A DNA stretch of 64,000 bases from Pseudoscleropodium purum (taxonomy: Eukaryota; Streptophyta; Bryopsida; Hypnales; Brachytheciaceae): positions 3,224,001-3,288,000 of the forward strand of contig OZ017804.1 in NCBI GenBank assembly GCA_963969395.1, given 5' to 3'. The notes under the pieces were generated by a model that saw only the letters and a list, made by a program, of their open reading frames with translations, did no database searches and was not told the origin of the DNA. The number at the start of each line of letters is the position of its first letter. The stretch's first letter is position 1. Positions 1 through 64,000 of this stretch are shown here, piece after piece. The translations under genes were made by a program, and so were the position numbers.

Positions 1-353
1 AAATTGCCCGAAATACAAGATTGTCCTTAATTTTCTCATTATTAGTCCAAATAGAACAAATCAAAGCTTCACAAGTAGAAAAAAATATAAAATTTGAGGA
101 GGAAAGTAAATTATAATTTATTTTGATTTTTTGCAATTTTTTGGTGTTGCCCACCGAGTTTAGTTTTAGGCTTTTTGTAGTATAACTTTTGCTCTCAAGC
201 ACCAATTGAAATAAAAATGATATTCCCTTGAAGCTAATGAGTTTTTTTGTATTGTAGGAAAGTTTCAAAAAAATTCACCAAAAGTTGAAGTTACAATAAC
301 CTGCCCAAAATCTGATTTGTCTCCCGAGGGGACTATGGGACTTTAGGGATTAA
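1..353 (+). repeat. Family A TIR element, right part (truncated by window edge)
   Basis: This stretch closely resembles 6220-6570 and 26950-27325: the same order of short blocks (Leu/Ser-poor AT-rich filler, a GTTGCCCACCGAG-like word, a TAACTTTTGCT word, and a terminal GGACTTTAGGGATTAA at about 339-354). That terminal word matches the right terminal repeat of the complete copy at 7850-8788. No coding capacity is seen. It is a non-autonomous DNA-transposon-like repeat; the left part lies outside the window. Confidence 0.6.
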
Positions 354-2999
354 ACCCTTACATAAATTTTGAGACCTTAAAATTCATTTACATATTGAGC
401 TAATATTTTGTGTGGATGGTTCTTACATTTCATAATTGATCTTGGTTTATACTTATAGAGTGAAAGAAAATGATACAAATCATAATGACATTAATAAGGT
501 GGATTAGCTCATTGCGGACCAAAGCCCAATTGATCCTTATAATAGTCCTCAATCCAATTTTGCTATCTTGCATCCTAATATAGTAAAAATCACAAAAGTG
601 CGTAATTGAGGTTCAAAGGCTTGAAATCAAATTGAAAATTCATCATTTTATAATTTCAATGAACATCACTATGCAACTTTTACACATGGCAAAGGATTCT
701 TGCATTATTTTACAATGTTAAGGGACACTTTTAGATTATCATTGGAACTAAGAGAGAGTTGAGAGAGACAATTAGTATCCAAAAGGGCAAGAATAGCCCC
801 TCCCCCCAATGATCCTCTATGGATCCTATGTGAATTTACCTTTGATGCCTATAATGTATATTTTTATTTTTTTAAAATGAATTGACTAAAATACATGCAA
901 AATATCCTTTGATTTGAATTTATAAATTTAATAAATGCACCAACCAAATGATCCACTATGGAATTTTTGTCGTAATAAATAGTTGTCTTGCAACAAAACC
1001 AACCAAGAAAAATCAACAAAGAGTTCCCAATAGCAAAATGACATTATTTGTCAATACAATGCCTACCCATGACATTTTAATTGATTTAATAAATTGATAG
1101 TATGACATTTGTGTTTTATTCTTTTTATATGCAATCTCAAATCTTTGAACTCTAAAAGACTTGAGAGAGGTCATCCTAAAAGAAAATTGCTAAAACTCAC
1201 AATATATTGGTACAACCCAAATTTGATATTATGCAAATTTGATCTATTAATTCCTCTTAGATGCCTAAATTCTTTTGGGAATTTTTGAATATTTTTATTA
1301 TTATATTAATATATAAATATACATTTAGATCTATTTACATACATTTTATAAAATTGTTAATAAAAAAATATTTTCTATTAAAGATCCAATAATTTCTTTG
1401 AATGAATGAGAAGGTATTTAGACAAAACATTGGCTTGAAGTATTTTGTTCATCATTCAAAATTTGGATGTCATAGAACTTGGTAGTTGTGACAATAATTC
1501 CCAATGAATTTTTTCTATCCTATATTTGGCACAATGTATATGAATTGTGTCAATGGATGAATTTCTACAATGGCAACAATATATGCAACACAATGTTCTC
1601 TTCTTTAAAAAGTAGCAACTCTAAGATTGGATATCAATTAACATTTTTTAAAATGTCAATTTGATTCTTATAAGAATAGCTATAAAGTTATAAGAGGCTT
1701 GAAGCTCATTTTCTAGTGTTGTAAATTTACACAATGGATGTTTGAAAATTTGACTTAGTTTTTGATTGAGCAATTAGTTTCATATATGAGAATCTATTGA
1801 AGATCTCACTTTTGTATACACATTTTTATAAATTTTTAATGATACAAGGTCTTTTTCCCCTTCTATCAAACAATCATTCATTGATTTGATTTAAATTGAG
1901 GCACACACGAGACTTCACAATTAAGAAGACTTGTCTTTGTGATAGAGTTTATCTTTGACAATAAGTATCAAGGATAGCACTTGCTATTAATGTTTTTGAG
2001 TGATGTATAGTTGAATGACCTCCTACAAGTTCTATTGATGATGTTCCTAAGATACACATTATCCTACTTCTTCCCAATTTAGATTAGAAAGAAAAATGAG
2101 TTTTCAAGATACATGCCTCCTTCACTACCTCTCAATTTTTTTTTGCTAATTTTCATTGTTTTTTTAGGTTTATCATCATTTTGTATTAAGATCATTGTAT
2201 TGAATTCACTTCACTAATGCCACATAAAACACCAATTGCAAACATGTCTTTACATTAAAATTGATCATGATATATCTTGCACTAATAGTAAGGTGGACTT
2301 TGGGCACCAAAGAATAGTGTCAATATAGTAGTATTGGAGGTCCATATTAGTATTGATCAACATTAAGTAAGTGTCAATATGGACCTTGGATACCATGCTC
2401 TAGAACTATTCGTGCCCCAAACCACCCATTCTATTAGTCTTGATAAGATACTATGAATACTCTAAACTTGCGTACTAATTAATGGCAAAACTTTAACTTT
2501 TAGAAGATTAAGATTTTTGTGTAAGACAAATTGTCAAAAACTACCACTTTTGGGTGCTTTTACCAAAATTGAAATAATTTTTTTTGAATCCCAACCATAC
2601 AAAAGTGTAATAGACCATTATGTTAATGTATAGAAGTTCTTTTCACTATTTGATTGTGCAGATTGGAAGATTATAACAATTAAATTTGAAAAAAAGTTTT
2701 TTTGATCATGCTTGATTGGGAAATAATTGCAAAAAAGACCTCTATCATTGTTTGTTTGTTTTCCAAAAACATAGTTTTGGGCCATAGGATTGGCAGTATA
2801 ATGTGATACTACCAATATCAATACTATGTGTCAACAACGCTTGGATAAAAAATAATAGAAAAGGGATCAATGAAAATTTTCATTTTTTGTGATTCAAAAA
2901 AAGTTAAATAAAAATTCTATTAAGAAATTCATTTTGCTAAACAATATTGTGCTTATATTGCACCAAAAAATTCTTGTAGAATTTTTTCCCCTCTTTGTA
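354..2999. other. AT-rich intergenic DNA, nothing recognised
   Basis: I found no open reading frame with a recognisable domain, no RNA gene and no clear repeat of the families described elsewhere. Short reading frames here have AT-driven composition and no similarity that I can name. Confidence 0.5.
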
Positions 3000-3361
3000 G
3001 CCTTTGCTTGGACCTCACATGTGCTCTTGACATGTTGCTATTTTTACAAAAATTCATTTTGAGTTCTTGTAATGTTAGTGTCCCTCCAACTTGTCTAATT
3101 TGTAGCTTCTAATTTGCATTTTTGGGTCAAAAATAGGACTAAACCCCCCTCCAAATGACCAAGGTAGACATCCAATTGGAGTCAAGTTAAAAATAGTTTA
3201 CTATTTTTTTAAATTGAAAAAAATACTAAATGTTCACAACTACCACATGTACCTTCCTTCCAATTTTTATGCCAAAAAAAATGAAAAAGTTATGAGCAAA
3301 AAAATCACTTGTCCAAAGGCTACAAGACAAAAAATAGGACAAGCATTTCTTGCAATCACCC
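3000..3361 (-). repeat. Family C TIR element, one end and adjoining body
   Basis: Read on the minus strand from 3361, the sequence begins GGGTGATTGCAAGAAATGC and then follows the same order of words as the complete element at 33381-34112 (CATAACTTTT, a CCAATTGG word, CTACCTTGGT, CAAAAATGCAA). A TA dinucleotide flanks the terminus at 3362-3363. The opposite terminus was not found, so this copy is truncated or diverged; the low boundary is approximate. Confidence 0.6.
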
Positions 3362-3363
3362 TA

Positions 3364-5604
3364 TGATGGTAGACTTTGAATCCTCTTGGATAAAAACTTT
3401 TTCTTTACACAAAAATGAAAATTAGCATCATTCATTAGTATACCTTGTTAGGTACACTCATGCAAAATTTTAGAAGCAAATGAGATGTCTAATTTACTCT
3501 AAAGCAACCAATAATACATAAGGCCTCAAAAAATGACAATACACTAGACAATTTTTTAGAAATTTCTTATATACAAATACAACTTTCTTTTTGTAATCAA
3601 TACAATGAAATCACAAATCCGTATATTGTCTATAATTATGATATTTTTTCACAAAAGAAAATAGAAAAGTCAAAACATAAACTACTTCACCATGAACCAT
3701 ATTCTATAAGTCTTCTTTAGGGTTAAAGCAAGGTAGAAAGCAAGATTGACCTTGCCATTTTTCTACATGCCATCTTGTTCACCCCCTCCCTCTCTTGTTA
3801 CTTGCATTTTTAGCAAATGTATTACCATACAAGTATAGTTTTGGTAACTAAAAAAATTGCTACTTGTTCCAAAATTTCCACAATTTTCTACAAAGGATAA
3901 TTCCTGCCTAGGTCTTTCACATGAACAAGAAAAAATAAAAAGAAGAAATGCCCTTACAACTTGTGATCAACTTCCAACTTTCATATCTCTTACTTTATAT
4001 CTTCAATGTTAAATTGATAAAAGAAAAAGTTCAATTGATTTAATCAATTTAGAATGGTGGGATTTAAATAGGTTCAAAATGGAGGAATAGACTTCATTGG
4101 TTAGCAAATACATCTATTTAAAAGACAAAAAACAAAAACACCAAATGAAAACTAAAATTAGTCTTAAAAGGATATCTCTATTGGCATCTTGATGATGATA
4201 ATGAGAAGCATTTTGCTAGACAAGGATACTTAATATTGACTTCAATAAGATGTTACTTCCTACTTTTGGATGGATAAAACAAATATGGTATAAAAAATAT
4301 TGAACAATAGAAGGACAACAATGAGTTGGAGTTAGAGAGCATTTGAGATAATGACTAGATTTATTTTTATCAAATGATCTAAATGTAGGAACTATATCAA
4401 GCAATGATTTTGATAAGTTTTTTCAATTTAATACTTTTCTATTTGTCAACAATTGATATTATTGTATATATTTTTTTACATGCATAACATGGATTTCAAA
4501 TTCTCTAAAGTTTCTATTAATCTATAATAGCTCCATACAAACTTCACATTTGAAATTTTATAATTCATTCATTATATTTCTAAATATTATGAAAATACTT
4601 GTATATTGGTTTATAAAATATTTATGATTGAAAAATGAATTAGCTTCATTTTTTCTTGTATGTCTATGGTGCTACAAAATTAATAAATTTGATTTAGGTG
4701 TTATTTTAGTGAGTGTAAATAATAAGTAAATTCACCTAGTTTATAATTTCATTCAAAATAAGGTTATATCCTCTCCCAGTTAGATTAACCTATCATAGAC
4801 ACCAATCCAATTTTAATTCCTACTTTGAAACCAAAATTTGCTCCATTGGAATTTAATGAGATGAGTACTTTGCATTATAATTGCATGGTATAGAGTTGGA
4901 GGTGGAAGGATTGGATTAAGGTTGAAAAGTGACAATTTTATGAATTCAAAGAATATAATACATCTATAGTAAAAAAGTTTACTTGTTAGTTTTCAACCTT
5001 CAAAAATGCTTTTGAATTATCATTGCAATCATTTGATAAGGGAATTTAATAAAGTTGAAATGTCATCCAAATGGAGGAGAATGGTCCCCCATATTTACAA
5101 AACTAAAGTGCTACATGTCTTTACTTTGACCACCTATTATGTACATTTGTCCAAACTTTAAATGTTTGTAGATTGTTGAACTTTTTTGAATACAAATTTC
5201 ATTGATAAGACTGTGGAAAAATATAATTTTGAAATGTTCCAATTTTTATATTACCAAAATCAATGAAGATAATTGCATGTGATCATAAGGACCTTAATAA
5301 ACCTACCCAAAACAATGTTAATAGTTCCTATAGGATCAAGGCCTTTCTTCTATCAAAAAACACTTAGTACAAAAAATTTTAGCCCTTTGGAAGGCCATGA
5401 GTTAGGAACCTTCCTACCCCACCCTCCACCCTCGAGTGCAATTAGAGAGGATTTAAAACTGTTTTTTTATTTTTTATTATTTTTAAATGAAATCTCCTGA
5501 TGTGGCACTATCTTTGCCACACCAGCATCACGTCAGATTTCAACATTTTTTAATATTCTTTTTATTTTTCCGTACTTGCATTATGGAGTGCTGAAAAATA
5601 CATC
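3364..5604. other. AT-rich intergenic DNA, nothing recognised
   Basis: No gene, RNA or clear repeat was recognised. The only local structure I noticed is a small palindromic GATGTGGCA/TGCCACA pair near 5500-5525, too short to interpret. Confidence 0.45.
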
Positions 5605-6570
5605 CTTAACGGCCTTTTGGAAGGTTCAGATGTTTCCTAATACTAAATTGCCATTTCTATTGCAAAGTGCAATTTTTTTTAATGATTTGATTTTGATATC
5701 TAACCATATGATCTTGCACTGAAATAGCATGATATTTTGACGAAGAATTTTTAGAAAATTTCATCCCATAGATTGCAAGATATTTGTGTTTCAAGTACAA
5801 AAAGCTTTTTTTTAAAAACCTAATCTATTTAGATTTCAAGACTTTGAAATCTTTGTAATTTAAAAAAAATTTAAAAATATATTTTGAATTAAAATTTTAT
5901 ATTGAAGAATTGGATTGAAAGTCTTGTGAAGAAAATTCAATAGAAAAAATTTGATTTTCATTATTAAAAAAATTGTTAAGAAGAAGTAGGTGTGACATAG
6001 AAGGAAAAACTTAATCATTAATAGCTCTAAGATAAAATTGAAACATACTAATTCCAATGATGAAATTGATCTAACAAGAAAACTAAACAACGTGGAACTC
6101 AATTTTTACAATTTTTGAAGAAAAAAAAGTTTCAATTTGTTTAGTTTTCTTGTTAGATCAATTTCATTGTTGGAATTAGTATGTTTCAATTTTATCTTAT
6201 GAGTTATTTTTTGAAGATGTTATGATTGCCCTAAAACATATTCTCCATAATTTTCTCATTATTAGTCTTAATAAAATGAATCAAAGCTTTATATGTAGAC
6301 AAAAATACTTTGACAAGAAAAATTTTCAATTTTTATTTTGAGTTTTTGTCATTTTTTTTGTGTTGCTTGACAACCTCCACATTGAACTTTAGGTAGCATA
6401 AATTTTCTCCAAAGCACCAATTAAAATAAAAACTATATTCTCCAAAAGCTAATGAATATTTTATCTTCAATTTTTCTTTTGAAAAATCATGTCAAAAATT
6501 GAGATCATTGGAACCTATTTGAACCTTCCAGAGTTCCTAGCTTCAAGGGGACTATTGATCCTTTAGGTAG
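5605..6570 (+). repeat. Family A element, copy with internal inverted repeat
   Basis: Starts near a degraded left terminus (TTAACGGCCTTTTGGAAGG at about 5607) followed by an AATTGCCATTTCTATT block that also opens the copies at 7850 and in the 63.1-64 kb minus-strand copy. It ends near GATCCTTTAGG at about 6549. The interior carries a 61-bp inverted repeat (6028-6088 and 6139-6199). No transposase reading frame is present. Boundaries are approximate because both termini are diverged. Confidence 0.55.
6028..6199. repeat. 61-bp inverted repeat with 50-nt loop
   Basis: The arm at 6028-6088 is the reverse complement of 6139-6199 with two adjacent-region mismatches (59 of 61 positions by eye). It sits inside a family A copy, while the other family A copies have only one arm's sequence at this position, so it probably arose by a local inverted duplication inside this copy. 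Confidence 0.75.
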
Positions 6571-6589
6571 GTATTAATCTTTGAAGTCA

Positions 6590-7428
6590 CATTTCGGGAA
6601 CAAAATGGATTTCGGGTAGGCTCTTGTTGTTTCAATATTCATTGTGATTTTTTTTATTCTTTTTGCAAAGATAGAAAATTGCAATAACTTTTTGGATATA
6701 TACTTTTTATTTTAATCAATGCCTATGATCAAATATTATTGCACAAAAGCCTAAATTTGAGTTTGGTGGGCACTCTCCAAAAAAAATTTTATTAAAAATT
6801 TAAAAGTTAAGAAAAAAAAGAATTTCAATTTTTTTAATCTATGCAAGAAGCTTTGATTCATTCCATTTGGATTAAAGATGTGAAAGTTATAGACAATCTT
6901 GTTTTGGGGGCAATCATAGCATCTATTTGAAAAAAGAACTTGTAGGTTTCATTTCTGAATTCCATTTTCACAATTTTTCAGAAAAAAGTTCCACAAACTT
7001 AAGAATATCTTTCTAGGACAATCTCACCATTGAGATTAGTGTATTTCAATTCCATCTTAGAGCTATTAATGGTTTAATTTTCCCTTCAATCTTAAACCTA
7101 CTCCTATACAAAAAAATTCAATGAGTGAAAATTAAGAGTTAAAATATTAAGCTATAAAGATTCAAAGGCAAAAAATCTTATTGAGCAAGGTGTAAAAACA
7201 CTTGTTTTTTTAACTTCAAATGCAAATATCTTGCAATCTATGATATCAAAGTTTCTAATTTTCTTCTACAAATTTTCACATTAGTCTATTGCAAGATCTT
7301 CTAATTAGACATGCAAAAAAAAAATACAATTTTAAAAGTTTTATTGCTCTTTGCAATAGAATGGCAATTTTAAGTGTTTTTTATGGAAAAAAGACCTTGG
7401 CCGACTTTAGCAGTTAAAAAAAATTAGT
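6590..7428 (-). repeat. Family A element, inverted relative to the preceding copy
   Basis: On the minus strand this begins at about 7428 with TTAACTGCTAAAGTCGGCC, close to the left terminus TAACCCCTAAAGGTCGG of the copy at 7850, followed by the same AAATTGCCAT block. It continues down to about 6590. Together with 5605-6570 it makes a head-to-head or tail-to-tail pair of family A copies, lying end to end. Boundaries are approximate. Confidence 0.55.
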
Positions 7429-7849
7429 TTCAAGGTCAACACTTACATGGGGTTAGAGGAAATATTTTGTTTCTTTAAAAAAATGAATGACCAAAATATA
7501 TACAAAATATTCCTTGATTTCTTATTGTTTTTCTAAAAATGACCATGGGGCTCACAATGAGTCATCCTAGATTCCTACCTTATTTCCAACAATGTTAAAC
7601 GTTTTTATCATATGTTTGATTAAGCAATGGTGGTGGGGATAATTTTCTCTGATCACGGAATAGAAACAATGAAAAATTGCACTACCTTTTTCTTCTATTT
7701 TTACATCAAGTTTGAAATTAGTAGAAATTAAAGAAGTGTGGATTACAGTCAAACCATTTTACTAAAGAAGTGTGGATTACAATCAAACCATTTTACAACA
7801 TAAAGGCACCTAAACCTACCTATGAGATGTGCAAAACTAAAATATAATC
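7429..7849. other. Spacer between family A copies
   Basis: No gene recognised. A short direct duplication is present: the GTGTGGATTACA(G/A)TCAAACCATTTTAC words at about 7736-7762 and 7770-7796 repeat each other about 34 bp apart. Confidence 0.45.
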
Positions 7850-8788
7850 TTAACCCCTAAAGGTCGGAGACTATGTTTTCACCAAAAACACTCCAAAACT
7901 GCCATTTCTAATACAAGCATCAAATTTTATATGAAAAACATTTTTGGACACATAAAACCATAGGATCTTGTAGTAAACTATTTTGAAAAGATGTGGAAAA
8001 AAATTCAGAATTTTTCATTGTGTAGATTGCAAGATATTAACATTTGAAGTGACAAAAACCATTTTTTTTGACCCTGTGAAAATACGTGCAACTACACTTC
8101 ACAAGGTCACATTTGTATGAAAAAATGTCCAAAATGATAGTTACTCTTCGAATTCATACTTCAAGTCAAGTTGGCTACATGCTTAAAATTTTTTAGATCG
8201 TTTGGAATCATACAACATATAGGAAAAAAATAATAAATAGAAAGAAGTACAAAGTGATTCAAAACACTAAATTGTTAAGAATTTAATTATGGAATTGAAA
8301 AATTCCAATCCCAATGGTGGTAATGTAGTAATAAAAAATCTACATCATATCTTTTTATTTTTTTCAAAAAATATTAAAAATTGAGTTAAATAAAGGGCTC
8401 CAAAGTTTATTTTTGAGTAGGGAATCCATAATTGCCTGCAAACTAGAACACCTCATAACTTTCATCTTGTAAATCAAAATGGAATGATTCAAAGCTTTTC
8501 ACATTTATATTAATCTAGAAAATCAATTTCAAATTTTTAGTTTTTGAAAAAAGTATTTTTTTAAGAAATTTTTGGGCTGCCCGCCGAGCATTGAAATTTA
8601 CATATCATGCAATAACTTTTGAATTATGTAGTCAAAAGCTATGAAAATTGTTGGGCCTTACAGCTACTCCTTGGGCACATGTTGTGTGAAAATTTCAGCC
8701 AAAAAACAACTAAAAACTCCATTTGTAGTGAGCTACCCCACATGTCTATGTTGCCAAAAAACGCAGTTTGGACCTTTAGGGGTTAACA
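7850..8788 (+). mobile_element. Family A non-autonomous TIR element, most complete copy
   Basis: The element opens with TTAACCCCTAAAGGTC and closes with GACCTTTAGGGGTTAA, a perfect 16-bp terminal inverted repeat, about 940 bp apart. Because the TTAA ends are palindromic, a TA or TTA/TAA target duplication cannot be separated from the terminus; TA (Tc1/mariner-like) is my preferred reading. The body aligns throughout with the minus-strand copy at 63.12-64 kb. No transposase-like frame is present, so it would depend on an enzyme encoded elsewhere. The superfamily assignment is inference. Confidence 0.65.
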
Positions 8789-9189
8789 ACCTCATTAGGT
8801 GTCAATATACTTACCATCACACATTCTTGAAGTTGCTAAATTAAACCACGTCATTTTCCCTTGGTTGAAAATAGGTCACCCTATATTGTGCAAATGGGGC
8901 CCTGGTTTAAAATAGGTCGCATTCATAACTGCACTTAATTTTTTTTTTTCCATTTTCCATTTTCCCATTTTTTCATGCCAGGAAATTCCTGGAATGCCGT
9001 AGACATGATTGAGTGGATTTTGTCTGAATCCAGTGGGAATTTGATTGCCCCAAGACAGCATTTTCCGTCCAGATACCCCTCCTCCATGGCACACAAACCA
9101 ACCAAGCCTAGAACACAAGCTTTGCACACAAGAAGCATGATTTGAACACAATAATTGAATGCACCATTATTGGGGCTAAGTTAGTACGA
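8789..9189. other. Spacer, nothing recognised
   Basis: No gene recognised. Reading frames on the minus strand (8876-9151) are slightly richer in GC than the surroundings but show no domain that I can name. Confidence 0.4.
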
Positions 9190-9276
9190 GTAATCGAGAC
9201 CTAATGGGTGGAAAAAAAATTCAGAAATTTTTGACCATGCAGTTTTTAAGATATTCACATTTACCATGAATTTTTT

Positions 9277-9311
<35 letters not shown>

Positions 9312-10550
9312 ATCTATATTTATATATTTTAAAATTTCATTTGATCCGAAATGATGAGAGCTATTCATTTCAACTCAAAAATTTACATTTTAACTATATA
9401 TAGATTATATTTTCATCATTCATTTATAGATGTGACGTTATTTTTGGACTATGGATTGTCTAGAATTAGTTAAATTGGGGTTGAAGCCTTTGAATCCCCT
9501 TAATTTAAAACTTTATCATAGAAAGTTTTGAGGTAAAAAATCTTTATGGTGCACAATTGACTCAAGAATAGGAAAGAAAAAAAAAATTAAAAATAGCAAC
9601 TTGATTTGCATTCTTTAAAATTTGTTCAATATAAATAGTTTAAAACAATATGAATAGGAATAAACCCTATATGGTTAATAACTCTATCATGATGAAATTG
9701 GTACACATCAATCCTAATGGTAAGCTAGTGGTTTAACAAGCAATCCAAATCATTAACTAGGTGAAAAAAAATTTGTTGAAAAATTGTAAAAATTCAGGTT
9801 TTTCTTTTCTTTTTAAGACTTGAAGTTTATTCCAAGAGAACAAGACCAAACGGTAGAAAGTTGAGGGCAACGTTTTGGAGAATAATTAATACGTCTACCA
9901 ACTAAGAAGCCAAAGAATGCTGTATTACACAAACAATCGACACATGAGTTTCTTAAGATGCCAAGTGATAGCTATATCTTGTCTAATTCTAAAAAATGGA
10001 GTCCTAAGTCAAACCTTCTAAAACTTGTAGATGAATTCCATTGACTAGGTTGGAAACCTATTGCAAAGTTGTGGTGTTTTGAGCCATGTTGTGTGTCTAT
10101 GATCAATTGTAGCCTCATAAATCAACTATTCAAGCTTGTTTTGAGATCACGCATTTTGCCCTAGCCAACAAAGCTAAACCACTAAACGTCATAGAAGGGA
10201 CCAAATTGTTGTCCCTATTCAAAGTTTCTTAGGGAGCGAAGAGCCCAACAAGCATTGCTACCAAGTGAGGCTGGCCTAGTTACCATCTACGTGAGAGATA
10301 AAGAATGATAATTGAGTTTAGAAATGATTCCATAAGTTATTTTTTCAAGAAGATCCTCTGATTGCCTGAAAAACAAGACCCTTCATAACTTCCACATCAA
10401 GAATTAAAATAGATAAACTAAAATTTTCATGCATACATAAGTATATCCTATGAGAAACTAATTTTCAATATTGTTTTAATGAGTTTCTCTCATTATTTTT
10501 CTTCTTCTTGGGCTGGAATAATTTTAGTTTGGGCGGCGTAACTTTTTCTC
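9190..10550 (+). repeat. Family A copy, split by about 0.5 kb of unrelated sequence
   Basis: Family A words occur at about 9190-9260 and 9650-9800 and resume at about 10315-10545 (ATGATTCCATAAGTTATTTTTTCAAG, then GATTGCCTGAAAAACAAGA). The sequence from about 9800 to 10315 has no match to the other family A copies and has a different base composition, which is consistent with an insertion into this copy. Insertion ends are not resolved; AATT occurs at both sides but is too short to prove a target duplication. Confidence 0.4.
9276..9310. repeat. (TA)n microsatellite
   Basis: A run of alternating A and T about 32 bp long inside AT-rich repeat sequence. Confidence 0.9.
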
Positions 10551-11642
10551 CTGCCTTCTACGCTACAACGTCACAGCCAGCATTTGATGCTACCGGCAGA
10601 TCCAACCACCTCTGGACCAATGTTGCACATATTTATAAACACGGGTAGCAGTACACATTCCTTTGCTAGTGAGTGGGGAAGATCGATTAGCGTCACCACG
10701 AAATTTTATTTTTGTGGAAATTGGTACAACATGACCTTTTTTTTTTTCAAACTTGCACTATTTTCACTTGCACTATTTTTCAACTTGCACTGATTGACTT
10801 TCGTAAATCAGTGTCGCACGCACTCCCAGGACAATTCAGAGTAGCAGTCACACCTCTACTCAACCGAGTCAAAGTAATTGCTTGTAACGGAACCAAATCA
10901 GCTTCGCCAGTAAAAGCAATGTCAAGAAAAGTACTTCGATACTAGCTTCATTCGCATGATCCGTAGACGATGAGATCTTACCAGCAAAAATGCCCAGGTT
11001 TGTTTCCAGAGGAGGAACCTGACCACGTACTAGCTCCTGCCAGCAGCACGCCGCTTGCTTGGGTGCATCTGAGGCAGCACAGGGAGTCAGCCCAGACACG
11101 GATTCACGACTCGCTCACTCACGTACCATGAACTGACTCTCTAGCTCCCCAACAGGATTCCACACGCATCTCAATCTTCAATTCCCTTCCCACAATTTCT
11201 CCATCAACCAATATATGCAGACGTACACACGAGAGACCACCGAATCTCCTCCTCAAAGCTAGCTAGCTGTCCGGACCAGTCTACAAATGCAGCAAAGGCT
11301 CCATGCCAGCACAAGAGCGTGGGCCGACATATATAAACAAACCTGCAGATGCGTGAGAATCATCACAAGCAGAGCATACGATCTGATTCCACCCTGATAG
11401 CCGAACTTGTAAAATGTCCAGCAACTTCTACGACTTCAATTCGTTCCCCGCGCGATGTCGTTGATGTCCGAAACAAGCTTACAAACAAAACTACTCCAAG
11501 CACCCTTCAATCTAATCATATCATCTCTTCACATGCGTTTCACTCCTCCTCGGGCTAACAGGTGATTGCCAAACAAGAAAGTTAGTTGGCTAACTTCTCG
11601 AAAGCTAGCCCACTCTTCCAAACAAAAAAGATCTCAGCGGTA
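10551..11642. other. GC-richer non-coding stretch
   Basis: Base composition changes sharply from the AT-rich repeats on the left to mixed sequence rich in CACACG, GCTAGC and CCAGCA words. Reading frames on both strands are short (under about 80 codons) and I recognise none. It may be a decayed gene or the distal upstream region of the RimP-like gene; neither is demonstrated. Confidence 0.4.
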
Positions 11643-12084
11643 GTTTTGCCTCCATTGCGCTTTATAGAACATAAAGCCCACTCCTCGTGTTAGAAAGCAA
11701 CCGGAAACCGCGTCGTTGCAAGACACCAAGTTCAACTCGACCAGAGAGGAGTCTGATTTTCCGGTGGAAAAAAAACTCATCTTCTCAGACTTGCTAGTGC
11801 CAATAAACCACCTCACAAGGACGTTCAACTCATAACCTTCTCATTGCATAAATCTAGCTACAGATAACCATAGTAACTTTTGACCCTTCCTTAATCACTC
11901 TATAGCTTCTCTTGAATACTTAGAAGGTGGAACTTGAACTAAGAAAGATTTCTTTGGACAATCCATGTTTTGAACAATGAGAGCCGGATGGGTTCTACTA
12001 CACAAGGATAGATGCAGTAGACAACGTCAAACGAGAAGAATAACAACATTGCAAAAATTGAACAAATTTCAGACAAAAAGCTTG
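11643..12084. repeat. 440-bp direct repeat, copy 1
   Basis: Starts GTTTTGCCTCCATTGCG and ends around AAAAGCTTG. It is repeated in the same orientation at 12908-13355, with mostly single-base differences and short indels. It contains no open reading frame longer than about 60 codons and no TG...CA ends expected of an LTR. Confidence 0.85.
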
Positions 12085-12907
12085 AAAAGCTTTGGCTCAA
12101 AACTTTAAAACCAAAGCCTCTTAAATCTTACTTAAACTCCACTTTGAATTTTTTGAAAACTTCCTAAACATTTTATTGAGGTTTGACATTAAGAGCCAAT
12201 AACCATGTTGATATCCACACTTTTAAATATATGACATAAAGATTTGGTTCACTATGACTTACACTATCATTACACGTAACTATGGTGAAATTTTTAGATT
12301 CTCAAATTTTTGGCATAAGTAATAATACAATTTAATATGAAGTTTATGACATTTGATGGCATAATCATAGCATGGTTATGGACTCCATAGCTTCAAGGTT
12401 AACCTTGAAAAGGCCACAATGCCTCAAAGTAGCTTTTGAATGATTTTGAATGACCAAAAGAAGATGTCAAACTTCAATTTTTCATCCTTTTTTTTTTTAT
12501 TATAGTTCTTTATGTATTTTTAGTGTATGGTGGTTCTACAATCCCTTCATTGAGATATTATTGACTTTTCTATAGAAGAAGATGTAAAAAAACAAATCAC
12601 AAAAGATGTTTTTCTAGGGTATTTTGCCAATTCCTACCACCTTGCTCTCAATCTAAATTTTAGGCATGAAAATGATCTTTCTTGGATTTGAGTTCAATTG
12701 ATAAAATGAAGCTTACTCGGCCAAGTTTCTACTCCATCTTGAAATTTTGAAAAATGCACAAAATTCAATATTTTATTACAATTTGAACACTGGACCTATA
12801 ATCACAATATGTTGATTTGTTAAATTTAAAATGACACTAAACTTTAGTTCACAACATGATCTACACAATAGAATTAGCCAATGCTGAAAATTTAAGATAT
12901 TTTGGTG
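12085..12907 (-). repeat. Family B dispersed repeat between the direct repeats
   Basis: Read on the minus strand from 12907, this matches 17866-18450 (words such as TTGTGAACTAAAGTTT, ATAGGTCCA, AATTGTAATAAAATATTGAA, GATGGAGTAGAAAC, TTCATTAGTTGAACTC). Related copies occur at 25141 and 47330. No coding capacity or clear terminal repeats were seen. It fills exactly the interval between the two 440-bp direct repeats. Confidence 0.7.
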
Positions 12908-13355
12908 GTTTTGCCTCCATTGCGCTGTATAGAACATAAAGCCCACTCCTCGTGTTAGAAAGCAACTGGAAACCGCGTCGTTGCAAGACACCAAGTTCAA
13001 CTCGACCAGAGAGGAGTCTGATTTTCTGGTGGAAAAAAAACTCATCTTCTCAGACTTGCTAGTGCCAATAAACCACCTCATAAGGACGTTCAACTCATAA
13101 CCTTCTCATTGCATAAATCTAGCTACAGATAACCATACTAACTTTTGATCCTTCCTTAATCACTCTAGCCTCTCTTGAATACTTGAAAGGTGGGAACTTA
13201 AACAAAGAAAGATTTCTTCCGACAGTCCATGTTTTGAACAATGAAAGCCGGCCGGATGGACTCTACAACACAAGGATAGACACAGTAGACAACGTCAAAC
13301 AAGAAGAATAACTACATTGCAACATCTATTGAACAAATTTCAGACGAAAAGCTTG
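12908..13355. repeat. 440-bp direct repeat, copy 2
   Basis: Same orientation as 11643-12084 and highly similar over the full length. The similarity ends at about 13355; the sequences beyond differ. See the first copy for content. Confidence 0.85.
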
Positions 13356-15242
13356 TGAGATAAAAACATAATCTGACATCCAAAATCTCCTTCATCGCAC
13401 GGGAAGAAACCCACGCATACCTGATGTCAAATGGAATCCTTCATGACCACTTTCAACGCTTTTGCCAAAGCTTTCAATCCGTCCTGGATGGCTTGACACC
13501 CCCCACCCCACCCCCCCTCAATACACGGCAGTTCCTCTACCCAGAGGTATGCTCAGCGTGTTTTTCTTGGAACAGCAACTGCCACCAGCCTTCACAGCAC
13601 GGGAGCAAATCTGGAGGGACGTATGTTAACATCACTAGTCGGCAAATACAGACCAGTCGCAAATAAGCCGAACACCTTCACCTGTGCCACCAAAATTTTC
13701 AGTATCCGCTGCCCACTACCACCGATCCAAAATGACATCGCCCCCCCCACCCCGCTTCATAGCAACTCTCACTGGCAAATTCGATTTGCAATACTTTAAC
13801 ATCCTTTGCAGCTACTGTGTCTGCCAAATTATCCACATATGCATGGAAAACAAACTTCAATACCTCTAGCTACTGCTAGAACTTGCTAGCTACCTCGACA
13901 TGAAGGCATGCTGAACGGTCTGCCTGACATGAAGACCGTACAGCTGACATGAAGGCCAGATGAACTTCACTACCTCGCTCTCGCGCTCCACTGCTACTGC
14001 TCGCATCTCTTGCTCTTAGTCGGGGCAATAAAATTAATCCCCCCAATCCACGATCTCTGCATGTTACAAATGGCAGCTTTAGAATCCAACTGCTGCCATA
14101 CATTCCCGAAGTAGTGCAGTGGCACTTCCTAATGGATTCAATCTTCTCTCGAAAAATCTATAGCTTCGGAGCCTCCCCCTTCTTCACCTACAAGTACGAC
14201 CACAGCTCCTTCAGGCGAGGGCAACTAACGTTGGTGAAGCTCCGTCCTCGAATTTCGACTCTCTAAGTGGAATCAATGTGTCGTACAAAAACACATTTCC
14301 CACCATTGCTGCCACGAACGGTGCCGAAACCCGAACTCGTCGATGTCATCAACTCCGACCTTCACATTTCATCCTTCAATTCGCAACCTCGTCAATTAAT
14401 CGACTCTCACACTGCAATTAATTGCAAGAGAATTCCTCTTCTGCTCTTCTGCTCGAAACCTCTTCTGCTCGTCAAACAAGAGCAGACTCTTAAAGAATTC
14501 CTCAAAATTCGCCATCTCCAGTACTGAATCAAAGAGATGAAAAAAAATCCTGAAAATGTTCAGAAAAGAATCGATAAGGTTAATTTAAATCCTTCGGTGC
14601 ATGCATGGGGACGTCGCCCCGCAGACACGGGACTTCGCAAGGAAGAATCAGACAGGAACTGACAAACCCTAATTCTGGTGCCTCGCTGGGTATACGGGCG
14701 GTCCCCGTCATTGGCGGGTATCAGTAAGGGTTTCTTACTTTCAGCTCAGTTACCTGAACTGCGACGCTCAGACGGAGATTCAGTAGCTTGGACGGAGAGC
14801 AAACAGAACTAACAAGCGTAAGTGAACGGACAGGGGACGGACGGAGAGTGAACGGGCGGAGAAAACAGGGACAGAGAGCTAAGAGAAATGGACGGATGGG
14901 GGACGGACGAAGACGGACGGAGGTCAGAATCAGGTTCTCCTTCAGACAACATGGACAGAGAGTGGACGAACGGGATAACCTTCGCGACCTTTGAATATAC
15001 TTCAAGAGCGTGGGCGTGACTGGGGCTAGAGTAGAGCTTTTTTTCTTGTCTGTCTTCGTGGTTTGCGTTCTGTTTCTGACGTGTGTTGATAAGTGCGGGA
15101 GGATTCTGACATTTTTGAGGAATTTGGGTTCCAGAGAGGAAGTTCGTAGGACAGGAATTAGTAGCAAGGATTACAGTGTTTAGCCTAGGGTTTAAGGTTT
15201 GTCTTTCGGTTTGCATTCCTCAGGATTGCGGAGCTCTTGATT
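13356..15242 (+). promoter_or_regulatory. Upstream region of the RimP-like gene, no gene recognised
   Basis: A GC-richer stretch without a recognisable coding sequence. It ends in a telo-box-like AACCCTAA/TTAGGG-type word (CTAGGGTTTAAGG at about 15185-15197), common in plant housekeeping 5' regions. From about 14780 to 14960 it is a purine-rich degenerate run of GGACGGA/GGACAGA words. Likely holds the promoter and 5' untranslated region of the gene that starts at 15243, but the transcription start is not visible from sequence alone. Confidence 0.4.
14780..14965. repeat. Degenerate GGACGGA-type purine-rich minisatellite
   Basis: Many spaced copies of GGACGGA, GGACAGA and GGACGAA occur on the plus strand with irregular spacing. 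It lies about 280-460 bp upstream of the ATG at 15243, so it would be in the promoter or 5' untranslated region. Confidence 0.7.
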
Positions 15243-17825
15243 ATGAGAACACTCAGATTCTTTTCCTTTGGTCCGAGTTGTTCGTGTTGGACAGCGCCGT
15301 CGTCATACGTTGCATCGTCGCAGAGAGCATGCACGTCCGCATTTGCATTCGTTCCCGGCGTCCGGTTTCGAGAGCAAGCAGGAAGCCAGGGTTCTGCTGC
15401 TGAGGTGCGGTCAGGAGCTTCTGATGTCGAGAGATTGTGTGTGAGCTCTCTCCGGGAGTCTCCGACCACTATCTATGGTGGGTTTGGGGTGCCTGGCGGC
15501 TTAGGAAACTGCCAGAGGCGGCTGTACAGTCAAATTGCTAGCAAGAAAGGTAAAAAATCTGAGAAAGATGTGTTGGTAGAGGAACGAGAACCCGAGACGG
15601 TGGTCTTGTTGGTGGAGGACAGAGGAGAGGATGGCGTGGGGGAAGGTGAAATTGAAAAATTGGATGGGAAGAAGACGAAGAAGAAGAAGAAGGGAAAAGT
15701 GCCACCGGAGAATGGCGATGCCGTAGCAACGATGGATGATAGCGTGGCCAATGTGCATAGTGATGATGGTCCGGACGCTGAGCTGGTGACCAAATTGAAG
15801 AAGGAGAAAAGGAAGAAATCGAAGAGCAATCTAAAGCAGGAAGAAATTGAGACTGATCCTGGAATGGTGCTAAATGGTGCAAGCATTGCGGAGGAGATCC
15901 CGGAAACGACCTTACAACCTGAAGCGAAAGGAAAGAAGAAGCTGAAGAGCAAGAGCAAGCTCAGTGAATCTGAGGATCAGCTCCCGGAATCGGATCCTGA
16001 ATCTGAAAGTGGTAAGTTCCTCCTTCCATTTAAGGAATTATTTTGTATGGAGCAGGTACGCAGATGTGTACGAGGGAACTCTTCTTCGTATCTGCAGTTA
16101 TTTCTCACGTTGCGCTGGTATTCAAGCAGCTAATTTCGATTACTTGTTCGGATGCAGTTATAGAGGATTTTTTCGCCGCAGAATTAGAGGAACACCTGGA
16201 TGATGATGATTTCTGGGAAGATGATTTTGAGCCGGAAGCTGAGGTACGTTTCTTAGGATTTGTGAGGGTTATGTTCCACGAGATTCCGGGTAACAAAGAA
16301 GATGCTTTACTCACAAATCTTTCACTTTCCGCATGACATCTATTGACCCTGTTCCCTCTTGTTATTCTTTCTCCTCTATTTGAAATTACTGTTATGTCTC
16401 AAGTTTAGAAGCTTGATTTTGGAATATTTTCTTTAAAATTTTCCCTCTTCAGCTAAACGATGGAGGAGATGGAGGCGGTATAGTTCTTGGAGACGCTCCA
16501 TGGGCAAAGTCAGCGCTCGAGTTAGCGGAAAAGGTGGTGGTTGAATTTAACGGTGCCCTTGAAATCTTCGCTTTCAAAGTATCCAAAGACTCTGGCATCA
16601 TTCGGGTCCGAGTGGACAAGTTATCTGACAAGTATGTTACGTAGTTGTTTTTTGAAATTTGATATTAAATTGCATTTGAGTACCGATATGTGATACTAGG
16701 ACAGCAGTCCAAGGTTTTGTTTCAACGCAGACAAATGCTCAAAGAGAGTCTCGTTTCTTGCGCGTGTGTATGTAAGAACAAACCTATGTGTGTATATACT
16801 TTGCTTTTGCACATTCGTTCTTCCTTTCTTCTGCAATTGGAAGATCTCGGTAAAGCAACTGGATTTAATTTGTTGCAGATACGGTTCTCCATCAATGGAA
16901 GAGATTCAGAAATTCTCTTCATCATATTCAAAGCTCTTGGACAAAGCAGGAGAAGCAAATATTATCCCGGACGATTTAGCTTTGGAGGTAATGCATTTCC
17001 AACTCAATAGACGTTACTTGGGGAATTATTTTGATCGTTCGACACTTCTGCAAACTTTTATTCATTAGTGCTGCTTCGTTTGTGTTACATCTCGAACATT
17101 GGAAGCTGTCTCACGGATGATTGAATTCACGAAGTAGTGTTCAATCTTTAGGTTCATCTCCTCAGAAACTTGAACTCTTTAACTTTCCACCCAAGGCTTC
17201 TTGGCCAAATCCAGTTCATAGAGTCACTAATGTAGAGATTTTTCTTGCTACTGTTGGACTGCAAATTTCGAGTCCACGATAACGGCTTTCTTTCGAGACA
17301 TTGTATGGGCAATTCCGATGAACTCAACTGCTATGATGTGTCAAAAATTGGCCGAAAACACTTGTTGAGATGGGGTCGACGTTAGAGGGTTCATTGTTCG
17401 ACTCTTCTTCAAACTTACAGTCACTGGAACTCCTTCGGTTTGTGTTGTATCTAGCACATTGGAAGAGTCGTCACAAGATGTTTGAATCACGAAGGCTTGT
17501 TCAAATTTTTTAGGTTTCATCACCTGGAGCGGAGCGTGTAGTGCGACTTCCCCAAGACTTGGAACGATTCAAGGATCTGCCCATGTACGTGAGGTACATT
17601 GAGAGCTCAGGTGACAGTGGAGCAGAACCACCGGAGATGGATGGTGTAATGGAGCTGGAGTCGGTCGACATGGAGAGTGGATCTGCGAAATGGAAGCTCG
17701 CGGACGTTCGTTTAAATAGAGATTTAGCTGGGAAAGGTCGTGGACTGACGAGGAAACAAAAAGATTGGAGAGTCAACCTTCCATTCGAGACTATCCAGCT
17801 CGTTCGCTTGTACATCGATCTGTAA
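15243..17825 (+). CDS. RimP-like (UPF0090/DUF150) organellar ribosome maturation factor, 5 exons
   Basis: Exons as I read them: 15243-16011, 16158-16243, 16453-16631, 16879-16987, 17514-17825, giving 484 residues with consistent phases and GT-AG introns. Bacterial RimP assists late 30S maturation, and plant UPF0090 proteins are its organellar relatives. The RimP core is in the C-terminal part: APWAKSALELAEKVV at about residue 300, a YGSPSMEEIQKFS stretch near 346, and the hallmark LEVSSPGAERVVR spanning exons 4-5 (residue 380 on). The first 90-100 residues are Ser/Arg-rich and contain RRLYSQIA, typical of a mitochondrial presequence; plastid import is possible. Residues about 110-285 are a Lys/Glu-rich low-complexity linker ending in an acidic DDDDFWEDDFEPEAE run, longer than in bacterial RimP. 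The first ATG after an in-frame stop at 15186 is used; a TTG at 15237 is ignored. Exons are intact. Confidence 0.9.
17074..17163 (+). repeat. Upstream copy of the intron 4 acceptor region
   Basis: This 90-bp segment inside intron 4 (16988-17513) is a diverged direct duplicate of 17433-17525, which carries the real 3' splice site and the start of exon 5. Shared words include TTTGTGTT, ACATTGGAAG, TCACGAAG, TGTTCAA and TTTAGGTTTCATC/TTTAGGTTCATC. It therefore includes a copy of the polypyrimidine-TTTAG acceptor about 360 bp upstream of the real one. Confidence 0.75.
17433..17525 (+). repeat. Downstream copy containing the used acceptor of exon 5
   Basis: Contains TTTTTTAG at 17506-17513 followed by exon 5 starting GTTTCATCACCTGG, which encodes the VSSPG motif. 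The matching segment at 17074-17163 lacks the conserved coding continuation, so this is the functional copy. Confidence 0.75.
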
Positions 17826-17865
17826 ACAGGCATATTATAATCCTTAAAAGATTTATTGCTTCGCA

Positions 17866-18600
17866 AGTAAAAAATATGCTTAAAATATGTTAAACTTCCA
17901 GTATGGGCATATATTATTGTATAGAACATCGTGTTGTGAACTAAAGTTCTGTGTCAATGTAAATTTAGCAAATCAACAGACTATGGTTATAGGCCCAATG
18001 TTCAAATTGTAATAAAATATTGAATTTTATGAATTTTTCAAAATTTCAAGATGGAGTAGAAACTTGGCTGAGTAAACTTCAATTCATTAGTTGAACTCAA
18101 ATTCAATAAAGATCATTTTCATGCCTAGAATTTAGATCAAGAGGAAGGTGGTAGGAGTTGTCAAAATACATTTCAAAAAAACATCTTTTGTGATTTGTTT
18201 CTTTTAGCATCTTCTTCTATAGAAAAGTTGTTAATACCTCAACGAGAGAATTGTAGATCCACCATGCACTAGAAATACATAAATAACTCCAAAAGAACGA
18301 GGATGAAAAATTGTAGTTTAACATCTTTTGTTCATTCAAAATCATTTCAAAAGCTTCTTGGAGGTGTTGTGGTCCCTCAATCTTTAGAGCCTATGACCAT
18401 GCTATGACTAAGTTGCCAAATGTCAAGATTCTTCATTGTATGCTCCATTTTGCTATTGAAAATGAATGGATTTCTTTTTTCTAAAATGAGCTTACATGTC
18501 TTCAATGAGTGTTTAAAATTTCAGATTCTTTTGTGAACATTTCAAATATTATGAATTATTTGTCTAGAAAAAATTAAAAGAATCAAAAAATAAATCAAGA
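17866..18600 (+). repeat. Family B dispersed repeat, 3' flank of the RimP-like gene
   Basis: Begins about 40 bp after the stop codon at 17825 and matches the minus-strand copy at 12085-12907 and the plus-strand copy at 25141 on. It probably supplies the polyadenylation region of the upstream gene (AATAAAA at about 18010), which is inference. The right boundary is not defined. Confidence 0.65.
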
Positions 18601-18807
18601 AATCAATTTGAATGTTCTTAGAATCTTAGAATCAATTTGTAATATGAATCATATGATGCTTTCTTTGGATAGTCATTTGCATTGAAAATATTCTTTGGGA
18701 ATAAAAATTTAATACATTTTTAAGAATGAAAAATAAAAAATCATAATCCTATTCTATATCATAAGTATATTATTTTAAAGCATAGCTTAAAATAAATACA
18801 AATAATA

Positions 18808-19662
18808 CTAAATATTTAGAAATGGATCTTGAAGCAAGTCTGTTGCACTAGGTCGTTGTAGTGGATTTTGAGTTAAGCATTTTCTAATAAAAGATTGTAC
18901 TTCTAAATCTTTCACATATTTTAATACTAGAGGTTCTTTGCCTGCCAAGATATTTATAAAAATTTCAGCTTGAGTTCTACATTCTCTATATGGATATTCT
19001 CTCGTAATCATCTGCAAAATACACATGCCAAAAGCATATATATCCACTTTTTCATCATAGCTTCCATGAAGCATTTCTGGTGCAAGAAATTCTAATGTTC
19101 CAAAAAGTGCATCTGGTTTTTTGTCTCGCATAGCGGTAGAATAGCCCATATCTCCAATTTTCACTTCTCCAGTGTTTCCGTTGATGAAAATATGATCACA
19201 TTTGAGGTTACGGTGAAGTATTACTGGACTTTGAGTGTGAAGATAGATCAATCCATCAAGAATTTGGCGTGCCCATCTTTTCATTGCACTAATTGTTACA
19301 TATTTAGTATGAAGCTTGCAATAATTAAATAGAGATCCAGATAGAAAAGTCTCAGTAATAATGTAGATGGTCTTGGTGTCTTGATGTGTCCAAAAATGTT
19401 TGCACCCAACAACATTTTTGTGACGTAAAGTTCGTAGCATATCCACTTCAATTCTCATTTGATCTACTTCAAATAAACTTGACATACTATCTATATGAAA
19501 TTCATGCCACTCCACCTCAATTCCCAAGTTTCCATCAAAACCTCTATATACAACTTTATTGGGACCTCTTCTTAAAACCTCTCCATGATGACTATAATGT
19601 AGTTGGGGACCCATTTTCAAAAAGTCTTTAGAAGAAACAATATAACTCTTAGATTCCTCCAT
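18808..19662 (-). CDS. WNK-family kinase-like protein, predicted pseudokinase, intronless
   Basis: One frame of 284 residues with the ATG at 19662; an open frame continues upstream without another ATG. The closest family is WNK (with-no-lysine) Ser/Thr kinases: a VVYRGFD segment follows K36 in the glycine-rich loop, where WNKs carry their ATP lysine; the usual beta-3 lysine is absent (GIEVEWHEF); E72 fits the helix C glutamate; IGDMG (D171) stands for DFG; APE is at 194-196 and RPSA at 270-273. The catalytic loop reads HRNLKCDHIF instead of HRDLKCDNIF, so the catalytic Asp (N152) and the Mg-binding Asn (H157) are both replaced. The glycine loop is also altered (VLRRGPNK). The protein stops right after the kinase domain, with none of the long C-terminal tail of most WNKs, and lacks the introns usual in plant WNK genes. 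The frame is undamaged, which favours a maintained scaffold-like product over a dead gene. Codon use is AT-rich, unlike the flanking genes. Confidence 0.85.
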   Translation of the reverse strand: MEESKSYIVSSKDFLKMGPQLHYSHHGEVLRRGPNKVVYRGFDGNLGIEVEWHEFHIDSMSSLFEVDQMRIEVDMLRTLRHKNVVGCKHFWTHQDTKTIYIITETFLSGSLFNYCKLHTKYVTISAMKRWARQILDGLIYLHTQSPVILHRNLKCDHIFINGNTGEVKIGDMGYSTAMRDKKPDALFGTLEFLAPEMLHGSYDEKVDIYAFGMCILQMITREYPYRECRTQAEIFINILAGKEPLVLKYVKDLEVQSFIRKCLTQNPLQRPSATDLLQDPFLNI

Positions 19663-19792
19663 TAGAAAAAATAACCAACAATAATAGTAATAATCAAACA
19701 CTTTATATGGAGAAGTGAATAGTAAGAAAATGGTGGAGAAGAACAAAAGTGAGATGTATGAATGTATTGAATTTGTAACCCATAGTGTTTTG

Positions 19793-19803
19793 AAATATAT
19801 AAG
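19793..19803 (-). promoter_or_regulatory. Candidate TATA box of the kinase-like gene
   Basis: The minus strand reads TTATATATTTC about 130-140 nt upstream of the ATG at 19662. In DNA this AT-rich, such a word is expected by chance, so this is only a candidate. Confidence 0.25.
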
Positions 19804-19862
19804 ATGAAATACTATAATACAATTGAATTGTTTTTGCTATAAATAGCTAGTGAATAAAAGAA

Positions 19863-20036
19863 AAGAAAAAGATTAATGATAACGCAAAAGAAAAAATTAA
19901 TGACAAAGTAAAAGAGAAAGATCAATGACAAAGTAAAAGAGAAAGATCAATGACAAAGTAAAAGAGAAAGATCAATGACAAAGTAAAAGAGAAAGATTGA
20001 TGATAAAATAAAAGAGAAAGATTAATGATAAAGAAA
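19863..20036. repeat. 25-bp minisatellite, about 7 units
   Basis: The unit ACAAAGTAAAAGAGAAAGATC plus AATG recurs with an exact 25-bp period (for example at 19921, 19946 and 19971); central units are identical and outer units are diverged (ATTGATGATAAAA, ATTAATGATAAAG). It lies 200-375 bp upstream of the kinase-like ATG, so it sits in its promoter or 5' untranslated region. Confidence 0.9.
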
Positions 20037-22631
20037 AATACAAAATAAAAACCTTAGTAGTATAGCATTTGTGTGAAAAGCATCTTATATGTAGATAAGA
20101 TAATACTTGTACAAATTTCATAGCTACTACAAGACTCTTCCATTTCAATTATATATGAATAACAATATTATACATTAATGGATTTTATACATTTTTCATT
20201 ATAAAAGATTTGCAGTCTTTTTCAAATTCTAGGTCTCATCAAAGTTCTTTGGATTATTAGTCCTTAACTCTAAAGCACTCCAACATTTAATTTTCTAGAC
20301 AATGAACAAAAAATTAGGATTTTTTTCATTATTGCTTGGATGAAAGTCATCTAATTTGTGGAGATACTTTATCAAGTTTTTTTTCATCTAATAATTGGAT
20401 TTTGTGTTACTAGAGTTCTTATTTTTCTAAAATTACAAATACGGAAGTGTGTCAAGCTAAAAGTTGCATTGATTTTAGTTCAAACTAGATTTGCAAAAAT
20501 GAGGTGATAGATTTAAAGAACATAAAAATTTCAAAAAATCACCCTATCATGAGAAATTCATTTTAAATATATTCCAACAATTATTTTACTCAAAAATTAT
20601 AATATTTTGCTTGTAATTGAATTTAAAAGAAATTTTCAAAATTTATAAAAAAAATATTGGTAATAGCATTGGTGAACCTAACTATATGGATGGAATCTAA
20701 AACTAAAAATCTACAACTTTTATTTGTATATGTATTTCAAAATATTCCTCCAAATATTATTTCATAACAATTTTTTCCAAATCATGTTAACTATTTTTAG
20801 AGAAGGATCTTGACAGTTAGGGATTAAAAGACATTTCATGTTTGGGCTTGGTCAAACTTCATTAAATTTCTACACTAGAACACACATTTGAAGGTTTTCA
20901 TATTTTTTGCACGAGGTAATACATATATTAAATGTAATCTCATTTTTTCATAATTAGAAACATTATTTTCGATTTTATATGAGTTTAAAAAAAATCTTTG
21001 CAAAAATTATATGGAATAGTAATTATAAAAATGCTTTAAATAATAAGAGATTTTTAAGAAAAATAGAAATAATAGTGAAAAAGATCACGGTGTAATTGAT
21101 ATAGTCCTTAAGCTTATACTAAGAGAAGTTTGATTAAAAAAGAAGTTTAAAAGTGGTGTATTTTGAACTTTGAAGATGCTATCTTCAAAATGTTATAAAA
21201 ATGATAATTTTAATCATTTTGAAAAAAGTGCATTATTGGGGCTTTATTTTTTTTAATAAAGCTTTAAAACATTTAAAATTAAAAAACTATGAGAAAATTT
21301 AGGATTTGATTTTCAAAATGCTTATGCAGCTTGCAATGTCCTTTAAGGGTTAAATCAATTGCTTTTAATAGAGTATTGATAATGATTATAAACCAATTGA
21401 GAATAAACCAATTGAGAATAAACCAATTAATAATTTATAATATTCTTGAACATTTAGAAGGAAGTAATCTTATGTACTCTTGTTTGGCTATTTGAATGAT
21501 GGAGAGAATACTAAAGATGGCTAGAAATTTTGACAAAGGTGTAGAATGAAATTTTGTTCTTAGGGAGGATGAAAAATTTTACTTATGGTTACATATTGTG
21601 TTCAATAAGCTACAACTTTTTAGCTATTTAGGAAGGTAATTTGTATCCTAGTTTGTATATAGAGACTATGACCTCTTTGTTTAAAATAGAATGAAAAGAC
21701 AATCAACAAATTGTGGTTTTGCAATTGAACTAAATCTTCAATCATCAAATGAGATATCATTATGCACAACAAAAGATTTTGCTTTAAAGATAATAAATTT
21801 TTTATTGAAAATATTAAGATTCAACTTAGTCATTGACTAATCCCTACATTGATTTATCCTATTACAAAATTCATATCACCTACTAAATAGTGTTACTATA
21901 AAATATTTATTTTATGGAAATTTGTATTTCAAGTTGTTCTAATTTAAAATAGTGCAACTTTGATAAACCAATATCAAACACATAAATCAAACAAGCTTCC
22001 CACAAAGAATGTAGATAAATTGTGTGAAACCCAAAGTGTGAATTCAACCAATTCAAGTGTACATTATTCACAAACACATGGAGTAAACTCCACTCTCGGA
22101 GTCAAAAAGAACGTTGTATTCAACCACTGATGTAAAGGGTAACCCTTTCAACACTAGTCTAAATCCCTTCTTGAATTTTTGCAGATATGTACATACACTT
22201 TTGGGGCAAAGCTCCAGGTTCATCATCCTATGGACTTTGGAGCACTTGAGGGTGTAAGAAACCCACAATTTGACATGCAAGATTTTCTGAATTGTCCACC
22301 AGCTCAGCAGCTCTCATATTATCAAAAGGACACCAGATGATCCGCTGAATTTGCACCAATCAAGGGTGCGAAACACAGTAATGGATTGGTGAGTTGATTG
22401 CATGAGGAATTTTAGAGCATCAAGACGACAAAACCACTTAAAAAAAGATAAACAATACAAAAGTGACAGTGGTTTGCCTGGACTAACTGGAATTTGACTG
22501 AACTGGTGACTCTGCAAACACAAGGATGGGCAAATAATCAATGCATAGGTCGATCGGTGAACGCGCAAGGCGGAGAATCTGTCAAGAAACAGCCAAGGTA
22601 AGAAGAGGGCAATTCAGAGAGTGGCGCTTGT
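20037..22631. other. Intergenic AT-rich DNA; 3' flank of SWC5 at the right end
   Basis: No gene recognised from 20037 to about 22000. From about 22050 to 22631 the composition becomes more balanced; this is downstream of the SWC5 stop codon on the minus strand and probably includes its 3' untranslated region. A small triplicated AACCAATTGAGAATA word occurs at about 21391-21430. Confidence 0.45.
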
Positions 22632-24765
22632 TTAGTTCAATGGGGTCGTTTCAGACCGCTGCTTGGATTGAAGAGCAAGGCGAGCATCCCTCTCTTTCTC
22701 ATACTCCCGTACATCAGAACGTTGGAGGAAGGCAACTTTATCCAGATACTTGTCCCCGCTTTTCTTGTAAGCCTCAAGCTCATCTTCTAATCCCTTCTCT
22801 TCTTTAAACTGCCCCCAATCCTTTCTACTTCTATCCAAAATGTTGGGCTTCTGCTTTTTACTAATCTGCTGCAAGAGGCTATCCAATCCTGATGACGAGG
22901 AGGCCTGCATCTCTGACTTTCGTCTCAATGCTTGGGCACCCTTAGAATCGTCAGATGCCTTAGAAATTGAGGTAGTGGTGGTATCAGCTCCTTCTCTTAG
23001 CCTACTGAGCACCTCCTTAACCTGCGAGGCAAGTGTGCATGATAAGCTTAATACCGTGCAAAGAGATCAAGGGATCTGATGAAGCTGCGTTCCCTTCCAT
23101 AGAAACCCTAACACCATAAAATACAGCAAAGTAAGCACTAGAGTAGCCAAAACCAGCAGCGTGAGCAAAGCCCATCCGTCACTCGCATCACAACCACTTG
23201 AATAACAGAAGCAGTAACAAGGACATGAAGTTCCCACTTCATCCCTAAAAGCAGAAAAACGGAACCTTCTCATAACTACTGAACATCCAAACACTTTCTC
23301 CTTGCCAGCTCGTACGTGCTCCACTGGTCAGACGTGACCCTAAATTCTATCTATACGTGTTGCAAGTAAATCATTTAGGAAGCTCAAAGTCAAGAAATGA
23401 ACCAACAGCAAGAAGAAATCGTACCCTATATGTTTGAAGAGTAGAAAGTTGTTCTGAAAGTTAACACAATCATCAACTATAAGCTTTCCAAAGGGAATCC
23501 TATTTTCTAGAACGGGTACTGAGAAGTTAACACATGTCAAAATAGTAGCTAGCGTAATATTAACCTGCAAAATATTTGCACGTTCCATACAGTATGTTGC
23601 TTCAGCACAATGTCGGCCCCTGAGAAGGTATCATATGAAGGAAGTGAGACTTACTTTTAAATCCGATAAAGGAGCAGTACGACTTTCCTTTGCTTCCGCT
23701 TGGGCTTGATCAACAATAACCTGACTATCCTTAAGAACACCGTTGCCAGCGTTCCCGCTTGTTAGCTTCGGTAGTTTCTCCCCGTTTACCTGCCCTGGCT
23801 TTTGAATCGCTGATCCCTTTGCTGGTACAAGTCCGAGACTTACCATCCAACTCTGCACAGCCATTTCCCATCTAAGCACGAACTTCTAACCAAATGGGTG
23901 TTCACAAAGTAGAAACAAACATGAATTCGATAGGTGTTGGAACTTGCAAAGCTTACCGGCACAGATTTGGATGGTTTGTTGGGCTTTGAGACCTTCTGCA
24001 CTTTGGGCAAGCCCACCTTGGCTGGTAAGGAGTCTTTTCCTTTGAGCTCCTCCCAGATGGAATTAATCTTCGCTCTCATTGCTGCCCTTTCATCTACATT
24101 GAAAATCACACATTCAGCGTCAGGAAGTACGAACACTCAAAAAACTGTAGCTAGTTTATTACAAAGTGGAAGAAAATTGCGGTAATCTAGGCCCAAACCA
24201 AGCAATCTCTCTTGCAACATGACCAAACATTTCACAATTGACTGCTGACATATTGGCAGTTCATACCAGCACCAATCCACACTCAAATCACCATATAGGA
24301 CCAATTTGATAAACTAGGGTTTGCTGAGACACCCAATCTAATCTCGTTCTTCACCCGATATCCAGTTTTCTCCGCACTGCTGAGGCATATCCCACACGCT
24401 CACCACCAAGATTCCAACAACGGAAAGAAAAAAGCCACGAAACAACGAAGAACAAGAAAAAAAATCACAGAGTGCCACATAGGAACTCATTTGATCAAAC
24501 TAGGGTTTGCTAGAAAACAAGCGTAATCTAGCGCTCCAACTGATCAATCCCCACCACTTTTCGCACTGCGAACGTGCACTCCAACCAAAACTACACCCTA
24601 CCCACCGAAATCACAACAACACCAAAAAAACGCAACCATAATATGAACAAACACGGAAAAGGATGAGCAGAGCACACCGCTGCTATGATTCTCACTCGTA
24701 CTATTCGTGCCTTCCGGTTTCAAAGACACATCGCCATCTCCGTTCCGCTCGGCCGAGTCCGCCAT
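22632..24765 (-). CDS. SWC5: SWC5/BCNT (CFDP1) subunit of the SWR1 chromatin-remodelling complex, 4 exons
   Basis: Exons on the minus strand: about 24765-24678, 24093-23957, 23852-23655, 23021-22632, giving about 270 residues. SWC5 is the BCNT-family subunit of SWR1, which exchanges H2A for H2A.Z in nucleosomes; it acts in the nucleus. The C-terminal BCNT-C domain (about residues 186-256) is nearly canonical: LDSLLQQISKKQKPNILD, then SRKDWGQFKEEKGLEDELE, then YKKSGDKYLDKVAFLQRSD and REYEKERDARLA. The N-terminal helix ERAAMRAKINSIWEELKG (about residues 31-48) fits the conserved BCNT N-terminal segment. Residues between are Lys/Ser/Pro-rich. The ATG at 24765 has a strong context (GCGGCCATGGCG) and is the first ATG in frame. 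The donor of exon 1 is uncertain: I used GTGTGC after 24678 for phase; GTGAGA after 24696 is an alternative with the same phase. Introns 2 and 3 have clean GTAAGC/GTAAGT donors. Confidence 0.93.
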
Positions 24766-25140
24766 GGCCGCGGCCGCCTCTTCAACGCAATACAGAGCGG
24801 CACTTCTCGACCTCTGTACCACCACAACCAGCAGAAAGAGAAACCCAAACTTTCAAACGAAATACGAATTTTCTGTTTCTGAAGACCGTCTGTAAACGGC
24901 GATTGCGGATCTGTGTAGTGTGATTGAAGTCTTGGAGGCAGCAGCGCGACAGCACGAAAAACTCTTTCAAACCGGAGACGGCATTTGGAGTTCCTTCCAT
25001 TAGGGCAGGGACGACGGACCAACAAAACGGGCACGGGCCGGGCCACCGGGCCTCCCGGTCATCGGTGGGGTCGCTGGGATCCCGGAAACTTTCAAATTAC
25101 TATAATTTTTTTAACAAAAAAATGAAGAAAATTCATATCA
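24766..25140 (-). promoter_or_regulatory. Upstream and 5' untranslated region of SWC5
   Basis: A GC-rich block (about 24900-25090) directly upstream of the SWC5 start, ending abruptly at the AT-rich family B repeat near 25141. No other gene is seen, so it most likely carries the promoter. No specific element could be assigned. Confidence 0.4.
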
Positions 25141-26330
25141 AATACCAAAAATACTTAAAAAATATGAAATTTTTCTCATAGATGTATATCATAGTGTAGA
25201 ACATCATGGTATAAACCAAAGTTACAGTGTCACTTTAAAATTAGAAAATCAACAAACTATGGTTGTAGGTCCAAAATTCACATCACTACAAGAGAAAGGG
25301 GTATTTTAAGTGAGTTTTGGAGTATAGTCCTAAAAATAAGATTTTAAGTAATGACCTTTAAGGAGATTTTCAACAAAATTTTATAGAAAACACATGTATT
25401 TCTAGTAAATTTTTGCTGAAAATCTCCTTAAAGATCATTACTTAAAATCTTATGTCTATGACTATATTTAAAAACTCATTTAAAACACCCCTTTCTCTTG
25501 TAGTGTATTGCTATAAAATATAGAAATTTTCAAATTTTTCAAATTTTTCAATTGGAGTAGAAACAAAACTTCATAAGATTCATTTCATTAGTTAAACTCA
25601 AATTCAAAAAACATTGTTTTTATGGCTCAAATTTGCATTTTAAAAAAAGAGCAAAAAAGGGCCTAAATACACTACAAGGGGGTTCCATGGACTTTGCAAT
25701 ACTATTCATTGAAAATGTACTTAAGTACCCTCTAAATAAATAAATTGAATGAAAAAATATTTGTTTCCATCCTATAGTACCAAATGAAGTCATTCATTGC
25801 ACACTTAGTGTCCTCAATAGTATTACAAAGATAAAAGAAGAGTTGGTCAATATGAAAATCATTTGTTTTAATAGCATATGAATTGTTGGCTTAAAAAAAA
25901 TTCAAAAACATTCATTAGAACTCAAACTACTATAGAAGAATTCCCCTTTTCACATAAAATTTTGAGGATGAATAATTGCACTTTTGTCCTACATGAAGAG
26001 ATTCTTTGTCATTAATTTATTATCCAAAAAACATTTGCCACAACATTTTATAGGTTAACCTTGTAATATGATTGCATTCAATAAATGTCCAATGGATGAC
26101 AAAGAATCTTTCCATTTGAGGCAAAAGTGTGGATGTTCATCTTTGGAATCTCATACAAAAAGGAGAGGTCTTGCACAATAGCTTGACCTTCAATGAGTGC
26201 TTTTGGTGTGATTTTGTTGATGATTCACATTGTACCATAAAATATTTCCATGATGACTAGCCCATCTTTATAACTAAAGGTTAAATATGACAAATCATCC
26301 ATAGCATTGATATTTAATATCATGTGTTCT
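25141..26330 (+). repeat. Family B dispersed repeat, interrupted by a CACTA MITE
   Basis: 25141-25283 and 25506-25700 together match 17866-18100 and the reverse complement of 12700-12907, with the interruption at the point where the other copies read AAATTGTAATAAAA. The part from about 25950 to 26330 also resembles 38790-39060 (CCAATGGATGACAA(A/G)GAAT, GGAATCTCATAC/GGAATTTTATTG, AGGTCTT words). A pair of inverted words containing CACTTTTG and GATTCTTTGTCAT (about 25978-26012 and 26096-26131) is present. The right boundary is approximate. Confidence 0.6.
25284..25505. mobile_element. CACTA-type MITE, 222 bp, nested in family B
   Basis: Begins CACTACAAGAGAAAGGGG and ends with the reverse complement of the same 18-mer. 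The two halves (about 25284-25384 and 25405-25505) are inverted copies of each other over most of their length, making a foldback. CACTA at the very ends is the signature of the En/Spm (CMC) superfamily, which makes 3-bp target duplications; here CAT (25281-25283) and TAT (25506-25508) flank the element, one mismatch apart. Removing element plus one triplet restores the sequence seen in other family B copies. It is non-coding and would need a CACTA transposase in trans. Confidence 0.85.
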
Positions 26331-26439
26331 ATCAATTTTTGTATTACATTTTCTTTTAAAGTTTATTTGGTATATAAAAATGACAAAATATTCATAAAAA
26401 AATTTTAATTCCTAAGATATGAAAACCTATTATTATAAA

Positions 26440-27325
26440 AGAAAAAAAACACTTAAAACTGCTATTTTTTGTTCCAATGTACTAAACTATTAAATTTTTA
26501 TTTTTGTCAAAATTTAATCTCAAAATCTTGCACTAGATATGTTGAAGAATATCTAGAAGAAATTTTAGAAACTTTGACGATGTAGATTGCAAGATATCTT
26601 CATTTAAACTAAAAAAAACAAGTTTTTTGTGCAACTCCCAAGATGCAATTTTTTGACTTTGAATATTTTTCACAACAAATTTTGAATTAAGAAATAATTG
26701 TATTTGAGAATGGAATTTTGAGTATAAAAAACTAAAGGAAAAAACCTTAATTTTCATTCCAAAAAAATTGTTATGTAGAAGTAGGTGTGAGATTGATGAA
26801 AAAACTAAATCTTTAATAGCTCTAAAATGGAATCGAAACACTCTAATTGTAATGGTGAGATTGTTCTAGAAAACAAATTTGATGCTTTCAAATACCTTTT
26901 TTTGAAAGATTGTGAAAATTGCACTTTGAGATGAATCCTATAAGTCATTTTTTCAAAAAGATGCTTAAATTGTCCAAAATTCAAGTCAGATTGTCTATAA
27001 CTTTTTCATCACTAGTCCAAATAGAATGAATCAAATCTTTCTAATTTGTCAAAAGTATTTTCTATTAGGAATATAATTTTAAGAAAATTATTTTGACTTT
27101 TTGTGATTTTTTTGTGCCATCCGATGATCATTGTATTGGACTTAGGGTGGCATAACTTTTGCTTTGGGGCACTGATTAGAATAAAAAAATTATATTCTCT
27201 ACAAGTTAATGTGTTTCTTCCATCTTCAAAATTTAAAAAAAAATCATATCAAAATTGAGATCATAGGAACTTGCTTGAACTTTATAGTGTCTTCTAAAAG
27301 GACACTTGGTCCTTTAGGGATTAAA
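26440..27325 (+). repeat. Family A element
   Basis: Follows the same order as 5605-6570: TAGATTGCAAGATAT block, GTAGAAGTAGGTGTGA block, ATAGCTCTAA block, CATTTTTTCAAAAAGATG, TAGTCCAAATAGAATGAATC, and a right terminus near GGTCCTTTAGGGATTAA at about 27308-27324. It lacks the internal inverted duplication. No coding frame is present. Confidence 0.6.
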
Positions 27326-28229
27326 ATTAAAACTAGAACTTTGCGGTCTTGCTCTGTACAACCATCAATGATTGTATTGCAAATACAAGATAATCATTTT
27401 TATGTATTATTTATCCTTTAAAAGAAATAAAGCCAACATCTATGGGAAAAGAGACATTGCAAACACACACTTTAAAAAAAATAACTAATAAAAAAACTTT
27501 TCTTTTTTCCCAATGACAATGATACCATGTACTTAAGTTTCATATTTCAATCCAAGTATAAAAAAACCTTTGATATAAATATCAACAACAAAATTTAAAG
27601 TCAAATAAAGGTGAAAATAAAGTATTGGCAAATATTCTTTTTAAATAAAAGTAATGACTCAATGTCTTGGTGTTCAAAGTGTTTTATAATTCAATTTTTT
27701 TATTTTCAATTTTTGAGGAAGTGCAAAGATAGGGATCATTTGTGAGGATCTCCACCACATGCAAGAACCCAATTCCCAATGTTCAACCCTTAGAGATACT
27801 TTTCATTGGAGAGCTAGAATTGTAGGAACTAGAAGGGGCCTGGAGGTAGTTTAGACATCCAATTTTTTCCACTCAGCTTGCCTCTCTGACATGTAAATTG
27901 CCCATTTCAGCTCACTACAATGCAATGGACATGCATTGTGCAAATTTTGCATAGTGATTTACATTGTTTTTTTCCTTCAAGTAACCCCTCTAGACTTCTG
28001 TCCAAACCCTCCAACTCTACGAAGTTGAAATGCAAGGGTTGGATGCTAGAGGGGGTGTTGAAGAGGAGATTGGAGCTCTAAAAGAAAAAAAAAACATGTG
28101 AAGGGATCCGGAATGGAGTTTCACTCTCTTCCCTATGGAAAATAGCTTTTATAGTTTTGTAGGTGTAAAAAGATCTATCACAAGGTGGCTATAAGAAATT
28201 AACAAAGTTGGGCAACAACAAAACTATGG
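27326..28229. other. Intergenic DNA, nothing recognised
   Basis: No gene recognised. An AGAGGGGGTGTTGAAGAGG word at about 28048-28066 resembles a polypurine tract next to a TGTTGA retroelement end, but no matching second LTR was found. Confidence 0.35.
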
Positions 28230-28410
28230 CTATGTTGCAAGAGATGGTAAGAAGCTCAAATTTTTGGGCAAGTTTGATGCCATTTGGTTAGAACCATATT
28301 GAATTATGAAATCATATCCAATGACACCATATAATTAGCAATGCTAAATGGGACTTATTTTCCAATATGTATGAAAGGTGAGCGGTGCAAGGTTTACCAT
28401 GTGTGACCAT
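28230..28410 (+). pseudogene. Relic of a Ty3/gypsy-type pol C-terminus
   Basis: A frame change is needed, but the translation contains ARDGKKLKFLGKFDAIWLEPY, stop, then SNDTI, stop, LAMLNGTYFPICMKGERCKV and YH. This pattern (LGPY...I...SNDTY.LA.L.G...F....NG.RLK.YH) is the tail after the integrase in many Ty3/gypsy elements. It has at least two stops and a frameshift, and no other retroelement domain lies nearby, so it is an old fragment. Confidence 0.5.
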
Positions 28411-30079
28411 GTAAGCCCAATGGAAAGGCTTTTAGCCTACAAGCTTCAAGATTCTACGTCCATTGCATTCTCATGAATGCCCCGTAGATGGACAACATCT
28501 GGGAACCACCACATTGAATCACAACTTAAAACTAGATGAAATTACTAATATTTTTAGATGAAATTACAAGTTAGGAATTATTAGTTGTATGAATTTAAGC
28601 TATAAATAAATCATAAACTCATGGATTTTCTAATAGGTAGGAATAGGAATTCTATAATAAAGGTATGAGCTTTAGGAATTGCAATTATGTGAGGATGATG
28701 TGGAAAGTTTAGAAAAATAATTAGGAATCTTGAATAAAAAAGAAAGTATGTAAAAATGTGAATTTAATTAAAATAGGCAAATGGAGAAATGTAGGGAAAT
28801 TGGAAATAAAATACGAAATGAAGAAAATTGCATGAAAAATGAATTGGAAATTTAAAACTCAAATATAAAATATACAAAACAAATTAGTAGAGTTAGAATA
28901 ACTTTTAAAACACTAGCATTATAAAAGGCACCCTTAAATAGCAGAAAGATAATAAAGTAGTAAAATTTACAATAAAATAGTGCGTTTTGTAGAAAAATTG
29001 TGTAGTTTCTTGCAATTTAGTGTAGGGATGAAATTTTAATGGATGAATCTTTGAACTAATGGCTCTTAATGTGGGAAACGCAAACACAAGATTGAGAGAG
29101 GAATAGAAAACAAGAGGGCTTCTAACCCTAAAAAATTAGGGTTAGAAGCCCTCTTGTTTTCTATTCCTCTCTCAATCTTGTGTTTGCGTTTTCTGAAATC
29201 TCTTAAAAAAATAATGTCAAAAATGGAGTAGTAAGTTGTTAATGAGTTTAGAGAGATGATGGAAGTGATGGGATTCAAATAATATTCTGCATAAACTTTT
29301 TTCCTATATGATTGTGAGAGAAAATGGGAGAAATGATTTTAGAGGCTTTGGGAGTTAGAATGAGCTAATTGAATTTTGGGAATAGGGGTTTGGAATTAGA
29401 CTTAAGAGGGTTGAGTGTGCAAACTATTCACTCATTTACATAAGGATGTCAAGTAGGAGGCTCAAATTATGACAGGGCATTTTGAATGGACCCTATAAAA
29501 GGGCCAAAAAGTGTGCAAAGAATTTTCAAAATGGATGGTTTTTTTTAACAACAAAAAATACCATTGGTAGCGCTTCATTTTAGGACAGTAATGATTTCAA
29601 AATTGTGAGTATGATAAGCAGTATTGGGTCATTCTTCATTTTATAATATACTTAGCCTAAAATACATTTGTACTACAGAAAGTGCATTGCTTTCTTATAT
29701 ACAATGAATAAGGAATTATATGAAAGTGCCTAGTACATCATTTTGAGACTCCTATTTAGTTTTCAAAATAGTCATTTTACAAAAAAGTACTATTAAATGC
29801 AAATACAACTATGGACATCTTTTATAGTATGTGGGCACTCTTTTTGTTGCAATGGCCGTCAAAATGCTAAACTCTTGTGAATAGCTTTATAAAGATAATT
29901 GAAATGTCATTAAGAATATTTAATATGTATCCCATGACATGGTGATTGGGCCTTTATTTCTAGAGTAGTCCTATGCAAAATCCCCATGATTGAAAGTGAA
30001 GCTTAGTGTCCAATGCACCTCCTTCCATAGCTACAATACTCCTATGAACTGATTAGAGGTAATAGAGCATGCATCATGA
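28411..30079. other. Intergenic DNA around a large palindrome
   Basis: Apart from the palindrome at 29076-29191 no gene or RNA was recognised. Confidence 0.45.
29076..29191. repeat. 116-bp palindrome: 56-bp perfect arms, 4-nt loop
   Basis: 29076-29131 and 29136-29191 are exact reverse complements by eye; the loop is AAAA (29132-29135). The arms contain the telomere-like word AACCCTAA next to the loop. It could be a fold-back duplication, a very short foldback transposon, or a hairpin RNA source. Arms this long and perfect with so short a loop do not look like a conserved microRNA precursor. An assembly or amplification fold-back artefact cannot be excluded. Confidence 0.9.
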
Positions 30080-32060
30080 GGAAAAAAAAATTAGGTTTTA
30101 CTTGAATAGTACTAATATGAGTGACAATTGTGTATTAGAGGAAGGCAACAATGGAGAAGAGGGGAGTTGGTAAAATTATAGAAGCTGGGAAAGTAGTTTG
30201 TCAAACTTTGTAGAAAAAAATGATGATTACGGAGACAATGAAAACACTACATTATTTGAATGGATGGAACGTGAAGCTAATAAACACACATTCCTCAAAA
30301 TGCTAGAACACAAAGACTTTGAAGATAATGATGCACCCCCATTAGATAGCTCATCGCAGTCTATAGCGTCGACCTAAAAAAGTAGTTAGTTGTAGTGCGA
30401 CCCTACAAGACTGCAATACATGGAACAGATGACAACAAAGGATGACAACCTCAACCTTCATAGGCAAAGTCAAAGTCGGTAGACTTGTTAGAGGATACAG
30501 TTGGAGTACTACAATGAAGGAGTGTTGCCTAGACAAGACGCCACATCCTTGCCGTATCAAAGTAGCGGAATCTTTGGGTGGAATCAATAGACGTTATATG
30601 GAGGATTGGGAAGAGGTCATGGTTGAGTTAACTGTTTTAGGAAAAGACATCTTGAATTAGAATTTAGAAAATGTCAAGCCCTAGACTAGAAAAGAGTTAG
30701 GAGTCTATATCTTAAAAGTGTAGCATTATTTTATGGTAATCTACAAAAGCTATACAATACACACAATTACCAACCTCACCAAATTTGGAATTGTGATGAG
30801 AGTGGTGCTTAGTTTGGAAGAGATGGAGGAAATTATGTTATAGCAAAAAGGGGTTGGAGGAATGTACACTTGGTTATTTTTTATTAGAGGGAGTGGATTT
30901 TTGTACTCTCTTATATAAATGCTAAGGGAGAACACACATCAAACTTTTATATAATCAAAGGTTAGAAGAAAAGTGAAAAATTCCTTAAACATACAAGAGA
31001 GGCTGGAGTTGTCATGGCCATGCAATCTAAGACCTAGATGATAAACTATTTATTCAAGGCCTAGATGTGTCACTTTCTTTTTAATCTGGGTTCTTCATAT
31101 GATATTTCTCCAACTTACAGGCATTTATTTATATTAGATGGTCACAAATTCCATGTTACAATGGATGTGATAAAACTTGTTATGTCAAGAGGCTTGGATT
31201 TGTTGACTTTTCTATCCCATACATCCCATGTGGTGCAACCATTTGATGTCAGTTGTTTCAAACCTTTAAACTCTAATTTTGTGCTTACAGAGATAAATAG
31301 ACTCTAAGTCACAAGGGTAAGCTACCTACAAAAGAAGACTTAGCCCAATGGATCTAACATGCTCTACAAAGAGCATTGAGTAGTCAAAACATTACGAAAG
31401 GTTTCTCAACTATAGGTTTCTATCCATTGAATTTATATGCTATGGATTCAAAATGGGCCCTAGTAAAGCTTACAAGCAAATAGCAATAGAAGTAAATACA
31501 TCAACTATGGAAGGAAGTGAATGTGATGTTGAAGAAATGACGACATTAGGCATTGGTAGACTGGGAAATACAAGAGATATTTGATGAAGTTCCTCCTTAT
31601 TTGCCTAATTGCCATCAATAGTACATGAATATTGATGGTGAAGAGGACAATGGTCATGTCAACAACAGTGGTTCTAAAACATTGAGTTCTGGAAAGGAGG
31701 GAACTGATGATCAACAAATAGATGGCCAGGATGCAGTAGATGATCAACAACGACAAGTCAAAAACCATACTTTCAAGGAATTACCAGAACTTTCAATAAT
31801 AGAGGTACTGGTCATCTCAAAGACATGCACCAAACTATGGGTCGAATACCACAATTCTATCCTACTCATAGAAAAAAAATAATATATTTAGCAATTGGAG
31901 CATGTGGTAGCTAGGAAGGAAGAAGCTCCAAAAGAAAAAGAGAGGAAGCAATTAGAGAAGCAAGAATAAGAAGCATAGGAGAAGAGAAACAAAATTGAAG
32001 CAAAAAAAGCTAAGAGTTGAACTAGCTTTATAAAAAAAGAAGCATAAGGAGTTGTAGAGC
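30080..32060 (+). pseudogene. Decayed pogo/Tigger-like DDE_1 transposase
   Basis: Several frames contain DDE_1-superfamily motifs in the right order: IWNCDESGA followed by GRDGGNYVIAKRG (about 30780-30870, first catalytic Asp region), then the frame at 31065-31307 with HLFILDGHKFHV (second Asp), LLTFLSHTSHVVQPFDVS and CFKPL, then LSSQNITKGF and TIGFYPLNLYAMD (about 31370-31450), the usual C-terminal motif of these enzymes. A Lys/Glu-rich coiled-coil-like tail follows (about 31900-32060). Many stops and frameshifts separate the motifs, so the copy is dead. No terminal repeats were found. pogo-type transposases act on TA targets, so a relative could mobilise the TA-flanked TIR families here, which is only inference. 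Confidence 0.75.
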
Positions 32061-33380
32061 TTTAAAAACATCCACGCACTAGGAGATAAATTGCATGTAA
32101 CAATAAAAGCAAATGTCCCTATAGTAGGATTTCAAGCACTATATTGTGGCATTATTTCTAAAGTGTGCAGGAGAAATCAACGACTTGTATTGGAAAAAAG
32201 ACATGCAAAGAAAAGAGGGGAAGATACATGGCAATTATCCCCTTTGCAAGAAGTTTGGCCTTGGCATGCGGCACCAACCAAAGAGCAGCATCCAATGAAC
32301 ACAAGGGCAACATCCATGTATTTTGGTACTAATCTCTAGTCTTCTCATTATCTTCATTGCACAACTACATTAGTATTGGCAACAGCTAAGTCACAAAATC
32401 GAATGCCAATGAGTTACTATAGGATGCAGACATTTCCCTACTAGTTTCAACTTTGAAGTGAAGAATCAACCCTGTAAATGAAAGGTTGCTAGTGAGAAGG
32501 AGAACAAAAAACATAGAAAGCACGACAATCACTAACTGGATCAAAGAAGTTAACAACATTACAACAATGAGGTACCAACAATAAAAAAGGAGCTTCAACA
32601 ATTAGCATCAATATTCGAGAGCAACTCCTGAACATTTTGGTGGATGCTTGATGAAACAAAACAAGTGTTGCAATTAGAAGAGAGGGCCATTGCTGTAGTC
32701 AAGAGCAAAGCTTTCTGTCGAAGCTGCCAAAAAAGCACAGACTAGGACGTCAAGACCAACGGATTCATAGATATGGAGGGTGAGGTTAATGTTACAATGA
32801 CCAAGGAGCATGGAAGCATGGGAGCTCTATTTCAGTCAATCTAATAACAAAGTAGGGGATAATAGAAGAGAGATGCATTACCTCTTCAAGTGCCTTTTAG
32901 AACCTAGAGAGTTCATCATTCTTGTAAGTGTTGTTACTATAGGGGGACTTAGACAATAGTGACCAAAGAGGTGATAACCTAAGCAATGCTTCAATTGCAC
33001 AACACTGCTAATGGATGGTAGGAGTAGGAAAAAAAATGGCCAAACACATTAGTAGAAATTTGAAGGAACTACTCTATATGTCAAGAAAAAGGAGCAACAA
33101 TGTCAATGTGAAGCACGGTTGTAGTAGCCTCCTCTTAAATACTTCTACAGTTGCGGCAATTGACCTCAAATGGTAGCATGTTCATGAATGAGAGCAGGGC
33201 TATGATAGAGGAAGTAAAGAGCTTTGCAACATTTGAAGCAGAGGAGTGCTAAGCAAACTTCCACAATAGCTATCCCTAACGGCTCTCTTTGTTGCTAAGT
33301 TGACTTTTCTCTATACAATTTTGCCAAAGCACAACAAACCCTATACACTTTTGTAATTTCATGGTTGTCATTCTTCAATA
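32061..33380. other. Unassigned sequence downstream of the transposase relic
   Basis: The left part may still be the tail of the transposase relic. No motif was recognised in the rest, and no terminal repeat pairs it with the left side of the relic. Confidence 0.35.
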
Positions 33381-34112
33381 GGGGTGATTGCAAGAAACAC
33401 TTGTCCTTTTTGTGTGTCCCCTTGGTCTCCTTGGAGGTGTTTTCCTTCATAACTTTTGTGGTTTAAGCCCATTTTAGTTGAAATTTGGAAGAAAAGTGCA
33501 TGTTGTTGATCTAGACATTCAATAATTTTTTCAACTTTTTGAAGAATAATTTACTATTTTTAAGGTGGCTCCAATTGGGTATCTACCTTGGTTGTTTTGG
33601 GGGTTCTCAATCCTATTTGGGGACCAAAAATGCAATTCTGAAGCCAAAGTTTTGCCATTTTATAGGTGGGTTAACATTCTAAATACATGTGATGAGATTT
33701 TTGGCAAAGAACTTGGGGAAAGGGTTGCACATGGGTTGAAAGTGAATACTGTTTGTGCAAGCACTATGAAGAGGGAAAAAAAATTTATGATGATTTTTTT
33801 GTTCACATGGGACGAGAAAGAAGATTAGAAAAATGAATCTTTTTCTTTCAATTAAAATTTTTTTTTTTACTATTTTTTGAAAAACAAATTCAAAAGCATC
33901 TATTTTCTTGCATTTTTCTAGGTCTCTTTTGTTGTGCATAACTTTTAGAGATAAATTTTTCTAGGTCTGAATTTTCTCACATATTCTATTATGAATGCTT
34001 TACAAATTATTCGTATTTTCTTATATTTTAAAAAATGATTCTATAAGTCATAATATTGCAGAAAGAAGGCCATTTTAAGCCCAAAAGGACAAATGTTTCT
34101 TGCAATCGCCCA
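33381..34112 (+). mobile_element. Family C non-autonomous TIR element, 732 bp
   Basis: The left end GGGGTGATTGCAAGAAACAC and the right end, read in reverse complement as TGGGCGATTGCAAGAAACAT, form a terminal inverted repeat of about 28 bp that continues TTGTCCTTTT on both sides. TA flanks both ends (33379-33380 and 34113-34114). The body has no transposase. A truncated relative lies at 3000-3361. TA target and non-coding body suggest Tc1/mariner-type mobilisation, which is inference. Confidence 0.75.
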
Positions 34113-35287
34113 TAGCAAGGGACTACATGTGGGTAGTGCTAACACCATTTTCTAATCTATACAGGTCACTTTAATAGCGCCATAAAGTAAGAACATAGCT
34201 TTACTCTTCGGATAGTGTGGACGTAGTATATACAAAATATTGTAGGATGTTGTTCTAACATGAATAGGTTGCTTCGAAGACTGACATGAACGTATGAAAC
34301 ACCATTGTAATTATTTCTTGTATTCTACTGCTCATTTCAAAGGCATGTTATCATCCATTACTACTGTCAGTACCTCGTGAGCATGAATAGTGCCCTATGT
34401 CCAAGGGACTTTGAAATTCTGTATCTAATTTAATTTGGCTCAAAAAATTATGGGAAAAATTGCTTGTCACGGCTGCTTCATTTTTCTCTGTATCCATAAA
34501 ATTTGAATGTGTTCTGTTTTAGCAATTTCCCCACAGACATATATTTTCCTTTAGATGCTCCACTCGTGAGCCTCCTACATTAGATTGGTAAAGAGGGGGA
34601 GAAGGAACACAAATGACATGCAAGGCTGAAGATGACAAAACGAGGATGGAATCAACCCCAAAATGATTGAGACCAAAACACAAAACAAAAATTAGGCATC
34701 CAATATATAGACGGTTGCAACAGTGCGAAACAAGACACCAAGCTGCAAAGTTTTGAGGTGACGAGATAGAGCAAGGTCAATTGCAAAAGGGGGGAATGGA
34801 GCGAAATTGTTGTTTTTTTAAGGGAAAATTTGGCAAAATGTTCTTGCTTTTCAATGGTGGAAATCGCTAATTTGCTATCAAATCTTGGAATGGTATTGCT
34901 CAATTTTGGATGAACCTACATCATTTTGAATTAATGAATGAAATTTCATCCATATATTGCAAGCTTTATCCATTTTCATGGATGTAAATAGCTTCATCTT
35001 TCTAAAGATTATTGCTTTCTGTACTTCCTAAAATAAATGGAAAAAAAGTCATGCTTAGGGGACGTTGTTGTGATGTGGGCCGTCTTACTACTAGTTAAAT
35101 TTAGGCATCTTACTACTATTGAAGTTAGATTCAAGCTGTGAGAGGGTTAGGTTTGACAAGTGGTTGGATTCATTAGGGATTTTGTTTCTTTGGAGGTGTA
35201 GCCTTGTTGGAAGGTTAGGTCTTAGAGGTGGTTGATCTCGTGAAGAAGGTTGGAAGAACATTTCCTTATGGTTTGCAGCCTTGGTCA
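34113..35287. other. Intergenic DNA, nothing recognised
   Basis: No gene or repeat recognised. Confidence 0.4.
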
Positions 35288-36820
35288 CTAGTAGTACTAG
35301 ATTTTGAGCCTACGAGTATAAGCCTATGAGCAATGAGCATGGATTGTGTGAGCCTAAAGTCTAGAAATTTAAACATGATGAAATTTCTAATTTATTTTTG
35401 GTTAAAAAGTAAAAAAATACTAATGTTTTTCCAACAAAATTTATCATATTTAAAAAAACATGACCTATTACCATGGGACCCACGATCGTGTATTTTAGGT
35501 TTAAAAGTTTGGTAAATTGATGCTATCACATGTTTTGAAATTTATATCTTGTTTTAAGAAGCTATTTTAGAGTAGGCTCATCAATTATGAGTACAAATAA
35601 TTTATTATTGTATTATGTTTAGTACAATTTAACTTCTATTATCATAGACCTATTACAGTAGATGTACTAACATGGTCATGTAGAATTTTGATGAAAATTC
35701 TAATTTTTAATATTGTCAAGAATATTAGAAGTATACATTATGAAGATGAAGAAATCAATTGATGTGAAAGATAAATGGAAATGGTAATAAGTTTGTATAG
35801 AATATTAGTTGATCATAATCCTATAGCAGCATGGGTCCTCTTAAGGCTAATGGAAGGTTAGCAATAAAAAAAATTTGATGTATTGTTGTTGGACTAGTTT
35901 AGATTTTTTAAATTTTTTGTTAAGAAGGATTATTTTTATATTTAATGATCTTTGTCAAACTAAATTTTCTTTTGGTTGATCATTGTCTTTTGGCATCATG
36001 TGGCCTTTTGAGGCCGATAGGCTTCCTACACTTACTATCTTGATGTGTTGATAGTTGGACTTATTAAAATTTGGGAAAAAAATATTTGGCTGATAGGGAT
36101 TATTTTTGTGAAGAATGAGTTTAGGTAGACCAAAATGTTCATTAGTTGATCATTGTCCTCTTGTGGGACTATTCTAGAATCCAATCCTTCAGTCTTAATC
36201 TCTAGGTCCTTTAGTTAATCACTTACCTCTTGCTTTTTTGTAATTATCTCTAGGCGCCAAGAAAAAGATCAAGGACTTACTATACAATTCTTCCCCTTGG
36301 TGCTAAGAAAAAAAATCAAGGACTTGCTATATAATTTTTCATCTCAGCGCTGAGATAAGAATCAAGCATTTGCCATCTAATCATTCCCCTTGGCGTCAAA
36401 GGGAGCCCCCTAGCTGTGACCACCAGAAAATTTATTTATTTATTGTGTATATGTGTCATAGCTAGGGGGCTCTCCTTGGCATTGAGGGATACTAAGCAAC
36501 AAGAGGGGAGTGATCATAAAATATCAATCACCAATATTTTTTCTTCTTAAAATCTAGTGAAGTTTTATAAGTAATACATCAAGATGACAAGTGCTTGATC
36601 ATCCTCTCAACACCAAGAGGTACCAAACAACAAGAGGAAATTTTTTTTAATCACATATTAGGTTGTTGAAGAGTTCACGGTAATAGGTTCATAGTAATAG
36701 GTCCAAAACTTTATTGAAAATAATTTATTTGGACCAAAAATTTTAGATGGAATCTCTTAGAAATTATATGCTCATAGGCTCACAAGCTCATGCTCATAGG
36801 CTCACAAAATAGCAACCCTA
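35288..36820. mobile_element. Possible foldback-like element with long diverged inverted ends
   Basis: The left end (about 35305-35345, words GCCTATGAGCA and TGTGAGCC) and the right end (about 36768-36808, TGCTCATAGGCTCAC twice) are inverted relatives, and a second inner pair (ACCTATTACCATGGG at about 35463; GTAATAGGTCC at about 36702) keeps the same symmetry. Inside lie a diverged direct duplication of about 120 bp (about 35876-35995 and 36043-36165), short repeats around 36240-36400, and a small palindrome built on AGCCCCCTAGCT (36404-36475). No coding frame was recognised. Boundaries and class are uncertain. Confidence 0.5.
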
Positions 36821-38789
36821 CCTTGGGACCTTATGGTGGGTATTTAAAGGCTTAGCTTCCATCTTTGGAACTCACTTTTTTTTTGTACTTTGGGATTTAC
36901 CAACACTTTAATTGGGGGTTACTTTTGGTGTAGATATTAGTCATTCTATTTGTAGTGTTGATTGTTTAGTGTTTTTCTTTTTTAATGAGATGGTTTTTTT
37001 TTTTTAGATTTTGAGGAGGATTGTTTTCCTAAATTGAGAAGGTAGAGTAGGCAAATTTGAAAGGGCTTCAATTGCTACTACAACTAAAAAGTCTAAGGAT
37101 TGAGGTTGAGGGTTGGTTTTGGTTAGTTTATTGGTTACTACCTTCTTTTGGATTTGTGGTTGGTTTGGATGTGAGATTAGGGTTTTCTAGGTCTCTTTTT
37201 TTCCTTTCCTTTTTACAAAAATTCACTAGAAGAAAACAACTTTTTATTGGACACTAGAAAAAACATCAAATTTGATAAGAAACGTGTGTGTGTTGGTGTC
37301 ACCTAAAATTTGTTATAACTGACAAGCAAAATACATGCCAAAAACGTGCCTAAACGTAGCTTGTTTCTTGGTAACATCATAAAAAACATGGTCTTCCAAG
37401 TTCTCCAAAATGCGACATCTAGATGCTACATAAGCACCACGACAATGAAGAAAGCCACATAGGATTTTTTCATCTAGCCCATCCATGACATGGCACCTGA
37501 CGTGGCACTTCATATAGTAGCTAGAAAATGATTACGTGGCATGCCTAATTAGCATACTATTATGTTGTTTGAAAATTTTAATGTTGCTTTTTGAGACATC
37601 ACTTAATACATACCTTACTTGTAGGGCAATGCCAACTAAAAACAATTAGTGAAAACAAATTAAAAAATAATATAAAAAAAAGTTGTAGAATTCACCAAGA
37701 ATTAAAGAAAACTTACCATATATCATCAAGAGAATTTTTGATGACAAAATGAAGGAATTTATTCATTGAAAATTAGTGAAGATGAAGATTACAAAGGTCA
37801 TATTTGTATCTATTCTCTGTCCATGGTGAGAAAAGATATGGGATAATTAGAATATGAAAACTTGACTATTGTATTTTTTGACATTGTTTCAAACATTGAT
37901 GTTGATTCAGACATTTTGATGTTGTTTTAAACATCTCAATGTTGTTTCTAACATCTTGATGATGTTGTCTGAGATATTTTATATTGAACACAATTCTTGC
38001 TCTATATATCCGATATGAATTGTTTCACTTCCTACCACCCTACTTGTACAAAGGTCAACTCTTTTTATCCATTGTACTCATTCATTTATTTATTCATTTT
38101 TGCAAAGCATATCATGTGGCTGTCCTTCTACTAAATTTTTTACATATGGTCAATATTTCACCATAGATTGTAGTAATTTAATTAACTTACCGATAGTGAA
38201 AGACAACACAATCCCTGATATGGTTGTCCATGTTTTAAAGCACGTTTATGAAAAACATGCACTTGTCTCTTCTGACATCATTAGAAACATGTATGTCTTC
38301 TTTGACATTAGGACGTTTTCCTACAAACATAACCACGTTTACAATGACATCACATGGAATTTGGACTTTTAGGGGCTTGAATTATTTGACGTTGTTTGTT
38401 TTTGAAAAGAGGGCTCATTTCAGTAAAACAACATAAAAATGTGGGTTTCTTATAGTGACTTACCACAACTAAGAGCCCTGTATTTTTTTGAATAGACAAC
38501 AAATCCTACTACAATGCACTTGAAAGAATGAAATTGGCAAGAAAGAAAAGTACCAAGCAAGCAATTGAGAATCAAAGACAAACACTAGAAAAAGAGGAAA
38601 TGGAAAAGACCCCTAGTTGGCTAGTTTTGAGTAGTCCAAGAAACATCTAAACTAGCTTGTTTGGCCCAAATTTCCTCATGCTCAATAGTTCATGAAGTAA
38701 ATTTGATATATAGAGAAGAACAATGCAATGAAGTCTTGGCTTAAGGTGTTAACTACCCTATTTGGGTTAAATTAGGATACTTAACCATT
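36821..38789. other. Non-coding stretch, possible CACTA-like element and short tandem repeat
   Basis: At about 37273 the sequence reads GATAAGAAACGTGTGTG, and the reverse complement of about 38435-38458 reads CACTATAAGAAACCCACA; the shared ATAAGAAAC could be the ends of a 1.2-kb CACTA-like element, but the left CACT is missing. From about 37878 to 37975 a word like ACATTTTGATGTTGTTT recurs about four times with a 20-24 bp period. No gene recognised. Confidence 0.3.
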
Positions 38790-39060
38790 AAATGTTGACA
38801 CGGAAATTTTATGTCCAATGGATGACAAGGAATTCTTCTAGTAGGACAAAAGTTCAACTACTCATCCTTGGAATTTTATTGTGAAAAGGAAAGGTCTTTA
38901 GTCTTCTATAGTAGTTTGACTTCCAATGATTGCTTTTGCAATTAATCAAGTCAATGATTCACACGGTAATGAAAAGGAATGATTTCTAAGATCACTTGTT
39001 TGTCGTTTTAAGGTTAAAGAAATCTTACATGGCTATGGAAGTAGTGGCAAGGGATTTGAT
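38790..39060 (+). repeat. Fragment related to the right part of the 25.1-26.3 kb repeat
   Basis: Shares the order CCAATGGATGACAAGGAAT, ACAAAAGT, CATCCTTGGAAT, GGAAAGGTCTT, TGACTTCCAATGATTGCTTTTG, GATTCACAC with 26090-26240. No coding capacity. Confidence 0.55.
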
Positions 39061-42000
39061 CACTCTAGAGTTCTTCCATGGAAAGAATTGTTCTCGCATA
39101 CCAAAGTAGTGTAAAAATTGTGTCACTTGAACTCTTGTATGCCAAAAGATCATTTATGAGTGAATCAATTACTAAATACCTCCCTTAAAGCTTTGTTTCT
39201 ATATTGTCTTAAGGCTTAAGGTGCATGAAGTAGAATCTTTGGATAAATGTTGTAATTTACATGTGAATGGTCAAAGTGAAACAAATTATGAGCTCATGCC
39301 TTCCTAAAAAATTGTGACCCTAATCAAAGTGCTTGAACTATTCTATAAAATGAATTATGCATGAACATGAATTCTTAATGTAGTTTCAAAATATGGTGGA
39401 AAGTTTATGGTTGGTTGAATGTACAAAGGCATCATTTGAAAATAATAAATTGTGGTGTAGTTGGAAAATCCATTGCTTAGAAGGTTACCTAGGTAGTACA
39501 CACTCCCTATAGACTCTTCTAGGGGTGTTTTTTGCCAATCCCCTAAAAACTAATTGTAATTGTAGAAACAAAGAGTACTACTATTGGTCCAATAATCCAA
39601 ACATTTTGGTGACTACCTTTGTCATGGTAGGTTGTATCCTTTAAGGGATTAAGGGAATTTCATCATAGGAAACTCCATGACACCAAAGTCTTCTCTTTTG
39701 CTTCCTCATGCAAAGCAAAGCTTGATTTAATACAAAATCATTTTTTAACCATATATAGTATTCTATTGTGGTATATTTGCAACAAATTTGTAAACTACAA
39801 GTATCAAAATTTAAATTGAACATATTCATAACCTAATGAATCACTAAAAGATGGTATCCATTGCTAAAACTTACTTTGTCTCAATAATGATGATACAAGT
39901 GTGAAAGTACTTTGACAGTAGAAAGTTCATGCCATTTCTTGAGGTCAATGGCAACAATTCTCTTTGGATTCCAATTTTGTTGAAAATTTGTGTCTCTTGA
40001 AACTTGCAATATCCCAAGCTACTAGTCAATTGTCACCAATAGCACAAAGAATAACAAAGCTTTGGAATATTATAATTATTTTAATGAAAAAAGAAATTAA
40101 ATTGTAAAGCATTATGTATCATTATGCTAATTATATGATTAATATGAATTATTATTATATATTTAATAAATAATATTGAATATTACATTTTGAAATTTTT
40201 TTGGAAATTTTTAGACCCTTAAATTTTGACTTTTAAAATTCAAACTTAAAAAAAAATTCAAAAGATAATTGTGTGCATATGCAAATTATTTATTTTTAAG
40301 TTAATCAATTTACTTTTTATTTTGTACACTTTTGAATATTGTCTTTTCAAATAGTGTTGAAATTTTTCAATTTCATAACTATTATATCTTCAATTATTGT
40401 CTATTCTAGATGGAATGGGGTTAATTTTGGTATTACATATTATTAGGAAATGTATTTATAAAATAGTTGTTGGATTTTGTTGGTTGTTAGGTATTATGTC
40501 CTTTCTAGTTATTATGTTATAATCTTGACCTCTGAAGGATGTTCAAAACATCTTTTCACTTAATGTAGAATGTTTGTTAATGGATGTAAATATATTTATG
40601 AAGGTGTGATGAAGCCTCAATTGACAAAAAATTGAATATGAACTTGTAAGTGTTCATGAGATTGCAATATACAAGTTATTTTTAGATTGCTATGCACTAT
40701 TCATAAATTCTTAATATGCCAACAACATGCAAAAATGATCCAAATTCGCTTATATTGTCACTTTATCATGGCAGAAGAAAGTCCAAATGCCTCAAGTGAG
40801 GTGTATAGACATGTAATTCATGTGGATGGCTATGTTTTTTTAACTAATAAATATTACTTGAAAAGTTCAAAGATGGTTTAAGGGAAGCAACCCATTTCTA
40901 ACTACTTAAGCAATTTCACATATCTAAAGGTGGGTTTCTTCATATGTAAATTTGTGTAAATTTTCACATATGTAGAAATAGATGGAAAGAGGTTTCCATG
41001 ATTTTTTTAATTTTTTTGTGGTAGAACAAAATTCTTGTGAATTCTTTAGTAGAAGATGGGCTTCTTCCCATTTGTTGATATAGACCTTCCTCTTTTTGAC
41101 CAAAGGTTGGTTGCAAAATTTACTAATGTTTGGTTGCAATATTGAGAGTTTTTTAGCCAATCACAATGAGCTACAATTGTACCAGGAACCGTGCCATAAT
41201 TAATCACTATCCATGTCTTCTACATGGAAAGAAAAAACTTACATGGCCAAAATGGGGCATTGGTCAAGAATAGGTTGCCTACCATATATGACATTGGATT
41301 TGAAAACACCTCACAATTGGTTCATGCAAGTAGAATGGCATATGCCTACAAGCTTGTATTGATCAAGTGCAAGAATAGTGACCTTATGGCATGGCAATTG
41401 GAGGTGGACCTTCATCCCCATTGACTAGCACTTTGTTTATTAGAGATTGATGTTTATTTCTTGTAGGGTATGTGAGCAATGAATTGATTTAGAGATGGGA
41501 GCACTATGCAAATGGTAAAATATACAAATGTTCTATACTATGCAAATTTCATTTGGAAGTACTACAACCTTAATATGTAATTGTGATTATGTCTTGGCAC
41601 TTGAATTGAACCACATGCCTAACTTTACATGCTTCACTAACAAAATCATGTAAGTTGCATTTGATCAAAAATACCAATATATGGTCATATGATTGGCTAA
41701 GAAATACTTCTCAAGGTTCCTTTGTTTTTCTCAAATTGAAAAACGTCCTAAAATTTCATATGATGCATAGTTTCATAGATTGTGCATATATCCAATACAA
41801 TTGTTTATTTCATCAAATTTGGACTTGCCAAAATTTTTGGGACACTACTAGTTTCTAATTCCTTTTAGGAACTATAGTCTTCTTTAAGATATCAATGTCA
41901 TTGTATAACCTCTTAGTTTCTCTACAATGTGGTTTGAGCTTATCTCCACATTTAGTCACAATTTTTTACTGATTTTTGAAAAAATTTATGATCTTCAAAG

Positions 42001-42855
42001 AAAATTTAATATCCACTATGTAATAAATAAGATTCATGTAAAACATTTGATAATAAAAAATACGTCTTTGTCATTGAGTCCTTCCAATTATTCAATAATA
42101 TAAAAGTACCCTTATCAACTATGTTGCTTAATAATTTATAGTCAAATTACAAATATAAATAAATAAATAAAATTTCTATCACTAAAAAATGATTGAGGTG
42201 TTTATAGTATAAATAACTTATTTTTATCTTGCAAAGATAGTACTCTAGTCCTTTTGATTTTGAATTAATGCAATTTTGTTGTTTAATAATTATATCATGA
42301 TTAATTAATTGAAATATCTTACTATTCAAAATATCATTTTACAAAAATAAATATACTTTAAAATATCAAATCAATATTAATTTATATCAATTCAGTTACT
42401 TGTTGTATTTTTAGAAAATAAAATAATTGCCTTCAATATACAATTAATTGAAAAACCCATGAAAAGAGGGTGTACATCATTGACAAGCAATGACAATGAT
42501 GCTGTACAATATGGACAGGTTAACATTAATTTTTAGTTCATAGGATTTTTTTGAAATTAGAAAACATATCAAGTATTTAGTATTGAAAATATTAATTTTC
42601 TTTCCGTTATATTTACATAAATTTGTACATTTAAAATTTTGATAATTTTAATGTGTTAATACTTTAGAAATTATAGAATTAAAATTATAGAATATTATAT
42701 TGATTTGAAATATAAGAAATTAATAATCAAAATGAAATTCAATACAAATGAAATGAAAGTAGTTTTGTCATACATAGAAACATCAATTTTTATCAACAAC
42801 ATCAAGACATTTAAATCAAAAAGTGAATAATAAAAAATGCAATATTCTATATTTT
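39061..42855. other. AT-rich intergenic DNA upstream of the aspartic protease gene
   Basis: No gene recognised. Base composition becomes extremely AT-rich after about 40080 and again after 41900. No TATA or start element could be separated from the background. Confidence 0.4.
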
Positions 42856-44699
42856 ATGGTATTTCTTGTAGTTATTGTTTTTTCTATTGAAGTCTATTAT
42901 CATGTTATGTTTAAAGATCAAATTGAACAAGTCATTATATTTCCACTCTATTCAACAACCTTTCTACATTACAATTTAAGAAGAAATTACTTAACAAATG
43001 GACCAACAATACACAACATTACAAGAATTGACCAACACAATCAAATACGAGAACGTAAAATTATAACAAGATCTGACAAATACTATCCAATAAAATTACA
43101 CGGTGGATTTTTACACTCAAACATGTTAGTATTAAAACAAAATGTCTAGTTTGTTTTGTTGTAGATAATTAAATATATTTATATAAAATTTTCAAAACTT
43201 ATAAAAATGATGTCTTGTATGTAACTTAAAAAAATTGTTAGTGATTATATTGCTAACAAAATGTCATTTTTCTAATAACATCATATTTGTTTTTGCAAGC
43301 TTTGTAAAAATTTGATAAGTCTTTTGGAATCATGTTGTAGAGATGTTGGATATTATATAAAGATGACAATTGGTCAAGCCAAGACAATATACAATTTTTA
43401 TATTGATAGTGGGAGTTCGTTCATGTGGGTTTTTTGCAATTGGCCTGAAGACATAAATAAAGGTCAACTAAAGGTAGGACTATTTTACATTCAATGTGGT
43501 AAAACAAATGTACTTTAATCATTTAAATTTTAAACTTTAATTAAGAAAAAAATTCTTTTAGCATTTCTATTTGTTAAAACTATTTTGATATTTAATTGGT
43601 AATGAATGTTTCAATTATTTTTTTAATAAAATACATTAATTTAAAAAAATTAATATTGTGATCAAAGATATGTTATTAGAAAATTCCTAAATTCTTATGG
43701 ACAATTTTTAATTTTAGAATGAAACAAATTACAAAATATGAGTATATGACTTCTAGTTGCTTTCATATAAAAAAACAAAAATCATAAATATTTATAAAGA
43801 AACTTCTATCAAGTTTTAATATTTAGAAATTAAGGCGATGATTTATAAAAATAAATTTCTTTTGTCAAGACTTGATTCTAAGTGTAAATTATCCATTTTG
43901 GATAATTGAAGTAAATCCAGGAAGTTAAGTATAATAAGTTTTCTTCTACTATATTTTAAAACTTTTTTAAAAACCAAAAATTCTAAAGATTTCTACATTT
44001 GGAAGATAAATAGGTTAGAATCCAAATTACACAATATTGTACACATTTCTTTTTTATTTTCTTCTTACAAAAAGTCTTAAAAAGAATAATATAAAAATGA
44101 ATTCTTTTATTTTAGCCTTCAATTTGAACAAAGAATCAAAATTATTCTAAAGCATAATGATATTCTAATTGATATGATTTTATGTATGTATTACACTTTC
44201 AAAAATCACAATAACTTTGCTTTTCTACCAAAAATTATGAAAACCTCAACATCCATATAAAATCATTTTTTTACACATAAAACTATAAAATTTTTATCAA
44301 TGAATTTTGTATGTAATAACAACTAAATTTAGCTTTGAAGTAGTAATTTGACATAAAAATAATTGCCAAGGACATTTCAAATATTTATAGAATAAAATCT
44401 TAACTTTAATTCTTTATTTTGTGTAATTTTTATTTATTGATATATGTTCTTTTTGAAGAAAATTACATTCATTAAATTGTAATTATATATTTATCAATTT
44501 ATTTTCATTATAACCATAAAATTATAAAACTTAAATTTTATTACAAAGAAATAAAAATTAAAGAAATTATAGAAATTCTAACTACTTCATAGAAATTTTT
44601 TAATTGATAGAAGCCACGAAGTTTCATGAACTAAAAATATGAGATTGAAACTCAATTACAAATCAAAAGGCTAAATTGAGCTTGGAAATGATATTAGAT

Positions 44700-45330
44700 C
44701 ATAAAATAATGAAACTTTTCGTTTGCTTCCTAAAGTCATCCCATTTGGATTTGTTTTATGAAAGTTAGGGGCAATCTTATTTTTTGAGCATTTTGAGTTG
44801 AAAAAATAACTTATAAGATTCATTTCTAAATTCAATTTTCACAATTTTTCAAAAAAGAATAATTTAACAAGGTTAAAATCTCTTGCTATAATAATCTTAT
44901 CATTGAAATTAGTATATTCCAATTCCATCTTATAGTTATTAATGATTTAGATCTTTCTTCAATTTTGAAACTATTTTTACTTTAAAAACATTTCATAAAT
45001 GAAAATTAAGTGTTTTATTCTATTGAATTTCTAGACTTTGAATTCAATTCTTAAATGTAAAAAATTAGAAATTCAAAATAAGTAAAGCAAAATTTTTAGA
45101 TTAAATTGATTCAAACTTCAAAGCCAAGAATTCAAGTTGAGCAAGGTGAAAAAAAATATTTTTTTCTCCCCTTTAAATACAAATATCTTCTAATCTATGC
45201 AGTAAGTGATTTTGAAATTTCTTCTACATATTTACATATTGGTCTAATATAAGATTCTTCAATGAAATATGTAAGAAAAAAATCAAATATCTTTTATGAA
45301 ACTAAGGTATTAAGACTTTAGGGGTTAAGT
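44700..45330 (-). repeat. Family A element inside intron 2 of the aspartic protease gene
   Basis: On the minus strand it starts near TTAACCCCTAAAGTC (about 45315-45329) and follows family A order, including TAGATTAGAAGATATTTG, ATGATAAGATTAT and CCATTTGG words. The other terminus is not resolved. It lies between exons at 43473 and 46208. Confidence 0.55.
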
Positions 45331-47329
45331 TGAGAAAATGAATTTATTTTTTATATTATTTTTTTAAAATATCAACATCAAAATATCTATTTTCTTGAAT
45401 TTTTCATAACCTTTTAAAAAAAATTACTAAAATTTAGGTCAAATGATTTAGAAATTAAATATTTTTATGAAATTGTCTTGAAATTTTTCCCAAATAATCT
45501 TATAATATTACTTATACAATCTTATGGGAGGCTAGAGTTGCCAAAAATCATTTTTAAAATAGAAGAAAAAATTTTAGGCCATTATTTTCAATATTTTGCA
45601 ATGAAAAACTAATCTTTCTATTTGGAGGCATTGCCTAAATCACATTTACTAGCATTAATTGATCATTTGGTAGCAAATGCTTAACCTAAAAACTAGGTAT
45701 AGTATTTTATTTGACAACAAATTTGCAAGCACTTTTAACAACGTCAAAGAAAAAAAAGAGTCTATTTTTGATAACTTTAGTGATTCAAAATTATTTCTCT
45801 TGATAAACACGAATTTAGTTCATATTTAAATTCTTAAATACTTTCAAAGTGCTATTGGTGATTTCATCAAATAGACTTAAAAAGACAAAAACAATTTGTC
45901 ATTAAATTCAAATAGTATTGAATGTTTATAAAATTCTAATGAAAAACAATATACATGTATATGTAATGCATTTGATTGTGATGATGTATAGATTAATATT
46001 ATATAAAAATATTAGTACTTATAATTATGCACAATTTGGGTACATTTTATAAATTTAATAAATTGCATAAGTTTATAGGATATAATTATGAATGTTGATT
46101 TAAGGATTTTCTTTAATACTATAAAATTTTAAATACAATATATTATATACATCAATACTAGTTTTATTGATTTTGGTAATGCAAAAATATTTATTCAAAA
46201 AAATTAGGGACCTCATGGACTTTATAATCCACATAATGGAGCTAAATTAATAAAAAAATATTCTCTTATTTGTAATCGATACTATGATGTTCCTAAACAA
46301 GAGGACCCTAATGAATTTTGAAAATTGGAAATTATATATGAAGATAATTTTTATATCTTAAATATTATGGTTCAAGAAGAAGTTGAATTATATAATCAAT
46401 TTGGTGAAAAGTTATCATTAAAACTCAATCTTGGGTACAATGACAAACTAAATATTCAATAATTGCAAATTTTATAAGGTATATATTGAGGTTGAATATT
46501 TTTTGTCTCTATTTCTCTTTCTATATTGAAGTTGGATATTATTGTTGGTAATTGCAAATGTTTTTTAACACAAATCTTTGAAGTTGGATCTTTGTTTTAT
46601 TTTTAAATTTAAGTCTCAAATATGTCAAATTTGTAGATTTTATGCTTTGATCTTAATAATGAATTACTTTGTTATATTTTTTAAAAATAAAATAAAGTCA
46701 ACAACTATTTCAATTTCATTTATTTATATCATTACTACAGCTTTGGTTTCATTTGTAAAATGATTTTCAATAACTTTTAATCTTGTATTTATCAAAATTA
46801 AACAAGTCTAGTGCATAGAGAAAGTGATGAATCCCTCAAGGTTCAAGATCTTAGAATATTTTTTTAGGATTTTTGACAACTTATTCTTAAACATTTTTAA
46901 AATATTTATTTATAAGTTATTTAAGAGAACTATTAAAAATAAAATTTTCAAAAAATATTCAAATTTTAGGAAATTTTTAAAAATCTATTAGTTTTTATTC
47001 AATAAAAAATATTCTTTGCTGAAAATGGTCAAACTTGAAATCATTGTTTTGGTAAATCATGAATCAAAGAAAAAACATCCATAAAAAACATCTCTTTTTT
47101 GCTATATAATAGTAGTGTTAGAAATAGATACTTAATCAACTATTAGGAAGTATTTGGAACAAATTTTTATTGCATTAATTGTTTTAATTAAAATGTTAAG
47201 AAAACTTTAGTTTTCAAAAATCCTATTACGGTAGAAAGAGTAGAAAGAAAACTAGCAAAACTTTGTGACTTCTTTTTGTATAGTACAAGATTTTAAATAT
47301 TGTACAATATCCTTCAACTACTTTTGAAA

Positions 47330-47660
47330 ATTGATACACAAGTAGCCATTAGAAGATATGTGGATCTTTGAAAGCACAAGGCCTATCACCATAAATATAT
47401 ATTATAGTATTATTCATTATGGTGCATAATTACTTGCTAATTCATTCTACAATTAGCAAATCAACATTTCATGGTTACATATCCAAAGTTTGAATTGTAA
47501 CAAAATATTGAGTTCTTAGAATTTCTCAAAATTTCAAATTGGAGTAGAAATTGGACTTGATAAACTTCTTTTAATTTATTGGTCTTACATTAGAAACCAT
47601 TTTTTTTATAGATAGAATTAAGATCAATCAAAAAAAGGAGAACTTGTCAAAAGGCACTAC
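47330..47660 (+). repeat. Family B fragment inside intron 3 of the aspartic protease gene
   Basis: Contains AGCAAATCAACA, AATTGTAACAAAATATTGAG, TTCAAATTGGAGTAGAAA and TAAACTTC words in the same order as 17960-18080. Lies between exons at 46434 and 49460. Confidence 0.6.
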
Positions 47661-49075
47661 ATATTAATCTTCAAATTTGTCATTAATGCATGTCAAAAAA
47701 TTGAAAGAACTCACAAGGAGAGGGGATTTCCAATACTTTTCAATGTAACAAGTCCAAGCATCTCCCCCTTTCCAAAAAAATTAGATGAACAAATTTTTTT
47801 CTTTCTTAAGGGCTTTTCCAAAACAACAAAATACCCTCTTCAATGTTTCAAGGCTAAATTTAATAAGCCAAACTATTTAAAAAGGCCTAGGCATCTACTA
47901 ATAGGACCACAAAACATCACCCTTTATAATTACAGTAAGGTTGCAATACATGTTAGGTCCTTGAATTGTACATCATTCTTCAAAGGCTAACATGTATTTG
48001 CTTGTACAATGTTAATCATGCCTTATATATAAAAATGATACTAGTTGTTTATTCTTCTTGGTGTAAACAATCTTCATAATTTTATTGAAGTTTTTTAGTT
48101 TAGACTACAACAATGTAAACAAGATTAATAAGTCTTATCACAAGTATGGAATACATACTAAATCACATGCTATTGTCTCCAATAGAGTTGTACAAAATAA
48201 ATAGAAGCTTGATACTTCTTTCTATTACCATCATTACCTTTTTGAGATAAGATAGGCCAATGTAGATAATATGCATGGTTATTTTATAACTAAATTACAT
48301 AAACAATTGTGAAATGAAATCTCCTATACCTTCTGAATGGCGCCTTTCCAAAGGTGTACATATCCTTTAATGTGTTCATTGTGTTGTGATCTTCATTATC
48401 ATAGATTAATCTTACTTTATATAATGTAAAATTTATGCATGAAAAAACATCAAAGCCTCCTAAATCTATTGGACAAAATATAAAAAGACCTTCTTTTTCA
48501 TATCAAACATTAATATCTTGCATTCGATGTGGATAATTTTTTTTTAAATCCACATATTTTAATGGTGGTTTAATGCAATTTAATCTTAATATTAGAAGAA
48601 ATTAAATTTTCTTAAATGGAACTTTTGGTAATAGAAATGATAGTTTTGAAAGTATTTTTTGTAAACTATAGTTACAAACATGTAGAGTATTAATGGAATA
48701 TATAAAAATCTTTTTATGAATTAAAAATTAGGATTGAAAATTTTGTAAGTTTTAATCAATTTTAAAATTTATTAATGAAATATTAAGTGCTAAAAGCTTG
48801 CTATGAGGGTTGATCCAACTTTTTCGGTGGCCTAAACATGTCCAATTTCTTGTATATAATATCTTCAAAAGATAAATGGAAGCTACCACTAATTATTATT
48901 AATTATCACTCTTCAAAACTATTTATGAGTTTTTGATATTGAAATGACACAAAGCTCGAAAAGCATCTCCATCTTGAATTATTCACTATTGGTACATTGA
49001 AAAATTCTTTGTCTTTGAAGATGCTTTTAGAATTGGGAGACTTTAAGCACCTTACATGTCATATCATATAAATAT

Positions 49076-49346
49076 ATTAGAGGATTTTTTCACCCTCGGG
49101 AGGGTTGTGGGTTCCTACATTGAGGAAATAGCCCCGCAAGGGGCTGCGACAGCTCGTTGACATGGTATGGCGACTGCCACGTCTGAAAATAATAATAATA
49201 ATATATTTATTTTTTGTGCATTTCAAGAGTAAGTTTTTTTTAAGTTTTTTTTTGTTGGGAATAGCCATTCCCTAGAACTACAAGGGAGGGTAGTTCCCAA
49301 TGCACCTGCTTGAAGTGGCTCTCCCTAAGCCTAGAAATCCTCTAAT
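49076..49346. mobile_element. Short TIR element (271 bp) in intron 3
   Basis: The left end ATTAGAGGATTTTT and the right end AGAAATCCTCTAAT are inverted repeats of about 14 bp. The outer bases ATTA/TAAT are palindromic, so a TA target duplication is likely but not separable from the terminus. The body is GC-richer than the intron around it (GCCCCGCAAGGGGCTGCG is a small internal hairpin). It ends 113 bp before exon 4. A tRNA-like promoter was looked for and not found. Confidence 0.65.
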
Positions 49347-51619
49347 GCTAACATGTTAAAAAACTGCTTCATTTTGATGATGCTTCAATAATGTAAAATA
49401 AAAAGTTGATTACGACATTCATAAAATTTATTTGAAAACAAAGTTTTATAAAATGTCAGATGTGGACATTCTGCACAAGGAATGGAGGCCAAATCACTTT
49501 TGAAAAAAGATAAATTATTTGGATATGATGGAATGATAGGCATAGATAAACGAAAGTATGGTATTTTACATAATCTTAAAGATAGTGGAATTATTAAATC
49601 TTTTGTCTTGGCATTATGTTTTATAAAAAAACAAAATTTAGATGAAGCAGTTGGATTTATCATCTTTGGAAAACCTTTGTTTCTTCCACATATGACAAAA
49701 CATTTGAAATGGACTAAAATGATACCATCAAGGTATTTATTTATTCTTTCAATTATTAATGTGAATATAATATTATTGTACGAAATCTAATATATGATTT
49801 TTTTAATATTGAAATTTTCAAACTAGTTTCTTTTTATGGTTGTAGTGATAGCAATTTATTTGGAAATGTAATAAAAGTGGGTGAAATAAAAATGGGAAAT
49901 TTGAATACCAAATATGAATTTCCAAATATTAAGTATATGCATTTTGAAATTGATACTGGTACATCAGGAATATATATTCCAAAAGATTTGTGCAAAAAGA
50001 TTCATGACAGGGTAACTATGCAATGCCTACAATTGATCATCTATAAGTTTCATCTTAAATATTTATTAATGGATCCATATCTAATGTGCAATTAAAATCA
50101 ATAAAATATTTTTAAGATGAGCTTAAAAACATGTTGTGAAACATTTTTTTATCAATGAAATTTTTTATTTTTCCAAATAATATTTGCAAAGTCTTATATA
50201 AAAAATTTTAATAATAAAAATTATATTTAATAAATTTATATAAATTTTCTTTGAAGCCCATCCTAAAAAATGAAGTTAGTAAAATTTAATACAATATAGA
50301 CATTGACTTTTACAGTACATTCAACATTGTGTTTTTAAGAGAAGCATATAATTTTTATGAAAACAAAAATAAAATGCATAGTTTTTGTACTTTTCCATTA
50401 TAATAAAATTTGATATAATTCTATTTTCAAAATGAAGTAGAATTTCACTTCTATAATTAATTTTTAACTTGTATTTAACAATTAAATTTTACAATTTGAA
50501 ATTTTGAATCTATTAGAAATGTTGTAATGAAATGTGTGTTCATGTCTTGAATTGTCATCAAATGTTTGACATGCAACAACTAAATGAATTCCAATAGATT
50601 AAAATCATAGGTAGGAAAAAGAAATATCAAGAAGATCCAATGATAAAGCCTGGAAAAACATGTCTAAGATTTCTACCAAAGTATGTTTCTAATAAATATC
50701 TTCTTCCACTTTGTAAACTTCAAGTGAATATAATAAATATAATAAATATATTTAACATTTGAATCAAAATATAAAATAATAAAAGACAAAAGACAAATCA
50801 AATCAATTTGATGTAAACCAGTGGTGCAGATCCTCAGCTAGATTTTGAAATTTTACATATTGGTATTTTTGGCTTGAATGGATTCCATTATTTATCAATA
50901 TGGCCAGATCAATATCTTCGATGGAAGGTATTTTATAAATCTAATGCCTACTATTAAGGTTTTATAGTTTTTGATATTTATATAAACATCTTCTATCATT
51001 GGATATATACTATGATCATAAAGTTGTCTAATAATTCTATGTCTTCAATAAACATTAAAATAATGAATAAAAATTCAAAATTTTCTTACATCAACATTAT
51101 GTGAACTATAATTTATAATCAAATGTTCAATAATATTTTATGAACCTTATACAAAATTAAAATGACTAACTAATAGTTAAACATTTGTAATAATATGTAT
51201 GGGTTGAAAAAAATTAACATTTTTAGCAATTTTTGATTTTGTGGTCATTTTCAGGGTTTAAGTGACAAAAATGGACACTATTTATGTACAAATATCTATG
51301 AGGAAGATCATATTAAGGATTATCCTTATTATTTCGGGCTTTTGGGTGGTAAAATATTATTTGAAGTTTTATTTGTATTTCAAGTATTGACTTTTATTTA
51401 TTTTTAAATGTTTGATCATATTTATAACTAACTCATTTGGAATGATGTTTGCAATAAATAATAGCAGAAGCAATACAAAATACACTTGTTGTCTTTGACT
51501 ATGAAAATGAAATAATTGGGTGGAAGTCAAGTACATGTAATGAAGTACAAAGAGAATTGAGTATCATTGAACAAAGCATGAATCCTCATCCTTATAAAAG
51601 ACCAAAATATAATCCATAG

Positions 51620-53019
51620 TTTTAAGAAAACATTGAGACTTTTATCATATTTAAGGCCAATGCTATAGCTACAAACCTTTAAGATATATTTAGGAGGTTC
51701 CAATCATTTTCCTAAAGCAATATTGAAAAGAACTATATGCCATATAGGAGTTTTTCAATTTTGTAAGCAAATTTTCTATAAATTTAAAAAATTGCAATTG
51801 AGTCTATCTTTTATTTAGGAATTCCATCAAAAGCGTAGAAAAAATAGAATCTACAATAGAGAAGTTTTCCACCTACAAAATAATTGCAAACTTGGTTTAT
51901 ATGCTACATTGGTTCAAAGATGACATCCAACTGTTGAATTATATCAATTTGACTGATCACCACATTTCTATCTCTATTTGGATTTGATCCAAAAAAATAT
52001 TTTTTATTCCAATTTACATCTGTAATTCTAGCCCTGTAAAAAAGAATGACCATTTCTACATAGTTTCAAATATTGTAGTCAAGAAGTCGTCAAAAATCTT
52101 CTCATGAAGAATAAAATTCCTTCTAGGGATTGTAGAGATAATAAAAATCTTAAGTACACCTACGAAGTTTTCATGAAGATAAGGTAACTACACCTAATTT
52201 CAACTGCTTTCTAAAATCACTCAGCATGAAATGTACTTCTACTATTCGTAAGAGTCTATGATCAGTTTTAAAAACACCTATTTTCAGCACTTTCAAAATT
52301 TGTAGTTTATTCATACGGTGTTTAAAAAAATGCATTCTAAGAGAATCTAGAATCTCCGTTTTGACTACCAACAAGATCCTACCAAAAAAAATTGGTATAA
52401 TAGTAGGAACCATGTTGAATTGTTTATATGTGCAATTTTAGGTGTATAGTAGAAGAACCTATTTCAAATTGCATAGGCTGACTTACCATGGACAATAATT
52501 AGATGCACTATTCATTGAAAAAGGTTCTTTGTTTATACCTTCTTGTTCATTCATCTCTCTTCCCTCTTGGCTTAGGGAGAAGTGCCAAAGCTAACCAAAA
52601 TAGGTGAGTCTATGAAACTGGACTCGGTCTAAGTGAAAAATCTACTATTAAGTTTAAAAATTAAGTGAAAAATCTACAATTTGAACAAGATAATGAAAGT
52701 TCAGTACGTGGATGGGCTAGAAGAGCTACTCACAGGATTCAAAACGTATCAGTTCATAGGCACTTTGATAGATAGCGCTCCCCAGCTTCATCTGCATCCT
52801 GATACAATTGGTGAAGGGCGATCCATTTTGTCAATTGAAATTTATTAGAGACCCAAAGACTCGACGTTTAAGTGTGTCTAGGTCCGACATTGATAGAGAG
52901 TCTGCAAACATAGCCACGTACACTCTGCTTAATTAGCCATATGAAAGTAAAATTGTGAAGGAGAATTCAAGAAATTTCTTCATAATGTAATTGGAAAATC
53001 AATCTGGAAAACCACAACC
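51620..53019. other. Intergenic DNA between protease and PORR relic
   Basis: No gene recognised. The composition shifts to more balanced from about 52700. Confidence 0.4.
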
Positions 53020-53600
53020 GACTTACCAGGTCCAAGTTCTTGCTTTTTTCCTTGAGTTCTTCTCTTGGGCTTCATCTCACGAGCTCCAATTTATCACCTT
53101 CAACATCAAGAAGATCCTTGCTCTCTCTCTTTCACCCAAAAATACATTGGATACTCGGACACAAAGCTTTTCCTGAAATCAGCTGGCAGACCTCGATCTC
53201 GCCCTCGATGTACAATCTTTGACAACGCAAGCGTTTTGTCACTTGACATCAGAGGAAGCTTCCGCAGCTTGATGACGACCTCGGCGTCCATCCCCATCTG
53301 TATTGCTAATTCTTCATCAAAAACTGCTTCAATTCTGCCTTGGGTGTGAATTGAAACCAAGGAAACTGGCCGAATTCCGCAGTCTCGGGGACTCGAAACA
53401 CAGACGGATGCCGTTTCAAGAATAAGACAAGGCGTCCATCGCCCTTGAATCCTATGTCGTCCTTGCGCTTCCGTAGCTCCAGGCAGCAGAGTCATGCATC
53501 GGCTTGGCTCGGCCCCAAGATGGTCCTTGAATCCCAAAACGATTCTAAGCTTCTTTTGCATGCTTTGGTATTTCCACTTCAATTTGTCAAACTTGATTTT
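53020..53600 (-). pseudogene. PORR-domain (plant organelle RNA recognition) pseudogene
   Basis: PORR proteins bind group II introns and other RNAs in plastids and mitochondria. On the minus strand the domain can be followed across frames: LELRKRKDDIGFKGDG, RLVLFLKRHPSVFRVPE, PWFQFTPKAELKQF, then in the frame running to 53106 EEVVIKLRKLPLMSS-like text (seen as AEVVIKLRKLPLMSSDKTLA), LSKIVHRGRDRGLPADF, RKSFVSEYPMYFWVKE, then in another frame DVEGDKLELVR followed by TGA. At least three frame changes and one stop are needed, so the copy is dead although some segments are well preserved. The N-terminal part is not recognised. It is GC-richer than its surroundings, as in functional genes of this window. 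Confidence 0.8.
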
Positions 53601-54595
53601 TTTTAATTTTTAATTTATTGAACTCCATCCATAAATCCTCTGAAGTCTTTGTAGGAAGAGGTGATGCAGCAATTGGGCATGGATGAGCGTCTTGCACGGC
53701 CTAAAAATCTCATTATGGATAGTCTACCTGTGTGATCCAATGGATCTTAGATGACTCCGAGAGTGATTTGGCTTGTCCTTACCGAGAGCTCACATGTTTA
53801 AGCTTTCACGATTGTTTTTTCAAGCAGCGATAAATGAGTCTGTCGGACAATTTCTAGACCCTTGCCGTGAGTCCTCTTTGGTGGTTTATGTTCAAAATGG
53901 GTAACACAATCACCGCGAATGCTTGGCATCTGAAATTATGCGATGTGGGATCTCTTGAACTGGCAAGCTAATGAAGCCAATTGAAGAACTTCAACGCTGA
54001 CAAATCAAACGCGATGTTGAGAAGGCGGTCAAGCTAACGAAGGGTCTAATTTCGCGACGACAAACAATGCCTCTGCAAGTGAACAACGATCGTTGTTGGT
54101 GACCCCTTCGATCATCAAGCTTAACGAAATACTCATTTCCACATTTCTTGGCTGGAAATGCACATGACTATTCTGGAGTAGGTCACTGCGTTGAACATCA
54201 ACAATCTGTAGCAAATCACTGCCAATGGTTCTCATGCAAACTCATTTTGAACAAGGGTTGCGCATCTTGAAAGCCTAGGAACTTGACGAACCGCATGTTT
54301 CTGAGTTGCAATTTGAAAAAACCACAAGTCTGGAAGTTGCAAACACCGTTCATCGCCACGTGAGATACGGTGATCTCGTTATTCTGAAGGCCAGGGTGAT
54401 CTCATCATATGCATGGCCTTCACCTTGGCTGTTCATTGAGCATCACATCTTTGATATGCGCGTCATGCATTTCAATTCCAGTGGACTTTGATGGTGATCT
54501 AGCATGCACCTATTTGTGCTTCCACAGTCTGCGGTACGTACTTGCTGAAGTGCACGGAATCATGCCTCTGTCCAATCTATGAATGTATCCAATTT
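53601..54595. other. GC-richer relic sequence with a block duplicated downstream
   Basis: No gene recognised. About 53815-54035 is repeated, diverged, at about 58024-58265 (shared words: GGGTAAC, CTTGGCATCTGAAATTA/CTTAGCATCTGAAATTA, CTCTTGAACTGGCAAG, AATGAAGC, GAAGAACTTCAACGCT, GCGATGTTGAGA). This suggests a segmental duplication that also involved the F-box region. Confidence 0.5.
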
Positions 54596-54699
54596 GTCAC
54601 AAGTTGAGATTAGTGAAGATTGTCACAAGTTGAGATTAGTGAAGATTGTCGCAAGTTGAGATTAGTGAAGATTGTCGCAAGTTGAGATAGGTGAAGACT
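54596..54699. repeat. 26-bp tandem repeat, 4 units
   Basis: Units start at 54596, 54622, 54648 and 54674, exactly 26 bp apart; the core is GTCACAAGTTGAGATTAG followed by TGAAGATT, with A/G change in the third and fourth units. It lies about 470-570 bp upstream of the F-box start codon. Related, more diverged units occur at about 57525-57560 and 59480-59555. Confidence 0.9.
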
Positions 54700-55165
54700 T
54701 TTCTTTTTAAAATAAATTTAGATTTTTCTTTTTAAAATTTTTCTTTGTGTTTGGAACCATCAATTCAAGTGAAGTACAAGTTATACTAGTTACACTATCG
54801 GTTTTAAAAATAAACAAGAATTTTTTCTTATTAAAATGGGTTCCCCAAAAGAAAACCACTCTTCTTTGTTGCATATGAAGTATACTTTTGAGTGTCTTTA
54901 TGTTTGTTATGTTGCAAAAGTGATACACTAAGTTTACATTCATTGTGAGCATCTTTAGATTTTTGAGCTATTATTCAATATCACCTCTAAATTGCATTGC
55001 AAATTCATCACTTAAATTCCAAAGCATAGGTAAGTATTTGATTGGTGTTTGGCAATTTTTGCTTTCTTTGTTTGTTTGCAATGTATTAGGTAGATTAATT
55101 GGAATCCATGTCTTTTCACTTGATACATTCAATTCAACTAATGCAAGGATCTATGAGGTTTAGGC

Positions 55166-56583
55166 ATGTCTAGGTTGAAGATCCCAATCATGGCCTTGGA
55201 GCCTAGTCTTTGGGGAACTTTGCCCAAAGAGCTCTTGGACCTTGTGTTTGCTCATCTTCCTGGAGTTGGAATTGGTCAACTTCGAGTTCTTTCAAAGGAA
55301 TGGAAGAAGAATGTGGATTGTAAAGACTCAAAGTTCAGTCAAGTCTTTGATACAAGAACTCATCTCAACATGTTTGGTCTTCTACTTTGGAGAAATTTTT
55401 GGAAGTTCGGATACAACTATGATGTGCTAACAAATAAATGTCATTTTTATGAAATGGATGGAGTACTTTACAAGGTTGAAACCTTGGATGGAGTAGATGG
55501 GGGACTAGTGTGCTTTGTTTCATCATGGCTATGGCATGATAACAAACCTAAAGTTTGCTATGTGATGAATCCTTTAACAAAACAAAAGATGCATCTCCCT
55601 TTGTTGATGTGTATGGGGGCCCGAAAATCCAATACTTAACCAACAATAGTAAGGATGGTGAAGCTTACTATGGACATGAAAACCAAGAATTATAAAATTT
55701 TTGTTTTGACTTCCATAATACCTAGTGGAGGAGGTTTCTTTGCCCAAGTCTATCACTCCCAAATCAAAAAGTGGATGGTTGTGGAAGCAACACATGGTCA
55801 CATCATTAGGAGGAATTATTTAGATAGTTGAAATTGGAAGGGGGACATTCTATTTGACTACGACCTTTGTGTGTACAATTGTGAAGATGGAACACTACAA
55901 TATATCTCTAGAATTGATATTGCACTAGGATTCGATGTAAAAGCAAGTTGTTCTTTCTTCATAAAAGACCATCTATTTGTGTTGCACAAAGAGGCATCTC
56001 TAGGCCTTGTGGATCTATTGGAGGATGGTGAGAGTACACTACCAAAGTATTGCATATCTGAGTTTCATCTCCCAAAGAAGGCAACCACTTGCAGGGTTGA
56101 CAAATCAGTACGTCCGCCCCAAAATAGCGCCCGGACGTCTGTCCTCACGGACGCCAGCGGATGCATCGTCCCTCCCGCCGTTGGAAGGCGGACGGGCGGG
56201 GTGGGCAGGGGTGGACGGGGCAGTCTTGGCGGACGCTGCGTCCGTCAGGACCGCGAATTTCAACGGAAGCTGCGGACACAACATCTGCGTCCGGACGTCC
56301 CGGACGTCTGACCGTCCTGTCAACCCTGACCACTTGGGTGAAATTGAAAGTGAACAATTGTAGCTTTTATAAGAGCTTCCTTAGAAAACCACCTAGTATT
56401 ATTGATTTGAGACTTATGGGTTGCCAAGGGTTTTTACTTGTATATGGTGTTGGTTGTAAGCTTGCTTGGCTCTACAATTTGTCAACTTATGAGTGGCACA
56501 ACCTTCCAACCTTTGATCGAGCCTTTCAGAAGTTTGAGGACCCTAAAATGATGTGCACAATTAGTTGGAGTTCTATGGCTTAG
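55166..56583 (+). pseudogene. F-box protein gene, disrupted by stops and a hAT MITE
   Basis: F-box proteins select substrates for SCF ubiquitin ligases. From the ATG at 55166 the first 157 residues are open: an F-box at about residues 11-53 (LWGTLPKELLDLVFAHLPG, then LRVLSKEWKKNV), followed by a MNPLTKQKMHLPLL segment typical of plant F-box C-terminal repeats. A TAA at about 55637 replaces the Leu codon seen in the paralogue (NT-stop-PTIV against NTLVIV); a TGA follows at about 55828. Downstream, frames continue with VYNCEDGTLQYISRIDIALG, DHLFVLHKEASLGLVDLL and, after the MITE at 56092-56328, WVKLKV and SIIDLRLMGCQGFLL, ending at 56583. The insert plus its 8-bp duplication shifts the frame by two. 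A truncated product with an intact F-box but no substrate-binding part could still be made. Confidence 0.8.
56092..56328. mobile_element. hAT-type MITE, 237 bp, GC-rich
   Basis: Begins CAGGGTTGACA and ends TGTCAACCCTG, a perfect 11-bp terminal inverted repeat starting with CAGGG as in many hAT elements. The sequence ACCACTTG flanks it on both sides (56084-56091 and 56329-56336), a perfect 8-bp target duplication, which is the hAT hallmark. The F-box paralogue at about 60187 reads ACTACTTGGGTGAAATTGG without the insert, the empty site. The interior is much richer in GC than the host and repeats the palindromic word GGACGTC near both ends, likely subterminal repeats. It has no transposase and would need one in trans. 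Confidence 0.95.
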
Positions 56584-56699
56584 GACAAATGATTAATATT
56601 TTGACCTTGATACATTTGGTCCCTCATTTCTTGCTACTTGTAATTTGAAGTAGATAGGTGCAAAGAACTCTACTTTGTACTATTGTTCTTATGTATAAA

Positions 56700-57010
56700 G
56701 AAAGATTAATTTGAAACTTTGCCTCAAGAGTTTTAACTTAAAGAAGAGCAAGTAAATTGTAGACTTTTGAATCATTCTTGAAGAAATATCTCAATGCTTT
56801 AGGCAAAAATTCTTTTTGTGCAACATCTCAAGTTCATCTCATCTCATTTGAGAGATAGTAGAAGCTTGATAAAAAAAATTAAAAAAAAGGCAAGCCTTGG
56901 CCAATCACAAAGTGCCATGAATGCTTTCTACAATGAATGTTTGGGCTTTGAGTCTTATTTTAATGCAATCTACAAGGGAATTTCCTACAATTCTTGTTGA
57001 ATGTTTTGCA
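56700..57010 (+). repeat. Downstream part of the F-box duplication unit, copy 1
   Basis: Matches about 60550-60870: CTTTGCCTCA, AAGAGCAA, CTTGAAGAAATATCTCAAT/CTTGAGGAGTTGTCTCAAT, CAACATCTCAAGTTCATC/CAACATCTTGAGATCATC, CTTGGCCAATCACAAAGTGCC and TTGCATTAATCAACAAT. It shows the duplication extends past the F-box coding region. Confidence 0.7.
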
Positions 57011-59569
57011 TTAATCAACAATATTTCAAAATAGTTAATACAATGTCTTTATGTTGTATGTCTTATAAATGTTTTTCTTTATATTGATTATGGTTAAATA
57101 AATTCATGTTATGGGATGGATTCCCTAGTTCTTCAATTTTTTGAGCACATTTAATCCAAACCATGCCACTAATTGATTTGAAATGATACTCTTGATATTC
57201 TTTATCATTCTCAAGTGGTCATTTCTTTCTGATGAATGCAATAGTTTGTTTGTGCAATTGTGGTTGAATGTTCAAACATTCAAACACCATTTTATAGATA
57301 TCAAATGGAAGCTGGAGCAATTGCTTGCTTGGTTGCAATTACAAAATCTTGTACTGAAGTACCTAAAGATACTCATTGGTTTCAGGTTGTGAAGGTAAAC
57401 TCAATGTATTAATTCTAAAAGATGACGAATCTTATGAGTGCACTTAAAAATCTTTAAAACCATGATTTGTGCATGGATTCACCCAACTAACTACTATAGG
57501 TTTGCAAAGTGTCTTACATAAGTGAAGACCATCACTTGAGATAAGTGAACATTGTCGCAAATTGTCATTATATTGCTTTTCTTTTTTTGGTGCATGAAGA
57601 GTTATTAAAATTGTCAAGTATGGATGATTGATCGAGGTTTGTGGACAAGATACTTGAAGTGGTACTAGTGAATCAGCAACCTGAATTAGTTCAAAAGTTG
57701 TCTATGATCCTAGGTTTTAGTCAAGAATACAAGCCAAAAGAGTATGAGTCTATGTAAGTAATTGACTTGGAATAATGACACTATAAATTGAACTTATGTC
57801 TAGAGCAATATTGTGTTTGTGATGGCAATTGTGACATTGACATTGAAGTTACTTAGATTCGTGCAAAATTTAGAAGAAGTTTGGCCGGTCTCATTAAGAA
57901 ACCTATGGAAATAGCTTTTGCTTTCACATGTATTATTCTAAAGTCCATTTCTTGTACTTGTTTTCATTATATCTTGTACCACTTTCCATGTGAGGGTTGA
58001 TCACTTTGCCCTTTGTTTACTCATTTGTTTAATTTTTCAAGATTTCTTTTTGAAGCAGGGATATAACTTGTGAGGTTGTGACAATTTCCTCGACCCTTAA
58101 ATTACTCTTTGCTGGATTATGTTTAGAATGGGTAACCTAATCACCTCCAGTGCTTAGCATCTGAAATTAAGCGATGCAAGAGCTCTTGAACTGGCAAGAT
58201 AATGAAGCAAACTGAAGAACTTCAACGCTATCAAAAGCGATGTTGAGAGCTCTGGGTCCAATCTGTTGATGTAAGGTAAAACAGCCCATTACGGACCTTT
58301 TACCCATTACGGACTCTTAAGAATGACCCCATTATGGTTTTCTTTAAGCGATTGAGATTTGGGCCATATTCAAAGTTTTAGCTAACTGGAATGGAGTGAT
58401 TAGTGACTACAATAGAAACTTTCCGATTTTTAGTGTTAGTTCATTGTAGGAAGTGCTTTTACAGGTCGTCTACGTTAGAAAATATTGTGACCGCCATAGG
58501 TGAGTAAGATGAGCATTATGGATCAGTTTTGGTTGCTCTTGGAGTAGTCTAAAGACTCTTTTAGGCCGTGATGTGCTAAACACTTTAGAAATTCATAACA
58601 AATTCACAATTTGTCAAAAAAAATATAGTTTCAAATGCTCTCACTATTTCTATCACTTGACTACCTCTAGAAAAAAAGTAGAAAATTTCAAAAATGACAA
58701 GAGGGCAAACCCCCCATTTGGTCTGGAATAGGCTATTTTACTATAGGTAGGGTGTTCTAAATGCAACCCAACTCAAAAAGCAACCTCTAACATAGAGGTA
58801 CATTTTGCTTTCCTTAATGTACCAGAAGTGTACATTTCAAGTGAGACCACTAGTTTTCAACTTAAAAAATTTGTAAGTAATTCCAAAGAGACTCAAAAAA
58901 TATGAAACAACTTGTGCTAGATGCCAACTTCTTATTTCTTCCCATGAAAATTTATTGAAAATTATTTCAAGGAGTATAGCTTCCCCCAAATGCAATCAAC
59001 TCTTAAGAGATCGCTTTAAGAGTACACTACCTTATCTCCAAAGTGGTCACTCAAACACCATCTCATAGTTGTCAAGCTGGAATTGGGAAGGCCCAAGTGC
59101 AGCAATTGCTTATCTAGTTGCAATTATAAAATCATGTGCAGAAGTATCTAAAGATGCTCATTGGCTTTAGCTTATGAAAGTAAACTCATTGTATTAATTC
59201 TAAAAGATGACAAATATTATGAGTTCACTTAAAAGCATTTACATCATGAATTGTGCATGGATTCATTAAACTAGCTAGGTTTAAAGTATATTTTGTTAAA
59301 ATGGAGATATTCTTCCACCATTTTTTAGGATTGGTATAGATTTTAGACTACATAGTTTTCCAAAAATACTAGGACAAGTTTACATTTTAGACCACTTAGT
59401 CTAAACCAAAAGTGTCAAGTTTGTGGAATAGTGCCATTTTAACAAAATTTCCATTGGTTGCAAAATGTCTTACATAAGTGAAGACCATCACTTGAGATAA
59501 GTGAAGATTGTCACTTGAGGTAAGTGAAGACTTTCAATTAAGGTAAATAGAGACCATTTCCTTATTTTT
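57011..59569. other. Spacer between F-box copies with duplicated blocks
   Basis: No intact gene recognised. About 57285-57570 and 59065-59480 are diverged copies (GCAATTGCTT(A/G), GTTGCAATTA, CTAAAGATACTCATTGG/CTAAAGATGCTCATTGG, GTAAACTCAATGTATTAATTC, TAAAAGATGAC, TTGTGCATGGATTCA, CATAAGTGAAGACCATCAC). About 58024-58265 repeats 53815-54035. Confidence 0.55.
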
Positions 59570-60470
59570 ATTTTTGGATGGAGTTGATGGAGGACTAGTG
59601 TAAATGTCTCAAAACAAAAAAGGCATGCTAACAAGCCTTGGATCAGTGACAACCCTTGGATCTTAATTAAGATGAATCCTTTAACAAAACAAAAGAAGCA
59701 ACTCCTTCCTTTGCTATGTATGGAGACTAAAAATTTCAACACTTTGGTGATAGTGGTAAGAATGGCAAAGGTCTTTGTAGACAAGGAAACCAAAGATTAT
59801 AAAGTTTTTGTTGTGGACTCCGTTGCAATGGTGGTGGAGGTTTCTTGGCCCAAGTCTATGACTCCCACATTAAAGAATAGACAATTGTAGAAGCAACACA
59901 AGGTCACATTATAGGGTGGGGTTCTATTCCTTCAAGGTTTAGATTTTCAATTGCCCCTAGCCTTTGCATGTACAACTAAGTAGTTCAAATATTGTAGGAT
60001 TTCAATAAACCAATATTGTACAAAGACTCAAGGTACTAGATCTAGGTTGTTCTATACTCCTTGAAGACCATTTGTTTGTGTTGCACAAAGAAGCATTGCT
60101 AGGCCCTACAAATAAATGTATTGGAAGATGGCAAGAATATGCTACTAAAGTATTACATATCCAAGTTTCATCTTCTAGAGAAGACAACTACTTGGGTGAA
60201 ATTGGAAGTGCATACTGCATAGTTGTGATCCTTGCAATTGCTTAGTCCATAATATGTCATGCAATGTTATCAAGCTACAATTTTGGAGTTGAAATGGATT
60301 TTTACTTGTATATGGTGATTATTCTCAAAGTTTTTGGCTATATAATTTGTCAACTTGTGAGTGGCGCACCATTCTAGATTTTGGAAAGCTTTTATTCCCA
60401 GAATGATGTATACAATTAGTTGGAGTGCTATTGCTCAAAGCAAATGAGCAATATTAAGGTAATGATACAT
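59570..60470 (+). pseudogene. Truncated F-box paralogue (no F-box region)
   Basis: Matches the second half of the gene at 55166-56583: MNPLTKQKKQ (59672), NFNTLVIVVRMAKVF (59735-59780), GHIIG-like text at about 59904, DHLFVLHKEALLGP (about 60066), the empty hAT site at about 60187 and GEWRTIL-like text near 60360. It carries stops and small indels and the N-terminal F-box is absent, so it is not functional. It serves as the reference for the pre-insertion sequence of copy 1. Confidence 0.75.
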
Positions 60471-60880
60471 TTGGTCCATAATTTCTTGGTATATGTGATT
60501 TTTTTGTCAATGGGTGCAAAAAAGTTTGCTATGTTCTATTGTCTTCATGTGCAAATATACGTTTGAAATTTTGCCTCATAAATTTTGGCTTAAAGTAGAG
60601 CAAAAAAATTGCAAACTATTGAACATTCTTGAGGAGTTGTCTCAATTCCCTTGGCAAATAATCTTTTATGCAACATCTTGAGATCATCTCATATGAGAGA
60701 CAAGATAAACTTCCTCAAGAAAATAAGTCTTGGCCATTCACAAAGTGCCAAGTTTGTTTTCTTCAATGAATGTCTAGGTTTTGAATCTTCTTTTGGTACG
60801 TTGCTACTTACTTGGTGAATTCTTCCAACTACTATTGAGTGTTTTGCATTAATCAACAATTCCATTTCCTTTAATTTATG
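60471..60880 (+). repeat. Downstream part of the F-box duplication unit, copy 2
   Basis: Counterpart of 56700-57010; see that entry for the shared words. The duplication reaches about 60880, where TTGCATTAATCAACAATTCC ends the similarity. Confidence 0.65.
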
Positions 60881-62239
60881 CTATCCAAACTTACTCAAAA
60901 TAGTTAGAAGGATGCCTTTGTGTTGTAGGCCTTATAAATTTTTTCCTTTATGTCAATCATGGTTACATAAGTTCATATTACATGATGAATTGCTTGGTTC
61001 TTTGATTTTCTGTGCACAATTAACCCAAACCATGCCACTACCTAATCTAAGTTAATACTCCTAGAACTCTTGACAATTTTCTCTACTAAATTGCAAATTA
61101 TTGTGTACCAATCTCCAACCCTCTAATTTCTACTTTAGCCACATTTGGCATACCAATATAGTGAGGGCTTGTAAGTCTAGATTTACTCTTGTCTATTTCT
61201 AACATGTAGCCTAGACATGGAAGAACTTATAAATTGGTCAATTTTGTATTTTGGTGTTCAATTTTGTGACATTTGTGTACATAAAGGTCTACAATTGAGA
61301 AGAAGTATAGATTTGTGTTCTGAAACTAGCAATTTGAAAGGTGCCACAATATTGATAAAATTCACATTTTTTCCATTTATTATCTACTTCTACTAGCTTA
61401 GCAAAAAAATTTAAGAATGATCAAATCTTTTTTCAAATTTTTTATCCTAGATTTTCAACTCAATTCTCCACCATATATATTTAAAATTAAAAACTTAGTA
61501 TTGTAAATGGTTGATAGTTTGATCTTTAGAGTTTAGCTTAAAAACCTTAAAAAATGGATGCAATTTTTTTTAAAGGCTTTTTCGAACAATTACATCATAC
61601 AATCTACATAGTCAAAGTGTATAATATTTTTCCATGCATTCTTACATGCTAATCAATTATGAGATTTTATAGTTGAATATGAAAAAAATGTCAAACCTCT
61701 AGGAATAATCTTAGCTCTTGAATTTGTTACACTTCTTAGAAATGATGTATTTACAAGTATTTTGCAATCAAGGTTTGACAATTACAAAAGATGAATAAAA
61801 AAATGATTTGAAAAATCCAATAGACAATAAAAGGTGAGTATTCTTCTTGCAAACTCTTCTAGTTCTACTCCAATTATCTCTCATCCTTTCCTACCACAAT
61901 TATCTCCCACACCAATCCTAATCTTTGTAAAGACATATCCCTATTCCATTTATTTTCAAAACCAAATTGTATTTTCACCGTGGGACAATCTTTCTACTAG
62001 CTACCAAAGAAATCAAACTTATGTCAAGTTCATTAAATTCAAGTGATTTTAGCCACCACATTGATGTACAAAATTAATTAACCCTTGAAGGATGTTGATG
62101 CCAAAGAGTGATATGGCAATGACATAAGCAAGGGTAGCATTGGGAGGAACTCTGAGGTAGATGATCAATTATTGCCTTGTAAAGAATTGAATTCAAACCA
62201 TTGCCAACAACAATTATTTAATGTTAGCATGCATGATGT
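60881..62239. other. Intergenic DNA, nothing recognised
   Basis: No gene, RNA or clear repeat recognised. Confidence 0.4.
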
Positions 62240-62640
62240 GCTTCTATTTCTATGATAGGAAAGTCGATCTCCATTGCAATTGATCAATCTTTGCAATCAC
62301 ATTGTGGACTTTTTCAAGTGTAGGGATTTAAAATCTATGTTGTGAGGGTAATTAAGTGGTAGTGGTGTTGGTTTAGGAACAAATTAAAAGTGTATCCCAT
62401 TTGCACTTGCAATTGCACGCTTCTACTTCTTGGTAATTATTTAAGTAGTCTCACCTCTCTGCTGCAATCAATTCAATACTCACAATTTCACCATGGATCG
62501 ATTTCTTCAAGTTTAGGAACTTGAAATCCATTGGAATCCATGTCTTGAGAATAATTAAGTGATAGTGTATGTGCTAGTTTGGTATCAAAACCAATATTCC
62601 ATTTGCACACTTGTGATTGCACATTTGGTGCATTAGCAAT
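62240..62640. repeat. Diverged tandem duplication, unit about 205 bp
   Basis: 62240-62420 and about 62420-62640 share, in order, CTTCTA(T/C)TTCT, TTGCAAT, TTTCTTCAAGT/TTTTTCAAGT, TAGG, AAATC, TGTCTTGAGAATAATTAAGT/TGTTGTGAGGGTAATTAAGT, TAGTG, TTTGG(T), CCATTTGCAC and TTGCA. No coding capacity. Confidence 0.65.
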
Positions 62641-63117
62641 TAAACAAGCGGATTGGGGATTTGGCTAGTAGTTCAACAAGCATTTGTAGTGCATAAAATT
62701 TTTGGCTCACTATCTAGAGATTGTTTTTTTTTTGGCAATTGCAAAAATGTCCTATTTTACAACCTATAGCACAAGTGAAGATACAAAAGAATCTTGAAGG
62801 AATCATAACGTATAATGCATTGAACCTAATTCTAAAGTTTAAAGGTCATAGTAGGGGCTAGTGGTTTAGTCAAAAATTTTGAGACATGATTATGGAAATC
62901 CTTGTTCTAACACCCCTATCATCTCCCAAAACTTGCCAAGGTCTCCAATTATGTATTATTGTCTTCATTTAAAGCTAAATTACATTAAAATTTTGTAGTA
63001 CAAAAAACTTTTGATTCCTTCTTTTTTGCAAGAGTGAACCTAAACCTCAATTTAGAAAGACAACCCAAAATAGAATCATACCTTGTTGTCATTCCATAAT
63101 AAATACAAGTTGAATAA
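62641..63117. other. Spacer, nothing recognised
   Basis: No gene recognised. A GGCAATTGCAAAAATGTCCTA word at about 62737 vaguely resembles a family C terminus but has no partner. Confidence 0.35.
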
Positions 63118-64000
63118 ACCCTTAACCCCTAAACGACTAGCTTGCTATTTTTAGCAACATATCAATTTGGGGCATGTACGTGTGACTAGAAATTTGCATA
63201 TTTTAGGCTAGTGTGGATAAGAAAGAACTTTCATGTCCACTAAATTTCATGAAATTTAGTAAGAAGAGTCAAAAGTTATTGCATAATATGTTTTTTTTTT
63301 CCCAAGACGAGTAGTCTAGGTAGATAAAAAAATCCCTTTTTTCAGAAATAAAAATTTGAAATTGGTTTTGTAGATTCAAACATAAGTGCAAAGTTTCGAA
63401 TCATTTCATTTTGATCAATGAGTCAAAAGTTACAAGGAGTTTTTAGTTTGCATGCAATTATGGATTCTCTATTCTAAAATAAACTTTGAAATCATTTATT
63501 TATTTCCATATTTCCATATTTTAAAATTAAAAAAATCATAGGATGTAGATTGTTTATTTCAACATTACATTTTTCAATTCCATAATTAAATTCTTAAAAA
63601 TTTAGTATTTTGAATCATTCTCTACTTTTTTCTATTTGCTATTTTTTTCCTATTTGTTATACAAGTCCAAATGATTTGAAAAATATCCACCATATAGCCA
63701 ACTTGTCTAGGAAAACAAATCCAAAGAAGCACCACTATTTTGAACATTTATTTTTTATAGAAAACTAAGCTTGTGAAGTACAACTACCTTGATTTTTGTA
63801 AGACCAAAAAACTGATTTAAGTGAATTTGAATGCTTATATCTTGTAATCCACCAAGTAGAAATTTTTGAAATTTTTACCACGTGTTTCAAGTCATCATAC
63901 TACAAGATCCTACAATTACATATGGCAAAAAAAGTTTTTTTTTCAGAAATTTGATACTTATACTAGAAATGACAGTTTTCAAGTGTTTTGGGGGAAAACA
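63118..64000 (-). repeat. Family A element, runs off the right edge
   Basis: Read on the minus strand this aligns along its whole length with 7860-8788 and ends at 63118-63135 with GTTTAGGGGTTAAGGG, close to the TTTAGGGGTTAA terminus of that copy. At the window edge (about 63985 on) it reaches the block next to the left terminus, so only a few tens of bases are missing. Non-coding. Confidence 0.7.

What the first reader, a model, noticed from the sequence alone, without database searches (positions are those of the whole stretch)
18808..19662. WNK-like protein that has lost the catalytic Asp and the Mg-binding Asn but keeps an open frame
The catalytic loop reads HRNLKCDHIF where active WNKs have HRDLKCDNIF: D to N at residue 152 (codon at 19209-19207, AAC) and N to H at 157. 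The glycine-rich loop is also degraded (VLRRGPNK), yet the WNK-type Lys (K36), the helix C Glu, the DMG Asp, APE and the fold-defining residues remain and the 284-codon frame has no lesion. That pattern suggests a retained pseudokinase that might bind and regulate true WNK or other partners.
Basis: partly seen in the sequence, partly recalled or inferred. Interest (0 to 1): 0.75.

Follow-up and report, generated by a model that had tools for sequence, protein, structure and literature searches.

The report
Moss-type WNK kinase with broken catalysis
A plant gene for a small WNK-type protein kinase keeps an intact reading frame and kinase fold but has lost residues needed for catalysis, and it belongs to a fast-changing, apparently moss-lineage group in which other members have lost catalytic residues too.

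Summary
Window 18808-19662 (-) is one intact 284-codon frame whose product is WNK-like by sequence, tree and fold. It reads HRNLKCDHIF: Asn152 replaces the catalytic Asp, His157 the Mg-binding Asn. The best-scoring relatives are two proteins of unnamed origin (P0002, P0003); two proteins of the moss Physcomitrium patens (P0052, P0196) join them in trees (100/99, with a long-branch warning) and share DMG-[F/I/Y]. N152 occurs in 1 of these 4 (P0003) and H157 in 0 of 4, so the catalytic losses are not a conserved trait. Protein-level constraint is clear along the window's branch (changes at 12 of 81 near-invariant sites against 79 of 139 others) but cannot be dated to after the loss. Best reading: a kinase-domain-only WNK subfamily, apparently of mosses, with more than one member losing catalytic residues, this one being a retained pseudokinase. 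The rival, a gene in early decay, is not excluded. WNK-related pseudokinases are known in animals (NRBP1). The window's genome could not be searched; neither dN/dS nor expression could be tested.

The parts
18808..19662 (-). Intact 284-codon WNK-like frame in one exon (protein P0001)
19570..19572 (-). Residue 31: first P-loop Gly replaced by Arg
   Evidence: Gly in P0002, P0003, P0052 and in 43 of 44 other WNKs (the other has a gap)
19555..19557 (-). Residue 36: WNK-type Lys in the glycine-rich strand, retained
   Evidence: Lys in 43 of 44 others (one gap)
19510..19512 (-).
   Evidence: Ala in 44 of 44 others; A, A, S in P0002, P0003, P0052. The role of this Ala is general kinase knowledge, recalled
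19504..19506 (-). Residue 53: His at the beta-3 Lys position (Asn in most plant WNKs), so still 'no lysine'
   Evidence: Asn in 40, Ser in 3, Cys in 1 of 44 others
19447..19449 (-). Residue 72: helix C Glu, retained
   Evidence: Glu in 44 of 44 others
19207..19209 (-). Residue 152: catalytic Asp replaced by Asn (AAC)
   Evidence: Asp in 44 of 44 others and in P0002 and P0052; Asn also in P0003; Asp in P0196
19192..19194 (-). Residue 157: Mg-binding Asn replaced by His (CAT)
   Evidence: Asn in 44 of 44 others and in P0002, P0003, P0052; deleted in P0196
19141..19152 (-). Residues 171-174 DMGY: Asp retained, chloride-site leucines (DLGL) changed
   Evidence: M172 in P0001, P0002, P0003, P0052; position 174 is Y, I, F, F; of 44 others 42 have L and 2 have F at each position. 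Chloride role of WNK1 L369 and L371; the match of 172 and 174 to L369 and L371 is made by the motif
19093..19095 (-). Residue 190: Pro of the GTPEF motif replaced by Leu
   Evidence: Leu also in P0002; Pro in P0003, P0052 and 43 of 44 others (one gap)
19857..20038 (.). 25-base minisatellite, 7.4 copies, 195-376 bases upstream of the ATG
   Evidence: no function tested

Best explanation
The gene encodes a small, kinase-domain-only, WNK-derived pseudokinase of an apparently moss-lineage WNK subfamily. Shown by computation: WNK-type sequence and fold, a tree clade with two Physcomitrium patens proteins and two proteins of unnamed source, loss of the HRD Asp and Mg-binding Asn, change of the chloride-site motif, and protein-level constraint along its branch. 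Inferred: that the domain no longer transfers phosphate (at best it binds nucleotide weakly), and that what is kept is the folded surface, with which it would pair with or compete against active WNK kinase domains or their substrates, in the way proposed for NRBP1 and WNK1. Inferred from DMGY: it would not respond to chloride as an active WNK does.
For: Frame intact and non-random. WNK by PDB sequence search and fold, kinase by Pfam (model mean pLDDT 88.9). Clade support: 96/90 for four members in a 48-row tree; 100/99 for five members in a 28-row tree; 100/100 for P0001+P0002+P0003 in a 26-row tree without the two long-branched P. patens rows. Active-site changes R31, E51, N152, H157. At the 220 scored sites where P0002 and P0003 agree, P0001 differs at 91: 12 of 81 sites that are at least 95% conserved in the 44 other WNKs, and 79 of 139 other sites; in 0 of 20,000 permutations was mean conservation at the changed sites as low. 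If all 91 changes had been neutral, about 8 stops would be expected, P(no stop) 0.0003. D152N also occurs in P0003.
Against: The degraded residues are not conserved in the clade (N152 in 1 of 4, H157 in 0 of 4). P0002 and P0052 keep HRD and Asn157. P0001 departs at 16 of 88 near-invariant sites, against 6 in P0002 and 8 in P0003, and P0052 at 19 of 81. Active-site sites are not significantly enriched among the changes: 4 of 12 against 12 of 76, Fisher p = 0.22. Thirty neutral replacements would still leave no stop with P 0.07; with an assumed rate of 0.1 small indels per substitution an intact frame has P 0.14 after 10 and 0.002 after 30. So a recent loss of function is possible. The tree program warned that long branches meet (P0001 with P0052 and one more). 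No expression or dN/dS data.
Confidence: 0.55

Rival explanations
1. Gene in early decay: a lineage-specific WNK copy, perhaps a retrocopy because its kinase domain has no intron, lost catalysis and is drifting without function; the frame is open only because too little time has passed.
For: Long branch: 1.18 to 2.21 changes per column against 0.13 to 0.34 for P0002 and P0003. 16 of 88 near-invariant sites changed. Catalytic losses not shared as a set by relatives. Both P. patens members look degraded: P0052 has Lys for the helix C Glu and the APE Glu, and P0196 lacks Asn157 and shows no recognisable P-loop in the alignment, though these may be gene-model errors. Thirty neutral replacements are compatible with no stop at P 0.07.
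Against: Changes on the branch strongly avoid near-invariant sites, and the codon-position GC pattern is kept (0 of 593 control segments as strong), so much of the branch was under constraint.
Confidence: 0.33
2. An unusual but active kinase: it keeps K36, E72 and D171 and phosphorylates by a non-canonical route, as weak activity was reported for HER3, which also has Asn in place of the catalytic Asp.
For: K36, E72, D171 and APE retained. HER3 with Asn at the catalytic position binds ATP and autophosphorylates in vitro when immobilised on vesicles (PMC4718504, passages).
Against: HER3 keeps the Mg-binding Asn (Asn820), which is His here; Glu51 and Arg31 also alter the nucleotide pocket.
Confidence: 0.08
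3. Sequencing or assembly error at the catalytic codons.
For: No reads could be inspected.
Against: Four separate active-site codons are changed (31, 51, 152, 157), the frame is intact, and D152N also occurs in P0003.
Confidence: 0.04

Closest known systems
Plant WNK kinases (for example Arabidopsis P0144 and P0169; Selaginella P0083)
   Same: 46, 47 and 46% identity over 95 to 96% of the window protein, Lys in the glycine-rich strand, no beta-3 Lys
   Different: HRD Asp and Mg-binding Asn lost, DLGL changed to DMGY, no C-terminal region or PF12202 domain
Short P. patens WNK-like proteins P0052 and P0196 and unnamed proteins P0002 and P0003
   Same: One clade in the trees; DMG-[F/I/Y]; one extra residue after the KL[H/Y] motif, absent from the three outgroup WNKs of alignment A4
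   Different: P0002 and P0052 keep HRD and Asn157; P0003 has D to N only; P0196 lacks Asn157 by deletion. P0052 is only 42% identical to the window protein, no closer by identity than ordinary WNKs
Animal NRBP1 and NRBP2 (WNK-related pseudokinases)
   Same: WNK-related kinase domain without the HRD motif; works-like candidate because NRBP1 associates with WNK1, its knockdown inhibits WNK1 activation, and recombinant NRBP1 activates WNK4 in vitro (PMC12266122, abstract and passages)
   Different: NRBP1 lacks VAIK, HRD and DFG motifs and has a CCT domain; this protein keeps the DFG-type Asp and has no CCT
HER3/ErbB3 pseudokinase
   Same: Asn in place of the catalytic Asp (PMC4718504, passages)
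   Different: HER3 keeps the Mg-binding Asn and the beta-3 Lys, lacks the helix C Glu, and is a receptor tyrosine kinase

Membership tests
WNK family (by descent) | Kinase domain closest to WNKs in sequence, tree and fold | tested here: met
   the trees held WNK-like rows only, so the closeness to WNKs rests on the sequence and fold searches
WNK family (by descent) | No Lys at the beta-3 position; Lys in the glycine-rich strand instead | tested here: met
   His53 and Lys36
WNK family (active kinases) | HRD catalytic Asp and Mg-binding Asn | tested here: not met
   Asn152 and His157
WNK family (active kinases) | DLGL chloride-site leucines | tested here: not met
   DMGY; 42 of 44 other WNKs have Leu at each position
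WNK family (active kinases) | C-terminal CCT-like domain (PF12202) in longer members | tested here: not met
   Not in P0001 at E 0.001. tblastn of P0083 and P0144 at E 1 found the kinase frame and one 22-residue match at 50021-50086 (E 0.57), nothing else. Not strictly defining: P0019, P0021, P0022 and P0023 (291 to 323 residues) carry no PF12202 either
Pseudokinase (bioinformatic definition) | Lacks at least one of VAIK Lys, HRD Asp, DFG Asp | tested here: met
   HRD Asp lost; definition from PMC4718504 passages. WNKs lack the VAIK Lys by nature, so only the HRD loss counts
Pseudokinase (functional) | No phosphotransfer | not testable with these tools
   needs protein
NRBP family | CCT domain and loss of VAIK, HRD and DFG | tested here: not met
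   D171 retained, no CCT
Retained functional gene | dN/dS below 1 with orthologues; transcript | not tested
   No relative's DNA and no transcript data available; proxies only

The most novel reading that the evidence does not exclude
Mosses carry their own WNK-derived pseudokinase subfamily in which catalytic residues were lost repeatedly while the fold was kept. That would be an independent counterpart of the animal WNK-NRBP1 pair: a stand-alone pseudokinase domain without CCT that tunes active WNKs in a plant lineage exposed to strong osmotic swings.
Probability: 0.2. Interest if true: 0.7.

Novelty: new variant of a known kind. Interest (0 to 1): 0.42.

Why it matters
If the gene is functional, plants would have evolved a WNK-derived pseudokinase separately from animals, and mosses, including the genetically tractable P. 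patens, would offer a system for asking what a WNK fold does without catalysis or chloride sensing. If it is decaying, the subfamily still shows how catalytic residues erode in lineage-specific kinase copies.

Tried and rejected
Active-site enrichment among the window protein's changes was tested and not found (4 of 12 against 12 of 76, p = 0.22). Loss of the activation-loop Ser was considered and dropped: of 44 other WNKs 24 have Ser, 7 Thr, 10 His and 3 Arg there, so it is not diagnostic (residue 185).

Whether D152N in P0001 and P0003 is one event or two could not be settled. P0002+P0003 as sisters has support 75/35 and 85/93; P0001+P0003 held together is not rejected (p-AU 0.242), nor is P0001+P0002 (0.373). 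Residue counts (51 derived states shared by P0002+P0003, 6 by P0001+P0003, 7 by P0001+P0002) lean to two events but are biased by the long P0001 branch. The place of P0001 within the clade is also unsettled: with P0002 and P0003 at 91/91, with the P. patens pair at 56/26.

Literature: the listings (20 of 121 papers shown; 20 of 24; 8 of 8; 0; 20 of 33; 13 of 13; 10 of 21) show no title or abstract start that names a moss or plant WNK pseudokinase; only the held open-access library was searched. Opened by passages: PMC12266122 (with abstract), PMC13397483, PMC4718504, PMC5353636, PMC9532615, PMC3019232. In the passages shown, the last three mention WNKs only for comparison, in a kinase list or in references.

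Full report
WHAT IS THERE. The minus strand of 18808-19662 holds a single uninterrupted frame of 284 codons, starting at the first in-frame ATG at 19662. It covers the kinase domain in one exon (Pfam Pkinase, residues 38-282, profile 15-263 of 263). Residue 152 is AAC (Asn) and residue 157 CAT (His), so the catalytic loop reads HRNLKCDHIF as reported. The frame is not chance: 284 codons against a maximum of 182 for the longest ATG frame in 100 random windows, and a codon-position GC contrast that 0 of 593 control segments reach. Neighbouring frames carry BCNT, PORR and DUF7912 domains. PORR is described as a plant organelle RNA recognition domain, so I take the window to be plant nuclear DNA.

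WHAT IS LOST. Against 44 other WNKs the window protein changes Gly31 to Arg, Ala51 to Glu, Asp152 to Asn, Asn157 to His, Leu172 to Met, Leu174 to Tyr and Pro190 to Leu; it keeps Gly33, Lys36, Glu72, His150, Arg151, Asp171, Gly173 and the APE motif. WNK1 L369F is a chloride-insensitive mutant and the chloride site lies at L369 and L371 (PMC13397483, passages), so DMGY predicts loss of chloride response (inference). There is no C-terminal region and no PF12202 domain. Among 295 retrieved proteins, 5 have Asn for the HRD Asp (P0001, P0003, P0026, P0073, P0075), 287 have Asp and 3 could not be aligned there. That sample consists of relatives of the queries and is biased.

IS IT MAINTAINED? At the 220 scored sites where P0002 and P0003 agree, P0001 differs at 91, but at only 12 of the 81 sites that are at least 95% conserved in the other WNKs, against 79 of the other 139; in 0 of 20,000 permutations was mean conservation at the changed sites as low. 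If all 91 changes were neutral, about 8 stop codons would be expected and the chance of none is 0.0003; for 30 neutral changes it is 0.07, and 0.002 with an assumed indel rate. So much of the branch was under protein-level constraint, but a late phase of drift is not excluded. Against maintenance: the protein departs at 16 of 88 near-invariant sites (P0002 6, P0003 8, P0052 19 of 81), and the catalytic losses are not a shared trait. N152 is in 1 of 4 relatives and H157 in 0 of 4; P0002 and P0052 keep HRD and Asn157; P0196 lacks Asn157 by deletion; P0052 lacks the helix C Glu. Whether N152 in P0001 and P0003 arose once or twice is open.

HOW IT MIGHT WORK. In animals the WNK-related pseudokinase NRBP1 lacks the VAIK, HRD and DFG motifs, associates with WNK1 and is needed for its normal activation, and recombinant NRBP1 activates WNK4 in vitro; modelling and co-immunoprecipitation suggest that its pseudokinase domain can pair with the WNK1 kinase domain (PMC12266122, abstract and passages). 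The window protein could do the domain pairing but not the CCT-based part, because it has no CCT. I rate a retained pseudokinase at 0.55 and early decay at 0.33. The partner and the effect are inference.

VERDICT. Correct observation, partly supported interpretation. It is a new variant of a known kind: a plant, apparently moss-lineage, WNK-derived pseudokinase in a small, fast-changing clade.

Noticed in passing
proteins P0065 (Impatiens), P0067 (Camellia), P0070 (Rhododendron), P0073 (Actinidia), P0038 (Daucus), and P0031, P0033, P0035 (unnamed); WNK-like proteins in which the DFG Asp position reads A, Y, G, N, G, G, G, G. P0065, P0067 and P0070 read HGDL and P0073 HGNL in place of HRDL. They look like a second, separate set of WNK pseudokinases in flowering plants.
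   Followed up: partly
protein P0026 (Handroanthus impetiginosus, named MEKK): Another WNK-like protein with Asn for the catalytic Asp; the other six active-site positions checked are intact.
   Followed up: no
window 19857-20038: 25-base minisatellite of 7.4 copies just upstream of the frame; possible promoter variation, untested.
   Followed up: no
window 22632-23012 (-): BCNT domain (E 3.5e-26), an exon of a craniofacial-development-type protein.
   Followed up: no
window 53106-53582 (-): Partial PORR domain (E 4.6e-14, profile positions 78-151 of 326); the rest of the gene was not looked for.
   Followed up: no
window 55166-56583 (+): F-box-like frame (E 5.8e-4, 20.1 bits against a cut-off of 20.5) followed by frames that change register; by eye an interrupted F-box gene.
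   Followed up: no
window 17541-17825 (+): DUF7912 domain (E 1.4e-35), perhaps the end of a multi-exon gene that begins near 15237.
   Followed up: no
window 31065-31307 (+): Short frame that resembles a DDE-type transposase by eye; no search was made.
   Followed up: no
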